Shown: piece by piece, positions 1-64,000 of the stretch
Layout: each line of letters opens with the position of its first letter
Numbering within the stretch: position 1 is the stretch's first letter
Origin: Methylocystis sp.
GTDB taxonomy: Bacteria > Pseudomonadota > Alphaproteobacteria > Rhizobiales > Beijerinckiaceae
DNA: 64,000 nucleotides
Assembly (NCBI GenBank): GCA_002929055.1
Contig: PERY01000016.1
Coordinates: 1-64,000 of the forward strand
Direction of reading: 5' to 3'
Position numbers and translations under genes: made by a program
The notes under the pieces: model-generated
Seen by the model: the letters and a program-made list of their open reading frames with translations, nothing else
Told to the model about the DNA's origin: nothing
Database searches by the model: none

Positions 1-239
1 CTGACATAGCGCGGCGCCTTCACGCTGAAGATGAAGCCGTCCGGCGTCTCTTCGCGCCAGCGCGCGAAATTCTCGCGCGACTGCGTGCGGTAGAAGGTGG
101 CGTTGATCTCGATGGAGGAGAGCAGGCGGCTCGCATATTCGAGCTCGCGCTTGTAGGGCAGGTCTTCGGGGTAGAACACCCGGCGCCAGGGCGCATAGTT
201 CCAGCCGCCGACGCCGACATGGATACGCCCCGCCGTCAT
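1..239 (-). CDS. DUF72 (YecE-like) family protein, N-terminal part, truncated by window edge
   Basis: Minus-strand translation from ATG at 239: MTAGRIHVGVGGWNYAPWRRVFYPEDLPYKRELEYASRLLSSIEINATFYRTQSRENFARWREETPDGFIFSVKAPRYV; typical DUF72 N-terminus. Missed by the ORF track because it runs off the edge. Confidence 0.85.
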   Translation of the reverse strand, partial: MTAGRIHVGVGGWNYAPWRRVFYPEDLPYKRELEYASRLLSSIEINATFYRTQSRENFARWREETPDGFIFSVKAPRYV

Positions 240-386
240 CGGCGCTTCTCCTCTTTGCGGAATGGGTGGAGTTAGCGCGCGAGCCGGCAGCGGCGAGCGA
301 GGGGTTGCGCGCACGCCCAATCGCGCCATTTTGGCCAGAGCGGATGATCGATTGTTTGGATGCTAATGCGCAAGGAAGGAAGCATT

Positions 387-1730
387 ATGGCCGTGACGCC
401 ACGTGCGCTTTTATTCACTCTTGCGACGCTCGCGCTGGCCGCCTGCGATCGCGGCCCGGCGCTTCCCGAAAGCGCGGGCTATGGGCCAAACCCGGTGCTT
501 CCCGATCCCGCCGTCACGCCAAGCTGGGCGCCGAATGTGAATGTCGCGACTGCGGTCGGCTGGCCCGCAGGCGAAAAGCCGACGGCTGCGACGGGTCTGG
601 GGGTCAAGGCGTTCGCGAGCGGGCTCGAGCATCCACGCTGGCTCTATGAACTGCCGAACGGCGACATTCTTGCAGCGGAGAGCGATGCGCCGCCCAAGCC
701 GGAAGAGATCGGGGCAGGGGGCCTGCGTGGCTTCGTGGAAGGCATGGTGTTGCGCACGGCCGGTTCGCACGGACAGAGCGCCAATCGCATTTCGCTCCTG
801 CGCGATGCAGACGGCGACGGCGTGGCGGAAACGCGCACCGTTTTCATCGACAAGCTCAACTCGCCCTTTGGCATGGCGCTTGTCGGCGACTGGCTTTACA
901 TCGCCAACGCCGACGCGCTGGTGCGTGCGCCTTACAATGAGGGCGACGCGAAAATCGACGCGGCGCCCGAGAAGGTCGTGGACCTTCCGGCCGGCCGCAA
1001 CCATCACTGGACCAAGAGCCTGATCGCAAGCAAGGACGGTTCGCGGCTTTATGTCGGCGTCGGTTCGAACTCCAATGTCGGCGAAAACGGACTTGGCGAG
1101 GAGACGGATCGCGCTGCGATACTTGAAATCGATCCCGCCACGGGCGCGAAGCGCGTCTTCGCCTCCGGCCTGCGCAACCCCGTGGGAATGGGCTGGAATC
1201 CCCAGACCGGCGCGCTGTGGGTCTCGGTCAATGAGCGCGACGAGATCGGCGACAATCTCGTGCCGGACTACATGACGTCGGTGAAGGAGGGCGGTTTCTA
1301 CGGCTGGCCGTTCAGCTATTGGGGTCAGATCGTCGATCCGCGCGTCGCGCCGCAAAACCTCGAGCTGGTGAAGGCCGCGATCCGGCCCGATTACGGCCTT
1401 GGCGCACACACGGCCTCTCTTGGCTTTACGTTCGTTCAGGAAACGAAGCTGGACCGGTTCCAGAACGGAGCCATCATTTCGCAACATGGCTCATGGAACC
1501 GCACGCCGCGCGTCGGCTATCGCGTGATCTATGTGAAGTTCGAGAATGGCGTCCCGGTGGGCGCGCCGCAGGAAGTGCTCACCGGTTTTCTCAACGGCAG
1601 GGGCGAGGCGCGCGGACGGCCCGTGGGGGTGATCGTGGACCGGCGCGGCGGGCTGCTCGTCGCGGATGACGTCGGCGGCGTGGTGTGGCGAGTCAGCGAG
1701 ATCGCCGAAAGCCGCGCCCAGCTGAAGTAG
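387..1730 (+). CDS. PQQ-dependent sugar (sorbosone) dehydrogenase family lipoprotein
   Basis: ATG at 387 preceded by GGAAGGA; lipobox LAAC; six-bladed glucose/sorbosone dehydrogenase-like motifs ([42 protein letters not shown]). Confidence 0.85.
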
Positions 1731-1819
1731 GGCCGTTCCCCGGGCGCCTGCAGGCGTCTGCAAAAGCGTCGCCCAGCTTATGCTATTATCCCCGCGACTC
1801 AGCGGGGAGACACGTTTCC

Positions 1820-2224
1820 GTGCCAGACTTCTTCTTCGGCCTATTCGCCTTCGCCGTCTATTTCGCCGGCGCTATCGGTTTCTGCGCCGTCTTCTGCCTT
1901 CTCTACACGCGCGTGACGCGGCACGATGAGTTCCGCCTGATCACGGAAGAGCAGAACGCCTCGGCGGCCATCGCCTTTGGCGGCAGCCTGCTCGGCTTCG
2001 CAATCGCGCTCGCAGGAGCGGTCCACCATACCGGCTCCGTCCCGGAATTCGTGATGTGGGGCGCGGTCGCGCTCGTGACGCAGATCATCGCTTATGGCCT
2101 CGCGCGGCTTGCCCATCCCGGCCTTTCCGCCGCGATCGAGGAGAATGCGCTCGGCGCGGCGATCTGGGTCGCGGCGGTGTCCGTTTCGGCGGGACTGCTG
2201 AGCGCCGCCTGCATGAGTCCGTGA
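1820..2224 (+). CDS. DUF350 (YjfL-like) membrane protein
   Basis: GTG start in frame of ORF 1685-2224; four hydrophobic segments and DUF350-like FGGSLLGFAIALAGA motif; adjacent to YgiC homologue. Confidence 0.75.
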   Translation: MPDFFFGLFAFAVYFAGAIGFCAVFCLLYTRVTRHDEFRLITEEQNASAAIAFGGSLLGFAIALAGAVHHTGSVPEFVMWGAVALVTQIIAYGLARLAHPGLSAAIEENALGAAIWVAAVSVSAGLLSAACMSP

Positions 2225-2228
2225 CGCC

Positions 2229-2609
2229 ATGACGGAAGAGAAGCCCAAAAGTCCCGAGAAGAAATTCGGCAAGCGCAGCCCGCCTCCTGTCGTCACTCAC
2301 AAGCCCAAAAGGCCAGGCGCGCCGCCGGTTGGCGGGCAGAAGCGCTCGCTCGCCATCTCTCTCGCCGTGATGGGCTCTCTCGCGCTTCTTGGCTATGAAG
2401 CCATCGACTGGCTGGACAAGAAGCTCAACTGCGAACCCGATCCCGCCAACCCGGAAGAGTTGATCTGCAAGCATCGCGGCAGCGGCGGGTCGTCTTATCA
2501 CCGTTCACGCAGCAGTTGGTACGGGGGCGGCGGCTCCGGTTCGAGTCATGGCTCGTATTTTGGCGGCTTTGGGCATTCGGGCGGCGGTTACCACTTTGGC
2601 GGCGGGTGA
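2229..2609 (+). CDS. YgiB/DUF1190-like small protein with one TM segment and Gly/Ser/His/Tyr-rich tail
   Basis: ORF between DUF350 and YgiC homologues; tail GGGGSGSSHGSYFGGFGHSGGGYHFGGG. Confidence 0.55.
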   Translation: MTEEKPKSPEKKFGKRSPPPVVTHKPKRPGAPPVGGQKRSLAISLAVMGSLALLGYEAIDWLDKKLNCEPDPANPEELICKHRGSGGSSYHRSRSSWYGGGGSGSSHGSYFGGFGHSGGGYHFGGG

Positions 2610-3772
2610 TGAAGCGGGAAAGCTCCACGCCGCGGCCAAACGTAGAGAAGCATTTCGACGAGATCGGATTCACCTACGCTCATATCGACGGCGTAGCCTA
2701 TTGGGACGAGAGCGCGCGCTATGTCTTCACTATTCGTGAGATCGAAGAGGACATTGAAGCCGCGGCGAGCGAAATCGACGCCATGTGCCTCGAAATCGTC
2801 AGCCGCATCGTCGCAAGCGAGGAGATGCTGGATCGCCTCCGCGTCCCCCAACACGGCCGGAATCTCATCGTCGAAAGCTGGAAGAAGCGTGACCCCTCGC
2901 TCTACGGGCGTTTCGATTTCGCCTATGACGGCGAGGGGCCGGCGAAGCTTCTCGAATACAACGCCGATACGCCGACGAGCCTTTACGAGTCCGCTGTGGT
3001 GCAATGGCACTGGCTGGAGCATCAAATCGAAAGCGGCGGTCTGCCGCATCACGCCGACCAGTTCAATTCGCTGCACGACAGGCTGATCGCCCGGTTTGCG
3101 GAGATCGCCCCCGAGAGTTTCGTTCACTTCGCTGCAATGAGTCAAAGCGCAGAAGATTTCGGCACAGCCGCCTACCTTGCCGATTGCGCGGTGCAGGCCA
3201 AATGTGCGGCGGCGATTCTCGACGTGAATGACATCGGGCTCAACGGCGCGCAGTTCTGCGACCGGAATGGGCGCAACATCGAGACGCTATTCAAGCTCTA
3301 TCCCTGGGAGTGGATGTTCGCCGACGCGTTCTCCCACTCCCCTGCGATGCGCGTCACGCGCTTCCTGGAGCCGGCGTGGAAGGCCGTGCTCTCGAACAAG
3401 GGCATGCTGGCGCTACTTTGGGAGATGGCTCCGGGCCATCCTAACCTGCTCGAATGCTATTTCGCCGACGACCCGCGCGCCGCCTCTTTGGGAGAGAGCT
3501 ACGCCAAGAAGCCGCTCTACTCACGCGAGGGCGCAAATGTCCTTTTGGTGAAGGACGGGCGCGCCGTCGCCAGCGCGCCCGGAGAATACGGGGTCGAGGG
3601 GTATGTGCGGCAGGCGCTGCACCTGCTGCCGCGCTTCGATCGGCGCTACCCTGTTCTCGGCGCCTGGATTGTCGGCGGCGTCCCGGCGGGGCTGGGCATA
3701 AGGGAGGATGCGTCGCCGCTGACCTCCAACAGCTCGCGTTTCGTCCCGCATTGCATCGTGGATCAAGTCTAG
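2609..3772 (+). CDS. Glutathionylspermidine synthase-like ATP-grasp protein (YgiC/YjfC family)
   Basis: TGATG overlap with upstream ORF; motifs GRFDFAYDGEGPAKLLEYNADTPTSLYESAVVQWHW, LLEMAPGHPNLLECYF, SREGANVLL, GAWIVGGVPAGLGIREDASPLTSNSSRFVPH. Confidence 0.9.
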   Translation: MKRESSTPRPNVEKHFDEIGFTYAHIDGVAYWDESARYVFTIREIEEDIEAAASEIDAMCLEIVSRIVASEEMLDRLRVPQHGRNLIVESWKKRDPSLYGRFDFAYDGEGPAKLLEYNADTPTSLYESAVVQWHWLEHQIESGGLPHHADQFNSLHDRLIARFAEIAPESFVHFAAMSQSAEDFGTAAYLADCAVQAKCAAAILDVNDIGLNGAQFCDRNGRNIETLFKLYPWEWMFADAFSHSPAMRVTRFLEPAWKAVLSNKGMLALLWEMAPGHPNLLECYFADDPRAASLGESYAKKPLYSREGANVLLVKDGRAVASAPGEYGVEGYVRQALHLLPRFDRRYPVLGAWIVGGVPAGLGIREDASPLTSNSSRFVPHCIVDQV

Positions 3773-4473
3773 AAGCGGACCGAGTGCTGGGTCTTGGGCT
3801 CGGGGTCCACCCATTCCTCGATCTCGGTGAGGAAATTCATGCGGTTCTTCGTCAGGAACTCCGCGAGCCGGCTCTCGATGCGATCACGCAGGGCGAAGTC
3901 CGGCCTGTAGGTGAGGCGCGACCAGGGAAGGACTGGCGGCTCCAGCGTGACGGCGGCAAGAAACTCGTCCGTCTTCGTTTCGTCGTCGCCTGTTCGTCCG
4001 GCATGTGCGAAGGCGACCCAAAGAGGGGAGAAGTCCTTCTCGCCGACCCAGAAACCCCAGCCGTAATCTTCGGGAAGCGGCTCGCCTATTTCCGCCACGC
4101 CGCCTTCGGTCTCCGCGAGATAGCTGATGAAGTCCTCGGTGAAGCGCTTGCCCGGGTGGCCGTGGGGATTCAGTTCGCCGCTCGAGTCGTCGAGATAGCG
4201 GCCAGTAGCCAGCTCGAAGACGCGGCCCGGGTTGTGGTCCTTCGACAGAAGCAACGTCAGCCGCACGTTGGCCACGGATATCAGTATGGCGAGCATGGCC
4301 CACGGAACGAGCAACTCTTCCTCGGGAATGAACTCGTACATTGCGAGAGAGGGGTCGAGCACGACCGCGACCCCCGTGAGCACGGCGAGCGGCATAAGCA
4401 GTATCAGTCCGGATAGCAGGGGCCCTGAGAGCAGCCCGACGAGAACATCCCAGATCAATTGGCCGCGCATCAT
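3769..4473 (-). CDS. Hypothetical protein with N-terminal TM segments
   Basis: Long ORF convergent with the ygiC homologue; hydrophobic N-terminus, soluble C-terminus; no family recognised. Confidence 0.6.
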   Translation of the reverse strand: MMRGQLIWDVLVGLLSGPLLSGLILLMPLAVLTGVAVVLDPSLAMYEFIPEEELLVPWAMLAILISVANVRLTLLLSKDHNPGRVFELATGRYLDDSSGELNPHGHPGKRFTEDFISYLAETEGGVAEIGEPLPEDYGWGFWVGEKDFSPLWVAFAHAGRTGDDETKTDEFLAAVTLEPPVLPWSRLTYRPDFALRDRIESRLAEFLTKNRMNFLTEIEEWVDPEPKTQHSVRF

Positions 4474-4666
4474 CCGAACGCGTCTCCACGGTGAGGTTGC
4501 CCGAACCGAAGACTAAGCAAAATCCCGGCCCGTGAGAAGCCTCGACGCCAGTCCGGCCCTCTCAATCGCTAAATAAGAACCTTTTCCGCAGAAGCTATCG
4601 ACGTCGCCAGCGGCTGGCCGGGCTGGGCCTGTCTGAGCTAGAGTTCTCTTGCTGGTTTATTGGGCG

Positions 4667-5743
4667 ATGACGATGGGCCTTTGGTCTTTCCTGAATCCGA
4701 AACGCAGGCGCGAGGGCGAGGCCGATCCGCTGAACCCGATGGCTGACGCGATCTGCGCCAATTTGCGGATGCTGGGCCTGTTCGTCGATTGCAAGGGCTA
4801 CGGGTCCGGATTTCGGGAAATAAGGGCGTCGACTTCCGCCAGCTTGATCACGACGCCGCACGCCGCAGAGGCCTCAGGCGTTGCGCTTCTGCTCGCCAGC
4901 GGATTCGACCCGCCAGCGCTCGTCTTCGAGCAGATCAATTCAACCGAGCGGGGCCTGGGCCGGCAGATGGTCGGCGCCGTGATCGCGGGTTTGGCTGTGC
5001 GTCCCGGCCTGCTTGGGCGGGTCAAAGTGAACGATCTCTCACCTCTCCAGAGCGACGGGCGGCGCTGGTGGCAGCATATCGCGGATGCTTACCCAGACCT
5101 CGAATGGCGCATCACACATGACCCGGACGACACCCATTGGCCCGCGACGGCCCGGACTGGCGCGGTCGCTGATCCCGGGCTCACCCCCGACTTCATCGAA
5201 AAGAACCAAAAGCTTCAGTCTCTGGCGCGCATTTTCGGCCATGACCCGGATTGCGTGACGCTCAGCCTCGAGAAAAAGACGTTCGATTATCTTGGTCAGC
5301 GTTTCACCTCCGAAGGCGAAGCGACCCCCGACGGGCGCGTGACGATCTATTACGATCCGCAGATGAGCGATGCGCGGCTCGCCTGCTGTCTGGCGCATGA
5401 GCTTCAGCATCTGCGCTATTTCGCCGTGCGCCACGCCTTTCAAGCCGAGCCGCCCGAGGGGCCGCTTCGCAGCCGTTTCGCGCGCTTCACGCCGGAGCTT
5501 CTCGCCGGGCAGGGCGGCGTGTCCAATTATTCGAATGAACATTGGGACGCCTGGAAGGGGGCGGGTTTGCCGCAGCTTTTTTCCGACGAACTCGGGGAGG
5601 GCGGGAGCGAGCCGATCAATGAGACGATCGCCGAGGTCGCCAAAGCGCTCTACAATTGGGGACCGGATGTGCGGATCAATCCGATCTGGCGCGAGCTGCG
5701 GGAAGAGATCGACGCGGCATACAAGACGCTCGCGGGCGAATGA
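4667..5743 (+). CDS. Hypothetical protein with HExxH (HELQH) putative zinc-metallopeptidase motif
   Basis: LACCLAHELQHLRYF contains HExxH; long ORF with consistent coding appearance. Confidence 0.6.
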   Translation: MTMGLWSFLNPKRRREGEADPLNPMADAICANLRMLGLFVDCKGYGSGFREIRASTSASLITTPHAAEASGVALLLASGFDPPALVFEQINSTERGLGRQMVGAVIAGLAVRPGLLGRVKVNDLSPLQSDGRRWWQHIADAYPDLEWRITHDPDDTHWPATARTGAVADPGLTPDFIEKNQKLQSLARIFGHDPDCVTLSLEKKTFDYLGQRFTSEGEATPDGRVTIYYDPQMSDARLACCLAHELQHLRYFAVRHAFQAEPPEGPLRSRFARFTPELLAGQGGVSNYSNEHWDAWKGAGLPQLFSDELGEGGSEPINETIAEVAKALYNWGPDVRINPIWRELREEIDAAYKTLAGE

Positions 5744-6094
5744 TCAAAGCTCGACGCCCATGCGACGCAGCAGCGGCGTCATCAGCAGATAGGCGGCCGC
5801 CGTCGCGGCGATGGAGACGCCGAGGCTCGTCCAGAATCCCAAGCCGTGCCGCAACAGGAAGGGCAGCATCGGGAAGAGTACGAGCGAAGGAATGATCAGC
5901 CAGAATATCTGTCCCGAAAGCGCGCCGATCGATTCGGCTTCAGCGCCTTCCAGCCGCAGCCATATGAAGGCCAGCAGCGATGTGAGGGGCAAAGACGCGA
6001 CAAAGGCCGCAAACCCGGTGGATCGCTTGGCGATTTCCGACACCGCGACGATCACGAGAGCAGAGACGCCGACTTTGACAATGTAATAGAGCAT
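5744..6094 (-). CDS. DUF3147-like small membrane protein
   Basis: Four hydrophobic segments, MLYYIVKVGVSALVIVAVSEIAKRSTGFAAFVASLPLTSLLAFIWL. Confidence 0.65.
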   Translation of the reverse strand: MLYYIVKVGVSALVIVAVSEIAKRSTGFAAFVASLPLTSLLAFIWLRLEGAEAESIGALSGQIFWLIIPSLVLFPMLPFLLRHGLGFWTSLGVSIAATAAAYLLMTPLLRRMGVEL

Positions 6095-6150
6095 TGCGAT
6101 TCCGTTGCGGAGAGGCGAAGGCGCGCAGGCGACCTTCGCCCCTTCCGAAA

Positions 6151-7242
6151 TCAGGCTTTCGCTGCTTCGCTCAGCGTATTCAGAACCGCGAACATGGCTT
6201 CACGGTTGTTCAACTCCTCATAGGAGTATCCGCATTCGCGCATCGCCTTGCGAGTCGCATCCCGCATCCGGCTCAAATTCGTGCGCGACATCGTCGGGAA
6301 CATGTGATGTTCGATCTGGCTGTTGAGCCCGCCGGTCAGCCAATCGCAGAAGCGCGACGTCGTTGTATTGCGGGTCGAGCGCGCCTGACGATCATAGAAG
6401 CCGTTGGCTTCGCTCGCGTCGTAGACTTCCATGCCCGTGTGGTTGAGCACGAAGACGAAGGCGAGGATGAAGCCGCCGAGCAACTGCGCCGACAGGAACC
6501 AGAGCCAGCCGGTCCAGGCCGGTCCCGGCGTCAGGAAGCCGGCGAGCGTCATGCCGACGATCCAGTGGATGACGCAGAGCGCGCCCTCGAGGTTCTTGCC
6601 CTTGCGGAACGCTGTCTCGATGCTCTGCCAGCTCCAGTTGAAGCGGGCCATCGTCAGCAACGGGAAGAACAGCGGCACCTGAAAGCGCGGCATCAAGTGC
6701 GACATCAGCTTATCGAAGGCCGTCTTGCGGGCCGTTGTATTGTAATCGGTCAAGGCCTTGTCCCAGACGATCCACGGCACCGAGTCGATGTCGCCGTCGA
6801 TAGGCGACAGCACGCCTTCCTCGCTCTTGCGGCAGGCGTTGGGGAATGCGTGATGCAATTCATGCTTCTCGACCCACCAGGTCGATCCGAAGCCCTGGAA
6901 GAGCGACACGGCGTTGAGCATGAAGCGCGGCTTTGCGTCGTCGCGCGGCCCCCACTGGTTGTGGGCGACGTCGTGGCCGAGATAGGCGGTGCGCGGATAG
7001 TGGACGCCGAGGATGATCGCTCCGGCCGCAGCGGCGATTCCGCCCTGGGTCAGAAGGGCGAAAGACAGCGTGGGCACACCGACGAGCTCGACGCAGCGAA
7101 GCGCCTGCTCCCAGACGGGGACATTGAAATAGCCCCTTTCGCGCGCTTCTGTTTTCAGCGTCGCCATGCGCTGGGCCAGCGCCCTTGGGTCCGGACCGGG
7201 CAAGTCAAGGCTTCCGGAAGCCGCTTCGATCGTGTCGCTCAA
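6151..7242 (-). CDS. Membrane fatty acid desaturase
   Basis: Histidine boxes HDVAHNQ, HELHHAF, QIEHHMFP; probable TTG start at 7242 with GGGGAA upstream. Confidence 0.85.
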   Translation of the reverse strand: MSDTIEAASGSLDLPGPDPRALAQRMATLKTEARERGYFNVPVWEQALRCVELVGVPTLSFALLTQGGIAAAAGAIILGVHYPRTAYLGHDVAHNQWGPRDDAKPRFMLNAVSLFQGFGSTWWVEKHELHHAFPNACRKSEEGVLSPIDGDIDSVPWIVWDKALTDYNTTARKTAFDKLMSHLMPRFQVPLFFPLLTMARFNWSWQSIETAFRKGKNLEGALCVIHWIVGMTLAGFLTPGPAWTGWLWFLSAQLLGGFILAFVFVLNHTGMEVYDASEANGFYDRQARSTRNTTTSRFCDWLTGGLNSQIEHHMFPTMSRTNLSRMRDATRKAMRECGYSYEELNNREAMFAVLNTLSEAAKA

Positions 7243-7668
7243 TGTTTCCCCGCAGCGCCAAGGCTTGGCTTGTTTTTGTTTGCCGCAGCGACTCAATCGT
7301 CTATAGCCGCGCTCTTGTCAATTCGTTCTTACACGGCAAAATGAACCGGTTTATGTAAGTAAAACGTGGAAGCGGAAAGCGGTGCAGCAGAGCGATATCG
7401 AGGGGTCCGGTTTTCGATGCGCAATTTAGGTGAAAACCCAAAGAAACTGGGCTGCTTTCCTGCCTTTTGCAGCGCAGCGGCGGAGTAGAGCGCGCCCGAT
7501 GGCGCGCGGCTCCCAGATTCACGTAACGGAGCGCGTCCTGCCCCGGGAGGGGCCCCGCTCCCCAAGCTATCGCTCTCCCTCGCCTTTCGCGTCCGCCTGT
7601 GCTAACCGAAGCGCCTCCCCCAGAGGGGACAAGAAAAACCGGGCTGGTAAACGCAAGGGTCGGCGAGA

Positions 7669-8454
7669 ATGTCGGATATTTTCAACGAGGTCGACGAAGA
7701 CGTCCGTCGGGACAAGGCCGCCGAATTCTGGCAGCGTTATCAGACGCCGATCTTCGTCATCGCCTTCCTCATCGTCGCGGCGACGGGGGCGTGGAGCTAT
7801 TATCAGGACAAGCGCCTGAAAGCGGCCGAGTCGGCCAACTCCCAATTCATGGCCGCCGTGGCGCTCGCCGAAGAGGGCAAGAACGCCGAGGCCGCCGCCG
7901 CATTCGACGCCATCGCCAAGGACGCCCCCAAGGGTTACGCCGGCCTCGCGCGCATTCGCGCCGCAGAGGCGCGCCCGGACAAGAAGCAGGCGCTGGCCGA
8001 GCTCAACGCCATCGGCGAGGACGCCAGCGTCGACAAGCTGACGCAGCAAGTCGCCATGCTACGCGCTGCGCTGCTCGTGCTCGAGAGCGGCGACCGCGAG
8101 AAGTTCGAGCGCGCGCTGGGGCCGATGATGACCTCGGATGGCTCCTTCCGCTTCTCCGCCCAGGAATGGAACGGCCTCGACGCGCTGTTCAACGACGATT
8201 TCGACGAGGCCGAGCGCGTTTTCGAGCAGGTGCTCAACAACGGCGACGCGCCACAGTCCATGCGCCAGCGGGCTTCCGCTTATAAGGGCCTGCTGCACGC
8301 GAGGCGCGGACCGAAGCCGGCTCCCGGAGCGGCGGCGGCCGGCGGCGCCGGCAAGGCCGGCGGCAAGATCGAGGTCGTGCCGGTCATCGAACCGGAGTCG
8401 GGCGGCGAAATGCCGGCGGGGTCCGCGCCGTTCGATGCGGCGCCCGCCAAGTAG
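7669..8454 (+). CDS. YfgM-like tetratricopeptide-repeat protein, one N-terminal TM
   Basis: MSDIFNEVDEDVRRDKAAEFWQRYQTPIFVIAFLIVAATGAWSYYQ followed by helical repeats; directly upstream of der. Confidence 0.8.
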   Translation: MSDIFNEVDEDVRRDKAAEFWQRYQTPIFVIAFLIVAATGAWSYYQDKRLKAAESANSQFMAAVALAEEGKNAEAAAAFDAIAKDAPKGYAGLARIRAAEARPDKKQALAELNAIGEDASVDKLTQQVAMLRAALLVLESGDREKFERALGPMMTSDGSFRFSAQEWNGLDALFNDDFDEAERVFEQVLNNGDAPQSMRQRASAYKGLLHARRGPKPAPGAAAAGGAGKAGGKIEVVPVIEPESGGEMPAGSAPFDAAPAK

Positions 8455-8484
8455 CTGGCGCGTCCAGGATAGCCTATTTTGCAG

Positions 8485-8509
8485 AACCCTCTCCCGCCGG
8501 GAGAGGGTT
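8485..8509. repeat. GC-rich hairpin AACCCTCTCCCG-C-CGGGAGAGGGTT
   Basis: Perfect 12-bp inverted repeat between the YfgM-like gene and der. Confidence 0.65.
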
Positions 8510-8553
8510 TCGCGTTACGAGAGGGGCGCGCAAGCGCTTTCCGAAAGTCGCTC

Positions 8554-9957
8554 ATGTCCTTTTCGCTCGCCATCATCGGCCGCCCGAACGTCGGCAAGTC
8601 GACGCTCTTCAACCGGCTGACCGGCAAGAAGCTCGCGCTTGTCGACGATCGCCCCGGCGTCACCCGCGACCGCCGCGAGGGCGAGGCGAAGCTCGCTGAC
8701 CTGCGCTTCACCATCATCGACACGGCCGGTCTGGAGGAGGGGGCGAGCGCAACGCTGGAAGGACGCATGCGCGCGCAGACCGAAAGCGCCATCGCCTCCG
8801 CCGACGCCATTCTCTTCGTCATCGACGCGCGCGTCGGCGTGACGCCGGACGACAAATATTTCGCCGATCTCGTGCGACGCGCCGGCAAGCCCGTGATCCT
8901 CATCGCCAACAAGGCGGAAGGCAAAGCAGGCACGGCGGGCGCCTATGACGCCTTCTCGCTCGGCCTTGGCGACCCCGTGCCGTTTTCCGCCGAGCATGGT
9001 GAAGGCTCGGGCGCGCTCTACGAGGCGCTGCTGGAGGCGCTTCCCGAGCAGACCGCCGAGCCTGTCGAGGAAGAAGAGCAGCAGGAAGACAATCTCTACG
9101 ACGACGAGGAGGACGGCAGCGACCTCGACGTCACCAAGCCGCTTCGCATCACGGTCGTCGGGCGTCCCAACGCTGGCAAGTCGACGCTGATCAACCGCAT
9201 CCTCGGGGAAGAGCGTTTGCTGACGGGGCCGGAAGCCGGCATCACACGCGACTCGATCGGCGTGGACTTCCTGTGGCGCGACCGCAAGATGAAGCTGTTC
9301 GACACGGCGGGTCTGCGCCGGCGCGCCAAGGTCGTCGACAAGCTCGAGAAACTCTCCGCGGCCGACGCGCTGCGCGCCGTTCGCTTCTCGGAAGTCACTG
9401 TGCTTCTGGTCGATTCGACCATTCCGTTCGAGAAGCAGGATCTGACCATCGCCGATCTTTCGGCGCGCGAGGGCCGCGCCTTCGTCATCGGGCTCGGCAA
9501 ATGGGATTTGATCGAAGACAAGAACGCGACACTGATGAGGCTGCGCGAGGAAGCCGAGCGGCTGCTGCCGCAGGTGCGCGGCTGCCCGGTCGTTCCTGTG
9601 TCGGGCGAGACGGGGCAGGGGCTCGAGAAACTCATGGAGGCCATCATCGCCACGCATGTGGTGTGGAACAAGCGCATCGCGACGGCGCGGCTCAACCGCT
9701 GGCTGCTGCAGGCGGTCGAGCAATCGCCGCCGCCCGCCGTTTCCGGGCGCCGCATCAAAATCCGCTACATGACCCAGGCGAAATCCCGCCCGCCCCACTT
9801 CGTGCTGTTCGGCAATCAGCTCGATGAATTGCCAACAAGCTACGAGCGCTTCCTGATCAACGGCATGCGCAAGGCCTTCGATCTTCCAGGCGTTCCGATC
9901 CGTATTTCGAAGAAATCAGGCGACAATCCATTCGCAGGAAGGAAACGGAAAAGCTGA
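8554..9957 (+). CDS. der: Ribosome biogenesis GTPase Der (EngA), tandem GTPase domains
   Basis: Two P-loops GRPNVGKST and [13 protein letters not shown] motifs, C-terminal KH-like domain ([20 protein letters not shown]-like end). Confidence 0.97.
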
Positions 9958-10207
9958 CGCCAGCCAATCTTCGCTTGTATTCCGTCCATCCACGGCCCAT
10001 GTATTGGTTGTGGGCTTTTGGCAATTAGTTCATGCAGCAAAGCTTTAGCCCACATCTTCAGCGCGTTTGCGCAGCAGGCTGCGGGCGACGTTGTTCATAA
10101 TCCATCAGCCGCTTGTTGCCTCTTTCTCCCGATATGGCGGGAGTGAGCGACCCTCGTCACAACGAAGGATTCTCGCCGCATGCGAAGTCCTGGAAGGACT
10201 CCAAAAA

Positions 10208-10519
10208 ATGGCAAAAGCGGAACTCGGCGAGAAGCGTCGCTGCCTCACTTGCAGCACGGCGTTTTTCGATCTCAAGCGATCGCCGGTCGTCTGTCCCAAA
10301 TGCGCCGCTGTTTTTCAGGTGATCGAGCAGGCGCGCTCTTCAATGAAATATGCGCCGCGCCCGGTCCGTTTCGGCAGATCTGGCCCCGCGGCGCCGACGC
10401 CGATCGTCGAAGAAACGACCTTGCTCGTCGAGGATGACGAGGATGCGGTGGCCGAGACCGAATCCGAGGTTTCCGAGGACGCCGAAGACGAAGTCCCGGA
10501 AGACGAGGCGGCGACTTGA
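10208..10519 (+). CDS. TIGR02300 family protein (Zn-ribbon-like, FYDLN-acid type)
   Basis: MAKAELGEKRRCLTCSTAFFDLKRSPVVCPKCAAVFQ and acidic C-terminal tail. Confidence 0.85.
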   Translation: MAKAELGEKRRCLTCSTAFFDLKRSPVVCPKCAAVFQVIEQARSSMKYAPRPVRFGRSGPAAPTPIVEETTLLVEDDEDAVAETESEVSEDAEDEVPEDEAAT

Positions 10520-10657
10520 GCATCGGCGGAACTCACGCCTGAGCGTTTGCGCGCATCGGGTGTAACAGTTCCTCCAGAATTGTTGGAAAGCAGCGCAAAT
10601 TGTTCGTGAAACGCGGCGAGAAAGCGCGTTTTCATGCCGATTTTACCCGTATTGGAC

Positions 10658-10673
10658 TGGTCCGGTTATTGCG
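10658..10673 (+). promoter_or_regulatory. Candidate sigma54 (RpoN) -24/-12 promoter
   Basis: TGGTCCGGTTATTGCG: GG-N10-GC spacing, TGG..CG and TTGC elements; 62 nt upstream of ATG at 10736. Confidence 0.55.
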
Positions 10674-10735
10674 GTGGATGGGGAGTTCCCACCAACGGCC
10701 GATGTGTTCGCGCCTGTTATTCAAGGAGTGGAGCT

Positions 10736-11644
10736 ATGGCCAACGTCACTTTTTCATCCCCCGTGCTGGCGCGCGACGTCACGGTTTATGCGGTCGCCGG
10801 CGATCGCGGAACGCTGCTGGCGGTCGCCAAGGCGCACAAGATTCCGTTGCCTTTCGACTGCCAGGATGGCGAGTGCGGCTCGTGCATCGTCGAGATCAAG
10901 CACCTCAGCCCCGATGTGAAATACGCCATCGCCCTCACCGAGAAGGAGAAGGAACTGCTGAAGCAGCTTGGCAAGATCACAAAGGCGGAAATCGAGAACG
11001 CGGAAGTCAACGACATGCCGCCGCGCTATAGGCTGGCGTGCCAGTATTTCGTTCGCAACGAGGACATCGTCGTCAGCTTCGAAGGCGACCAGACGCTGCC
11101 CGTCAAAGGCCCCCACATCACGCACGCCGCCAGCCGCTTCAAGGGCGGCACCGAGATCGGCTCGATCGACGAATTCCTCGGTTACGCCGTGAAGCTCGAG
11201 GAGGACGCGGCGCTCCATTACGACGAACTGGGCGCGGCGATGGACGGCTGCGGCAACCAAAGGGTCGCGACCCTGTTTCGTCAGCTCGCAGCCTTCTCGC
11301 GCCGGCACCTCGCCGAGGCGCGGTCGCGCGCAGGCTCTCTCGACGTCGACACTAAAATCCCGCCGGATTACGTCTGGCCCAATCATGTCACGCCGGAGCG
11401 CGCTTCGATCTGGGCGGCCGATCCTTCGCTGTCGCGGCTCGATGCATTGAAAGCCGCGCTGCAGGGCGAGCGGCGGGGCCATGAATTTTACTGCGCGGTC
11501 GCGGCGATGAGCAAATCTCCCGAGGTCGCGGCCATGGCGAAGGAGTTCGTCAAGGAAGAAGCCGATCACGTCAAGGTTCTCGAAGCCTGGATAACGCACG
11601 AAGAATGGGACGTGAAGAATGCGTCGGCGCCGGCCGGCGCCTGA
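10736..11644 (+). CDS. Shethna FeSII-type [2Fe-2S] ferredoxin fused to a C-terminal ferritin-like/rubrerythrin-like domain
   Basis: N-terminus MANVTFSSPVLARDVTVYAVAGDRGTLLAVAKAHKIPLPFDCQDGECGSCIVEIKHL...LTEKEKELLKQLGKITKAEIENAEVNDMPPRYRLACQ (CX4CX2CX51C, as in A. vinelandii FeSII); C-terminal half collinear with the ferritin-like gene at 11682. Confidence 0.85.
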   Translation: MANVTFSSPVLARDVTVYAVAGDRGTLLAVAKAHKIPLPFDCQDGECGSCIVEIKHLSPDVKYAIALTEKEKELLKQLGKITKAEIENAEVNDMPPRYRLACQYFVRNEDIVVSFEGDQTLPVKGPHITHAASRFKGGTEIGSIDEFLGYAVKLEEDAALHYDELGAAMDGCGNQRVATLFRQLAAFSRRHLAEARSRAGSLDVDTKIPPDYVWPNHVTPERASIWAADPSLSRLDALKAALQGERRGHEFYCAVAAMSKSPEVAAMAKEFVKEEADHVKVLEAWITHEEWDVKNASAPAGA

Positions 11645-11681
11645 GCATCCGCGGGCCGAAATACAACCGCAGGGGAGCAGC

Positions 11682-12149
11682 ATGGAGTCCGTCGAGGAAT
11701 TTCTCGCCTATGCGATAAAGCTCGAACAGGAGGCGGCTTCTCGTTTCGGGCAATTGGCGGATGCGATGGAAGCGTCCGGCAATCGCGAGGTGGGCAAGCT
11801 GTTCCAGCGTCTCGCGCATGCGTCGAGGCTGCATCTGGCTGAGGCGCGGGCGCGCTCCGGCTTTCGCGAAATTCCGGAGATGAAGCCGGCGGACTATGTG
11901 TGGCCAGATCTCGAGAGCCCCGAGGCGGCCGCCATTTGGGGAACCGACCCGCTCATCGGGCGCGAACAGGCGCTGGAGATCGCCCTGGAGGCGGAGACGG
12001 CGGGCCTCGACTACTACCAGAGCGTTCTCGACGCCACGCACGATCCCGACATCAAGGTGCTTGCGAAGCAATTCATCGAAGAAGAAACGGGTCACGTGAC
12101 GGCGCTGCAAAAATCCATTGCGGCGCTGAGGTCGAAACAGTCGGGCTGA
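11682..12149 (+). CDS. Ferritin-like domain protein, paralogue of the C-terminal domain of the preceding gene
   Basis: MESVEEFLAYAIKLEQEAASRFGQLADAMEASGNREVGKLFQRLA...PADYVWPDLESPEAAAIWG...EEETGHVTALQK; aligns throughout with residues ~140-290 of the fusion. Confidence 0.85.
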   Translation: MESVEEFLAYAIKLEQEAASRFGQLADAMEASGNREVGKLFQRLAHASRLHLAEARARSGFREIPEMKPADYVWPDLESPEAAAIWGTDPLIGREQALEIALEAETAGLDYYQSVLDATHDPDIKVLAKQFIEEETGHVTALQKSIAALRSKQSG

Positions 12150-12155
12150 CGCCGT

Positions 12156-12755
12156 TTAGCGCGTCGCTTCCCGATGAAGCGCGGCGCGCACAGCCTCTGC
12201 GAACGAGTGGCCATGCACGGCGTCCTGCGCAAATCTGATCCGCAGCGCGCGCGGCAGCTCCAGTTGCACGCCGGCGCCGCGTCGCCCCTTGTTGCAGATG
12301 TTCGCGGGATCGCGGCCGGCGAGCGGATGCCCGTCGCCAACCGTCTTGGCGCGAAAGCCGCCAGCGAGCAGCTCCGCGCAAATGGCGTCGCGCAATGCGC
12401 CATGCAATCCTCCGACCCAGATCGAGGCGTCGTCCGCGCCATTCTTGCGCCCGTGCACGCTGACGACAATCTCGCAGGCCTCGACCAGCGTCATCGCCTT
12501 CGGCTCGTCGAAGCGCGTGGAAGTGATGTGCAGGCCGTCGCCTCTTGCGCGCCTGCTCAGGCTTTCGAAGACATAGAGCGAGTGAGTTTCGCGCGCGATT
12601 GCCATCGCCGCCTCGGAGGAGCCGGGTTCGATCCAGCCGCCATGCGGCGCGACGACGGCGAAGGGTGAAGATCGCTCAGCGACGTGAATACGATAGTGCA
12701 CGCCTTCTATTTCGCGCGCGGCGAGCGCCGCGAAGCTGTCGTATTGGTCGACCAT
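12156..12755 (-). CDS. Poly-gamma-glutamate hydrolase family protein (DUF867-like)
   Basis: VVAPHGGWIEPGSSEAAMAIA, VEACEIVVSVHGRKN, ICNKGRRGAGVQLELPRALR. Confidence 0.8.
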   Translation of the reverse strand: MVDQYDSFAALAAREIEGVHYRIHVAERSSPFAVVAPHGGWIEPGSSEAAMAIARETHSLYVFESLSRRARGDGLHITSTRFDEPKAMTLVEACEIVVSVHGRKNGADDASIWVGGLHGALRDAICAELLAGGFRAKTVGDGHPLAGRDPANICNKGRRGAGVQLELPRALRIRFAQDAVHGHSFAEAVRAALHREATR

Positions 12756-12802
12756 GCGGGTGAGATTAACGCGCCAGCAAGGAGACTGGCATGCGACGCT
12801 CT

Positions 12803-13375
12803 TCAAATAGGCGCAAGCGCGCTGCGCCGCCTTAGGGCGTAGGCCACGATGGCCGCATGGATCACGATAGCAACGAAGAGGGCAATCGCCTGAAACGCGC
12901 GGCCGCCGGCGCCGAGCGCATCGAAGCGCATGATCGCGTAGCCGCCCAACGGCAGAAAGATCGCGACCGCCGTGCCAAGGCCCGGATTGTAGCGGCGGAA
13001 GATGATCGCGTGGACGATGTGGACGACTGCGTTCACCACGGCGAGATAGACCGCGATGAGCCCCAGCCCCGGCGCGACATAGGCGGAGAGATAGCAGGCG
13101 AGGAGGATCACGCCCCAGACGCCGAAGATGTTGATGACGAAGACCGCGGCCGGCGTCAGCACTTCGCGGCCCTTGCCGAGCGTGAGATTGAAAAAGAGGC
13201 GGAATCGGTCGGCGTCGTGCTCTTCATACTGGTGGATCATGTAGATCGGCAGGAAGAGATAGGTGAGCCTGAGCGTCTCCGGCCAGTGCGGCGCGATGAG
13301 CGGAAACAGCCCAAGGAGAGCCAGGGCCGACAGAAAGCCGCCATAGACCCAGTTTCGCATCAGCCGATCCAGCAT
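12803..13375 (-). CDS. HXXEE domain membrane protein
   Basis: IYMIHQYEEHDADRF (HxxEE) and multiple TM segments. Confidence 0.8.
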   Translation of the reverse strand: MLDRLMRNWVYGGFLSALALLGLFPLIAPHWPETLRLTYLFLPIYMIHQYEEHDADRFRLFFNLTLGKGREVLTPAAVFVINIFGVWGVILLACYLSAYVAPGLGLIAVYLAVVNAVVHIVHAIIFRRYNPGLGTAVAIFLPLGGYAIMRFDALGAGGRAFQAIALFVAIVIHAAIVAYALRRRSALAPI

Positions 13376-13502
13376 GGCTTTCCCCTCCAGCAAAGGCCCA
13401 GCTTAGCTGGAAAAGAAGGCCTTGCCAGAGCGCTGTCGGGCTTCTTCGCCTAAAAAGCGAGAGGGCGGGCGCGAAAACTGGCCGGCGATTGTCTGATTTT
13501 GG

Positions 13503-13533
13503 TTGGACGCGGCCCAGTTTTGAATTATTCTAA
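13503..13533 (+). promoter_or_regulatory. Candidate promoter (TTGGAC-N17-TATTCT) overlapped by Irr/ICE-like palindrome TTTGAATTATTCTAA
   Basis: 13519-13533 matches 14/15 of the Irr motif TTAGAAYNRTTCTAA recalled from alphaproteobacterial iron regulon work; overlaps the -10. Confidence 0.5.
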
Positions 13534-13596
13534 GAAAGCGTCGCCGGAGCCCCATGCAGACTCCGCGCTCCGTCAATTTTCTCCTTGGAGGCAATA

Positions 13597-14016
13597 ATGG
13601 CATCGCTCAAGGGCAGCAAGACCGAAGAGAACCTGAAAGCCGCCTTCGCCGGCGAATCGCAGGCGAACCGTCGCTATCTCTATTTCGCTCAGAAGGCCGA
13701 CGTCGAAGGCTACAACGACGTCGCCAGCGTGTTCCGCTCCACCGCGGAAGGCGAGACGGGCCACGCCCACGGCCACCTCGAGTTCCTCGAGAGCGTCGGC
13801 GATCCGGCCACTGGCCTGCCGATCGGCAAGACCTCGGACAATTTGAAGGCCGCCGTCGCCGGCGAGACCCATGAATACACCGACATGTATCCGGGCATGG
13901 CGCGCTCGGCTCGCGAAGAAGGCTTCGACGAGATTGGCGACTGGTTCGAGACGCTCGCCAAGGCTGAGCGTTCGCACGCCGGCCGCTTCCAGAAAGCGCT
14001 CGACGAGCTGAAGTAA
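13597..14016 (+). CDS. Rubrerythrin family protein lacking a rubredoxin domain
   Basis: [64 protein letters not shown]; two ExxH-type repeats; no CxxC. Confidence 0.93.
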
Positions 14017-14137
14017 GTTCGTTTCTATTCCCTCTTCCCGCAAGCGTCGAAAGACGCCCGTTTCGGACGGGCTGTGTGGGGGGAGGGTAAGGGGCCGGGG
14101 CTAGCCCCCAGTTCCCTCGCTGGCCCCTCGGCCACAG

Positions 14138-14162
14138 CCTCTCCCCGTTCTTCGGGGGGAGG
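14138..14162. repeat. GC-rich hairpin CCTCTCCCCG..CGGGGGGAGG
   Basis: Inverted repeat of the CTCCCC/GGGGAG intergenic hairpin type. Confidence 0.5.
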
Positions 14163-14194
14163 CGGCGGGCCGCAAGCCGCATAGCAGGACGATC

Positions 14195-15538
14195 ATGAGA
14201 GAAGGCAGTCTCGAGGCGCCCACCCGGCATCCGCTGGATTGGGAAAATCCCGACTTTTACGACGACGCGAAACTCGACGCGGAAATGCGCCGCGTCCTCG
14301 ACATCTGTCACGGCTGCCGCCGCTGCTTCAATCTCTGCGACAGCTTTCCGAGGCTCTTCGACCTCGTCGACGAGTCGAAGACGGGCGAACTCGACTCGGT
14401 GGACAGCAAGGATTTCAAGCCCGTCGTCGACGCCTGCACGCTTTGCGACATGTGCTTCCTGACCAAGTGCCCCTACGTCCCGCCGCACGAATTCAACCTC
14501 GATTTCCCGCATCTGATGCTGCGCTATCGCGCCGTCGAGGCGAAGAAGAACGGCGTCGGCGCCGCCGACCGCGCACTGACCGAGACCGACCGTAATGGCA
14601 AATGGGCGACGCTGATCTCGGGCGCCGCCAATTGGGCGACCCGCCGTGGAAGCCCGCTGCGCGGCCTCGAAGAGAAAATAGCCGGCATCGACAGGAACGC
14701 CGAACTGCCGGAATACGCCAACCAGACTCTCACCGCGCGCGCTGCGGCCAAGCCGCCTGCGCGCGACGACGCTGCGCCCGCCAAGGCCCGCAAGGTGGCC
14801 CTCTACGCCACCTGCTACGGCGACTATAACGACACCTCCATCGGCATGGCCGCGCTCGCCGTGCTTGCTAAGAATGGCGTCGAAGCCAAGGTCGTGCATC
14901 CCGCCTGCTGCGGCATGCCGAAGCTCGAACAGGGGTTGATCGGCGAAGTGGCGGACGCCGCACGCAAGGTCGCCGCCGCCTTCGCGCCCTATATCGACGA
15001 AGGCTATGACATCGTCGCGCCGGTTCCCTCCTGCGCGCTGATGCTGAAATTCGAATGGCCGTTGATCCTGCCGAACGACGAGAGCGTGAAGCGCCTCGCC
15101 AAGGCGACGTTCGACCTGTCTGAGTATATCGTCGACATCTCGAAGAAAGAGGGGCTCGCCGACGGCATGACGCCCATCGACGGCGGCGTCGCCTTCCATG
15201 TGTCCTGCCATTCGCGCGCGCAGAACTTCGGCCAGAAGGGCGCGGAACTGCTCAGGCTCATCCCGCAGGCGGATGTCGCGGTGGTCGAGCGCTGCTCGGG
15301 CCATGGCGGCGCCTGGGGCTACAAGAAGGGTAATTTCGAAACCGCGATGAAAGTCGGCAAGCCCGCCATGCGCCAGCTCAATACGGCTGGCAAGAAGCAT
15401 GTCGTCTCGGAGTGCCCGCTCGCCGGCATCCATCTGGAGCAGGGACTCGAACAACTGGGCGGCGAGACGCCCAAGCCCGAGCGCGTCGGCCATCCGATCG
15501 TGTTGATGGCGCGGGCTTATGGAGTTGCGAGCGAATAG
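14195..15538 (+). CDS. GlpC/HdrD-related Fe-S protein: two 4Fe-4S motifs plus CCG-type domains
   Basis: CHGCRRCFNLCDSFP, CTLCDMCFLTKCPYVPP, HPACCGMPKLEQG, ERCSGHGGAWGYKK. Confidence 0.88.
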   Translation: MREGSLEAPTRHPLDWENPDFYDDAKLDAEMRRVLDICHGCRRCFNLCDSFPRLFDLVDESKTGELDSVDSKDFKPVVDACTLCDMCFLTKCPYVPPHEFNLDFPHLMLRYRAVEAKKNGVGAADRALTETDRNGKWATLISGAANWATRRGSPLRGLEEKIAGIDRNAELPEYANQTLTARAAAKPPARDDAAPAKARKVALYATCYGDYNDTSIGMAALAVLAKNGVEAKVVHPACCGMPKLEQGLIGEVADAARKVAAAFAPYIDEGYDIVAPVPSCALMLKFEWPLILPNDESVKRLAKATFDLSEYIVDISKKEGLADGMTPIDGGVAFHVSCHSRAQNFGQKGAELLRLIPQADVAVVERCSGHGGAWGYKKGNFETAMKVGKPAMRQLNTAGKKHVVSECPLAGIHLEQGLEQLGGETPKPERVGHPIVLMARAYGVASE

Positions 15539-15587
15539 GGCGGAGCCTCGTTCGCGCCCTCAGACTGTTTTACGGAGCAGCAAGAAG

Positions 15588-16178
15588 ATGACGAACCGTC
15601 ACGAACTCACCAGAGCCGACATTCTCCCCTGGGCGGAATACGCCAAGGGTCGGGCCGAGCACCGCAAGCGCATCACCGCGATCAAGCGCAACCGCCGCGT
15701 CGAGGTCGGTCCCTTCGTGACCTTCTATTTCGAGAGCTTCGACACGATGTGGCTGCAGGTGCAGGAGATGCTCCACATCGAGCGTGGCGGCGACGCGCAG
15801 GTGCCCGAGGAGCTCGCCGCCTATAATCCGCTGATCCCGAAGGGTCGCGAACTTGTGGCGACTTTCATGATCGAGATCGACGATCCGTTGCGCCGCGCGC
15901 GGGTGCTGGCCGGTTTGGGCGGCATCGAGGAGACCGCATTCATCGAGGTCGCCGGCGAGCGCGTGCCGGCCGTCGCCGAGACCGACCAGGACCGCACCAC
16001 CGCCGAGGGCAAGGCGAGCAGCGTGCAATTCGTGCACTTCACCTTCACCGACGCGCAGGTCGCAGCCTTCAAGGAACCGAACGCCCGGGTGATCCTCGGC
16101 TTCGCGCATCCGAACTACAGCCACATGGCCGTGCTTGGAGAGGCGACGCGGGCCGCGCTGGCGGGGGACTTCGCGTAA
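15588..16178 (+). CDS. DUF3501 family protein
   Basis: ELTRADILPWAEYAKGRAEHRKRITAIKRNRRVEVGPFVTFYFESFDTMWLQVQEMLHIE; follows rubrerythrin and Fe-S gene. Confidence 0.85.
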   Translation: MTNRHELTRADILPWAEYAKGRAEHRKRITAIKRNRRVEVGPFVTFYFESFDTMWLQVQEMLHIERGGDAQVPEELAAYNPLIPKGRELVATFMIEIDDPLRRARVLAGLGGIEETAFIEVAGERVPAVAETDQDRTTAEGKASSVQFVHFTFTDAQVAAFKEPNARVILGFAHPNYSHMAVLGEATRAALAGDFA

Positions 16179-16183
16179 GTTGC

Positions 16184-17215
16184 TCAGTCCTTGTTCGGCT
16201 TGTATTTGAACGAGGCGCAGATGATCCCGTGGTCATTTGTGCCCGTTTCCTTGTGGTCCTCGAAATTGAGATGATCATTGTTGACGGTCATGCCGTTGAA
16301 CATCCACAGACGCCGTTTGCTGTGATCGTAGAACTCTTCGCTGACGAGGATATGGTCCAGCGATTCCATGATGTCCTGATGGACGTGCGTGTAATAGACG
16401 TCCCGGGTGTTGCGGTATTCCTGCAGGGTCTGCGCCGTGTAGAGACTGTTGTCGCCGCCGCCCTTTGAATCCCCGACGAGATAGCGAGGCTGCTCTGTGA
16501 GTATGTTGACAGTGTTGCTGTGCTGACTGTCATTGATGTCGCCAAGAACGATCACCGGGGTTCGCGTGCCCTTCATCTGCTCGGTAAGCATGAAGCGCAA
16601 AGCCGCAGCCTCTGCCGTGCGACGCACGGTCGAGATCGCCGAGCCCAATGAATCAGCGTGCTTCTTGTACGTCTCCTCATCGGCCTTGAACCATGCTTCG
16701 CGAAAAACCTTCGTCGGCCCCTTGGACTTGAAGTGGCAGACATAGACGTGAATTTCGCTGTGGTCTTCTCGCGGTTTGATCGTGAAATTCAGGACTGGCC
16801 TCGAGAAGCTCTCGATGGCGACGGCGATCAAGGGCGTCTGCGGGTCGTCGCCCGAACTCTTCAGAACGAACTTGTCCGGGAAGCGCGTGATCCATTGCGG
16901 CTGCCCGAGAAGCAGTCCCTTCTTCACGATCGCGGCGCTCGAAATACGCAAGCCTGCGCCCACGTCGGGCGTCACCAGCTCATATTCGGCAGAAAGCCCC
17001 GATGTCTCCAGAGCGCGCGTCAGCGCATTCTTGTGCCAAAGCTCCTGAAAGCCGAAAACGTCCGGTCTCAGCAGCTCGATGTTATGAGCTACCCATTTGA
17101 TTTTCTTTTCATACTCGTCTTGGGACCAGCCGTCCTTATCGGTATAGATCGGAAGTCCGGGCTCATTCAGATTATAGAGATTGAAAGTGCCGATTTTCAA
17201 TTGCTTCAAATTCAT
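16184..17215 (-). CDS. Endonuclease/exonuclease/phosphatase (EEP) family protein
   Basis: IGTFNLYNL, DVFGFQELW, VIVLGDINDSQHSNT, ESLDHILVSEEF; visibly AT-richer than neighbours. Confidence 0.85.
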   Translation of the reverse strand: MNLKQLKIGTFNLYNLNEPGLPIYTDKDGWSQDEYEKKIKWVAHNIELLRPDVFGFQELWHKNALTRALETSGLSAEYELVTPDVGAGLRISSAAIVKKGLLLGQPQWITRFPDKFVLKSSGDDPQTPLIAVAIESFSRPVLNFTIKPREDHSEIHVYVCHFKSKGPTKVFREAWFKADEETYKKHADSLGSAISTVRRTAEAAALRFMLTEQMKGTRTPVIVLGDINDSQHSNTVNILTEQPRYLVGDSKGGGDNSLYTAQTLQEYRNTRDVYYTHVHQDIMESLDHILVSEEFYDHSKRRLWMFNGMTVNNDHLNFEDHKETGTNDHGIICASFKYKPNKD

Positions 17216-17385
17216 TTCGTTCTCCAATAACGGCAACTCAAATAAAATGGGGCAGGCGATAATGGCGGCATCATACTATTCGAGGCCGCCCGCTAGCAAA
17301 GCCCCCTAGATTCGGGCGACGGAAGCCCGTAAATCCCATTCGGGCTACGCCATGAACTTATCGGGCGTCAGCCATGTGACAAGCC

Positions 17386-18993
17386 TTGAACAATGAGCAG
17401 CTGTTGAACACCCCCACCACCGGCGACCCCGTCTCGCGGCGCCGCACTTTCGCGATCATCTCGCACCCGGACGCGGGTAAAACGACGCTCACCGAGAAGC
17501 TGCTGCTCTTCGGCGGCGCGATCCAGCTCGCCGGCGCGGTGAAGGCCAAGCGCAACGCGCAGCAGACGCGCTCGGACTGGATGAGCATCGAGCGCGAGCG
17601 CGGCATTTCGGTCGTCACTTCGGTGATGACCTTTGAATATGCCGACTGCGTTTTCAACCTGCTCGACACGCCGGGCCACGAGGACTTCTCCGAAGACACT
17701 TATCGCACGCTGTCGGCCGTCGACGCGGCGGTGATGGTGATCGACGCGGCCAAGGGCATCGAGGCGCGCACGCGCAAGCTCTTCGAGGTCTGCCGCCTGC
17801 GCGACATTCCGATCGTCACCTTCGTCAACAAGCTCGACCGAGACGGGCGCGATCCCTTCGAGCTTCTGGACGAAATCGAGAAGACTCTGGCGCTCGACAC
17901 GACGCCGATCACCTGGCCCATCGGCGGCGGCAAGAGTTTCGCGGGCACCTATCGCTTCGCCACGAAAACCATCCGCAAGATCGACAAGGACGACGAAGTC
18001 ACGCAGACGTCGGGCCTCGACGATCCGGTCTTCGACACGCTCCTGCCGCCGGGCGCCGCCGAGGGCTGGCGCGAGGAAGCCATGCTGGCGGCGGAGGGCA
18101 GCAAGCCCTTCGATCTCGAGGCCTTCCGCGAAGGGCACCTCACGCCCGTCTTCTTTGGCAGCGCGCTGCGCAATTTCGGCGTGCGAGATCTCATCGACGC
18201 GATGGCCGAATATGCGCCCAGCCCGCGCGCGCAGGAGGCCGACAAGCGCGTGGTGGAGGCGAGCGAGCCGAAGATGACCGGTTTCGTCTTCAAGATTCAG
18301 GCGAATATGGACCCGAACCACCGCGACCGCATCGCCTTCATGCGCGTGTGCTCGGGCAAGCTCACGCGCGGCATGAAGGCGAAGCTCGCGCGCACCGGCA
18401 AGAACATCCCGCTCAACGCGCCGCAGTTCTTCTTCGCGCGTGATCGCTCGATCGCCGACGAGGCTTTCGCCGGCGATGTGGTGGGCCTGCCGAACCACGG
18501 GCAATTGCGCATCGGCGACACGCTCACCGAGGGCGAGGACATACGTTTTCGCGGCGTGCCGAGCTTCGCGCCGGAAATTCTACGCCGCATTCTCATTTCC
18601 GACGCGATGAAGGCCAAGAAACTGAAAGAGGCCTTGCAGCAACTGGCCGAAGAGGGCGTCGTGCAGGTCTTCACGCCCCATGACGGCTCGGGCTCCATCG
18701 TCGGCGTCGTCGGCGCGCTGCAGCTCGACGTGCTGGCGACGCGGCTCGACGCGGAATACGGCCTGCAGACGCGCTACGAGCAGTCGCGCTTCACTATCTG
18801 CCGCTGGATCACCTCGGAGGAGCCGTTGAAGCTGAAGAGCTTCATCGATTCCAATGGCTCCAGCATCGCCGACGATCTCGACGGCGCGCCGGTGTTCATG
18901 AGCTCGTCCGCGTTTCAGCTCAACTACGACGCGGAGCGTAATACGGCGATCAAATTCTCGGATGTGAAGGACTACCAAAAAAGCGCGGCGTAG
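17386..18993 (+). CDS. prfC: Peptide chain release factor 3
   Basis: RRRTFAIISHPDAGKTTLTEKLLLFGGAIQLAGAVKAKR, ERERGISVVTSVMTF, DTPGHEDFSEDTYRTL. Confidence 0.96.
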   Translation: MNNEQLLNTPTTGDPVSRRRTFAIISHPDAGKTTLTEKLLLFGGAIQLAGAVKAKRNAQQTRSDWMSIERERGISVVTSVMTFEYADCVFNLLDTPGHEDFSEDTYRTLSAVDAAVMVIDAAKGIEARTRKLFEVCRLRDIPIVTFVNKLDRDGRDPFELLDEIEKTLALDTTPITWPIGGGKSFAGTYRFATKTIRKIDKDDEVTQTSGLDDPVFDTLLPPGAAEGWREEAMLAAEGSKPFDLEAFREGHLTPVFFGSALRNFGVRDLIDAMAEYAPSPRAQEADKRVVEASEPKMTGFVFKIQANMDPNHRDRIAFMRVCSGKLTRGMKAKLARTGKNIPLNAPQFFFARDRSIADEAFAGDVVGLPNHGQLRIGDTLTEGEDIRFRGVPSFAPEILRRILISDAMKAKKLKEALQQLAEEGVVQVFTPHDGSGSIVGVVGALQLDVLATRLDAEYGLQTRYEQSRFTICRWITSEEPLKLKSFIDSNGSSIADDLDGAPVFMSSSAFQLNYDAERNTAIKFSDVKDYQKSAA

Positions 18994-19003
18994 GCCCTAT
19001 CGC

Positions 19004-19087
19004 CGTCATTGCGAGGAGCTTGACGACGAAGCAACCCAGAGCCCGCTATAGTTGCGTTGGATTGCTTCGCTCGCGCTTGCAATGACG
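19004..19087. repeat. REP-like palindromic intergenic repeat
   Basis: Left arm CGTCATTGCGAGGAGC...GACGAAGCAA; right arm GGATTGCTTCGCTCGCGCTTGCAATGACG, its imperfect reverse complement. Confidence 0.75.
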
Positions 19088-19119
19088 CGGCCATGCTAAG
19101 GTGAGACGCGGAGGCCAAC

Positions 19120-19920
19120 ATGAATCGTCGCGACGCCCTTTCCCTTGCTGCGCCCGCGCTTCTTGCGACGGCGACGCGCGCGACCGAGGCGCACGGCGAA
19201 CCCTTCAAACACCCGCCGATGGAGGGTCCGCCCTTGCAGATCGCGATGCTGCTCTATCCGTCGTTCTTCACGCTCGACGTCATCAATCCGCAGACCTTTT
19301 TCAAGGGACTCGGCAATGTGAACGTCTTCCATGTCGCCAAGACGCGCGAGCCCGTTGCGGGCGATCTCGGCATACCTTTCGTCGCTCAGCACGACTTCGA
19401 TTCCTGCCCCAGGGATCCCGACATTCTCTTCGTGCCCGGCGGGCTGAAAGGCACGATACCGGCCATGGGCGACCGCGCGACCATCGACTTCCTCGCCGAC
19501 CGCGGATCGCGGGCGAAATATGTCACGAGCGTCTGCACGGGCTCGCTGCTGCTCGGCGCCGCGGGGCTGCTGAAGGGCTACAAGGCCACGAGCTACTGGA
19601 TGGTGCGCGATCTGCTGCCGCTCTTTGGCGCGGAACTCGTCAAGCAGCGCGTCGTCATCGACCGCAACCGCATCACTGGCGGCGGCGCGACGGCGGGGCT
19701 CGATTTCGGCCTCACCCTCGCCAGCGTCATCCGCGGGGCGGATTACGCAAAGATGCTGCAACTCGCCATCGAATACGACCCCCATCCGGCCTTCGACGCC
19801 GGCGCGCCCGAGACGGCGCCGGGGCGGATCGTCGATCATTTGTGGGAGATGCGGGACGGGGAAATCAAGGCTGTGCGGGAAGCGGCGACTGCGGCGGCGA
19901 AGAATTTGGGAAAGGGGTAG
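19120..19920 (+). CDS. DJ-1/PfpI family (isonitrile hydratase-like) protein with Tat-like leader
   Basis: MNRRDALSLAAPALLA leader; VTSVCTGSLLLGAAGLLKGYKATSYW; RVVIDRNRITGGGATAGLDFGL. Confidence 0.85.
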   Translation: MNRRDALSLAAPALLATATRATEAHGEPFKHPPMEGPPLQIAMLLYPSFFTLDVINPQTFFKGLGNVNVFHVAKTREPVAGDLGIPFVAQHDFDSCPRDPDILFVPGGLKGTIPAMGDRATIDFLADRGSRAKYVTSVCTGSLLLGAAGLLKGYKATSYWMVRDLLPLFGAELVKQRVVIDRNRITGGGATAGLDFGLTLASVIRGADYAKMLQLAIEYDPHPAFDAGAPETAPGRIVDHLWEMRDGEIKAVREAATAAAKNLGKG

Positions 19921-19924
19921 GGCG

Positions 19925-20179
19925 ATGGCAGAGGTTTCGAACCGACTTCTCTTTGCGCCCGGCATCGCGAGCTTCGCCCTTCTGCTTGGTTCCGCCCCCT
20001 GCGAGGCTGCAATGAGCTGCGACGCCGCGGAGGCGAGGCTGCGCGCGGAAAATTACCAGATCATCTCGAAGGACTGCGGCGGCAGGATCCACACATTCTC
20101 GACGATGAAGGGCGAGGCCGTGCTGGTGAAGGTCGACGCAAGGTCGGGGAGGATGAAGAAGGTGCTGGGTGGGGACTGA
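19925..20179 (+). CDS. Small secreted PepSY-like protein
   Basis: ATG at 19925 in frame; signal peptide then AEARLRAENYQIISKDCGGRIHTFSTMKGEAVLVKVDARSGRMKKV. Confidence 0.55.
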   Translation: MAEVSNRLLFAPGIASFALLLGSAPCEAAMSCDAAEARLRAENYQIISKDCGGRIHTFSTMKGEAVLVKVDARSGRMKKVLGGD

Positions 20180-20404
20180 TCCGACGGACCTCGCACCCGG
20201 GGGCGCAGCCGCGTATCGGGCGACGCCCCAGGGTCCGGGGAGACCAATTTCCCCGCGCCAATCCGCCACTCTTCCCGTCCCGCCCGCGGCGTGATAGAGC
20301 GAACCTCTCAACAATGCGCGACATGGAAGGCCGGCTTTGCCGCCAAACCGGGCAAGCCGCTTTTTTCGCTTATCTTTCGCGCGCTTAAGGCTAGAGGAAA
20401 TTCC

Positions 20405-21679
20405 ATGAGCCAGTCCGGTTTCTTCACCACCTCCCTTGCGCAGTCCGATCCGGAACTCGCCAAGGCGATCGAACTCGAACTCGGCCGCCAGAGGCACGAG
20501 ATCGAACTGATCGCGTCGGAGAATATAGTCTCGAAGGCGGTGATGGAGGCTCAGGGCTCGGTTCTGACCAACAAATACGCCGAGGGCTATCCGGGCAAGC
20601 GCTATTACGGCGGCTGCCAGTTCGTCGACATCGCCGAGAACCTGGCCATTGAACGCGCCAAGAAGCTCTTCGGCTGCGGCTTCGCCAATGTGCAGCCGAA
20701 CTCCGGTTCGCAGGCCAATCAGGGCGTGTTCCTCGCGCTCGCGCAGCCGGGCGATGCCTTCATGGGCCTCGACCTCGCGGCGGGCGGCCATCTGACCCAC
20801 GGTTCGCCGGTGAACCTCTCCGGCAAGTGGTTCAAGCCGGTCCCCTACACCGTCCGCAAGGACGACAATCGCATCGACATGGAGCAGGTCGCCGCGCTCG
20901 CCCGCGAGCACAAGCCAAAGATCATCATCGCCGGCGGCTCGGGCTATTCGCGCATCTGGGACTTCGAGGCGTTCCGCAAGATCGCCGATGAAGTCGGCGC
21001 CTATTTCATGGTCGACATGGCCCATATCGCCGGCCTCGTCGCCGCCGGCCTGCACCCCTCGCCGTTCCCGCACGCCCATATCGTCACCACCACGACGCAC
21101 AAGACGCTGCGCGGCCCGCGCGGCGGCATGGTGCTGACCAATGACGAGGACATCGCCAAGAAGATCAATTCGGCGATCTTCCCCGGCCTGCAGGGCGGCC
21201 CGCTGATGCATGTCATCGCCGCCAAGGCCGTCGCCTTCGGCGAGGCGCTGACGCCCGAGTTCAAGGCCTATCAGCAGCGCGTGAAGGACAATGCGAAGAC
21301 GCTCGCCCAGACCCTCGTCGACGCCGGCCTCGCCATCGTCTCCGGCGGCACCGAGAACCATCTCATGCTGGTCGATCTGCGTTCCAAGAAGATCACCGGC
21401 AAGGCGGCGGAAGCCGCGCTGGGCCGCGCCCACATCACCTGCAACAAGAACGGCATTCCGTTTGACCCGGAAAAGCCCTTCGTCACCTCCGGCATCCGTC
21501 TCGGCACGCCGGCGGCGACCTCGCGCGGCTTCGGCACGGGCGAGTTCGCCGAGGTCGGCAAGCTGATCGTCGAGGTGCTGGACGGCCTGTCGTCGAAGGG
21601 CGAAGAGGGCAATGCCGGCACGGAAGCGGCGGTGAAGGAAAAGGTTCACGTGCTGACCGCGAAGTTCCCGATCTACTGA
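20405..21679 (+). CDS. glyA: Serine hydroxymethyltransferase
   Basis: [56 protein letters not shown]. Confidence 0.98.
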
Positions 21680-21693
21680 GGCGTTGAATGATT

Positions 21694-21717
21694 CCTCTCC
21701 CCGCCAGCGGGGAGAGG
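21694..21717. repeat. GC-rich hairpin CCTCTCCCCGC-CA-GCGGGGAGAGG
   Basis: Perfect 11-bp inverted repeat downstream of glyA. Confidence 0.65.
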
Positions 21718-21871
21718 CTTGGATTTGGGGGCGTGGGGTTTGGCTGCTTTCGCGCCAGCGCCGCGCCCTTTTTCATTTGACCCGGACGGTCAATCGCGCC
21801 TAATGCCCCTCGCTCCCGCCCTCGCCCCGCAAGGCGGGAAGATGAGGCTCGCGCTCCCGGAAGCACTGATC

Positions 21872-22351
21872 ATGCGCTGTCCCTATTGCGGCTCCTTCGA
21901 TACCCAAGTGAAGGACTCGCGTCCCGCGGAGGATTCCGCCTGCATCCGGCGCCGGCGCGTCTGCCCGACATGCGGCGGCCGCTTCACGACCTTCGAGCGC
22001 GTGCAACTGCGCGAGATCATCGTCGTCAAGAAGACCGGCAAGCGCGCGCCCTTCGACCGCGACAAGCTCACGCGCTCGGTGGAGATCGCGCTGCGCAAGC
22101 GCCCCGTCGAGCCCGACCGCGTCGAGCGCATGATCTCCGGCATCGTGCGCCAGCTCGAGAGCCTGGGCGAGGCCGAGGTCGAGAGCCAGCGGATCGGCGA
22201 ATTGGTGATCGAAGGCTTGCGCTCTCTGGACGCGGTGGCCTATGTGCGTTTCGCCTCGGTCTACCGTGACTTCCGCGAGGCGCGCGACTTCAACGCCATC
22301 ATCGACGAACTGGAGAGCGGCGGCGAATTCACCGAAGACGCCGACGACTGA
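21872..22351 (+). CDS. nrdR: Transcriptional repressor NrdR
   Basis: [43 protein letters not shown]. Confidence 0.97.
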
Positions 22352-23482
22352 ATGAGTCTTCACGAAAGCTCCTCTCTCGCAGCGACGGACGACGCCTTCA
22401 TGGCGGCGGCGCTTGCTCTCGGCCGCCGCAATATGGGCCGAACGGCGCCGAATCCGGCCGTGGGCGCGCTCGTCGTCAAGGACGGCGTCATCGTCGCGCG
22501 CGGCTATACGGCCGAGGGCGGGCGTCCTCACGCGGAAGCCATCGCGCTCGCCGCGGCGGGGGAAGCCGCGCGCGGGGCGACGCTCTATGTGACGCTCGAG
22601 CCCTGTTCGCACCACGGCGCGACGCCGCCCTGCGTCGACGCCATCATCGCATCGGGCGTGGCGCGCGTCGTCACCGCCATGCAGGATCCGGATCCGCGCG
22701 TCGCGGGCGAGGGCCATGCGCGCCTTCGCGAAGCGGGCGTCGAGGTCGTCGTCGGGCCGGAGGCGGCGGCGGCGCGTTGCGACCATCTCGGCCATATCTT
22801 GCGCGTCACCAAGCATCGCCCGATGGTGACGCTGAAACTCGCGCAGACTGCGGACGGCTACGCCGCCGGCGCCGCGCATGATCCGCGCCTGCATATCACC
22901 GGCCCGATCGCCGACGCATTCACCCATGTGCAGCGCGCGCTCCACGATGCGATCATGATCGGCTCCGGCACCGCGCGCGACGACGATCCGCTGATGACCG
23001 TGCGCCTGCCGGGGCTCGACGGCGTGAAGCGGCTCCGCGTCGTGATCGACCGCAGGCTGACGCTTTCGCACCGCTCGCGCCTTGTCTCCACCGCGCGCGA
23101 GGCGCCGCTGCTCGTCATCACGGGCAAAGACGTCGCGGAAGACGCCGTGCGCAGCTTCTCGGCCGCCACGGGCGCGCAGGTCGCGCAAGTCGATGCGCAG
23201 GACGGAAGGCTCGACCTTCTCGCCGCGCTGCGCCTGCTCGCGGACCGCGGGATCACCCGCGTCTTCAGCGAAGGCGGGCCGCGCGTCGCCGAGAGCCTGC
23301 TTGCCGCAAGCCTCGCGGACGAGGTCATCATTCACACGGGCGTGAAGCCGCTGGGCGCCGCCGGCCGTCCCGCGCTCTTGCCCGCCGCGCGCGCCGCATT
23401 GGGCAATGGCGGGCGCTATCGCATGATCGAAAGCCGCATGCTCGGCGCGGACAGGATGACGCGCTACGCGAGGATGGATTGA
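22352..23482 (+). CDS. ribD: Bifunctional diaminohydroxyphosphoribosylaminopyrimidine deaminase / 5-amino-6-(5-phosphoribosylamino)uracil reductase
   Basis: TAPNPAVGALVV, GRPHAEAIAL, VTLEPCSHHGATPPC; next to ribE and ribH. Confidence 0.96.
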   Translation: MSLHESSSLAATDDAFMAAALALGRRNMGRTAPNPAVGALVVKDGVIVARGYTAEGGRPHAEAIALAAAGEAARGATLYVTLEPCSHHGATPPCVDAIIASGVARVVTAMQDPDPRVAGEGHARLREAGVEVVVGPEAAAARCDHLGHILRVTKHRPMVTLKLAQTADGYAAGAAHDPRLHITGPIADAFTHVQRALHDAIMIGSGTARDDDPLMTVRLPGLDGVKRLRVVIDRRLTLSHRSRLVSTAREAPLLVITGKDVAEDAVRSFSAATGAQVAQVDAQDGRLDLLAALRLLADRGITRVFSEGGPRVAESLLAASLADEVIIHTGVKPLGAAGRPALLPAARAALGNGGRYRMIESRMLGADRMTRYARMD

Positions 23483-24120
23483 TGTTCACCGGCATTGTCA
23501 CCGACATTGGCGAGGTGCTTTCCGTCGAGCGGCGCGGCGAGTTGAAGCGGTTGCGCATCGCCTGCGGCTATGACGCCGAGGGAATTGCGCTCGGCGCCTC
23601 TATCGCCAATTCGGGCGTTTGTCTCACCGTGGTCGCCGTTGCGCGGGAAAGCGGGCGCACGGTGTTCGACGTCGACGCCGCCGCAGAGACGCTGGCGAAA
23701 ACGACGGTTGGAACATGGACGCAAGGCGCGCGCGTCAATCTCGAACGCGCGCTGAAGATCGGCGACGAACTCGGGGGCCATATCGTCACCGGCCATGTCG
23801 ATGGCGTGGCGCGCATCGTCTCGCGCGAGGACTTTCGCGAAAGGGCGCCCGACGGGCGCCCGTCAGAAGAAACAAGCATGGCGCGTTTCTGGATCGAGGC
23901 GTCGCACGCGCTTTCGCGTTTCATCGCGCAGAAGGGCTCGGTCGCGCTCGACGGCGCGTCGCTGACGGTGAACGAGGTTGAGGGCGACCGCTTCTCGATC
24001 CTGCTCATTCCGCATACGCTGGCGGTGACGACTTTCGGCGCGCGCGGGGCAGGGGATGCGCTTAACATCGAAGTCGATATGATGGCGCGTTATGCGGCGC
24101 GGCTGAGCGAGGTGCGCTGA
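23482..24120 (+). CDS. ribE: Riboflavin synthase alpha chain
   Basis: MFTGIVTDIGEV; GASIANSGVCLTVV; GDELGGHIVTGHVDGVA; KGSVALDGASLTVNEV. Confidence 0.96.
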   Translation: MFTGIVTDIGEVLSVERRGELKRLRIACGYDAEGIALGASIANSGVCLTVVAVARESGRTVFDVDAAAETLAKTTVGTWTQGARVNLERALKIGDELGGHIVTGHVDGVARIVSREDFRERAPDGRPSEETSMARFWIEASHALSRFIAQKGSVALDGASLTVNEVEGDRFSILLIPHTLAVTTFGARGAGDALNIEVDMMARYAARLSEVR

Positions 24121-24198
24121 GCTTGGCCGTGGTGGCTGACAAGCCGCCGCTCATGTGACATAAGACGCACGAAATCAGAGATATCCGCAGCAGCGCCG

Positions 24199-24312
24199 CC
24201 CCCACCCCAACCCTCCCCCGCTTCGCGGGAGAGTGAGTCAGAGCACGGCCCTCATCGCCGGCGCCGATCGCGAGCGTCCCCTCCCGCGTGCGGGGGAGGG
24301 TCAGGGAGGGGG
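24199..24312 (-). repeat. ~115-bp composite two-hairpin repeat, copy A
   Basis: Reverse complement CCCCCTCCCTGACCCTCCCCCGCACGCGGGAGGGGACGCTCGCGATCGGC... aligns end to end with copy B at 25264-25380. Confidence 0.8.
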
Positions 24313-24332
24313 CCTTTCGGAGTTCGAAACGC

Positions 24333-24815
24333 ATGGCAGGTTTTTCACCCGATGACGCTGACGCCACGCCGGTTCCCGGCGCGCGGATTCTCGTCGTCGC
24401 GGCCAGGTTCAACGCCGACATCGTCGGCCAGCTACGCGAAGGCGCGCTGGCGGCGATCGAGCGGCTGGGCGCAAGCGCCACCGTGATCGAAGTTCCCGGC
24501 GCCCTTGAGATCGCCACCGCGGCGGCGATTGCGCTGGACGCGGCCGAAAAAGCGGCGCAACCCTATGAAGGACTCGTCGCGCTCGGCTGCGTCATTCGCG
24601 GCGAGACCTATCATTTCGAGATCGTCGCCAACGAAAGCTCGCGCGCGCTGACCGATCTGTCGGTCTCGCGGCGCCTCCCCTTTGGCAATGGAATCCTCAC
24701 TGTGGAAAATGACGAACAGGCGATCGTGCGCGCCGATCCCAAACAGGGCGACAAGGGCGCCGACGCCGCGTTCGCCGCGCTCGCGCTCATCCGTCTGAAG
24801 CGGAGCCTCTCATGA
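24333..24815 (+). CDS. ribH: 6,7-dimethyl-8-ribityllumazine synthase
   Basis: ILVVAARFNADIVGQLREGA; VPGALEIATAA; GCVIRGETYHFEIVANESSRALTDLSV; FGNGILTVENDEQA. Confidence 0.96.
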   Translation: MAGFSPDDADATPVPGARILVVAARFNADIVGQLREGALAAIERLGASATVIEVPGALEIATAAAIALDAAEKAAQPYEGLVALGCVIRGETYHFEIVANESSRALTDLSVSRRLPFGNGILTVENDEQAIVRADPKQGDKGADAAFAALALIRLKRSLS

Positions 24816-25264
24816 GCCTCGACCAGCGCTCCGCCGCGCGACTCGCCATCGTGCAGGCGCTCTATCAGATGGAGGTCGCCGGCAAGGGGCTCAACGAGAT
24901 ATTCGCCGAATTCGAATCGCACTGGATCGGGCGCGAGATCGAGGGCGTGCAATACAAGCCCGCCGAGCTCGGCTTCTTCCGCGACGTGCTGCAGGGCGTG
25001 CTCACCGATCAGGTCGCCATCGACCGGCAGATCGACCGCGTGCTTTCCGGCGGCTGGCCGCTCGCGCGCGTCGAGGCCGTGATGCGCGCCGCCCTGCGCG
25101 CCGGAACCTATGAGCTGCGCTCGCGCAAGGACGTGCCCCCGCGCGTCGTCATCAAGGAATATGTCGACGTCGCCGGCGCCTTTTTCGGGCCGACCGAGTC
25201 CGGTATGGTGAACGCCGTCCTGGACAAGGTCGCGCGCGAGGAGCGGGCTGCGGAGTTGGGTTGA
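24812..25264 (+). CDS. nusB: Transcription antitermination factor NusB
   Basis: RSAARLAIVQALYQMEV; VVIKEYVDVAGAFFGPTESGMVNAVLDKVARE; ATGA overlap with ribH. Confidence 0.95.
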   Translation: MSLDQRSAARLAIVQALYQMEVAGKGLNEIFAEFESHWIGREIEGVQYKPAELGFFRDVLQGVLTDQVAIDRQIDRVLSGGWPLARVEAVMRAALRAGTYELRSRKDVPPRVVIKEYVDVAGAFFGPTESGMVNAVLDKVAREERAAELG

Positions 25265-25380
25265 CCCCTCCCTGTCCCTCCCCGCTGACGCGGGAGAGGG
25301 GACGCTCGCGATCCGCGTCGTCGATGGAGGTCGCGCTCTGGCTCCGTCTCCCGCTTGCGTGGGAGTGTGGGGGAGGGGGT
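25264..25380 (+). repeat. ~115-bp composite two-hairpin repeat, copy B
   Basis: ACCCCTCCCTGTCCCTCCCCGCTGACGCGGGAGAGGGGACGCTCGCGATCCGCG...CCGTCTCCCGCTTGCGTGGGAGTGTGGGGGAGGGGG; inverted relative to copy A. Confidence 0.8.
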
Positions 25381-25382
25381 CA

Positions 25383-26330
25383 ATGCCCATCCGTTACACC
25401 GAAGACGAAATCATCGCCCGCGTCTTCGCGCCCATCGCCGGACCGGCGGCGCTGGGGCTGAAGGACGACGCGGCGCTGCTCGCGCCCACGGCCGAGTCGA
25501 CCGTCGCCACCGTCGACGTGCTGGTCGCAGGGGTGCATTTCTTCCCCGATGATCCGCCTGCGCTCATCGCCAAGAAGGCGCTGCGCGTCAATCTCTCGGA
25601 CCTCGCCGCCAAGGGCGCGGAGCCGGTCGGCTTCCTGCTGTCGCTCGCGCTTCCCGCCGACTGGACCAACGACTGGCTCGAAGCCTTCGCGGCAGGGCTG
25701 GCGGAGGACGCGCGCGCCTACGCCATCCCCCTCATCGGCGGCGACACCACGGCGACGCCGGGGCCGCTCACGATTTCCATCACTGCGCTCGGCCGCACGC
25801 CGGGCTTCGTGCCGCGCACCGGAGCGAAGCCCGGCGACGCCATCTATGTCTCCGGGACCATCGGGGACGCGGCGCTTGGCCTCGCGCTGCGCCGCGACCC
25901 GGCGCTGGCCGCGCGGCTGTCGCCGCAGGCGCGCGGCTATCTGCTGGACCGCTACCTGCTGCCGCGCCCGCGCCTCGACCTTGTTCCGCTTCTGCGCGCC
26001 CACGCCAGCGCCGCCATGGACGTCTCCGACGGGCTTGCAGGGGATCTCGCCAAGCTGTGCCGGGCGTCCCGCGTCAGCGCCGTGGTCGAGGCGCCGCTTG
26101 TTCCGCTTTCTCCGGCAGCCCTCGAGGCTTCCCTCGCGCCCGGCTTTTTCGAGGCGGCGATCAGCGGGGGCGACGACTACGAGATTCTCTTCACCGCCGA
26201 TGCGAATTGGACCCCGCCCCAAGACGTGTTTCGGATCGGCGCGATCATCGCCGGAACGGCGCCGCCGCAGTTCCGGGATGCAACAAAAAAGCCCATAAAT
26301 CTCGCTAAAATGTCCTTCAGTCATTTCTGA
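25383..26330 (+). CDS. thiL: Thiamine-monophosphate kinase
   Basis: [54 protein letters not shown]. Confidence 0.95.
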
Positions 26331-26503
26331 GCGCAACCGGCGGGCGCCATTGCCCGAACGACGTCTTTCTGGCAAAAAGCGCCCGGAAATTCGCGGCCCC
26401 CGCTCCGATTCGTCGGCGCGGGAGCAATCCCTTTTTTCCGTTGCGCGAACCCCTCGCGACCTGTTTCGGCCGTCCCCCGGCCGAAGAACGAAAAGGCGAA
26501 CCC

Positions 26504-28696
<2,193 letters not shown>

Positions 28697-28719
28697 TCGG
28701 CGAGACAGCAAGCTTCGAA

Positions 28720-28744
28720 GGGCGGGGGAAACCCCGCCCTTTTT
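28720..28744 (+). terminator. Rho-independent terminator of hppA
   Basis: AGGGCGGGG-GAAA-CCCCGCCCT followed by TTTTTG. Confidence 0.85.
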
Positions 28745-28867
28745 GTTTGGACGGCGGTCCGGCGCCGCGGACTGGAACCTTGCGTCTGTCCGTGCGTTTA
28801 CGGATCGCGCTTCGCTCGAGTTTCAGGGCGCAGAATTTGATGGAAATCCCTTCTAAAGGACTTTGAT

Positions 28868-29320
28868 ATGACCAAGCTTCTTCGCGCGGCGTTCGCGCTT
28901 TTCCTGATCTCCGGCGCTTCCTTCGCCTTTGCCGAACCAGCCAAGAGCGGTTGCCAATCTGGCGGCGCAAAAGGCGTCGCGCAATTTGCAATTCAGGAAG
29001 CGGCGGGCGGATATGATCTGGTCTTGCCGCCGGACCTTCTTGCGAGGATGCCAGCCAAGGCGGAATATAAAATCACGATCCACGACACGACGAACAAGTC
29101 CGAGACCCTCACGGGGACAGGGTCGAAGGTGGGCGCCAATGTCCTGAACGTTCTGGCTGGAAATCGGTTCAGCCTGCCAACCGGGCGAAACAGCCTTCTG
29201 TCGTTGGACGTCGTAGCTTTGGGGATCAACACCGTAGCCGGGGGAAGTTGCTCGGGCTGTCCACGCGACGCCTCGCTGCAAGTCTACGGCGACGAGTCGA
29301 TCTGCTACTGCGTCCACTAG
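28868..29320 (+). CDS. Secreted hypothetical protein with Cys-rich C-terminus
   Basis: Signal peptide MTKLLRAAFALFLISGASFAFA; C-terminal GGSCSGCPRDASLQVYGDESICYCVH. Confidence 0.6.
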   Translation: MTKLLRAAFALFLISGASFAFAEPAKSGCQSGGAKGVAQFAIQEAAGGYDLVLPPDLLARMPAKAEYKITIHDTTNKSETLTGTGSKVGANVLNVLAGNRFSLPTGRNSLLSLDVVALGINTVAGGSCSGCPRDASLQVYGDESICYCVH

Positions 29321-29389
29321 AACACGCAGATGAATTGCCGTGGCGGCAGGTCGCCGCTCTTTCAACGCGTCGATTGAAGAGAAAAAAAG

Positions 29390-29421
29390 AGAAAGGGCGG
29401 AGGGGGCGCTCCGCCCTTTCT
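29390..29421 (-). terminator. Terminator of the fds operon (minus strand)
   Basis: Perfect 12-bp stem AGAAAGGGCGGA/TCCGCCCTTTCT with minus-strand T tract beyond it. Confidence 0.8.
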
Positions 29422-29483
29422 CGCAGCGCTCATGGAACCGCGCGTGGGGCGCGCGGCTCCTGCTCCCCAGCCCGAGCGCTGCT

Positions 29484-29780
29484 TTATGCCTTCGGCGGGC
29501 CGTAGTAGCCCGGCTTGGCGTGCGTCTCCTCGCGGAGGAGCTTCGCGCCTTCCATGACATGCGGTGCAAGTCCGGCGCCGCCGCCCTGTTCGATCAGCGC
29601 CAGCAATTCTTCGCGCATGCGCGGATCCCAATAGGTGCGCAGATGGTTGCGTATGCCCTCCGCACGCCGCTCCGGCGGGTATGGTGCAAAGAAATCGCCG
29701 ATCTGGTTGGCCATGAGGACGATGCGGTCCAGCGCCATGACGGGGATGGCCCCATCCGCCTGTTGCTGCGTCATGCTCAT
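29484..29780 (-). CDS. fdsD: Formate dehydrogenase delta subunit
   Basis: LDRIVLMANQIGDFFAPYPPERRAEGIRNHLRTYWDPRMREELLALI. Confidence 0.9.
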   Translation of the reverse strand: MSMTQQQADGAIPVMALDRIVLMANQIGDFFAPYPPERRAEGIRNHLRTYWDPRMREELLALIEQGGGAGLAPHVMEGAKLLREETHAKPGYYGPPKA

Positions 29781-31927
29781 TCTGCGGGCTCCATTTCCGC
29801 GATTCTCGGCGTTGCTGCATCACGCGCGGCATCGGCGGCGGGACCGTTCGTGCGCACCACATCCACGGCCGTCACTTTATATTCAGGGCAGTTTGTCGCC
29901 CAATCGGACAGGTCCGACGTAACAGCGTTGGCCTTCGATTTGGCGTGATGGAACGTTGTGTAGACAACGCCCGGATTGACGCGCTCCGATATTCTCGCGC
30001 GCACCTCGATCTCTCCGAAGCGACTCGACACCTTCACCCAGTCGCCGTCCTTCACGCCGCGCGAAATGGAGTCCTGCTCGTTGATTTCGAGCACGTCCTC
30101 GGAATGCCACATGGAGTTCGGCGTGCGCCGCGTCTGGGTGCCGACATTGTATTGCGACAGGATGCGGCCGGTCGTGAGCAGCAACGGGTATTTGTCGTTG
30201 GTGCGCTCCGCGGTCGGCACATATTCCGTGAGCATGAAGGTGCCGAGTCCATTCGCCCGCGGGAATTTCTCGCGGTGCAGCACCTCCGTGCCCTCGGGCG
30301 CGTCCTCGTTGCAGGGCCACTGCGCCGACCCGATGCGGTCCACGAGCGCGAAGCTTATGCCACGATAGTTGGGCGACAGTCGCGCGATCTCGTCCAGCAC
30401 TTCGCCAGCGCTGGTGTAATTCACATTGTAACCCATGGCGTTCATGAGCTTTACAGTGATCTGCCAGTCCTCGAGGCCGGCGAGCGGCTCGATCACCTTG
30501 CGCACGCGCGAGACGCGCCGCTCGGCGTTGGTGAAGGTGCCGTCCTTCTCCAGCGACGATGAGCCGGGGAAGAAGATGTGGGCGTATTTCGACGTCTCGT
30601 TGAGGAAAAGGTCATGGAGCACGACGCATTCCATGTTCCTCATCGCGGCGATGACATGGTGCTGGTTCGGATCGCTCTGCACCGGGTCTTCGCCCATGAT
30701 GTACATGCCCTTGAACGATCCCGCGACGGCGGCGTCGAGCATGTTGGGGAGGCGAAGGCCGGGCTCCGCGTCGAGCGGCACGCCCCATTCTGCCTCGAAG
30801 CTCGAACGGGTCTCGTAATCGGTCACGAAGCGATAGCCGCTGAAGACATGCGGCCAGCTGCCGAGGCAGCTTCCGCCCTGCACATTGCCCTGGCCGCGCA
30901 GCGGGTTCACGCCGACGCCCTCGCGCCCCAGCATGCCGCAGGAGAGGCCGAGATTGCCAAGGCACATCACGCCCGTCGAGCCCTGCGAATGCTCGGTGAC
31001 GCCGAGGCCGTAATAGATCGCGCTGTTCGGGCCGCTGGCATAAATGCGCGCCGCCTTGCGGATGTCGTCCGGGTCGACGCCCGCGAGCGGGCCGATCACC
31101 TCGGGCGCATAATTGTCGGAGCCGACAAGCGCCTTCCAGTTCTCGAACTCGTTCACCTCGCAGCGCGCGCGGACGAACTCTTCATTGTAGAGCTTCTCGC
31201 GCACCACGACATGCGCGATGCTGTCCAGGATGGCGACATTGGTTCCGGGGCGGATGGCGAGATGCACATCCGCCTTGCAGTGCGCCGATTCCACCGTCTC
31301 GGTCTTGCGCGGGTCGATGACGATGAGCTTCGCGCCCTGACGGATGCGACGCTTCATCAGCGAGCCGAACACCGGATGGCCCTCCGTCGGATTGGCGCCG
31401 ACGACCATGATGACGTCGGCCTGCAAAATCGAGTCGAAGTGCTGGCTCGCCGCGCCCGCGCCGACAGTGTTCGTCAGACCGAACTGCGTCGGCGAGTGGC
31501 AGATGCGAGCGCAATTGTCGATGTTGTTGTTGCCCAGCACGGCGCGCGCGAATTTCTGCGTGAGGAAGATTTCCTCATTCGTGCAGCGCGAGCTGGAAAC
31601 GGCGCCGACCGACTTCACGCCATATTTCGCCTGGATTCGCTTGAACTCCTTCGCCGCGTAGGCAAAGGCCTCGTCCCAACTCACGGGCGTCCACGGATCG
31701 TCGATCGATGCGCGGATCAGCGGCGTGCGGACGCGGTCGGGCGCGTTGTAATAGTCGTAGGCGAAGCGGCCCTTGATGCAGCTATGGCCGTGGTTGGCCT
31801 TGCCCTCTTTCCAGGGCGTCATGCGCACGATCTTGCCGCCGCGCGTCTCGGCCTTGAAGCCGCAGCCGACGCCACAATAGGCACAGGTCGTAACGACTGA
31901 TTTCTCAGGCTTCAGCGGATTCGGCAT
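29777..31927 (-). CDS. fdsA: Formate dehydrogenase alpha subunit, catalytic (molybdopterin) part
   Basis: TTCAYCGVGCGFKAETRGGKIVRM, GKANHGHSCIKGRFAYDYYNAPDRV, NNIDNCARICHSPT; ATG at 31927 with GAGGGAG upstream. Confidence 0.93.
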   Translation of the reverse strand: MPNPLKPEKSVVTTCAYCGVGCGFKAETRGGKIVRMTPWKEGKANHGHSCIKGRFAYDYYNAPDRVRTPLIRASIDDPWTPVSWDEAFAYAAKEFKRIQAKYGVKSVGAVSSSRCTNEEIFLTQKFARAVLGNNNIDNCARICHSPTQFGLTNTVGAGAASQHFDSILQADVIMVVGANPTEGHPVFGSLMKRRIRQGAKLIVIDPRKTETVESAHCKADVHLAIRPGTNVAILDSIAHVVVREKLYNEEFVRARCEVNEFENWKALVGSDNYAPEVIGPLAGVDPDDIRKAARIYASGPNSAIYYGLGVTEHSQGSTGVMCLGNLGLSCGMLGREGVGVNPLRGQGNVQGGSCLGSWPHVFSGYRFVTDYETRSSFEAEWGVPLDAEPGLRLPNMLDAAVAGSFKGMYIMGEDPVQSDPNQHHVIAAMRNMECVVLHDLFLNETSKYAHIFFPGSSSLEKDGTFTNAERRVSRVRKVIEPLAGLEDWQITVKLMNAMGYNVNYTSAGEVLDEIARLSPNYRGISFALVDRIGSAQWPCNEDAPEGTEVLHREKFPRANGLGTFMLTEYVPTAERTNDKYPLLLTTGRILSQYNVGTQTRRTPNSMWHSEDVLEINEQDSISRGVKDGDWVKVSSRFGEIEVRARISERVNPGVVYTTFHHAKSKANAVTSDLSDWATNCPEYKVTAVDVVRTNGPAADAARDAATPRIAEMEPAE

Positions 31928-32639
31928 GGACGTATTCTCCCTCAAAGAGACTCTTTTCGACCAGGGCGTGGCTCGGGCAGGCCTGAACGCAGGCGCCGCA
32001 ACTCACGCACTCCGATTCGAAGAATGGCTGATCTTGGCTGGCGACGACTTTGGAGTCGAAGCTTCTCCCGGCGATGGTGATGGCGAAGGTGCCCTGCACT
32101 TCGGCGCAGGCGCGCACACAGCGGCTGCAGACGATGCATTTCGCCGGATCGAACAGGAAGTAGGGGTTGGAGGCGTCGACCGGCGCCTCGAAGTGGTTGA
32201 AGCCGCCCGCGCCGTACGGATGCGACGCAACGCCTTCGGCCTTAAGCGTGTCGTGGAACTCGCTCCAGCCGTCAGCGATCTCGCTTTCCGGGAAGTCCGA
32301 AAGGTAAAGCTCCAGAACTCCCTTGCGCAGGCGCGAGAGCGTCTCCGACTGCGTCTTGACCTTCATGCCCTCGGCGACGAGCGTCGTGCAACTCGCGGGA
32401 AAGCCGCCGCGGCCCTCGATCTCGACAAGGCAGACGCGGCAGCTCCCGAAAGCCTCGAGCATGTCGGTCGCGCAGAGCTTGGGGATGGGGCGTCCGGCGC
32501 TCGCCGCAGCCAGCATCAGCGAGCTGCCGGCAGGCACGGTGACGGTGACGCCATCTATCTCCAATGTGACCGGGGCCCCGTCGCGCGGCGGGGTGCCGTA
32601 GTCAACGTCGTCCTTCAATCCGCGAATTTCGGACCACAT
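31905..32639 (-). CDS. Formate dehydrogenase Fe-S part (2Fe-2S + 2x[4Fe-4S]), normally the N-terminus of FdsA
   Basis: CATDMLEAFGSCRVCLVEIEGRGGFPASCTT; CIVCSRCVRACAEVQG; CVSCGACVQACPSHALVEKSL; overlaps the catalytic ORF in another frame. Confidence 0.9.
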   Translation of the reverse strand: MWSEIRGLKDDVDYGTPPRDGAPVTLEIDGVTVTVPAGSSLMLAAASAGRPIPKLCATDMLEAFGSCRVCLVEIEGRGGFPASCTTLVAEGMKVKTQSETLSRLRKGVLELYLSDFPESEIADGWSEFHDTLKAEGVASHPYGAGGFNHFEAPVDASNPYFLFDPAKCIVCSRCVRACAEVQGTFAITIAGRSFDSKVVASQDQPFFESECVSCGACVQACPSHALVEKSLFEGEYVHAESAEA

Positions 32640-32717
32640 TCGGAATTCCTTTCCTCCGCAACTTCGGGCGCCTGCCTAATGCTTGCGCTTTTTTCTAAGG
32701 CGAGCGCCGATCGTGAC

Positions 32718-32747
32718 CTTATAGCCCGTGCTTTAGAACTTTTCAAA
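32718..32747 (-). promoter_or_regulatory. Candidate sigma70 promoter for the fds operon, overlapped by Irr/ICE-like box
   Basis: Minus strand TTGAAA-N17-TATAAG; TTTGAAAAGTTCTAA (32733-32747) matches 13/15 of the TTAGAAYNRTTCTAA palindrome. Confidence 0.45.
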
Positions 32748-32949
32748 AAAGGAATTTACCGGCCGGAAGCTCCCGTGAGGCATAGAAAAACTGAATTTCA
32801 ACCATAGGTGAAAGCGATGCATTGGCCCCTTGGCCCGCTTGCTTGTCGAATAGGCGCCAAGCCTGCACGCGACGGCATTGGCATTTGGGTCCGGCTTTCT
32901 GCATTATCGGCCCCTCAAGCGCGCCGTCCGCGGCCTCATCCGGGCAGAA

Positions 32950-34983
32950 ATGACTCACCCCTTTTTCTCATTGCATACCCACGGATTCATCCGCGCCGCA
33001 GTCGCCTGTCCGCGGCTGCGGGTCGCCGATCCGGCCTTCAATGTCGCCCGCACGATCGAGCTGGCTCAGGAAGCGCATGAAAAAGGGGCGTCTGTGGTCC
33101 TCTTTCCGGAATTGGGAGTCTCGGCCTACGCCATCGATGATTTGTTGCAGCAGGCGGCGCTGCTGTCGGCGGTGGAGCGTGCGCTCGGTGCGCTGATCGA
33201 GGCCTCGCGCGCCATTCGCCCCATTATCGTCGCCGGGGCGCCGCTGCGCCATCGCGGGCGGCTCTACAATTGCGCCGTCGCGATCCTGCGCGGGCGCGTG
33301 CTCGCGGTGACGCCCAAGACCTATCTTCCGAACTACCGGGAGTTTTACGAGAAGCGTCACTTTGCTTCCGGCGCCCATGTCGCCGGCGAGGAGATTGTTG
33401 TCGCGGGGCAGATCGCGCCCTTCGGCTCGGATGTGCTGCTGGAGGCGTCGGATTTCCAAGGCCTCGCGATCCACATGGAAGTCTGCGAGGATGTGTGGGT
33501 TCCGATCCCGCCCTCGTCGCGCGCGGCGCTCGCGGGCGCGACCGTGCTGCTCAACCTTTCGGCCTCCAACGCCATCGTCGGGAAGTCGGACTACCGGCAG
33601 ACATTGTGTGCGGCGCATTCGGCGCGCTGCCTCGCCGCCTATCTCTATTCCGCCGCGGGGCAGGGGGAATCGACGACCGATCTCGCCTGGGACGGCGAGG
33701 CGATGATCTACGAGAGCGGCGACCTTCTCGCCAAGGCGCCCCGTTTTTCCGACGAGCCGCAGCTCGTTCTGGCCGACATCGATCTGGGGCGCCTTGCCGC
33801 CGAGCGGACGCGCCAGGGCACTTTCGGCGACTGCGCCGACGTCGAGGCGGGCGCCACACAGTATCGGAGAGTCGCATTCGAACTAGATGCGCCTCGCGAC
33901 GTCGATCTTGGCCTGCTGCGCAATGTGCCACGCTTCCCCTTCGTTCCCGACGACGAGGCGCGGCTCGCGGAGCTCTGCTTCGAGGCCTTTAACATCCAGT
34001 CGCACGGGTTGGAGCAGCGGCTGCGCTCGGCCGGGTTGGGAAAGGTCGTGATCGGCGTCTCGGGCGGTCTCGACTCCACTCAGGCGCTGCTGGTCGCGGT
34101 GACGGCGATGGATGCGCTGGGGTTGCCGCGCGCGAATATTCTCGCCTATACACTGCCTGCCTTCGCGACGAGCGACCGAACCAAAAGCAGCGCCTGGAAG
34201 CTGATGCGCGCACTCGGCGTGAGCGCGCAGGAGATCGACGTCTCCGCCGCCTGCAAGCAGATGCTCGAAGACATCGGCCACCCCGCCGCGCGCGGCGAAG
34301 CGGTGTATGACGCAACGTACGAGAATGTGCAGGCGGGCGCTCGCACCTCGCTTCTCTTCCGCCTCGCCAATCTCCACAACGGCATCGTCGTCGGCACCGG
34401 GGACTTGTCGGAGCTCGCGCTCGGATGGTGCACCTATGGCGTCGGCGATCAAATGGCGCATTACAACGTCAACGCCTCCGTGCCGAAGACGCTCATCCAG
34501 CATCTCATCCGCTGGTGCGCGCGCGACGCGCGCTTCGGGACGGATACGATCGCGGTGCTGGCGGATGTTCTCGCGACGGAGATTTCGCCCGAACTGATCC
34601 CGGGCGATGCGGCGCAGCGCACGGAAGCCTTCGTAGGCCCGTATGCGTTGCAGGACTTCAACCTCTTCTACACGACGCGCTATGGCTTTGGCCCCGCCAA
34701 GGTCGCGTTTCTTTCCTGGCGCGCGTGGCGTGACGCGGGGCTGGGCGGCTGGCCTTCGGTCATTTCGCAAAAGGATCGCGTGGCCTACGATCTACCGGAG
34801 ATCAAGCGCTGGCTCACTGTCTTCCTGCGGCGCTTCTTCGCCACGAGCCAGTTCAAGCGCTCGGCGCTGCCCAATGGGCCGAAGGTGAGTTCGGGAGGCT
34901 CGCTGTCGCCCCGCGGCGACTGGCGCGCGCCGAGCGATTCTTCCCCCGATGCGTGGCTTTCTGCGCTGGACGACATCCCATAA
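32950..34983 (+). CDS. nadE: Glutamine-dependent NAD+ synthetase
   Basis: Nitrilase-like N-terminus ([27 protein letters not shown]) plus synthetase [30 protein letters not shown]-type region; [16 protein letters not shown]. Confidence 0.95.
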
Positions 34984-34986
34984 AAA

Positions 34987-35008
34987 AGGACCGGCTAACG
35001 CCGGTCCA
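34987..35008 (-). terminator. Terminator for the DUF1328 gene (minus strand)
   Basis: GGACCGGC-TAAC-GCCGGTCC stem with minus-strand TTTTTT beyond. Confidence 0.7.
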
Positions 35009-35036
35009 GTCGGGGAGAAGACCGCCAATCGCCGCG

Positions 35037-35210
35037 TCAGGCTCTGCGCAGGAACCCCGCGACGGCCGAGACGACGAACAGAACGAGCGCAACCCAGAAC
35101 AGAATTCGCGCCCCTTCCATCGCTGTGCCCGCGACGCCGCCAAAGCCGAAAAACGCCGCGATGATTGCGACGATCAGAAACAGTATCGCATAGTGCAGCA
35201 GGCTGCCCAT
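35037..35210 (-). CDS. DUF1328 (YtjA-like) small membrane protein, 57 aa
   Basis: [57 protein letters not shown]; below ORF-track length cutoff. Confidence 0.9.
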
Positions 35211-35297
35211 GTTGGACCTCCGTGATGAATGTCACTCGCGGGCAGAACGCACGTTAGCCGCCGGTGTTCCGGCGGGGGCGGGGCGGCGCGCGATCTT

Positions 35298-36155
35298 TCA
35301 GGTCGCGGTCGCGCGGGCGAAAGCCAGATAGAGCGCGCGCAGCCTTTTCGCGTGCGGGCCGGGGGCGCCGCCGCCCAGCGCTCGCCCGTCGATTGAGACG
35401 ATGGGCAGGACGAGATTGGAGGCGGAGGTCAGAAAGGCCTCCGCCGCCTCACAGGCTTCGGCGACGGTGAAGGCGCGCTCCCCCAGCGTCAGCCCCGCTT
35501 CGGCCGCCAGCGCCAGCACCGAGCGGCGGGTGCAGCCGGGCAGGATCGCCTCGGAATTGGGTCGCGTGACAATCGCCCCGCTCTTCGTGACGATGAAGGC
35601 GGTGGAGGAGGAGCCTTCGGTGACGAAGCCGTCCGCGTCCACCATCCAGGCTTCCTGGCAACCCGCCTCCGTCGCCGCCTGCTTGGCCAGCACCTGCGCC
35701 AGCAGCGCGACGCTCTTGATGTCGCGCCGCCCCCAGCGCAGGTCCGGGACGGTCACGACTTTGACGCCCTTTTCCGCATAGGGGGATGCGAGGATGTTCT
35801 TCTTTTGCGCGAAGCCGACCAGCGTCGCTTTTACGCCTTTCGGAAAGGAGAAATCCCGCTCCGCCGCGCCGCGCGTGACCTGCAGATAGACCATGCCTTC
35901 CTGAACGCCGTTGCGGGAAACGAGCGCGCGCTCGATCTCGACGATCTCCGTCATTGATACGGGACTTTCGAGCCGCAACTCTCTCAGCGAGCGCTCCAGC
36001 CGCGCGATATGCGCCTCATTATCGATGAGCTTGCCGTCGATCACCGCGGCGACCTCATAAACGCCGTCCGCGAAGAGGAAGCCGCGGTCGAGAATGGATA
36101 TCCTGGCGTCGACGAGCGGCGTATAGGCGCCGTTGACATAGGCGATGTCGGACAA
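35298..36155 (-). CDS. dat: D-amino-acid/branched-chain aminotransferase-like class IV PLP enzyme (probable D-alanine transaminase)
   Basis: LSDIAYVNGAYTPLVDARISILDRGFLFADGVYEV; DIKSVALLAQVLAKQAATEAGCQEAWMVDADGFVTEGSSSTAF; TTG start uncertain. Confidence 0.82.
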   Translation of the reverse strand: MSDIAYVNGAYTPLVDARISILDRGFLFADGVYEVAAVIDGKLIDNEAHIARLERSLRELRLESPVSMTEIVEIERALVSRNGVQEGMVYLQVTRGAAERDFSFPKGVKATLVGFAQKKNILASPYAEKGVKVVTVPDLRWGRRDIKSVALLAQVLAKQAATEAGCQEAWMVDADGFVTEGSSSTAFIVTKSGAIVTRPNSEAILPGCTRRSVLALAAEAGLTLGERAFTVAEACEAAEAFLTSASNLVLPIVSIDGRALGGGAPGPHAKRLRALYLAFARATAT

Positions 36156-36241
36156 GGGCGGGGCTCCGCGCGCGCAAGAGAGCAAGGGGATTGTTCGATT
36201 ACGATCATGGTGAATCACGCCTAACTTGACCTTAAACAAGG

Positions 36242-36275
36242 CGCGGGTGAAACAAGATTGTTATCAACACCCGCG
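36242..36275. repeat. Inverted repeat CGCGGGTG-N18-CACCCGCG upstream of the DUF262 gene
   Basis: Perfect 8-bp arms, AT-rich loop. Confidence 0.6.
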
Positions 36276-36327
36276 ATTCCTCCATGCGTGCAGAACGCGG
36301 CTTCCAAAATTCGGAGACGTTCGGTCG

Positions 36328-38103
36328 ATGGCGTACTCTTCAACTACAATTGCCCGTGTAATCAGCCAAATCAATCGAAGCTATTTCTTGCCTGCCATCC
36401 AGCGGCCCTATGTTTGGCAGCCAGAGCAAATCATAGCCCTCTTCGATTCACTCATGAAAGGCTATCCCATAAGTTCCTTCCTGTTCTGGGAAGTGGCGCC
36501 CGATCGGCGGCACGACTGGGATATCTATAAGTTCATGGAAAATTTCCGACATGGAGACGTTCATAATGAGATGGCCGAAACGGACGGAAGGGATGTCATT
36601 CTTGTCCTCGATGGTCAGCAGCGACTGACCTCGTTCGTCATCGGCCTGCAGGGGAGCTATACGATTAGGCCAAAGTATGCCAGGCGCGGCAGTCCTGATA
36701 ACTGGGTTCGTCAGCGCCTCTACATAGATTTGCTCAAAATTAAAGATGACATTGAGAACGCCGTAGTTGATGAAGCCGAGCTCGGTGTTACGTATGGTTT
36801 TAAGTTCGCGCCGCACCTGCCAATGAACGGTCCTGCGCAGATGTGGTTTAAGGTGGGCCGTATATTGGACTGCACCAGTGACGATGCCTTCGACAAGCTT
36901 CGCAACGAACTTCTAGACCTGCTCCCTGATAGCTCAACGCGCGCTCAGGGACGGATACTTCAGGATAATCTGAGTCGGCTCTATCGGGTTGTCTGGAAGG
37001 ATGAGGTCGTATCGTATTTTACGGAAACTGATCAATCCTATGACCGAGTTCTTGATATATTTATCCGAGCGAATGACGGTGGAACAAAGCTAAGTAAGTC
37101 CGACCTGCTGTTGTCAATGATCACCTCGAAATGGCAGGGAGTGAGTGCGCGCGAAGAGATTTATAATTTTGTTGAGCATCTCAACTCAGGGCTTGAAGGC
37201 CGAAACGGTGTTGACAAAGATTTGATTATGAAGGCGTGTCTAGTACTAAGCGATCTCGATCAAACTTATAAAGTAGGTAACTTTACTTCCAGAAATCTCT
37301 CCATAATTGAGGGCCATTGGCCTCGCATAAAGTGCTCGCTGGAAGCGACCTTTCGACTGGTCAATCGCTTGGGAATTGATCAGGAGACTCTCACTTCAGG
37401 AAACGCGATCCTGCCAATAGCGTACTATCTCTTCAAGACTGAGCAGGGTGACTTGTCCGGTTCGACGAGTGAGAACGCAAAGAACACATTGCTGATCCAG
37501 CGATGGCTCATCGGGAGCCTTCTAAACGGCGTCTTCGGCGGAACCTCCGATGCGACGCTAGGCGCGGCACGCTCGATCATAAAAGATAACCTCAGAGCCA
37601 ACTCCGACTTTCCATACCGCGACCTTGTCGACGGCCTTGCCTTGAAGGGTCGTCTCACTGAGTTCAATGAGAGTAATATGGAGAGTTTTTTTGAGATTGG
37701 CTACGGAAAGCGTGTCTGTTTTCTAGCTCTGTCTTTGCTTTACGACACCACAAACTGGGGCCTTACGAGTTACCATATCGATCACATAATCCCTAGATCG
37801 CTAGCGGACCGAAAAGCGTTGATGGCGGCGAATGTCTCAGAAAGTTTGATTCAGCGAATTGAGAATGCGGTGAATCGCCTAGGTAACCTACAGTTGCTCC
37901 AAGGCTATGAGAACTTAGAAAAGAACAACAGGCCATTTTCCGAGTGGATAAAAACGCGGGACAAAGATTTTTTGAGGAGGCATCTAATCCCAGAGCGGGA
38001 GGATCTATATTCGGTGACAGAGCTGGCGGCATTTGTAGCGGAAAGAGAAAAGCTTATCGCGCAAAGGCTACGACAAAGCGTCTTCGCCAGAGCGATGGTT
38101 TAG
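36328..38103 (+). CDS. DUF262 + C-terminal HNH-type (DUF1524/GmrSD-like) protein, putative restriction/defence protein
   Basis: AIQRPYVWQPEQI; VLDGQQRLTSFV (DGQQR); FIRANDGGTKLSKSDLLLSMI; YHIDHIIPRS...NRLGNLQLLQGYENLEKNN. Confidence 0.85.
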   Translation: MAYSSTTIARVISQINRSYFLPAIQRPYVWQPEQIIALFDSLMKGYPISSFLFWEVAPDRRHDWDIYKFMENFRHGDVHNEMAETDGRDVILVLDGQQRLTSFVIGLQGSYTIRPKYARRGSPDNWVRQRLYIDLLKIKDDIENAVVDEAELGVTYGFKFAPHLPMNGPAQMWFKVGRILDCTSDDAFDKLRNELLDLLPDSSTRAQGRILQDNLSRLYRVVWKDEVVSYFTETDQSYDRVLDIFIRANDGGTKLSKSDLLLSMITSKWQGVSAREEIYNFVEHLNSGLEGRNGVDKDLIMKACLVLSDLDQTYKVGNFTSRNLSIIEGHWPRIKCSLEATFRLVNRLGIDQETLTSGNAILPIAYYLFKTEQGDLSGSTSENAKNTLLIQRWLIGSLLNGVFGGTSDATLGAARSIIKDNLRANSDFPYRDLVDGLALKGRLTEFNESNMESFFEIGYGKRVCFLALSLLYDTTNWGLTSYHIDHIIPRSLADRKALMAANVSESLIQRIENAVNRLGNLQLLQGYENLEKNNRPFSEWIKTRDKDFLRRHLIPEREDLYSVTELAAFVAEREKLIAQRLRQSVFARAMV

Positions 38104-38176
38104 CTGCGCGAAGCCTCTTCGTCGCCTTGCCGCGCCTGCGTAATATAACGGGCAGCGCACAGGGGTCGGGAGCGTC

Positions 38177-39580
38177 ATGGGCGAGGAAATCCACACCACG
38201 GGCTTCACGAGCGAGGACAAGGCGCGATTCGCGGAGCGCCTCTCGCGGGAGACGGACCTCGCCCGGGCGCTCTTTTCCGGTGACAAATTCTCGCGCGCCG
38301 GACACATGATCGGCTTTGAGATCGAGACCTGGATCGTCGACCACAATTATTTCCCTGCCTCGATCAATCAGCAGCTTCTCGAAGCGATGGACAATCCGCT
38401 CGTGGTGCCGGAGCTGTCGCGCTTCAATCTCGAGCTCAACTGCGATCCGCTGCCGCTCGAAGGCGATGCGCTCGGGCGCGCCTTTGACGCGCTGACCAAA
38501 GTCTGGGCCGACTGCAACGAGACGGCGCATCGGCTCGACGCCAATCTCGTGATGATCGGCACGCTGCCGACGATCCGCGACGAGGATCTCTCGCTGGCGA
38601 ACATGTCGCCGCTCAATCGCTATTACGCGCTGAACGCCGAGGTGCTGCGCCTGCGCGGCGGGCGACCCCTTCGCGTCGACATTTTTGGGCGCGACCATCT
38701 CGTCTCGGAGCACAGGGACGTGATGCTGGAGGCGGCGACGACCTCTTTTCAGATTCATCTCAAGGCGCCGGCTGACCTCGCCCACCGCTATTACAACGCC
38801 TCCATCGCCGCATCGGGGCCGGTCCTCGCAGCCTGCGCCAATGCGCCCTTCCTCTTCGGCAAATCGCTGTGGGAGGAAACGCGCATTCCGCTTTTCGAGC
38901 AGGCGGTGAATGTGCCCGGCCCAGCGCGCGTCTGCATGGGCTCGGGATTCGCTTCGCAATCCCTGCTCGAAGTGTTCGAGGAAAACCTGCGCGATTACGA
39001 CGCGCTGCTGCCCATCGCCTTCGACGACGCCCCAAAGGCCCTGCGCCACATGCGCCTGCACAATGGCGTCATCTGGCGCTGGAACCGGCCGCTCGTCGGT
39101 TTCGACGACGACGGCGCGCCGCATCTGCGCGTCGAGCATCGCATCCTGCCGGCGGGGCCGACCTTCGTGGACATGATGGCCAACGCCGCGCTCTATCTTG
39201 GCCTTGCGCGGGCGCTGGCGCTGGGGACCGGCGACGGGACCGGCGGCCTCCCTTTCGACGAAGCCTCGCGCAATTTCTACTCTGCCGCGCGCATGGGGCT
39301 GGAGGCGACGCTCTATTGGCCCGGGGTCGGCGAGATCGGCGCGGAACGGCTCTTGCTGGAGCGCCTGCTGCCGGTGGCCCGCGAGGGGCTCGCCGATTTC
39401 GGCGTCGTCGACCCGCGCGGCTACCTCGACGTCATCGAAGCGCGCGTGCGCAGCGGGCAGACCGGCGCCGCCTGGCAGCGCAAGGTTCTTGCGGCGCGCG
39501 GCGGCGACCTCTACGCGCTGATGGCGGCCTATTGCGAGGGGCAGCGCAGCGGCGCGCCCGTGCATGAATGGGAAGTGTGA
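38177..39580 (+). CDS. Glutamate-cysteine ligase-like (GCS2) amidoligase
   Basis: HMIGFEIETWIVDHNYFPASINQQLLE; RFNLELNCDPLPLEGDAL; TTSFQIHLKAP. Confidence 0.8.
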   Translation: MGEEIHTTGFTSEDKARFAERLSRETDLARALFSGDKFSRAGHMIGFEIETWIVDHNYFPASINQQLLEAMDNPLVVPELSRFNLELNCDPLPLEGDALGRAFDALTKVWADCNETAHRLDANLVMIGTLPTIRDEDLSLANMSPLNRYYALNAEVLRLRGGRPLRVDIFGRDHLVSEHRDVMLEAATTSFQIHLKAPADLAHRYYNASIAASGPVLAACANAPFLFGKSLWEETRIPLFEQAVNVPGPARVCMGSGFASQSLLEVFEENLRDYDALLPIAFDDAPKALRHMRLHNGVIWRWNRPLVGFDDDGAPHLRVEHRILPAGPTFVDMMANAALYLGLARALALGTGDGTGGLPFDEASRNFYSAARMGLEATLYWPGVGEIGAERLLLERLLPVAREGLADFGVVDPRGYLDVIEARVRSGQTGAAWQRKVLAARGGDLYALMAAYCEGQRSGAPVHEWEV

Positions 39581-39582
39581 GA

Positions 39583-40617
39583 ATGGAAGTGACCGACGCG
39601 CCTTGCGCCGTGATGAACAGATTGCCCGAAGGTTTTCTAGGTTGCCCCGCCGACAAGCTCGTCGATCTACTTCCTGGCCCCACACTGTTCGATCTGCCGG
39701 GGCGCGATCCCGATCCGCTTTTCGTCTCGACGCTGCTGCACGGGAACGAATATAGCGGGCTCGACGCCATGCAGGCGGTGCTGCGCCGCCACGCCGCGCG
39801 CGGATTGCCACGTTCCTTGCTGTTCTTCGTCGGCAATATCCGCGCGGCGGCTGCAAACCTGCGCACGCTGCCCGGCGAGCGCGACTACAACCGCGTCTGG
39901 CCCGGCACGCTCTACTCCGACGAACCTCAGGCCGAGATGGCGCGTTGGGTCTATGACTACGCGGCGCGGCGCGGGCTCTTCGCCAGCATCGACATCCACA
40001 ACAACACCGGCTTCAATCCGCACTATAGCTGCGTGACGAAACTGGAGCCGAAGTTCATCGCGCTTGCGCAGCTTTTCTCGCGCGTCGTCGTGCATTTCCA
40101 GCGCCCGGTCGGCACGCATGCGGCGGCTTTCGCCAATCTGTGCCCGTCGATCACGGTCGAATGCGGCAAGGCGGGCGCGGGTTCCGCCACGGAGCACGCA
40201 ATCGAACTCGTCGAGGCTGCGCTCTCCATCGCCCATCTGCCGGACCACGCGCCGGCGCCGCATGACGTCGATCTCCTGCGCACCTACGCCATTGTGAAGC
40301 CGCCGGAGGATTCCAGTTTTTCCTTCGACGGGACGCCGGCGGATTTCATGTTCCGCGCAGACATCGACCGTCAGAACTTCAGCGAATTGGCGAGCGGCGC
40401 CAGCTTCGGCTCCGCGCGGCCGGGCATGAAGCTGGAGATGCTTCCAGGCGACGGCGACGACCACGCGCCCGGCGAATATTTCAGCTATGCGGGCGGGAAA
40501 ATCACCCTCGCGCGCCCCGCGATCCCCGCCATGCTCACTGTCGATCCGCGGGCCGTGAAGCAGGATTGCCTGTGCTATCTGATGCACAGGATCGGCATGG
40601 ACGGCGCGCGGCTCTAG
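39583..40617 (+). CDS. M14-type succinylglutamate desuccinylase/aspartoacylase-like peptidase
   Basis: STLLHGNEYSGLDAM; ERDYNRVWPG; ASIDIHNNTGFNPHYSCV; ITVECGKAG. Confidence 0.85.
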   Translation: MEVTDAPCAVMNRLPEGFLGCPADKLVDLLPGPTLFDLPGRDPDPLFVSTLLHGNEYSGLDAMQAVLRRHAARGLPRSLLFFVGNIRAAAANLRTLPGERDYNRVWPGTLYSDEPQAEMARWVYDYAARRGLFASIDIHNNTGFNPHYSCVTKLEPKFIALAQLFSRVVVHFQRPVGTHAAAFANLCPSITVECGKAGAGSATEHAIELVEAALSIAHLPDHAPAPHDVDLLRTYAIVKPPEDSSFSFDGTPADFMFRADIDRQNFSELASGASFGSARPGMKLEMLPGDGDDHAPGEYFSYAGGKITLARPAIPAMLTVDPRAVKQDCLCYLMHRIGMDGARL

Positions 40618-40620
40618 GAC

Positions 40621-41571
40621 TCAAATCTCAAAAGCTGCGGCGACCGGCGCGTGCAGAGAGCCAAGGATGGGCTCCTGCGCATAGACCTCGTCCGGGAGTC
40701 CGCCGTTCAATATCTCACTCTCGCGCCATGTTGAAGACAAGGCGGGCGAAGCGAGGATGTGATCGATGAGCTTCTGCCGCCCCGCATGCAGCACCGTATA
40801 ACGCCGGGCCGCTTCGACCCGCTCCTCGAGCGGCGCCAGCGCGCGCGGGCCTTGCTGAAGCTCGTTGTCGCCCCCGCGCAGCAGACGCGTCGGCGCATCA
40901 TGTTCGTCGGCGTTGAAGTCGCCGCAGACGGCGATGCGCGCATCGGGCTCCGAGTCGAACAGCGTCTCAATGAAAAGCCGCGCCTCCAGCGCCTGTCCCT
41001 CGCGCTTTTGCGCGGCGACGAACTGGCCCTCGATCTGCGATTTGCTCGAGCCCTCGCCGCGCGCGGTGGGGACAGGCGCCGGCCGGGGCGCGCGCAGATG
41101 GAGATTCAGCGCGTGGAGCAGGGCGCCCGACGGCAGCTCGATCGCGGCGTAGAGCAGCGGGCGATCCCATTCGATCAGGATTGGTTTGGGCTGCGTGTCC
41201 CCGTCACGCGGCGGCGGCCAGCTCCAGCGCGGGACAAGTTCGTGATGGATCTGCCGCGCCTCGCGGATCGGCCAGCGGCTGAGGATCGCAAGATTATGCA
41301 CATCGGCTGGCGCATCGCCGCCGGGGCGCACGCTCGTCGCGCGCGCAAAGCCGGCGTAGGGCGTGCCGGCGAGCAGCCGGTCGAGCGCGAGATATTCGCG
41401 AGGGGCATGCTTATGGGCCTTTTGCGCGCCGATCTCCTGCAGGCAAAGCACATCGGCGCGCAGCGCTTCCAGTAGCGGCAGAAGAATCGCGCGGCGGCGC
41501 GCGAAGTCGGCCTGATGCGACGCCGCCCAGTCGAGATTTTCCAGATTGAAGGTCGCGACCCGCAATTCCAT
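40621..41571 (-). CDS. Endonuclease/exonuclease/phosphatase family protein
   Basis: RVATFNLENLDW; DVLCLQEIGA; AVCGDFNADEHDAPTRLL; KLIDHILASP. Confidence 0.87.
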   Translation of the reverse strand: MELRVATFNLENLDWAASHQADFARRRAILLPLLEALRADVLCLQEIGAQKAHKHAPREYLALDRLLAGTPYAGFARATSVRPGGDAPADVHNLAILSRWPIREARQIHHELVPRWSWPPPRDGDTQPKPILIEWDRPLLYAAIELPSGALLHALNLHLRAPRPAPVPTARGEGSSKSQIEGQFVAAQKREGQALEARLFIETLFDSEPDARIAVCGDFNADEHDAPTRLLRGGDNELQQGPRALAPLEERVEAARRYTVLHAGRQKLIDHILASPALSSTWRESEILNGGLPDEVYAQEPILGSLHAPVAAAFEI

Positions 41572-41736
41572 CGACCGATACTTGCGCGGCGGGGCGCAGA
41601 GCGCCAGTGCCCCCAAATGGCGGCGCTTTCGGTTGGGGGCGATCCTTTACCAAGCGAAAGAATTGGAGATTAGCCACTCGACGGCGGCCAAGTTTAGCGT
41701 CAATATTGCCCCTCTACTTTTCTGGAGAAGCTCTCA

Positions 41737-42426
41737 GTGTCCGTTTTCGACGGCATTCCATTTTTTGCGGGGCTGGACCCCATCCGCGCCGAGAGCTTTG
41801 CGCGTCAATGCGCGCGCAAGCGCTACGCAGAAGAGGAACTTGTTCTCGACTTCGACGACCACTCGACCGACGTTTACTTCATCGTCAGCGGCGACGTGCG
41901 GGTGCTGATCCGCACCGCCGCCGGCAAGGAGATGATCTTCGGCGATTTCGGGCCGGGGAAGTTCTTCGGCGAGATGGCGGCCATCGACGGCGCCAAGCGC
42001 TCCGCCAACGTCACCGCCCTGACCAATGCGGAACTCCTGATCGTCCCGCCGGGGGCCTTTCGGGAGATCGTGCTTCATGCGCCCGACATCGCCGAGAGGC
42101 TGCTGCGACTGCTGACCGCGCGCGTGCGCGAACTCAACATCCGCCTCTTCGAGCGTTCCGTGCTCGATCTGCGCCATCGCCTCTATTCTGAGCTTTTGCG
42201 CATGTCGGCGCCCCGCAAGGGACACGATGGTCAGGCCATTGTCTCGCCGCCGCCCTTCCAGCACGATCTCGCTTCCCGCATCGGCTGCCGGCGCGAGCAG
42301 GTCAGCCGCGAGCTTGGCGCGATGGTGGAGGAGGGCCTGGCCGAAAAAATCCGCGGCGGCCTTGTCCTGCCGCAGCCGGGCGTGCTCCAGAAGCGTGTCC
42401 GGGACGCAATGAACGAGGCGGAATGA
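41737..42426 (+). CDS. Crp/Fnr family transcriptional regulator (CRP-like, no Fe-S cysteine cluster)
   Basis: cNMP-binding fold (YFIVSGDVRVL, FGPGKFFGEMAAIDGAKRSANVTA) and HTH HDLASRIGCRREQVSRELGAMVEEG; GTG start. Confidence 0.9.
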   Translation: MSVFDGIPFFAGLDPIRAESFARQCARKRYAEEELVLDFDDHSTDVYFIVSGDVRVLIRTAAGKEMIFGDFGPGKFFGEMAAIDGAKRSANVTALTNAELLIVPPGAFREIVLHAPDIAERLLRLLTARVRELNIRLFERSVLDLRHRLYSELLRMSAPRKGHDGQAIVSPPPFQHDLASRIGCRREQVSRELGAMVEEGLAEKIRGGLVLPQPGVLQKRVRDAMNEAE

Positions 42427-42530
42427 CGCGTGCTTCAGCGCACAAACGCTGAGCCGGCGATCTCCTAGGTTGATGACGCTCGATGAAGGGCTCTTGGGTC
42501 CGACGAGCGTCAGCGACGGAGGAGAGGCAG

Positions 42531-42938
42531 ATGAACCCTCGATTGACGCCGATTTTCAGATGCGCCGAACTCGCGGGCCTCGCGGCCCATGAGATCGTCC
42601 TTGGCGTGAGCCCCGGCAAGCAACATGAGCGCATGCTAGCAAGGTACCGGCGTGCGCGATCCCAGGCTCTGACACGCGCCCGGATAGTCGCAGATATGCG
42701 GGCCGCCATGCGCAGAGGCGCCGCGGGCCGCGCGGCGGATCTCCTGATCGTGCTTCGCCAGCTTCTGGCGGAGGAGGGCGCCACGACGCGCGTTGGCGGC
42801 CCCTGCGCACGACGGCGGCGCGTTTCAGTTCGCCTTCCCGGCCTTCCGACTCTCGACGCGACGCCCGCGCGTGGGGTGGAAGCTCAGGTGATCGCGTGGC
42901 GCAGTTCTCCCGATAATCGCTGTGAATCTGTTGTTTAG
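42531..42938 (+). CDS. Hypothetical small basic protein
   Basis: ATG at 42531 preceded by GGAGAGG; no family recognised. Confidence 0.4.
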   Translation: MNPRLTPIFRCAELAGLAAHEIVLGVSPGKQHERMLARYRRARSQALTRARIVADMRAAMRRGAAGRAADLLIVLRQLLAEEGATTRVGGPCARRRRVSVRLPGLPTLDATPARGVEAQVIAWRSSPDNRCESVV

Positions 42939-43140
42939 GCGCCACACAGGACTAATCTTTGGCGTTTCCGCGTAGGGGCCGACCGGAGCGAATCGGCGCA
43001 GTCAGTGGCTCCAGACCATTCATTTACAAATGCTTACAAATGACACGGCGTCAATTCCGCCGCTGCGTCATAGGGTTGCGAGGATGAGGGGTTTGAGTCA
43101 GCTTCGCTTTATCGGGGCCGTTTGAGTTTAGGGGCAGGCT

Positions 43141-44502
43141 TTGTTTGGATTTTGCGAGAAGCGGGCGATTGCGCTAGGCGCCATTCTTTTTATGTCGGCG
43201 ATAGGGACGTCTTACGGTCAGGATGTGCTGACCCAGGACATCGAAGCCGAAAAGTCTCAGCTGGCGACGCATATCCAGCTGCATCCCGAGGATTATGAGT
43301 CGACATACCGCTATGTGCGGGTGACGACGGAGCTGCGCGATTACGAAGCCGGGATCGGCGCGCTCGAGCGGCTGCTGATGTTCAATCCCAAGCTGACGCG
43401 CGCCCGCAAGGAACTGGGTTTCCTTTATGCGCGGCTCGGCGCCTGGGAGATGGCGGCACAGCATCTGCGCGCCGTAAAGGCGGCGGGCGATCTTGATCCG
43501 GTGCAGATGGCGCAGGTCGACGCGCAACTGCCCGATATCGAGAAGCGCACCCAGACGAACCGTCTCAACGTGCGCATGCATGTCGGCCTGCGCGCGCAGT
43601 CCAACGCCAATTATTTTCCCGCCAACAACCTCTTCCAGGTCGGCGGCATCGGGCTCGCGTCACCCAACGGAAAGCAGGGCGACGTCAACTCGTTTCAGTT
43701 GATCCAGGCCGCGCATGATTACGAGTTCGGCAATCAGCGCGGCGACCGGCTCGAGACGCGCCTCACGGGCTATGCGACGCAGCAGTTCAATCTGCCCCAA
43801 TATAGCGTCGCGTTGTTTGCGGGCACGATCGGGCCGCGTTTCTTCGTTCCGCAGACCATGTTCCACAGCCTTTCCGTGCGTCCCTATCTGACGGGCGCGG
43901 TGTCGATGCTCGGCTCGAATAATTATCTCAACACCGGCGGCGCGGGCGCCAGCGTCCGGGCGGAATTCGCTCCGGAAATCTGGCTCGAGCCGGGGGCCGA
44001 GTGGCGCAGCCTCTGGGTCGATCCCGGCAGAGGTTTTTTCGGGGTGTCGCCCTACGCCACGCTCTCGACCCTTGCGACGGGCGATGCGGTGACGGGCTAT
44101 CTCAGCGGCTCCTACCGCCTGCTCGACGGCGTGCGGCTCGACGGCCGCGTCGCCTATTCGCGGGCCAACGCCGGCTTCGCAGCGCAGAGTTCGGATCAGG
44201 TCGACGTGCAGGCGATGCTGCGGCTGGAAGTCGATCCTCCGCTCCCGATCATCGCGCGCCGCTGGACGATTGCGCCCTATGCACGATTCACCAATCTCAC
44301 TTTTGACAAAGCTAATCCGCTGGTGAATCCGTTCGTCGCGCGCCGGGACGTGGCATGGACCTACGGCATGATGCTCGATGCGCCGGTCACGGATATATTC
44401 GGCTTCGCAGGCAATCTGGAGTTCGCGCGCAACGACTCCAATCTGCAGAACTTCAAGATGCAGAACGTGTCTGTCTCTTTCGGCCCCACGGCTAAGTTTT
44501 AA
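43141..44502 (+). CDS. TPR plus outer-membrane beta-barrel protein
   Basis: Signal-like N-terminus, TPR region (ALERLLMFNPKLTRARKELGFLYARLG), then barrel-like strands ending VSVSFGPTAKF (C-terminal Phe). Confidence 0.7.
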   Translation: MFGFCEKRAIALGAILFMSAIGTSYGQDVLTQDIEAEKSQLATHIQLHPEDYESTYRYVRVTTELRDYEAGIGALERLLMFNPKLTRARKELGFLYARLGAWEMAAQHLRAVKAAGDLDPVQMAQVDAQLPDIEKRTQTNRLNVRMHVGLRAQSNANYFPANNLFQVGGIGLASPNGKQGDVNSFQLIQAAHDYEFGNQRGDRLETRLTGYATQQFNLPQYSVALFAGTIGPRFFVPQTMFHSLSVRPYLTGAVSMLGSNNYLNTGGAGASVRAEFAPEIWLEPGAEWRSLWVDPGRGFFGVSPYATLSTLATGDAVTGYLSGSYRLLDGVRLDGRVAYSRANAGFAAQSSDQVDVQAMLRLEVDPPLPIIARRWTIAPYARFTNLTFDKANPLVNPFVARRDVAWTYGMMLDAPVTDIFGFAGNLEFARNDSNLQNFKMQNVSVSFGPTAKF

Positions 44503-44516
44503 AGGACGCGAGCGCC

Positions 44517-45392
44517 ATGATGACCAGAATTTCCGCTCTCGCCCTCGCGGCCGCCTTGGTTTTGTCGCCCCTTGCCGCGCAGGCCGAGAAGGTCGGCAAT
44601 GTCGGCGCCGTAAATGTCTCGGCGCATGGCACGCCGCCCGGCGGCGCAAAGCGCGCGCTTTCCGTGGGCCTTGGCGTCGAAAAACGCGAGCGCGTTGAAA
44701 CGACCGCAGACGGCAGCGCGCAGATCGTCTTCAACGACACGTCGACCATGACAGTTGGGCGCAACAGCTCGGTCGTCATCGACGACTTCGTCTACCGTGG
44801 CGGCGGCGGCGCTCAGGGCGTCTCGGTCGCCAAGGGCGTGCTGCGCTTCGTGGGCGGCGGCGTGAGCCATAGCTCGGGCGCCAATCTCAAGACGCCCACA
44901 GCCTCGATCGGAGTCCGCGGCGGCGCCGTGCTGGTGCGCGTCGGCGGTCCGTGCGGCACGCTCGTCGTGCATCAATATGGCGTGGCCGAAGTCTCTGGCG
45001 CCGGCGGCGGCTCCGAGACGCTGAACCGCGCGGGCTTTGGCGTCTGCGTGACGGAGAGCGGCGTGTCGGAGCCCTTCCGCGTGCCGCCGGAGACGATAGC
45101 GGCGCTGATCGCGCAGCTTGAAAGCCAGGCCGGCCAGTCGGGCGGCGCCAGGAGGAAGCCGACCAATCAGGAGGCGAATCTGGGCCTCGGCAACGACCGA
45201 CCGCCCTATGTCGATCCGCCGCCCGGCCTCGACGCGCTCATTCCGGTCTGGGCGGGCAATGCGCTCGTGCAGAGCCAGGCCAATTCACAGAACCAGCCGT
45301 CGCCTCCGGCGACCGAGGAGCGACACAGCGAACACTATCACTACTATTATAACGGCTATGGCCCCACCGGCGGCTACGGCTACTACGATTGA
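44517..45392 (+). CDS. FecR-domain secreted protein with Tyr/Gly-rich tail
   Basis: GSAQIVFNDTSTMTVGRNSSVVIDDFVY; LKTPTASIGVRGGAVLV; tail EHYHYYYNGYGPTGGYGYYD. Confidence 0.85.
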   Translation: MMTRISALALAAALVLSPLAAQAEKVGNVGAVNVSAHGTPPGGAKRALSVGLGVEKRERVETTADGSAQIVFNDTSTMTVGRNSSVVIDDFVYRGGGGAQGVSVAKGVLRFVGGGVSHSSGANLKTPTASIGVRGGAVLVRVGGPCGTLVVHQYGVAEVSGAGGGSETLNRAGFGVCVTESGVSEPFRVPPETIAALIAQLESQAGQSGGARRKPTNQEANLGLGNDRPPYVDPPPGLDALIPVWAGNALVQSQANSQNQPSPPATEERHSEHYHYYYNGYGPTGGYGYYD

Positions 45393-45468
45393 TCGCCTGC
45401 AAGGCGCGCCGTTGCGCGTTCCGACGACGGCACAGTGATCGCTGCCGCGCGCAGGCGCAGCTCAACGG

Positions 45469-47685
45469 ATGAAGAGTCGCTGGCGCATCCTGCTGCTCGC
45501 GACCCTCGCGGCGGCTGCACTGGTCCTGCCCTGGGGATTTCTCCAGCCGCGCGCGCTCGAGGATTTGCGTAACGTCGTCTTCGACAATTTCCAGCGCCTG
45601 TCGCCGCGCGCCTATGATCCCGAGACGCCGACGCGCGTCGTGGGCATAGACGAGGAAAGTCTCAAAACCTACGGGCAATGGCCCTGGCCGCGAACGCGCA
45701 TCGCCGAACTCGTCAGCCGGCTGAAGGAGCTGGGCGCCGCTGCGATCGCCTTCGACTTCATGTTCGCCGAGGCCGACCGCGCCGGGACGCGCACGCTTCT
45801 CGAAACCGCGACCGACGCCAAGCTGCGCGCCGAACTCGCCCGCCTCCTCGCCAGGGCTCCCGACAGCGATACGATCTTCGCCGGAGCCATCGCACAGGCG
45901 CCGGTCGTTCTCGGCGCGACGCTCGCAACCGAGGGCGCGAAGGCTTTCCCGGCGAAAGCCGGTTTCGTGACGGCGGGCGACGATCCCGCGGCCTTCATCT
46001 TGTCGTTCCCGGCCGTGGTGCTGCCCGTGCCGATTTTTCTCAAGGATGCACAGGGCCTCGGCGCGACGAACTGGGCGCCGGACCGCGATCTTGTCGTGCG
46101 GCGCGTGCCGCTGCTGACACGCGTCGGGCTATCGCTCGCCCCCTCGCTCGCGCTGGAAGCGTTGCGCGTGGCTCAAGGCGCCTCGAGCATCGTCATCCGT
46201 TCCTCCAACGCCAGCGGTGAGACGGCCTATGGCGCTCAGACCGGCGTAAACGCGGTCAAGGTTGGCGGATTCGAGATCAAGACGGGATCGTCTGCGGATG
46301 TGCGCCCGCGATACAGTTACACCGATCCCGCGCGCGATATTTCCGCCAAGGCGGTGCTGCAGGGGCAGACGCCGCGCGGCGAGATCGAGGGCCGGATCAT
46401 TTTCGTCGGCGCGCTGGCCGTTGGCCTTGGCGATGTACGGGCGACGCCGCTCGAGCCGATTGTCCCGGGCGTCGAGGTGCATGCGCAGATCGTCGAGTCG
46501 TTGACTTCGGGCGCGCTCCTGTCCCGGCCGGACTGGGCCGTCGGGCTGGAGCTCCTGGTCGCGCTCGTCGCCTTCGTGCTGACGATGCCGCTTCTCTTCA
46601 TCGCGCCGCCCTTCGTCTCGGCGGCTTTCGCGCCCCTCGCGGTGGCCGTGCTGTTTGGCGGATCCTTCTACCTTTTCGAGCGACAGGGACTGTTGCTCGA
46701 TCCCGCCTATCCCAGCCTTGTCGTCATCGGCTCCTACATTGTCGGGGCCGTCACGCTCTGGCGCGCCGAAACGCTTGCGCGTCGTCAGGTGCGCCGCGCC
46801 TTCGGCAAGTTCGTTGCGCCCGCGGTCGTCGACCGGCTTGCGGAGCATCCGGAGCGTCTGGTGCTCGGCGGCGAGACGCGCGAACTCACCGTGCTCTTTT
46901 CGGATCTTCGCAACTTCTCAGGCATTTCCGAGGGCATGAGCGCGCGTGAACTCACGCAGTTCATGAATGCTTATCTGACGCCCATGACCGACGCGATCCT
47001 CGAATGCGACGGCACGGTCGACAAATACATGGGCGACGCCATTCTCGCCTTCTGGAACGCGCCGCTCAACATCGCCGATCATCCACGCAAGGCGGTGCAG
47101 GCGGCGCTCGTCATGCGCGCCGCGCTGTTGACGTTCAACGAGCAGCGCGCGCAGGCGGCGCAGGCGGCGGGGCGTCCGCATATAGAGGCGGCGATGGGGC
47201 TGGGCCTGAACCTCGGTCCCTGCAACGTGGGCAACATGGGGTCGATCCGCCGCTTCGACTATTCCATCCTCGGCGACAATGTGAATCTGGCCTCGCGCCT
47301 CGAGGGCGCGAGCAAGGCGTTCGCGACGGATATCATTGCTTCGAAGGCAGTTCGCGACGCCGCGCCAGACATGGCCTGGCTCAGTTTAGGGCGAATCGTG
47401 GTGGTCGGGCGCACCGAGCCGACCCGGATTTTTGCGTTGGCCGGAGACAAGGCCTACAGCCTGTCGGATGAGTATGTGCGTTGGCGCACAGCGCATGAAG
47501 CCATGCTGGCTGAATATGAGGCGGCCCGATTCGAAGACGCCGCTGCGCGCGCTTCCAGCCTCGCGGGGATACTCCCCGGCGCGTGGCCTGCGCTCTATGT
47601 GACGTTGGAGAAACGATATTCGGCGCTGGCCCGGGAAGGCTTGCAACAAGGCTGGTCGTCTATATGGAATCTCACCGGTAAATGA
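45469..47685 (+). CDS. CHASE2-domain class III adenylate cyclase
   Basis: CHASE2 (VVGIDEESLKTYGQWPWPRTRIAELVSRLKELGAAAIAFD), TM segments, cyclase LTVLFSDLRNFSGISE, DKYMGDAILAFWNAP, DYSILGDNVNLASRLE. Confidence 0.93.
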   Translation: MKSRWRILLLATLAAAALVLPWGFLQPRALEDLRNVVFDNFQRLSPRAYDPETPTRVVGIDEESLKTYGQWPWPRTRIAELVSRLKELGAAAIAFDFMFAEADRAGTRTLLETATDAKLRAELARLLARAPDSDTIFAGAIAQAPVVLGATLATEGAKAFPAKAGFVTAGDDPAAFILSFPAVVLPVPIFLKDAQGLGATNWAPDRDLVVRRVPLLTRVGLSLAPSLALEALRVAQGASSIVIRSSNASGETAYGAQTGVNAVKVGGFEIKTGSSADVRPRYSYTDPARDISAKAVLQGQTPRGEIEGRIIFVGALAVGLGDVRATPLEPIVPGVEVHAQIVESLTSGALLSRPDWAVGLELLVALVAFVLTMPLLFIAPPFVSAAFAPLAVAVLFGGSFYLFERQGLLLDPAYPSLVVIGSYIVGAVTLWRAETLARRQVRRAFGKFVAPAVVDRLAEHPERLVLGGETRELTVLFSDLRNFSGISEGMSARELTQFMNAYLTPMTDAILECDGTVDKYMGDAILAFWNAPLNIADHPRKAVQAALVMRAALLTFNEQRAQAAQAAGRPHIEAAMGLGLNLGPCNVGNMGSIRRFDYSILGDNVNLASRLEGASKAFATDIIASKAVRDAAPDMAWLSLGRIVVVGRTEPTRIFALAGDKAYSLSDEYVRWRTAHEAMLAEYEAARFEDAAARASSLAGILPGAWPALYVTLEKRYSALAREGLQQGWSSIWNLTGK

Positions 47686-47749
47686 CCGTTTCCGCCTTGC
47701 GCTCTGGCGCGACTTTCACCGACCTTTCTTCAGGACCGCCGCTCAGCGC

Positions 47750-48436
47750 ATGACCGAAGCCATCGTAAACCAATATTGGACCCTCCTTGCTGACCGGCAC
47801 GACGCCGACGCGTTTCAGACGCTGGACGCGGCCTATCGCGAGCCGCAGCGCGCCTATCACGCCTGGGGCCATATCGTCGATCTGCTGACGAAACTCGATG
47901 CGCTGGGGAGCCTTGCAACTCGCCCAGACCTCGTCGCGGCAGCGATTTTCTGGCACGACTCGGTTTATCTCACGCGCGATCCGGACGGGCGCCCGCGCAC
48001 CGATCCTGAAAACGTGCGCGCGAGCGCGGCGCTCTTCGAACGCCATTCCCGTTTCGACGCGGTGGAAGCGCAGTCCATCCACGACATGATCATGGCGACC
48101 GCGAGCCACATGAAGGCGAAGGCGACCACGGAACATTACCCGGGCTTTGCGCGCGATCTCGATTTCTTCCTCGACCTCGACCTGTCGTCGCTCGCGGCGT
48201 CATGGGCGATCTTCGAACGAAATCTCGACGACATCCATTTCGAATATGGCTGGGTTCCCGAACGCGCCTTCTACCTGGGCCGCGTGCAGATGCTCGAGAG
48301 CTTTCTTGGCGGCGGGGAGTCGCTCTACCGGCTTCCCGAAACGCGCGCGCTCTGGCTCGAGCCTGCGCTTGCAAATCTGCGCCGGGCGCAAGCCGAACTG
48401 CGTGAGCGGCTCGCCCGGCCTGCTTCCTCGGCCTGA
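47750..48436 (+). CDS. HD-superfamily phosphohydrolase-like protein
   Basis: YREPQRAYHAWGHIVDLL; AAIFWHDSVY; IHDMIMATASHM. Confidence 0.8.
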   Translation: MTEAIVNQYWTLLADRHDADAFQTLDAAYREPQRAYHAWGHIVDLLTKLDALGSLATRPDLVAAAIFWHDSVYLTRDPDGRPRTDPENVRASAALFERHSRFDAVEAQSIHDMIMATASHMKAKATTEHYPGFARDLDFFLDLDLSSLAASWAIFERNLDDIHFEYGWVPERAFYLGRVQMLESFLGGGESLYRLPETRALWLEPALANLRRAQAELRERLARPASSA

Positions 48437-48489
48437 CGCGAACGCGCCAGCAGCCGACAGATGGAGGTGTGGCTGCGCACAAAAGAAAA

Positions 48490-48507
48490 CGGCGCCCGTG
48501 GGCGCCG
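48490..48507 (-). terminator. Terminator of glnK-amtB (minus strand)
   Basis: CGGCGCCC-GT-GGGCGCCG stem with minus-strand TTTTCTTTT beyond. Confidence 0.75.
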
Positions 48508-48532
48508 CTTGGAGTTGGGGGAGAAAACCGGC

Positions 48533-49996
48533 TCAGTAGTTGTAGGCGCGTTCGCCGTGATCGGAGATGTCGAGGCCTTCGCGCTCCTGATCGGGCGCCG
48601 GACGCAGACCGATGACGATGTCGACGACCTTGTAGAGGATCGCCGACCCGATGCCGGAGAAGAGCAGCGTCGCGACAACGGCGGTGCCCTGCGCCTTCAT
48701 CTGGGCCATCATGTCATACGTGCCCGTGAAACCCTCGAGATTGGTGTAATCGGTGATGCCGGTGCCGCCGAAGTCGGGGTTGACCAGCAGACCCGTCGCC
48801 AGAGCGCCGGTGATGCCGCCGATGCAGTGCACGCCGAAGACGTCCAGAGCATCGTCGTAGCCGACCTTCTTCTTGATCACGTCGACGAAGAAGAGGCAGA
48901 TCGGCGAGACGGCGAGGCCGAGCACGATCGAACCCATCGGACCCGCGAAGCCGGATGCCGGCGTCACGGCGACGAGGCCAGCGACCGCGCCGGTGATGAG
49001 GCCGAGCAGCGAAGGCTTGCCCTTCACCAGCCACTCAACGATCATCCACGACAGTCCCGCCGCGGCGGTCGCGACCATGGTGTTGACGAAGGCGAGCGCC
49101 GTGGTGGCGTTGGCTTCGAGGTTGGAGCCGGCGTTGAAGCCGAACCAGCCCACCCACAGCAGCGAGGCGCCGATCATCGACATGGTGAGCGAATGCGGCG
49201 CAAGCACTTCCTTGCCATATCCGATGCGCTTGCCGACCATGATGGCGCCGACGAGGCCCGCGATGCCTGCGTTGATGTGGACGACAGTGCCGCCCGCAAA
49301 ATCCAGCGCACCCTTGCCAGCGAGCCAGCCGACGTTGCCGACGATTTCGTCGATCTTCGCCTGCGCGGCGGCTTTCGCCTCCTCGGTGGAAGCGGCGGCG
49401 AGTTGCGTCGCCGCATCGACGATGGCGTTGGGGTCAGCGGTGCCCCACACCCAGTGGGCGACTGGGAAGTAGATGAAGGTGACCCAGAGCGTCGTGAAGA
49501 GCATCACCGCCGAGAACTTCATGCGCTCGGCATAGGCGCCGACGATGAGGGCCGGGGTGATCATGGCGAAGGTCATCTGGAAGACGAAGAACACGTATTC
49601 CGGAATGACATGGCCGGGCGTGAAGGTCGGGGCGTTGTTGGCCGCGGTCACGCCCTTGAGGAACAGCTTGTTCAAGCCGCCCATATAGTGATTGAGCGAG
49701 CCGCCGTCGCCGAAGGCGAGGGAATAGCCGTAGATAGCCCAGATGACGCCTACGAGCGAAACGATCGCAAAAGTCTGCGTGAGCAGCGACAGCATGTTCT
49801 TGGTGCGCACGAGGCCGCCGTAAAACAGCGCCAGCCCGGGGATCGACATCATCAGCACGAGAAGCGCCGACGTCAGCATCCATGCGACGTCGCCGGGATT
49901 GGGGGTCGGGTCGTTGCCGGCGAAGGCCGGTCCCGCCGCCATCGCTCCCGCGAGGATCGAAGCCGCGAACGCGCTCCGAAGCGAAGGAAGTTTCAT
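48533..49996 (-). CDS. amtB: Ammonium transporter
   Basis: LFYGGLVRTKNMLS; FAGGTVVHINAGIAGLVGA; LLWVGWFGFNAGS; DVFGVHCIGGITGALATG. Confidence 0.97.
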   Translation of the reverse strand: MKLPSLRSAFAASILAGAMAAGPAFAGNDPTPNPGDVAWMLTSALLVLMMSIPGLALFYGGLVRTKNMLSLLTQTFAIVSLVGVIWAIYGYSLAFGDGGSLNHYMGGLNKLFLKGVTAANNAPTFTPGHVIPEYVFFVFQMTFAMITPALIVGAYAERMKFSAVMLFTTLWVTFIYFPVAHWVWGTADPNAIVDAATQLAAASTEEAKAAAQAKIDEIVGNVGWLAGKGALDFAGGTVVHINAGIAGLVGAIMVGKRIGYGKEVLAPHSLTMSMIGASLLWVGWFGFNAGSNLEANATTALAFVNTMVATAAAGLSWMIVEWLVKGKPSLLGLITGAVAGLVAVTPASGFAGPMGSIVLGLAVSPICLFFVDVIKKKVGYDDALDVFGVHCIGGITGALATGLLVNPDFGGTGITDYTNLEGFTGTYDMMAQMKAQGTAVVATLLFSGIGSAILYKVVDIVIGLRPAPDQEREGLDISDHGERAYNY

Positions 49997-50033
49997 GTGG
50001 GGAAGCTCCTGGAAGTTTCGGGGAGTTGTGCGA

Positions 50034-50447
<414 letters not shown>

Positions 50448-50482
50448 CTAGAGAGAGCGCTGGCGCGCCCGGACACTGCGCT

Positions 50483-50498
50483 TTCAAATGCCGTGCCA
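50483..50498 (-). promoter_or_regulatory. Candidate sigma54 promoter upstream of glnK
   Basis: Minus strand TGGCACGGCATTTGAA: perfect TGGCAC -24 box, imperfect -12 (TTGAA rather than TTGCA). Confidence 0.4.
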
Positions 50499-50687
50499 GC
50501 GACCGGGAGTCCTGCAAACGCGGCGCTTTCAGCAATGGTTGGCGCCGGCTCAAATATGCAGACGCTTTGGCTCAGGCTTCCCGCAGCCAAGGAAAGGCTA
50601 GGGATTACCTGAATTGTCTGCGCGAAGCGGGGGTTGATCGGCGCGAGGAGCGGGAACGCCATCGGCGCCTAAAAGATAGACAGGCGC

Positions 50688-51548
50688 CTAGATATTGGTG
50701 CGCATGCGGATCAGGCCTTCCTGCGCGACCGAGGCCAGAAGCTGCCCATCGCGGGCGTAAATCTGGCCGCGAGTCAGGCCACGGGCGTGACCGGCGTTCG
50801 GACTCTCCTGCACATAGAGGAGCCAGTCGTCGACGCGCAGGCTCCTGTGGAGCCACAGCGCGTGGTCGAGGCTCGCGACCTGGATCGCCGGATCGAAGAT
50901 GTTGCGGCCGTGAGCGACGAGCGCCGTGTTCAGCAGCGTCATGTCGGAAAGATAGGCGAGCAGGGCGTTGTGAAGCGCTGGCTCGTCGGGCAAGGGGCCC
51001 TGGACGCGAAACCAGATCATCTGGCCGGCGTGGTTGGCGGTCAGCAGCGTTTCTGGCGCGACGATGCGCATGTCCAGGGCGCAAGCGCGCTTCATCCAGT
51101 TTTCGGCGGGCGCGGGCAAAAAAGCGCGGAAACGATCGACCAGCGCATCGATGCGCTCGAGGCTTTCCGGCGCCGGCGCGGTCGGCATGTCGCGGGAATG
51201 CTCCAAACCCTCCTCGAGGACGTGGAAGGACGCCTCCATGGAGAAGATGGTCCGCCCTTGCTGGGTGGCGACGCAGCGCCGCGTCGTGAAACTCCTGCCG
51301 TCGCGGATGCGCTCCACATTGAAGTCGATTGGCGTCTGCGGGTCGCCGGCGAGCACGAAATAGGCATGCAGCGAATGGGCGGGCCGGTCGGCGGGCACGG
51401 TGCGCGTGGCCGCCACCAGCGCCTGCGCAACGACCTGCCCGCCGTAAAGATGTTTGCCCGCAGAGGCCGGACTGTGGCCGCGAAAGGCGCTCTCTCCCGT
51501 TTGTTGGAGATCGAGAAGCGCGATCAGGTCGCCTGCGGGCGTGTCCAT
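50688..51548 (-). CDS. tesB: Acyl-CoA thioesterase II
   Basis: FRGHSPASAGKHLYGGQVVAQALVAA; HAYFVLAGD; SLDHALWLHRSLRVDDWLLYVQESP. Confidence 0.93.
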   Translation of the reverse strand: MDTPAGDLIALLDLQQTGESAFRGHSPASAGKHLYGGQVVAQALVAATRTVPADRPAHSLHAYFVLAGDPQTPIDFNVERIRDGRSFTTRRCVATQQGRTIFSMEASFHVLEEGLEHSRDMPTAPAPESLERIDALVDRFRAFLPAPAENWMKRACALDMRIVAPETLLTANHAGQMIWFRVQGPLPDEPALHNALLAYLSDMTLLNTALVAHGRNIFDPAIQVASLDHALWLHRSLRVDDWLLYVQESPNAGHARGLTRGQIYARDGQLLASVAQEGLIRMRTNI

Positions 51549-51552
51549 GCGA

Positions 51553-51777
51553 TCAATCGATCTGGCGCGCCTCTTCCGGCAGCATGATGGGGATGCCGTC
51601 ACGAATGGGATAGGCGAGGCGCGCGGAACGGGAAATCAACTCCTGACGGGCGCGATCATATTCCAACGTCGTCTTCGTCAGCGGACATACTAGGATTTCC
51701 AGAAGGCGGGGATCGACTTTCGTTCCCTCCTGGCCGTCCGCGTCAACGTTGTCGCCGGTTCCGATGCCATCGCTCAT
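51553..51777 (-). CDS. Trm112-like family protein
   Basis: [51 protein letters not shown]. Confidence 0.92.
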
Positions 51778-51797
51778 AATGAATGTCCTTGTTGCAG

Positions 51798-52460
51798 TTA
51801 ATGGTATTGCTGGCGGTCGCCGTCGCGCTGCGCCATGTCGAGCTTGGCGAGGGCGACCAGAGTCTCTGCCCGCGTCTTCAGGTCGATGGCTTCGACGAGC
51901 GCCTGTTTTTCGTTCGCGCCGAAGGGCGACATCATGGCGAGCGCGTTGACCAGCGTTTCTGTCGGCGCCGCGTCGATGCTCGCCCAATCGACTTCGAGTT
52001 TCGAATATTCCGCGAAGGTCCGCAACATCGACACCATGCTTTCGCGGTCCACTGCGTCTTCCCCCGCGCCGGGCTCGAGGTCGGCGTCGAATCCGTCGTA
52101 GCGGACCCGAAACTGCCTGTACGGGGTATCGACATCGAGTTCGCGGACGACGTGAAAGCGCGCCACGCCGGTCAGCGTGATCAGATAGCGGCCGTCGCCC
52201 GTCTCCGCGAAGCGGGTGATCCGTCCGACGCAGCCGATCTGGAAGAGTTGCGGCGCGGCGCCATTGGCGCCCGGGAGCGGCTGGATGACGCCGATCAGCC
52301 GGTCGCTCGCGACCGCCGCATCGAGCATCGCGACATAGCGGGGTTCGAAAATGTTGAGCGGCAGCTCCCCGCGCGGGAGCAGAACCGCGCCCGCCAGCGG
52401 AAAAAGCGGAATGACGTCGGGAAGTTCGCTTAGTTCCGCGTAGGGGTGGTTCAGGCTCAT
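51798..52460 (-). CDS. LON N-terminal (substrate-binding) domain protein
   Basis: [58 protein letters not shown]. Confidence 0.92.
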
Positions 52461-52486
52461 GGCGGCTGGCGGTCGCGCCTCTCCCT

Positions 52487-53377
52487 TTACGAGAACAGGA
52501 GCGTGGAGAGCCGGCGGCGCGCCGCCACGGCGGCCTTGTCCACCGGTCCCCACGCCTCAAAAAACTGGACGAGCTGCTTTCTGGCTCCGTCCTCATTCCA
52601 ACTACGGTCGCGCCGGATGATTTCAAGAAGCGCGTTCGCCGCTTCTTCGCGCATGTCCTTGGCGTTCAGCGCGAGCGCCAGGTCGAAATAGGCCTTCATG
52701 TCGTCGGGGTCGGAATTAATGCGCTTCCGGAGTTCGTCGATCTCGCCGAGATCCTGGGCGGCTTCGGCGTTTTCGATGGCGGCGAGGGCCGCTGCGGCCT
52801 CCGGGCTTTTCAGGGCGCTCTCGGGCAGGCTTTCAAGCAGCGCGCGCGCGGCGTCGATCTGCCCGACGCCGATGTAAAGACGCGCCAGCATGGCGACGGC
52901 TTTAGGCTCGACGGGCTCCGCGCTCGCCAGTTCGGAAAGAAGCGCGTGGGCGCCCTCGAGGTCGCCCGTCTCGATCATCGCCTGAGCGGCCTCCAGGGCG
53001 TCGCTCGCGTCTTCGATGGGTCCGACAAGACGCTCCAGGAAACCCTTGATCTGGCTTTCGGGCAGCGCACCGACGAAGCCGTCCACAGGGCGCCCGCGCT
53101 GGAAGGCGACGACGGCGGGGATGGATTTGACGCCAAGCTGGTCGGCGATCTCGGGCTCGGCGTCGATGTTCATCTTCACCAGCCTGGCCTTGCCGCCGGT
53201 CGCGGCCACAAGCCGTTCGATGACGGGCGCGAGTTGCTTGCAGGGGCCGCACCAGGGCGCCCAGAAATCGACCAGCACCAACTGCCGCATGGACGGGTCG
53301 AGAACGTCCGCCCGGAAGCGCGCGACCGTCGTCTCGACCGGCGCCGCCGCATCCGCAGTGTTCCCCAAATCGGTCAT
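52487..53377 (-). CDS. Thioredoxin-TPR co-chaperone (YbbN/CnoX-like)
   Basis: [21 protein letters not shown] plus C-terminal TPR region. Confidence 0.92.
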
Positions 53378-53395
53378 CGCCGCTCCCTCCCGCTC

Positions 53396-54073
53396 TCAGC
53401 CGGCCCGCCTTATGAAGGTCAGATAGACCGGTCTGCGGCCTTCCGCCATCGCTTTGGCCTCATATTTGGTCTGCGTCCACCCCTCCCAGGGGGTGCGCCA
53501 ATCTGCGGCGGTCGAGGCCGGCCAAAGGAAGGCGTCGCTCGCGCGCAGCCGCGCCAGCGTCCAGGCGGCGTAGTCGTCGATATCCGTTGCGAACCTCAGT
53601 TCGGCGCCCGACTGCATCACACGCGCGAGACGCTTCAGGTTTTCCGGCGAGACGAAGCGCCGCTTGCGATGGCGGCGCTTGGGCCATGGGTCGGGATAAA
53701 AGAGATAGACTCGCGATAGGCTCGCGTCCGGCAGGCGGTCGAGCACTTCGGCAGCGTCGCCGCGATAAAGGCGGATGTTGGAAAGCCCGCGCGCTTCGAT
53801 GCGGGAGAGCAGCTTGGCCATGCCGTTGACGAAAGGCTCGCATCCGAAGTAGTCCGCCTCGGGCTCGCCCGCCGCCGCCTCGATGAGATGTTCGCCGCCG
53901 CCAAAGCCGATCTCGAGGCGCGTTTCGCGCTCCGGGCGCAAGGGCAGGGGCGCCGACAGGTCGAGCGCGAGCCGGGGGAGAAGCTCCGCCATCAACTCGG
54001 TCTGATGGGGGCGCAGCGCCTTGCCTTTGGAACGGCCATAAAGGCGGCGGGTGGGGTGAGCCGCTTCAGTCAT
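53396..54073 (-). CDS. trmB: tRNA (guanine-N7-)-methyltransferase
   Basis: LEIGFGGGEHLIEAA; VYLFYPDPWPKRRHRKRRFV. Confidence 0.95.
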   Translation of the reverse strand: MTEAAHPTRRLYGRSKGKALRPHQTELMAELLPRLALDLSAPLPLRPERETRLEIGFGGGEHLIEAAAGEPEADYFGCEPFVNGMAKLLSRIEARGLSNIRLYRGDAAEVLDRLPDASLSRVYLFYPDPWPKRRHRKRRFVSPENLKRLARVMQSGAELRFATDIDDYAAWTLARLRASDAFLWPASTAADWRTPWEGWTQTKYEAKAMAEGRRPVYLTFIRRAG

Positions 54074-54135
54074 TTTCCATCTTGGAACGCGTTATGGCCG
54101 GGACATGCCCGGCCATAGCATCTGCCCGCGGCCGA

Positions 54136-55326
54136 TCAGGCGCAGTGCGACTTTAGCGTTTCGACGAGGTCCGTCTTCTCCCAGGAGAAGCCGCCGTCCG
54201 TTTCCGGCGCCCGGCCGAAGTGGCCGTAGGAGGAGGTGCGGGCGTAGATCGGGCGGTTGAGCTGGAGATGCTCGCGAATGCCGCGCGGGGTCAGGCGCAT
54301 GATCTGCGGAATCACCGCCTCGATCTTGTCCTCCGCAACCTTCCCGGTGCCGTGCAGGTCGACGTAGATCGACAGCGGCTCGGCGACGCCGATGGCGTAG
54401 GAAAGCTGGATCGTGCAGCGGTCGGCGAGGCCGGCCGCGACGACGTTCTTGGCGAGATAGCGCGCGGCGTAGGCGGCCGAGCGGTCGACCTTGGTCGGAT
54501 CCTTGCCGGAGAAGGCGCCGCCGCCGTGCGGAGCCGCGCCGCCGTAGGTGTCGACGATGATCTTGCGGCCGGTGAGGCCGGTGTCGCCGTCGGGGCCGCC
54601 GATAAAGAACTTGCCGGTCGGGTTGATGTGCCAAACGGTTTTGTCGGTGATCCAGTCCTTCGGCAGCGCCTCGCGGATATAAGGCTCGGCGATGCGGCGG
54701 ATGTCGGCGGGCGAAAGGCTCTCATCGACATGCTGGTGCGAGAGGACGATCTGCGTGGCCTCGACGGGCTTGCCGTCGACGTAGCGCACGGTCACCTGGC
54801 TCTTGGCGTCGGGGCCGAGGCCCTTCTCCTTACCGGAGTGGCGCGCATTGGCGAGCAGCTCGAGAATTTTGTGCGAATAATAGAGCGGCGCGGGCATGAG
54901 GGCCGGCGTCTCGTTGGTCGCATAGCCGAACATGATGCCCTGGTCGCCGGCGCCTTCGTCCTTGTTGCCGGCGGCGTCGACGCCCTGCGCGATGTCGACG
55001 GATTGCTCATGGAGCAGGACTTCGATGTTGGCGGTGTTCCAGTGGAAGCCGCGCTGCTCGTACCCGATGGCGCGGATCGCGTTGCGCGCGATCTCGATGA
55101 TGCGATCGAAGGAAATATGCGGGCCGCGCACTTCGCCCGCGATCACGACGCGGTTCGTCGTGCAGAGAGTCTCGGCGGCGACGCGGATGGCGTAGGGGTC
55201 GATGCCAGCCTTGGCGCCTTCGCGGAAAAACTCATCGACGATCTCGTCGGAGATACGGTCGCTCACCTTGTCGGGGTGGCCTTCGGAAACGGACTCACTG
55301 GTGAAAAGATAATTCTTCCGGGTCAC
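54136..55326 (-). CDS. metK: S-adenosylmethionine synthase
   Basis: [67 protein letters not shown] start. Confidence 0.98.
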
Positions 55327-55456
55327 TTCGGAATCTCCCAATGCCGCCGGGGCGGTAAGCCCCATTCTGCGACGCTCGCGCCCGTCATCTGCCAGCGGGC
55401 GTTCGGCAGGTCAAGCCGAAACGGCGCAAAGCGTTCGTTATAGAGAACTTTACTGG

Positions 55457-55864
55457 TCAGTTCTCGTCCGGCTCCGCGAGCGTCGTCACGAGATCCAGGA
55501 CGCGTTTGCGGACCTTGGGATCCTTGATGCGGGCAAAGGCGCGATTGAGGTGCAGGCCCTCGGCCGTCGACAGGAAATCGACCACATATTGCGAGGAGGA
55601 CTCCTCGGCGAAACCATTGCCGTCAGCAACGCCGAGCGTAGGCGCGCCATCGAAGAAAAAGGACGGCGGAACACTGAGCGTCTTGGAAATCTGTTGGAGG
55701 CGGCTCGCGCCGATCCTGTTCAGACCCTTCTCGTATTTCTGCACCTGTTGAAACGTCAGCCCCAAAGCTTCGCCAAGCTTCTCCTGACTCATTTTCATCA
55801 GAATGCGCTGCATACGCACACGGCTGCCGACGTGCCGGTCGATCGGGTCTGGCGTCTTCTTCAC
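55457..55864 (-). CDS. XRE-family HTH transcriptional regulator
   Basis: RVRMQRILMKMSQEKLGEALGLTFQQVQKYEKGLNRIGASRLQQISKTL; GTG start likely. Confidence 0.9.
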   Translation of the reverse strand: MKKTPDPIDRHVGSRVRMQRILMKMSQEKLGEALGLTFQQVQKYEKGLNRIGASRLQQISKTLSVPPSFFFDGAPTLGVADGNGFAEESSSQYVVDFLSTAEGLHLNRAFARIKDPKVRKRVLDLVTTLAEPDEN

Positions 55865-56089
55865 GTTCAACAACCTCCTGCCGTGTTGTAACCGAAAGCT
55901 GAACGAATGCAAACTACCGAAATTGTTAGACCTATGAAATTCCACAAAAATACGTTCGCTCTTGTACGAGGCGCTGTTCTTCATTGATCGCAGCCGATTG
56001 TCTGACTTTCGTCAAATCGTCTTGCCGGATGCTTCAGACGAAAAAATCCAGGGAGAATTTTGCTTAAGATGATAACTTAATTTCGGCTT

Positions 56090-57724
56090 TTACCCTCGCC
56101 AGCGACCCGCCGCGGCCACCGCGAGCAATAAGACCCAAAGCGCGGGGAAGACCCATGCCCCCCTGCGAGAAAAATTCGTATCGGGCGCCGGCTTGGGAAG
56201 ACGGCCGTCTATCACGCCCTCCTCGCCGAGCGGAAGCGAGTCGACGATTCGACCGTAAGCGTCGACTATGGCGGAAATGCCGGTGTTGGCGACGCGGATC
56301 AGGGGCAGCCCTTCTTCAATGGCCCGCAGTCGGGCCTGGGCGAAGTGCTGATAGGGGCCGGGCGTGCGTCCGAACCAGCCGTCGTTCGTTAGATTGAGCA
56401 GAAATTTTGGGCGCTTGCCGTCCGGGCCGGCGGGGGCGGCCTCGCCCGGGAATATGGCTTCGTAGCAGATGAGCGGGGACATCGGCGGCAGGCCGGGCGC
56501 CGAGAGCGCGCGCGGACCCTGCCCCTGATCCCACGTTCCGGGCACGAGATGGCTGAAGCCGAGCGGACGCAGAAGGCCGTCGAGCGGAAGATATTCGCCG
56601 AAGGGGACGAGATGCGTCTTGTCATAGAAGGACAGGATCTTGTCGCCCTGAAGAACTTCGACCGAGTTGAAGATCTTGCCCCGCCGGCCGCCGCCTTCGC
56701 CCTCGATGCGCGCCGCGCCGGAGATAAGAATCTTGCCCTGCAGGGCGCGCGCTATCGAGGCCAGCGCCTGCGGCTCGCGCGAGAGAATGTAGGGGAAAGC
56801 GGATTCCGGCCAGATGAGATGCGTGACGTCGGAGATCCCGGTTCGGTTGGGGCCGGTCGCGCGATCGGAGAGAGTCAGGTAGCTGCGCAGGATTTCCTGC
56901 CCGTTCTCCGGCTTGAATTTGGCGTCCTGCGGGAGGTTGGGCTGCATCAGCCGCAGTTTCACGCCCTCGACATATTCCGTGCCGTTCGCCACGAGCCTCA
57001 AAGCGCCGAAAAGGGCGAACGAAACGAGCAGCAGCGCGGCGCCCCAGGCGGCGGCGTTCGACAGAAAGCGTTGTCCGGGCTTGCGGTCGACGATTGTCGC
57101 TGGCGCCGCGAAGATGACGATCGCCGCGAGGTCGAGCCCGTGGAGGCCGATAACCGACGCGATCTGACCCAGCGGGCCGGCATTGGCGAGCGCCATGCCG
57201 AAGTCGTTCCAGGGAAAGCCCGTGAGCACATGGCCGCGTAGCCATTCCGACGCGCCGAGGCCCGCGGCGAGGGCGAAAATCCGCAGGCTCCCGGATGACC
57301 ACAGCAGGCGCGAGAGCGCAAAACCCAGCGCCGGAAAGAAGGCCAGAAGCGCGGGCAGGCCGATGACGGCGAGCGGCAAGGCCCAGGCGAACTGATCCGC
57401 CTCGACGAGCATCGCCGCGCCGAGCCACCACAGCCCGGCGAGGAAATAGCCGAAACCGAGCCACCAGCCCGCGCTCGCGGCGGCGCGGATCGGCGCCAGG
57501 CTGAAGCGGGCGCCGCGCACAGCGGACCCGTCGATCAGCCAGACGGCGACCGTCAGCGGAATGGCCATGGCCGGGGCGAAATCGAACGGAGGCAGCGCGA
57601 GCGCGCCGGCCGCCCCGGCACCAAAGGCGATGGCGCGGCGCGTCCAGCCGTCGGCGAGGATAACGCGCTGCGGAAGGGACGATAGTCCCGCCCGCGCGCC
57701 GGTCAGTTCGGCAGTTTGCGCCAT
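56090..57724 (-). CDS. lnt: Apolipoprotein N-acyltransferase
   Basis: WPESAFPYILSREPQAL; YDKTHLVPFGEYLPL; ICYEAIFPGE; LTNDGWFGRTPGPYQHFAQARLRAIEEGLPLIRVANTGIS. Confidence 0.95.
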   Translation of the reverse strand: MAQTAELTGARAGLSSLPQRVILADGWTRRAIAFGAGAAGALALPPFDFAPAMAIPLTVAVWLIDGSAVRGARFSLAPIRAAASAGWWLGFGYFLAGLWWLGAAMLVEADQFAWALPLAVIGLPALLAFFPALGFALSRLLWSSGSLRIFALAAGLGASEWLRGHVLTGFPWNDFGMALANAGPLGQIASVIGLHGLDLAAIVIFAAPATIVDRKPGQRFLSNAAAWGAALLLVSFALFGALRLVANGTEYVEGVKLRLMQPNLPQDAKFKPENGQEILRSYLTLSDRATGPNRTGISDVTHLIWPESAFPYILSREPQALASIARALQGKILISGAARIEGEGGGRRGKIFNSVEVLQGDKILSFYDKTHLVPFGEYLPLDGLLRPLGFSHLVPGTWDQGQGPRALSAPGLPPMSPLICYEAIFPGEAAPAGPDGKRPKFLLNLTNDGWFGRTPGPYQHFAQARLRAIEEGLPLIRVANTGISAIVDAYGRIVDSLPLGEEGVIDGRLPKPAPDTNFSRRGAWVFPALWVLLLAVAAAGRWRG

Positions 57725-57805
57725 CTGTCATGGGATCCCGTGCGAATCGGCGGATTGACTCTAGTCACTTTCCGCCAAGCGCAAAGCCCGAGGCCTCCGC
57801 CCTTC

Positions 57806-58741
57806 TCAGGGGTGACGCCGCGCCCTGACGCGCAGTTTCCCGACGCGGCGGGGGTCTGCGTCGACGATCTCGAATTCATGCGTCTCCACCGGCGTGGCGA
57901 TGATCTCGCCGCGCATGGGGACGCGCCCGGCGAGCCATGCGACGAGGCCCCCGATGGTCGTGACTTCAGCCGGCGTGTCCTCGAGGCGGAAGTCGACGCC
58001 GAGCCGCCCGGTCACCTCATCGAGGTCGGCGCGCGCATCGACGAGATAATCGCCATCGTCGAGTTCCACGATCTCCGGCGGCTCGGCGACGTCATGCTCG
58101 TCCTCGATGTCGCCGACAATCATTTCCATGATGTCTTCGATGGTGACGAGCCCGTCCGTGCCGCCATATTCGTCGATGACGAGAGCAAGATGCGTATGCG
58201 AAGTCTGCATTCGGATGAGCAGGTCCAGCGCGGGCATGGAGCGCGGCACGAAGAGCACCGGCTTGAGAAGATTGGCTTGCGACAACGACATGTCGAAGTC
58301 GACTTTCTTCGCCTCGCGAGCAGACTCCGACTCGGCCGACTTGTCCGCGCAGAGCGCGAAATGATTCACGAAGTCGCGGATGTGCACCATGCCGCGCGGA
58401 TCGTCGAGCGTCTCTGAATACACGGGGAGGCGCGAATGGCCCGCGTCCCGAAACACCGTCAGCGCCTCGCGCAGCGATGCTTCGAGCGAAATCGCGATGA
58501 TGTCGGCGCGGGGAATCATCGCGTCTTCGACACGCAGGTCGTGCAGACCCAGCACGTTCTTGAGGAGCGCGCGCTCGTGCGGGGTCACATCCCCGGCGGT
58601 TTCCTCGAGAGCGTCCTCGATGTCCTCGCGCACGGAGGCTGGCGACAGGCCGAGCAGGCCGCGCAGGCGATCAAGGAGGGTGACGCGCGGCTCGTGCCCG
58701 CGTCTTAATGGCTCCTCGGCATTTTCAGATCGTGTCGACAT
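57806..58741 (-). CDS. corC: Hemolysin-family CBS/CorC-HlyC domain protein
   Basis: VEDAMIPRADIIAIS; HSRLPVYSETLDDPRGMVHIRD; LALVIDEYGGTDGLVTIEDIMEMIVGDIEDEHD. Confidence 0.93.
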   Translation of the reverse strand: MSTRSENAEEPLRRGHEPRVTLLDRLRGLLGLSPASVREDIEDALEETAGDVTPHERALLKNVLGLHDLRVEDAMIPRADIIAISLEASLREALTVFRDAGHSRLPVYSETLDDPRGMVHIRDFVNHFALCADKSAESESAREAKKVDFDMSLSQANLLKPVLFVPRSMPALDLLIRMQTSHTHLALVIDEYGGTDGLVTIEDIMEMIVGDIEDEHDVAEPPEIVELDDGDYLVDARADLDEVTGRLGVDFRLEDTPAEVTTIGGLVAWLAGRVPMRGEIIATPVETHEFEIVDADPRRVGKLRVRARRHP

Positions 58742-59252
58742 GACCTTCGTTCAGTTCGCCCGCTTCATCCACTTCGCCGGCCGTCTCCCCGGCGTATGGG
58801 TCGCGCAAGCCCAACCGCGACGCTATGCGTCTTTCGAGGCTCTCCATCTCTTCGGCCTCGGCGGCGGTCTCGTGATCATAACCGATCAGGTGGAGAAATC
58901 CATGGATGACCATATGCGCTGTGTGTTCGCGTAATGTTTTCTCCTGCTCGGCCGCTTCGCGCGCGACGGTTTCGTAGGCGACGACAATGTCGCCAAGCAG
59001 CGGCCGGGCGGCGACGGGGCCGGGCGTGGGAAAGGAGAGGACATTCGTGGGCGCGTCCTTGCCCCGCCACTGGGCGTTGAGTTCCCGGATTTCATCGTCA
59101 GCGCAGAAGGTGACGCTCATTTCACACCCGTCGGCGAGCGCCGCGCCGCTCTCGGAGAGGCTCGCATCGACGCAGGCGCGCGTCAGCGTCTCCAGTCCGT
59201 CGAAACCTTCCCAGGCCTCGGCGGCGACGATCATATCGACATCGACGTTCAT
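58725..59252 (-). CDS. ybeY: Endoribonuclease YbeY
   Basis: IRELNAQWRGKDAPTNVLSFP; HMVIHGFLHLIGYDHETAAEAEEMESLE. Confidence 0.95.
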   Translation of the reverse strand: MNVDVDMIVAAEAWEGFDGLETLTRACVDASLSESGAALADGCEMSVTFCADDEIRELNAQWRGKDAPTNVLSFPTPGPVAARPLLGDIVVAYETVAREAAEQEKTLREHTAHMVIHGFLHLIGYDHETAAEAEEMESLERRIASRLGLRDPYAGETAGEVDEAGELNEGHVDTI

Positions 59253-60289
59253 GGATCGCCGCGGAGCTTCGTCTTGGCGCGGGCGGCTCGGTCATAGGCC
59301 CCGACGATCTGGCGCACGAGATCGTGGCGCACGACGTCGGCTTCCGAGAATCTGACGCGGCCGACCGTGTCGATCTCCGAGAGGAGCGAGACGGCCTCCG
59401 ACAGGCCGGAGGTCTGGCCGGGCGGAAGGTCGGTCTGAGATGGATCGCCGGTCACGATCATGCGCGAACCTTCGCCGAGGCGCGTGAGGAACATCTTCAT
59501 CTGCATGGAGGTCGCGTTCTGAGCCTCATCAAGCAGCACGCAGGCGCGCGTGAGCGTGCGCCCGCGCATGAAGGCGAGCGGAGCGACCTCGATGAGGCCT
59601 GTCTGCATCCCGCGCTCCACCATGCGCGAATCCATGAAGTCGTGCAGCGCGTCGTAGATCGGGCGCAGATAGGGATCGACCTTTTCGCGCATGTCGCCGG
59701 GAAGGAAGCCGAGGCGCTCGCCGGCTTCGACCGCGGGGCGCGAGAGAATGAGACGTTCGACGGCGCCTTGCTCCATGAGCTGCACGGCGTGGCCGACGGC
59801 GAGCCAGGTCTTGCCGGTGCCGGCAGGGCCTTCGCCAAAGACGAGTTCGTAGCGCTTCAGCGCGCGCAGATACTGGTCCTGCGCGGCGTTGCGCGCGCGC
59901 ACCAGGCCGCGCTTGCGCGTAATGAGTTGCTCGAAGGCGCCGCGGGCCGGCTCGGCGTCGGGGAAAAGGCTGCGCTGGCGTGCGGCTTCCTCGATCGCGC
60001 CGTCGACGTCTCCGATCGCGATGGTCTGACCCTTCGATATGCGCTCATAGAGCGCCTCGAGGACGCGGCGGGCGTGCTCGCAGGCCTCGGACTTTCCCTT
60101 CAGCGTGACGTGATTGCCGTTTGCGAAGGAGGCGATCTTCAGTCGTCGTTCGATTTTGGCGAGGTTCTGGTCGTAATGCCCGAAGACGAGCGACGCATAT
60201 TTGTTGTTTTCGAAGGCCAAAGTGATTTCCGCGTCCGGCTCGGCCGCCTCGTCCCGGCGTGCGAGCCTCACATCGTCGATCGTCGTCAA
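59249..60289 (-). CDS. phoH: PhoH family ATPase (YbeZ)
   Basis: [88 protein letters not shown]. Confidence 0.96.
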
Positions 60290-61785
60290 GCCTTCGCCTC
60301 CTCGCCCGCGCCCAACAGCCGGCCCGCCAGCGAATTGGAGCCCGCCGCGACGATCGCGACGCGTCCCACGCTGCCGATCATGTCAGCGGGACCGCTGACG
60401 TGCACTGCCTGCATATAGGGGCTCTTGCCACCGATTTGACCCTCGTGGCGACCGGGTTTTTCAAACAGCACGTCAATCGTCTTGCCGACGGTCGCGCTGT
60501 TGAAAGACTGACGCTGCTCCTCGAGCAGGGTCTGTAGCGCGGCGAGGCGCGCGCGCTTGATCTCTTCGTCGATCTGATCGTCGCGTTCGGCTCCGGGCGT
60601 GCCGGGGCGGGACGAATATTTGAAGGAGAAGCTCGACGCGAAGCCGACGGCGCGGATGAGCGCCATCGTGTCTTCGAAATCCGCGTCGGTTTCGCCGGGA
60701 AAGCCCACGATGAAATCCGACGACAGCGCCACATCCGGCCGCGCCCTGCGCAGCCGCTGGATGATGTCGAGATAGTCCGCAGCCGTGTGCTTGCGGTTCA
60801 TGGCCTTCAGGATGCGGTCCGATCCCGATTGCACGGGCAGATGGACATAGGGCATGAGCTTTTGAATCGACTCGTGCGCGTCAATAAGATCCGGCGCCAT
60901 GTCGACCGGATGACTGGTGGTGTAACGCAGCCGCGCAACGCCATCCATCTCCGCCAGATGCGCCAGAAGCCGCGCGAGGCCCCATTCCTGCCCGTTCTCG
61001 CCGGCGCCGCGATAGGCGTTGACGTTCTGGCCGATGAGCGTGATCTCGCGCACGCCCGCATCGACGAGGCGCTGCGTCTCGGCGACGACGTCCGCGACGG
61101 GCCGCGAGACTTCCGCGCCGCGTGTGTAGGGGACGACACAGAAGGAGCAGAATTTGTCGCAGCCTTCCTGCACTGTGACGAAAGCCGAGACGCCGCGGGC
61201 GCGAATTTGCGCGCGGCTCGGCTGGGGCAGGGTGTCGAATTTGTCTTCGACCGCGAAGTCCGTATCGGTGAGACGGGCGCCGTTCTTTGCGCGCTTCAGC
61301 AGGTCCGGAAGGCGGTGGTAGCTCTGCGGGCCGACGACGAGATCGACGGCGCGCTGGCGCTTCAGCACCTCCTCGCCTTCGGCCTGCGCGACGCAGCCGG
61401 CGACGACGATCTTCATCTCGCGGCCCTCGGCCTCGCGCGCGCGCTTTTCCAAAGCGAGCTTGCCGAGCTCGGAATAGATTTTCTCGGCTGCCCTCTCGCG
61501 GATGTGGCAGGTGTTGAGGATAACGAGATCCGCGTCAGAGTCTTCAGCGGTCTCGGCGTAGCCTTCCCGGCCAAGCAGGTCCGTCATGCGCGTCGCGTCA
61601 TAGACGTTCATCTGGCAGCCGTAGGACTTGATCAAGACCTTGCCGCCCACGCTCTCCCCGCCTTGCGGGGCCGTTCCGGGGGCTTCCTGAAGCGCCTTAG
61701 CCGCGTTCGAAACCGGGGTGGAAATCTTGCCTGCTCCTTCAAGCCTGGAGGCGCGACTCGGCAGCGCGATCAGTCCTGAAATCAT
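60286..61785 (-). CDS. miaB: tRNA-2-methylthio-N6-dimethylallyladenosine synthase
   Basis: [44 protein letters not shown]; start codon uncertain. Confidence 0.95.
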
Positions 61786-61896
61786 TATAGGGGCTTTTGC
61801 CAGCCGCGCCGACTCGAATATTCCGATTCGCACCGCCACGCCGCTGATCGAGCATTTTTCTGGCGATCCTTGCGCCAAAGCTATAGTCTGCCTTCC

Positions 61897-62652
61897 ATGA
61901 CGCCCGTGCCTGAAGCGCTGCGGCCCTTTGCGGCCCGTATTGAAACCACACGGAAGCCCATCCTCGCCGCCGACTTCACGCAAAAGCGCGTAATGAGCCA
62001 GCTCGGGGGAACGCCCTGGTGGCCGACAAGCAGTCGCTATCCAACGAACCCCAAAGGGCAGCCGCTTTTTCTACTTTTCCAGATTGATTTCAGCGAGACT
62101 CCGCGGCTTGCGCCTTTTCCGGGCGAGGGACTGCTACAGATTTTCATCGACGGTTTTGACGGGATATACGGCGCCGACTTCGACGATCCCCTCGCCAGCC
62201 CGGGCGTCGCCTATCATTTCCACAGCGACCTGACACAGCCGGCGGTTGGGGATTTCTCGTTTCTCCAAGCCCTCGAGGAGAAGCCCATACTGCCAACGTT
62301 CGAGCCGTTCGACGGGCGCGGGCTCGCGTTTTCGCTGGATACGATGACGATCGATCCGGGGGATTACCGATTTGAAGAGATGCTGCCCGAAATCGCCGGA
62401 AACGACGATCTTCTCGACCTCTATTTCGACTGGTGCGCCTCAGCCGCGATACGTCTTGGCGGCTATCCGAGCTTCACGCAAAGCGACCCGCGCGAATACC
62501 AGCCCAATTTGGGCGATTTCACCCTTCTGACGATCGACACCACGGACGGAATCATGTGGGGCGACACCGGGGTAGCCCAGTTCCTCATGGACGAGAAGGC
62601 ATTGGCGCGGCGAGACTTTTCCCAAGTGGCCTATAATTGGGACTGCGGATGA
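61897..62652 (+). CDS. DUF1963 (YwqG-like) family protein
   Basis: [56 protein letters not shown]. Confidence 0.85.
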
Positions 62653-62668
62653 GGCGCGTTCGGCGCGC

Positions 62669-63157
62669 TCACATCTCAAGGCGCAGATTTACGGCGGCCC
62701 GCTTTGCGCCGTCGGCGCGCAGATAGTAATTTTCGCGCCGGCCGATCTCCTTGAAGCCCACACGGCCGTAAAGTTTGAGGGCCGCATCATTGTCATCCGC
62801 GACCTCCAGAAAAACCAGCCGAGCGCCGCCGCGCTCCAGATTTTCCAGATGTCTCTCGATGATCATCCGGCCGAGTCCCGCGCCGCGGCGGGCCGGGTCG
62901 ACGGCGAAGGTCAGCACCTCTGAGTCGGGCGGCAGCAGGCGGGAGAGGATGAAGCCCCCGAGCTTGCCGCGCGCGCCTTCGGTCACGGCGCCGTCGGCGA
63001 TCACATGCGGGTCAGTCAGATAGCTTTCGAAATCGATCTTCGACCAGCCGAAGGCGAAGGAGGCGCCATGCAGCGTCTCGCATTCTTCCGCGCGCTCGGC
63101 CCCGATGGGGCGCACCACGAATGTCGGTTTGGCGAAAAATCCGGCGAGGAGGCTCAT
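62669..63157 (-). CDS. rimI: Ribosomal-protein-alanine N-acetyltransferase
   Basis: GNAT fold: LTFAVDPARRGAGLGRMIIERHLENLERGGARLVFLEVADDNDAALKLYGRVGF; next to tsaB. Confidence 0.88.
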   Translation of the reverse strand: MSLLAGFFAKPTFVVRPIGAERAEECETLHGASFAFGWSKIDFESYLTDPHVIADGAVTEGARGKLGGFILSRLLPPDSEVLTFAVDPARRGAGLGRMIIERHLENLERGGARLVFLEVADDNDAALKLYGRVGFKEIGRRENYYLRADGAKRAAVNLRLEM

Positions 63158-63168
63158 GGCCCAGGGTC

Positions 63169-63936
63169 TCAGGCCTGAGCCGGAGCGGAAGCGTGCTCTA
63201 CCGGTTCGGCGTGGCGGGTTTCTTCGGTCGGCGCCGGCTCAGGGTCCGACTGCGGAGTCGCGGCATCCTGGGGCTTGCCTGCGACTGTGACGTCCGGCTC
63301 CTTCAGGTAAAGCGGCTTTGCGGGCGCGTTTTCCGGCCGGGCGGCGAGGCCGAGCCGCGCGACGAAAGCGATGTCCGGCGAGGGCTGCTCATTGACGATG
63401 GTGACCGGCACGCCCCGCGCGCGCGCCTCCCTGGCGAGCAGTTCCGCGCCGGAGCCGATCAGCAGCAGCGGGCCGTCCCCGAGGGCGCGCAGCGCCTCAT
63501 GCGCGCCCATCCGGCGGGGCGAGAGCAGGGCGCGTCCGTCCGGTCCGAACGCCGCCACATAGACCTTGCCGTGGCGGGCGTCGATCGCCGCCGCGACAAC
63601 GCCGTCCGATTCTTCGAGGATCAGCGGCGCGGCGAGCGCCGACAGCGTCGAGACGCCGACGATCTCCGCCTTGCAGGCGAGCGCGATGGCCTGTCCGGCG
63701 GCGAGTCCGATGCGGATGCCGGTGAACGAACCCGGCCCGACCGCGACCGCGACACGGTCGATCGTCGAGAAGCCGCCCTCCACCTTGTTCATGACGCGCT
63801 CGATCAGCGGCATGATCGCTTCCGCATGCCCGCGCTCCATGGCGAGGGTCTCGGACGCAACGGGCTCCTCCGCGTCATGGTCGAGGACGCAGGCCGAAAC
63901 GGCGGGAAGGGCGGTGTCAATCGCAAGGATTCGCAT
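63169..63936 (-). CDS. tsaB: tRNA threonylcarbamoyladenosine biosynthesis protein TsaB
   Basis: MRILAIDTALPAVSACVLD; HAEAIMPLIERVM; VAVGPGSFTGIRIGLAAGQAIAL. Confidence 0.94.
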   Translation of the reverse strand: MRILAIDTALPAVSACVLDHDAEEPVASETLAMERGHAEAIMPLIERVMNKVEGGFSTIDRVAVAVGPGSFTGIRIGLAAGQAIALACKAEIVGVSTLSALAAPLILEESDGVVAAAIDARHGKVYVAAFGPDGRALLSPRRMGAHEALRALGDGPLLLIGSGAELLAREARARGVPVTIVNEQPSPDIAFVARLGLAARPENAPAKPLYLKEPDVTVAGKPQDAATPQSDPEPAPTEETRHAEPVEHASAPAQA

Positions 63937-64000
63937 GCGGGGATTATGACCCTTTTGCGGGCGCGATCAACAAAGAGGCCCGGAAAAGGCTCAAAGTTGC

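Follow-up and report, generated by a model that had tools for sequence, protein, structure and literature searches.

In a Methylocystis sp. contig, a single open reading frame encodes a [2Fe-2S] domain of the FeSII (Shethna protein II) type followed by a ferritin-like domain. The locus raises the question of whether these two halves form one genuine protein and what such a protein would do in a nitrogen-fixing bacterium. In Azotobacter, FeSII guards nitrogenase against oxygen; dimerisation, a switch set off by oxidation and an O2-resistant complex with NifDK and NifH are characteristic of it. A 2025 cryo-EM report describes the Azotobacter FeSII-nitrogenase complex (PMC12585515). The original prediction, made from the letters of the window (the whole stretch of 64,000 nucleotides that was analysed), had named no functional description of the fusion. 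The literature search, with most subscription journals outside its scope, likewise found no description of FeSII and rubrerythrin together or of a FeSII-ferritin-like fusion, and the papers naming FeSII, ferritin and nitrogenase together appeared to concern other subjects. RPA1927 and RPA1928, Rhodopseudomonas palustris genes coexpressed with nif, were sought in the literature and not found.

The fused gene and its two halves

The features of the locus are collected in Table 1. As originally predicted, FeSII and a ferritin-like domain occupy one ORF: the 302-aa frame was unbroken, and the same fused frame, free of the break that would have separated its halves, was present in 62 orthologues. 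The Pfam content was limited to the Fer2 and rubrerythrin/ferritin-like domains, and a rubredoxin-type FeS(Cys)4 domain was absent. In the AlphaFold2 model, a ferredoxin fold is joined by a low-confidence linker (119-139) to a helical bundle (144-296) with helices at 144-171, 175-199, 234-258 and 262-296; with a mean pLDDT of 76 and a pTM of 0.52, the mutual placement of the two halves in this model is unreliable.

Table 1. Positions of the fused gene, its parts and adjoining features in the window
Feature	Position	Strand	Basis or remark
Sigma-54-type -24/-12 promoter-like site TGGTCCGGTTATTGCG	10658..10673	+	78 bp before start codon; 10/12 consensus positions
Ribosome-binding site AAGGAG	10723..10728	+	sequence; 7 nt ahead of ATG
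Fused FeSII-ferritin-like gene	10736..11644	+	302 aa + stop; ORF unbroken
FeSII domain, residues 1-118	10736..11089	+	phmmer, conservation, AlphaFold2, Foldseek
FeSII-domain cluster ligands	Cys42 10859-10861, Cys47 10874-10876, Cys50 10883-10885, Cys102 11039-11041	+	
Linker, residues 119-143	11090..11164	+	low model confidence, pLDDT <50 at 119-139
Ferritin-like four-helix domain, residues 144-296	11165..11623	+	PDB/Pfam matches, AlphaFold2, Foldseek
Putative metal ligands of ferritin-like domain	E155 11198-11200, H191 11306-11308, E245 11468-11470, E275 11558-11560, H278 11567-11569	+	
Ser188 at helix-B Glu position	11297-11299	+	
Stand-alone ferritin-like partner gene, 155 aa	11682..12149	+	starts 37 bp past stop of fused gene

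The N-terminal half of about 120 residues had been taken for a Shethna protein II homologue, and it proved to be one. Residues 1-118 shared 50% identity with Azotobacter FeSII, and the spacing Cys42-x4-Cys47-x2-Cys50-x51-Cys102 agreed with A. vinelandii FeSII at every position. In phmmer searches of the PDB this region matched FeSII 5ffi at E=2.8e-34 (FeSII entries spanned 6e-35 to 1e-32), whereas the best ordinary ferredoxin after them reached E=0.018; the N-terminus thus groups with FeSII, and the reading of it as an ordinary ferredoxin was rejected. FeSII chains also led the Foldseek results for the fused-protein model (9cu1, E=3.8e-11). All four cluster cysteines were invariant in 63/63 fused sequences, and His56 (H55 in mature numbering, a proposed affinity modulator) was present in 55 of the 63, the window protein included. 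The model helix 69-77 coincided with the position of the FeSII lid helix, residues 68-78 (PMC11301756); the 'open' crystal form of FeSII is disputed (PMC11301756).

The fused protein of the window shares with A. vinelandii FeSII (5ffi, 9cu1) half its residues over 1-118, the cysteine positions, the long lid region and a link to diazotrophs, whereas the Azotobacter protein has about 122 aa, no ferritin-like domain, and the lysines K14/K15 (mature numbering) reported to be crucial to its interaction with nitrogenase (PMC3045800). The equivalents in the fused family, residues 15 and 16, were V, I, M or L (mostly V/I) and T in 63/63 sequences, so both lysines are absent, and docking to nitrogenase, if any, must rely on partly different contacts. 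The lysine pair is no strict marker of the FeSII family, since most of the 18 stand-alone FeSII proteins compared retained just the first of the two. A further relative, Rhodobacter capsulatus FdxD, encoded by a fesII-like gene, is activated by NifA and said to confer conformational protection on Mo-nitrogenase; it is likened to the fused family by that description and differs in being described as a [2Fe-2S] ferredoxin only (PMC8777916).

The C-terminal half was a four-helix ferritin-like domain, again in line with the original prediction: residues 144-287 matched 2oh3 (COG1633; phmmer against PDB, E=3.4e-18) and Pfam Rubrerythrin PF02915 (6.4e-13), and Foldseek ranked 2oh3 first for the bundle (E=5.2e-6), alongside the helical bundle of the AlphaFold2 model. 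The search of both halves suggested with that prediction therefore returned FeSII for residues 1-118 and COG1633/Rubrerythrin for residues 144-287. The further suggestion, that this domain is a putative diiron O2/peroxide-handling module, fared less well. The canonical pattern of E (helix A), ExxH (B), E (C) and ExxH (D) was broken by Ser188: the position of the helix-B ligand Glu was Ser in 63/66 fused domains and in 50/50 partner proteins but Glu in 9/9 stand-alone homologues of the same order, so that Ser marks the fused/partner clade, and a canonical diiron site of the oxidase/peroxidase type is not supported. The other five ligand positions were retained in at least 92% of the fused domains and in all partners, with H191, E245, E275 or H278 also varying in a few fused members. 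From this residue pattern a metal site in the bundle is plausible, and the bundle may be catalytically weak, mononuclear, an altered two-metal site or structural.

Among known proteins, the closest solved structure to the bundle, 2oh3 (COG1633, rubrerythrin-like, from Magnetospirillum magnetotacticum), shares the Ser in place of the helix-B Glu. Unlike the bundle, it stands alone, and its PDB entry calls it uncharacterised. It may be a member of the nif-linked group to which the fused family belongs. Rubrerythrin shares the four-helix bundle and, in its classical form, carries an electron-transfer domain on the same chain as the bundle, but that domain is a rubredoxin, not [2Fe-2S], and the helix-B Glu is retained. 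Bfd and bacterioferritin likewise pair a [2Fe-2S] protein with a ferritin-like protein; they belong to other families, are separate proteins and involve a cage-forming ferritin.

Spread of the fusion and its stand-alone partner

A scan with one genome per species yielded 62 further fused orthologues of about 294-311 aa in Alpha- and Betaproteobacteria (at locus L027 the fused frame ran past the contig end). The genera included Methylocystis, Methylocapsa, Rhodopseudomonas, Bradyrhizobium, Rhodopila, Rhodomicrobium, Rhodoblastus, Telmatospirillum, Zavarzinia, Roseiarcus, Methyloceanibacter, Derxia, Variovorax, Methyloversatilis and others. In a tree of ferritin-like domains, unrooted and built by a quick method, a branch with SH-aLRT 100 separated all 66 fused domains from the 50 stand-alone partners. 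This fits a single fusion event, and the fusion is apparently of single origin as judged from this tree. A sequencing or assembly artefact, or a chance read-through joining two genes, was rejected because the 62 independent fused orthologues form one clade; nothing spoke for such an error, though split gene pairs exist in family f28, and we consider it extremely improbable. In Methylocapsa palsarum, two fused copies were present in one genome (L005 and L007; G002:C48 and G002:C27).

The stand-alone ferritin-like partner gene adjoined the fused gene in 40 loci, downstream in 36 (the window included) and just upstream in 4, the latter being betaproteobacterial or unclassified. Conserved neighbours were sought across all fused loci, and none was found besides this partner. 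FeSII was unfused in family f28, which belongs to the same order; there, 6 genomes carried an FeSII gene of about 123 aa adjoining a stand-alone ferritin-like gene. These split pairs adjoined nifH, nifD and nifK in L087 and L088 and lay within about 2 kb of nifD in G315. The fused form is thus a closer joining of two components that elsewhere are encoded by separate genes. G298, considered as a distant fused copy, was rejected, its locus being a split pair of a 123-aa FeSII gene and an adjoining ferritin-like gene. The plasmid records held no full-length fused match, only a stand-alone FeSII-like protein of Methylococcus and a weak ferritin-like match.

Other genes of related type were seen in the window's genome. 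A further ferritin-like paralogue of the partner clade (G000:C3:123450-123944, L003) lay away from FeSII and adjoined an aldehyde-dehydrogenase-like gene. In the window itself, three consecutive plus-strand genes (13585-16178) encode a bundle-only rubrerythrin of 143 aa, a GlpC/HdrD-like Fe-S protein of 447 aa and a DUF3501 protein of 219 aa. This trio lies about 1.4 kb downstream of the partner gene, beyond two minus-strand genes, and is possibly another oxidative-stress operon.

Nitrogen fixation genes and upstream sites

The fused form was confined almost entirely to nitrogen fixers, in which it often neighboured nif genes. The association with nif-bearing genomes expected in the original prediction was borne out by a count in the order sample, where nifD was present in 9/9 fused genomes against 67/397 in the background (Fisher p=7e-8, a value that ignores shared ancestry, the fused genomes covering 3 families of the order). 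Further fused genomes fell in other orders and classes. Genomes with any FeSII (a match at E <1e-20) were nifD-positive in 34/34 cases in the order sample, and a Fisher test run with 33/33 FeSII genomes of the order gave p=8e-30, with kinship likewise ignored. Across the phylum-wide sample, nifD was present in 4/4 genomes with the fused gene and in 13/14 with FeSII. The sole exception seen was a stand-alone FeSII-like gene (G504:C3:7185-7589) in a genome that is 99% complete and gave no nifD match at E<=1e-100. Among genomes picked for the fused gene, 43/50 exceeded the nifD cut-off, including all fused isolates; the 7 below it were all MAGs, of which G009 and G035 carried nifD in pieces.

In the window's genome, itself a MAG, nifD was located at G000:C11:64067, on a different contig from the fused gene. 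In G287, of the same genus (locus L086), nifA (TIGR01817, 725 bits) immediately preceded the fused gene, and nifD was 12 kb away. The distance to nifD was about 8-19 kb in G001, G025, G027, G036, G040, G044, G047, G287 and G555; the fused gene was far from nifD in many genomes, for example by about 490 kb in Methylocystis rosea G007.

A simple consensus score was applied to the upstream regions (300 bp, 63 loci); because of the kinship among these loci, the counts are not independent. A -24/-12 site with at least 10/12 positions was found in 35/63 regions, compared with 3.9% of 300-bp windows drawn at random from these loci. The motif TGT-N10-ACA also occurred in 35/63 regions (3.5% in the control), a plain count that is inflated by the Methylocystis upstream sites, which differ in layout. 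The combination of a -24/-12 site with a NifA-type site 60-150 bp before it was present in 21/63 regions and in 1.0% of the control. For the window's fused gene, the TGGTCCGGTTATTGCG core was conserved with L004, L005 and L086 and most of the leader was not; no NifA-type upstream site was found within 450 bp ahead of the gene. The L086 upstream region carried TGGTCCGTGTCTTGCT at -74 and TGTCGGAAACCAGACA at -162. From these upstream sequences, expression of the fused gene is predicted to be NifA-dependent. A palindrome, TGTCTGAGTTCAGACA, was also observed before the start codon of Methylocystis-type loci, at 31 bp in L008 and L010-L014 and at 39 bp in L009 and L015, with variants in L009, L014 and L015; it lies very near the start codon, outside the usual NifA position, and is possibly the operator of another regulator.

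Proposed role and alternative readings

Judged by what it is homologous to, by its linkage to nif and by the type of its promoters, the fused protein is probably a nif-regulon oxygen-protection protein of diazotrophs. The split gene pairs near nif genes and the NifA-activated FdxD also speak for this role. We infer that it would be expressed under diazotrophy and bind nitrogenase, and that its bundle may carry out redox chemistry. The FeSII half would react to oxidation and, during O2 stress, bind to nitrogenase, as in Azotobacter; the derived ferritin-like bundle would be held on a flexible linker and probably act with the separate partner protein. The bundle would most likely place an oxidant-reactive or iron-binding metal site near the [2Fe-2S] cluster or nitrogenase, where the site would either remove O2 or peroxide locally or set the redox state of the FeSII switch. 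The points counted against this role are the absent docking lysines, the missing helix-B Glu, the window promoter without a NifA site, the location of nifD on another contig in this MAG and the frequent distance from nifD elsewhere. One specific version, which we advance tentatively, is a built-in O2 trigger: upon meeting O2 or peroxide, the bundle with its remodelled metal site would oxidise the tethered FeSII cluster and so switch the shield on, and the partner would serve as an additional subunit for sensing or scavenging. Docking, for which the lysines are lost, may likewise have passed to the bundle.

The two halves could instead form a ferredoxin-fed reductase, in which the [2Fe-2S] domain would only feed electrons to a fused metal site that reduces H2O2 or O2 in diazotrophic cells, by analogy with rubredoxin serving rubrerythrin, and would lack FeSII-type docking to nitrogenase. 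An electron carrier and a ferritin-like domain do share one chain, docking K14/K15 are absent, 5/6 metal ligands are retained and the nif association suits protection in general; however, Ser replaces the helix-B Glu throughout the clade, and a plain electron carrier would not need His56 and the 51-residue lid region specific to FeSII, both of which are retained. We regard such a reductase as rather doubtful. The loss of that Glu across the clade, with the variation of H191, E245, E275 or H278 in a few fused members, would suit a bundle that has lost its metal chemistry and gives an FeSII-type protein a module for structure, dimerisation or docking. The retention of the other five ligands, in at least 92% of fused domains and in every partner, argues against such a module, which we regard as unlikely. 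It is quite unlikely that the protein handles iron for the nitrogenase cofactors, with the ferritin-like domain and the partner holding iron that the FeSII domain would free by electron transfer, as in the Bfd/bacterioferritin analogy. A ferritin-like fold beside a [2Fe-2S] domain, the separate ferritin-like partner and the nif linkage are consistent with iron handling, but the bundle is nearest to COG1633/rubrerythrin-like proteins and not to cage-forming ferritins, its ligand set is reduced, and the FeSII homology favours protection.

How FeSII senses O2 and moves nitrogenase into the protected state is an active research question. The fused version occurs widely, among others in methanotrophs, purple bacteria, Bradyrhizobium and Derxia, a distribution suggesting that in many diazotrophs the FeSII shield is coupled with a ferritin-like module. 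The fused proteins are natural constructs for testing shield activation and candidate parts for O2-tolerant nitrogen fixation.
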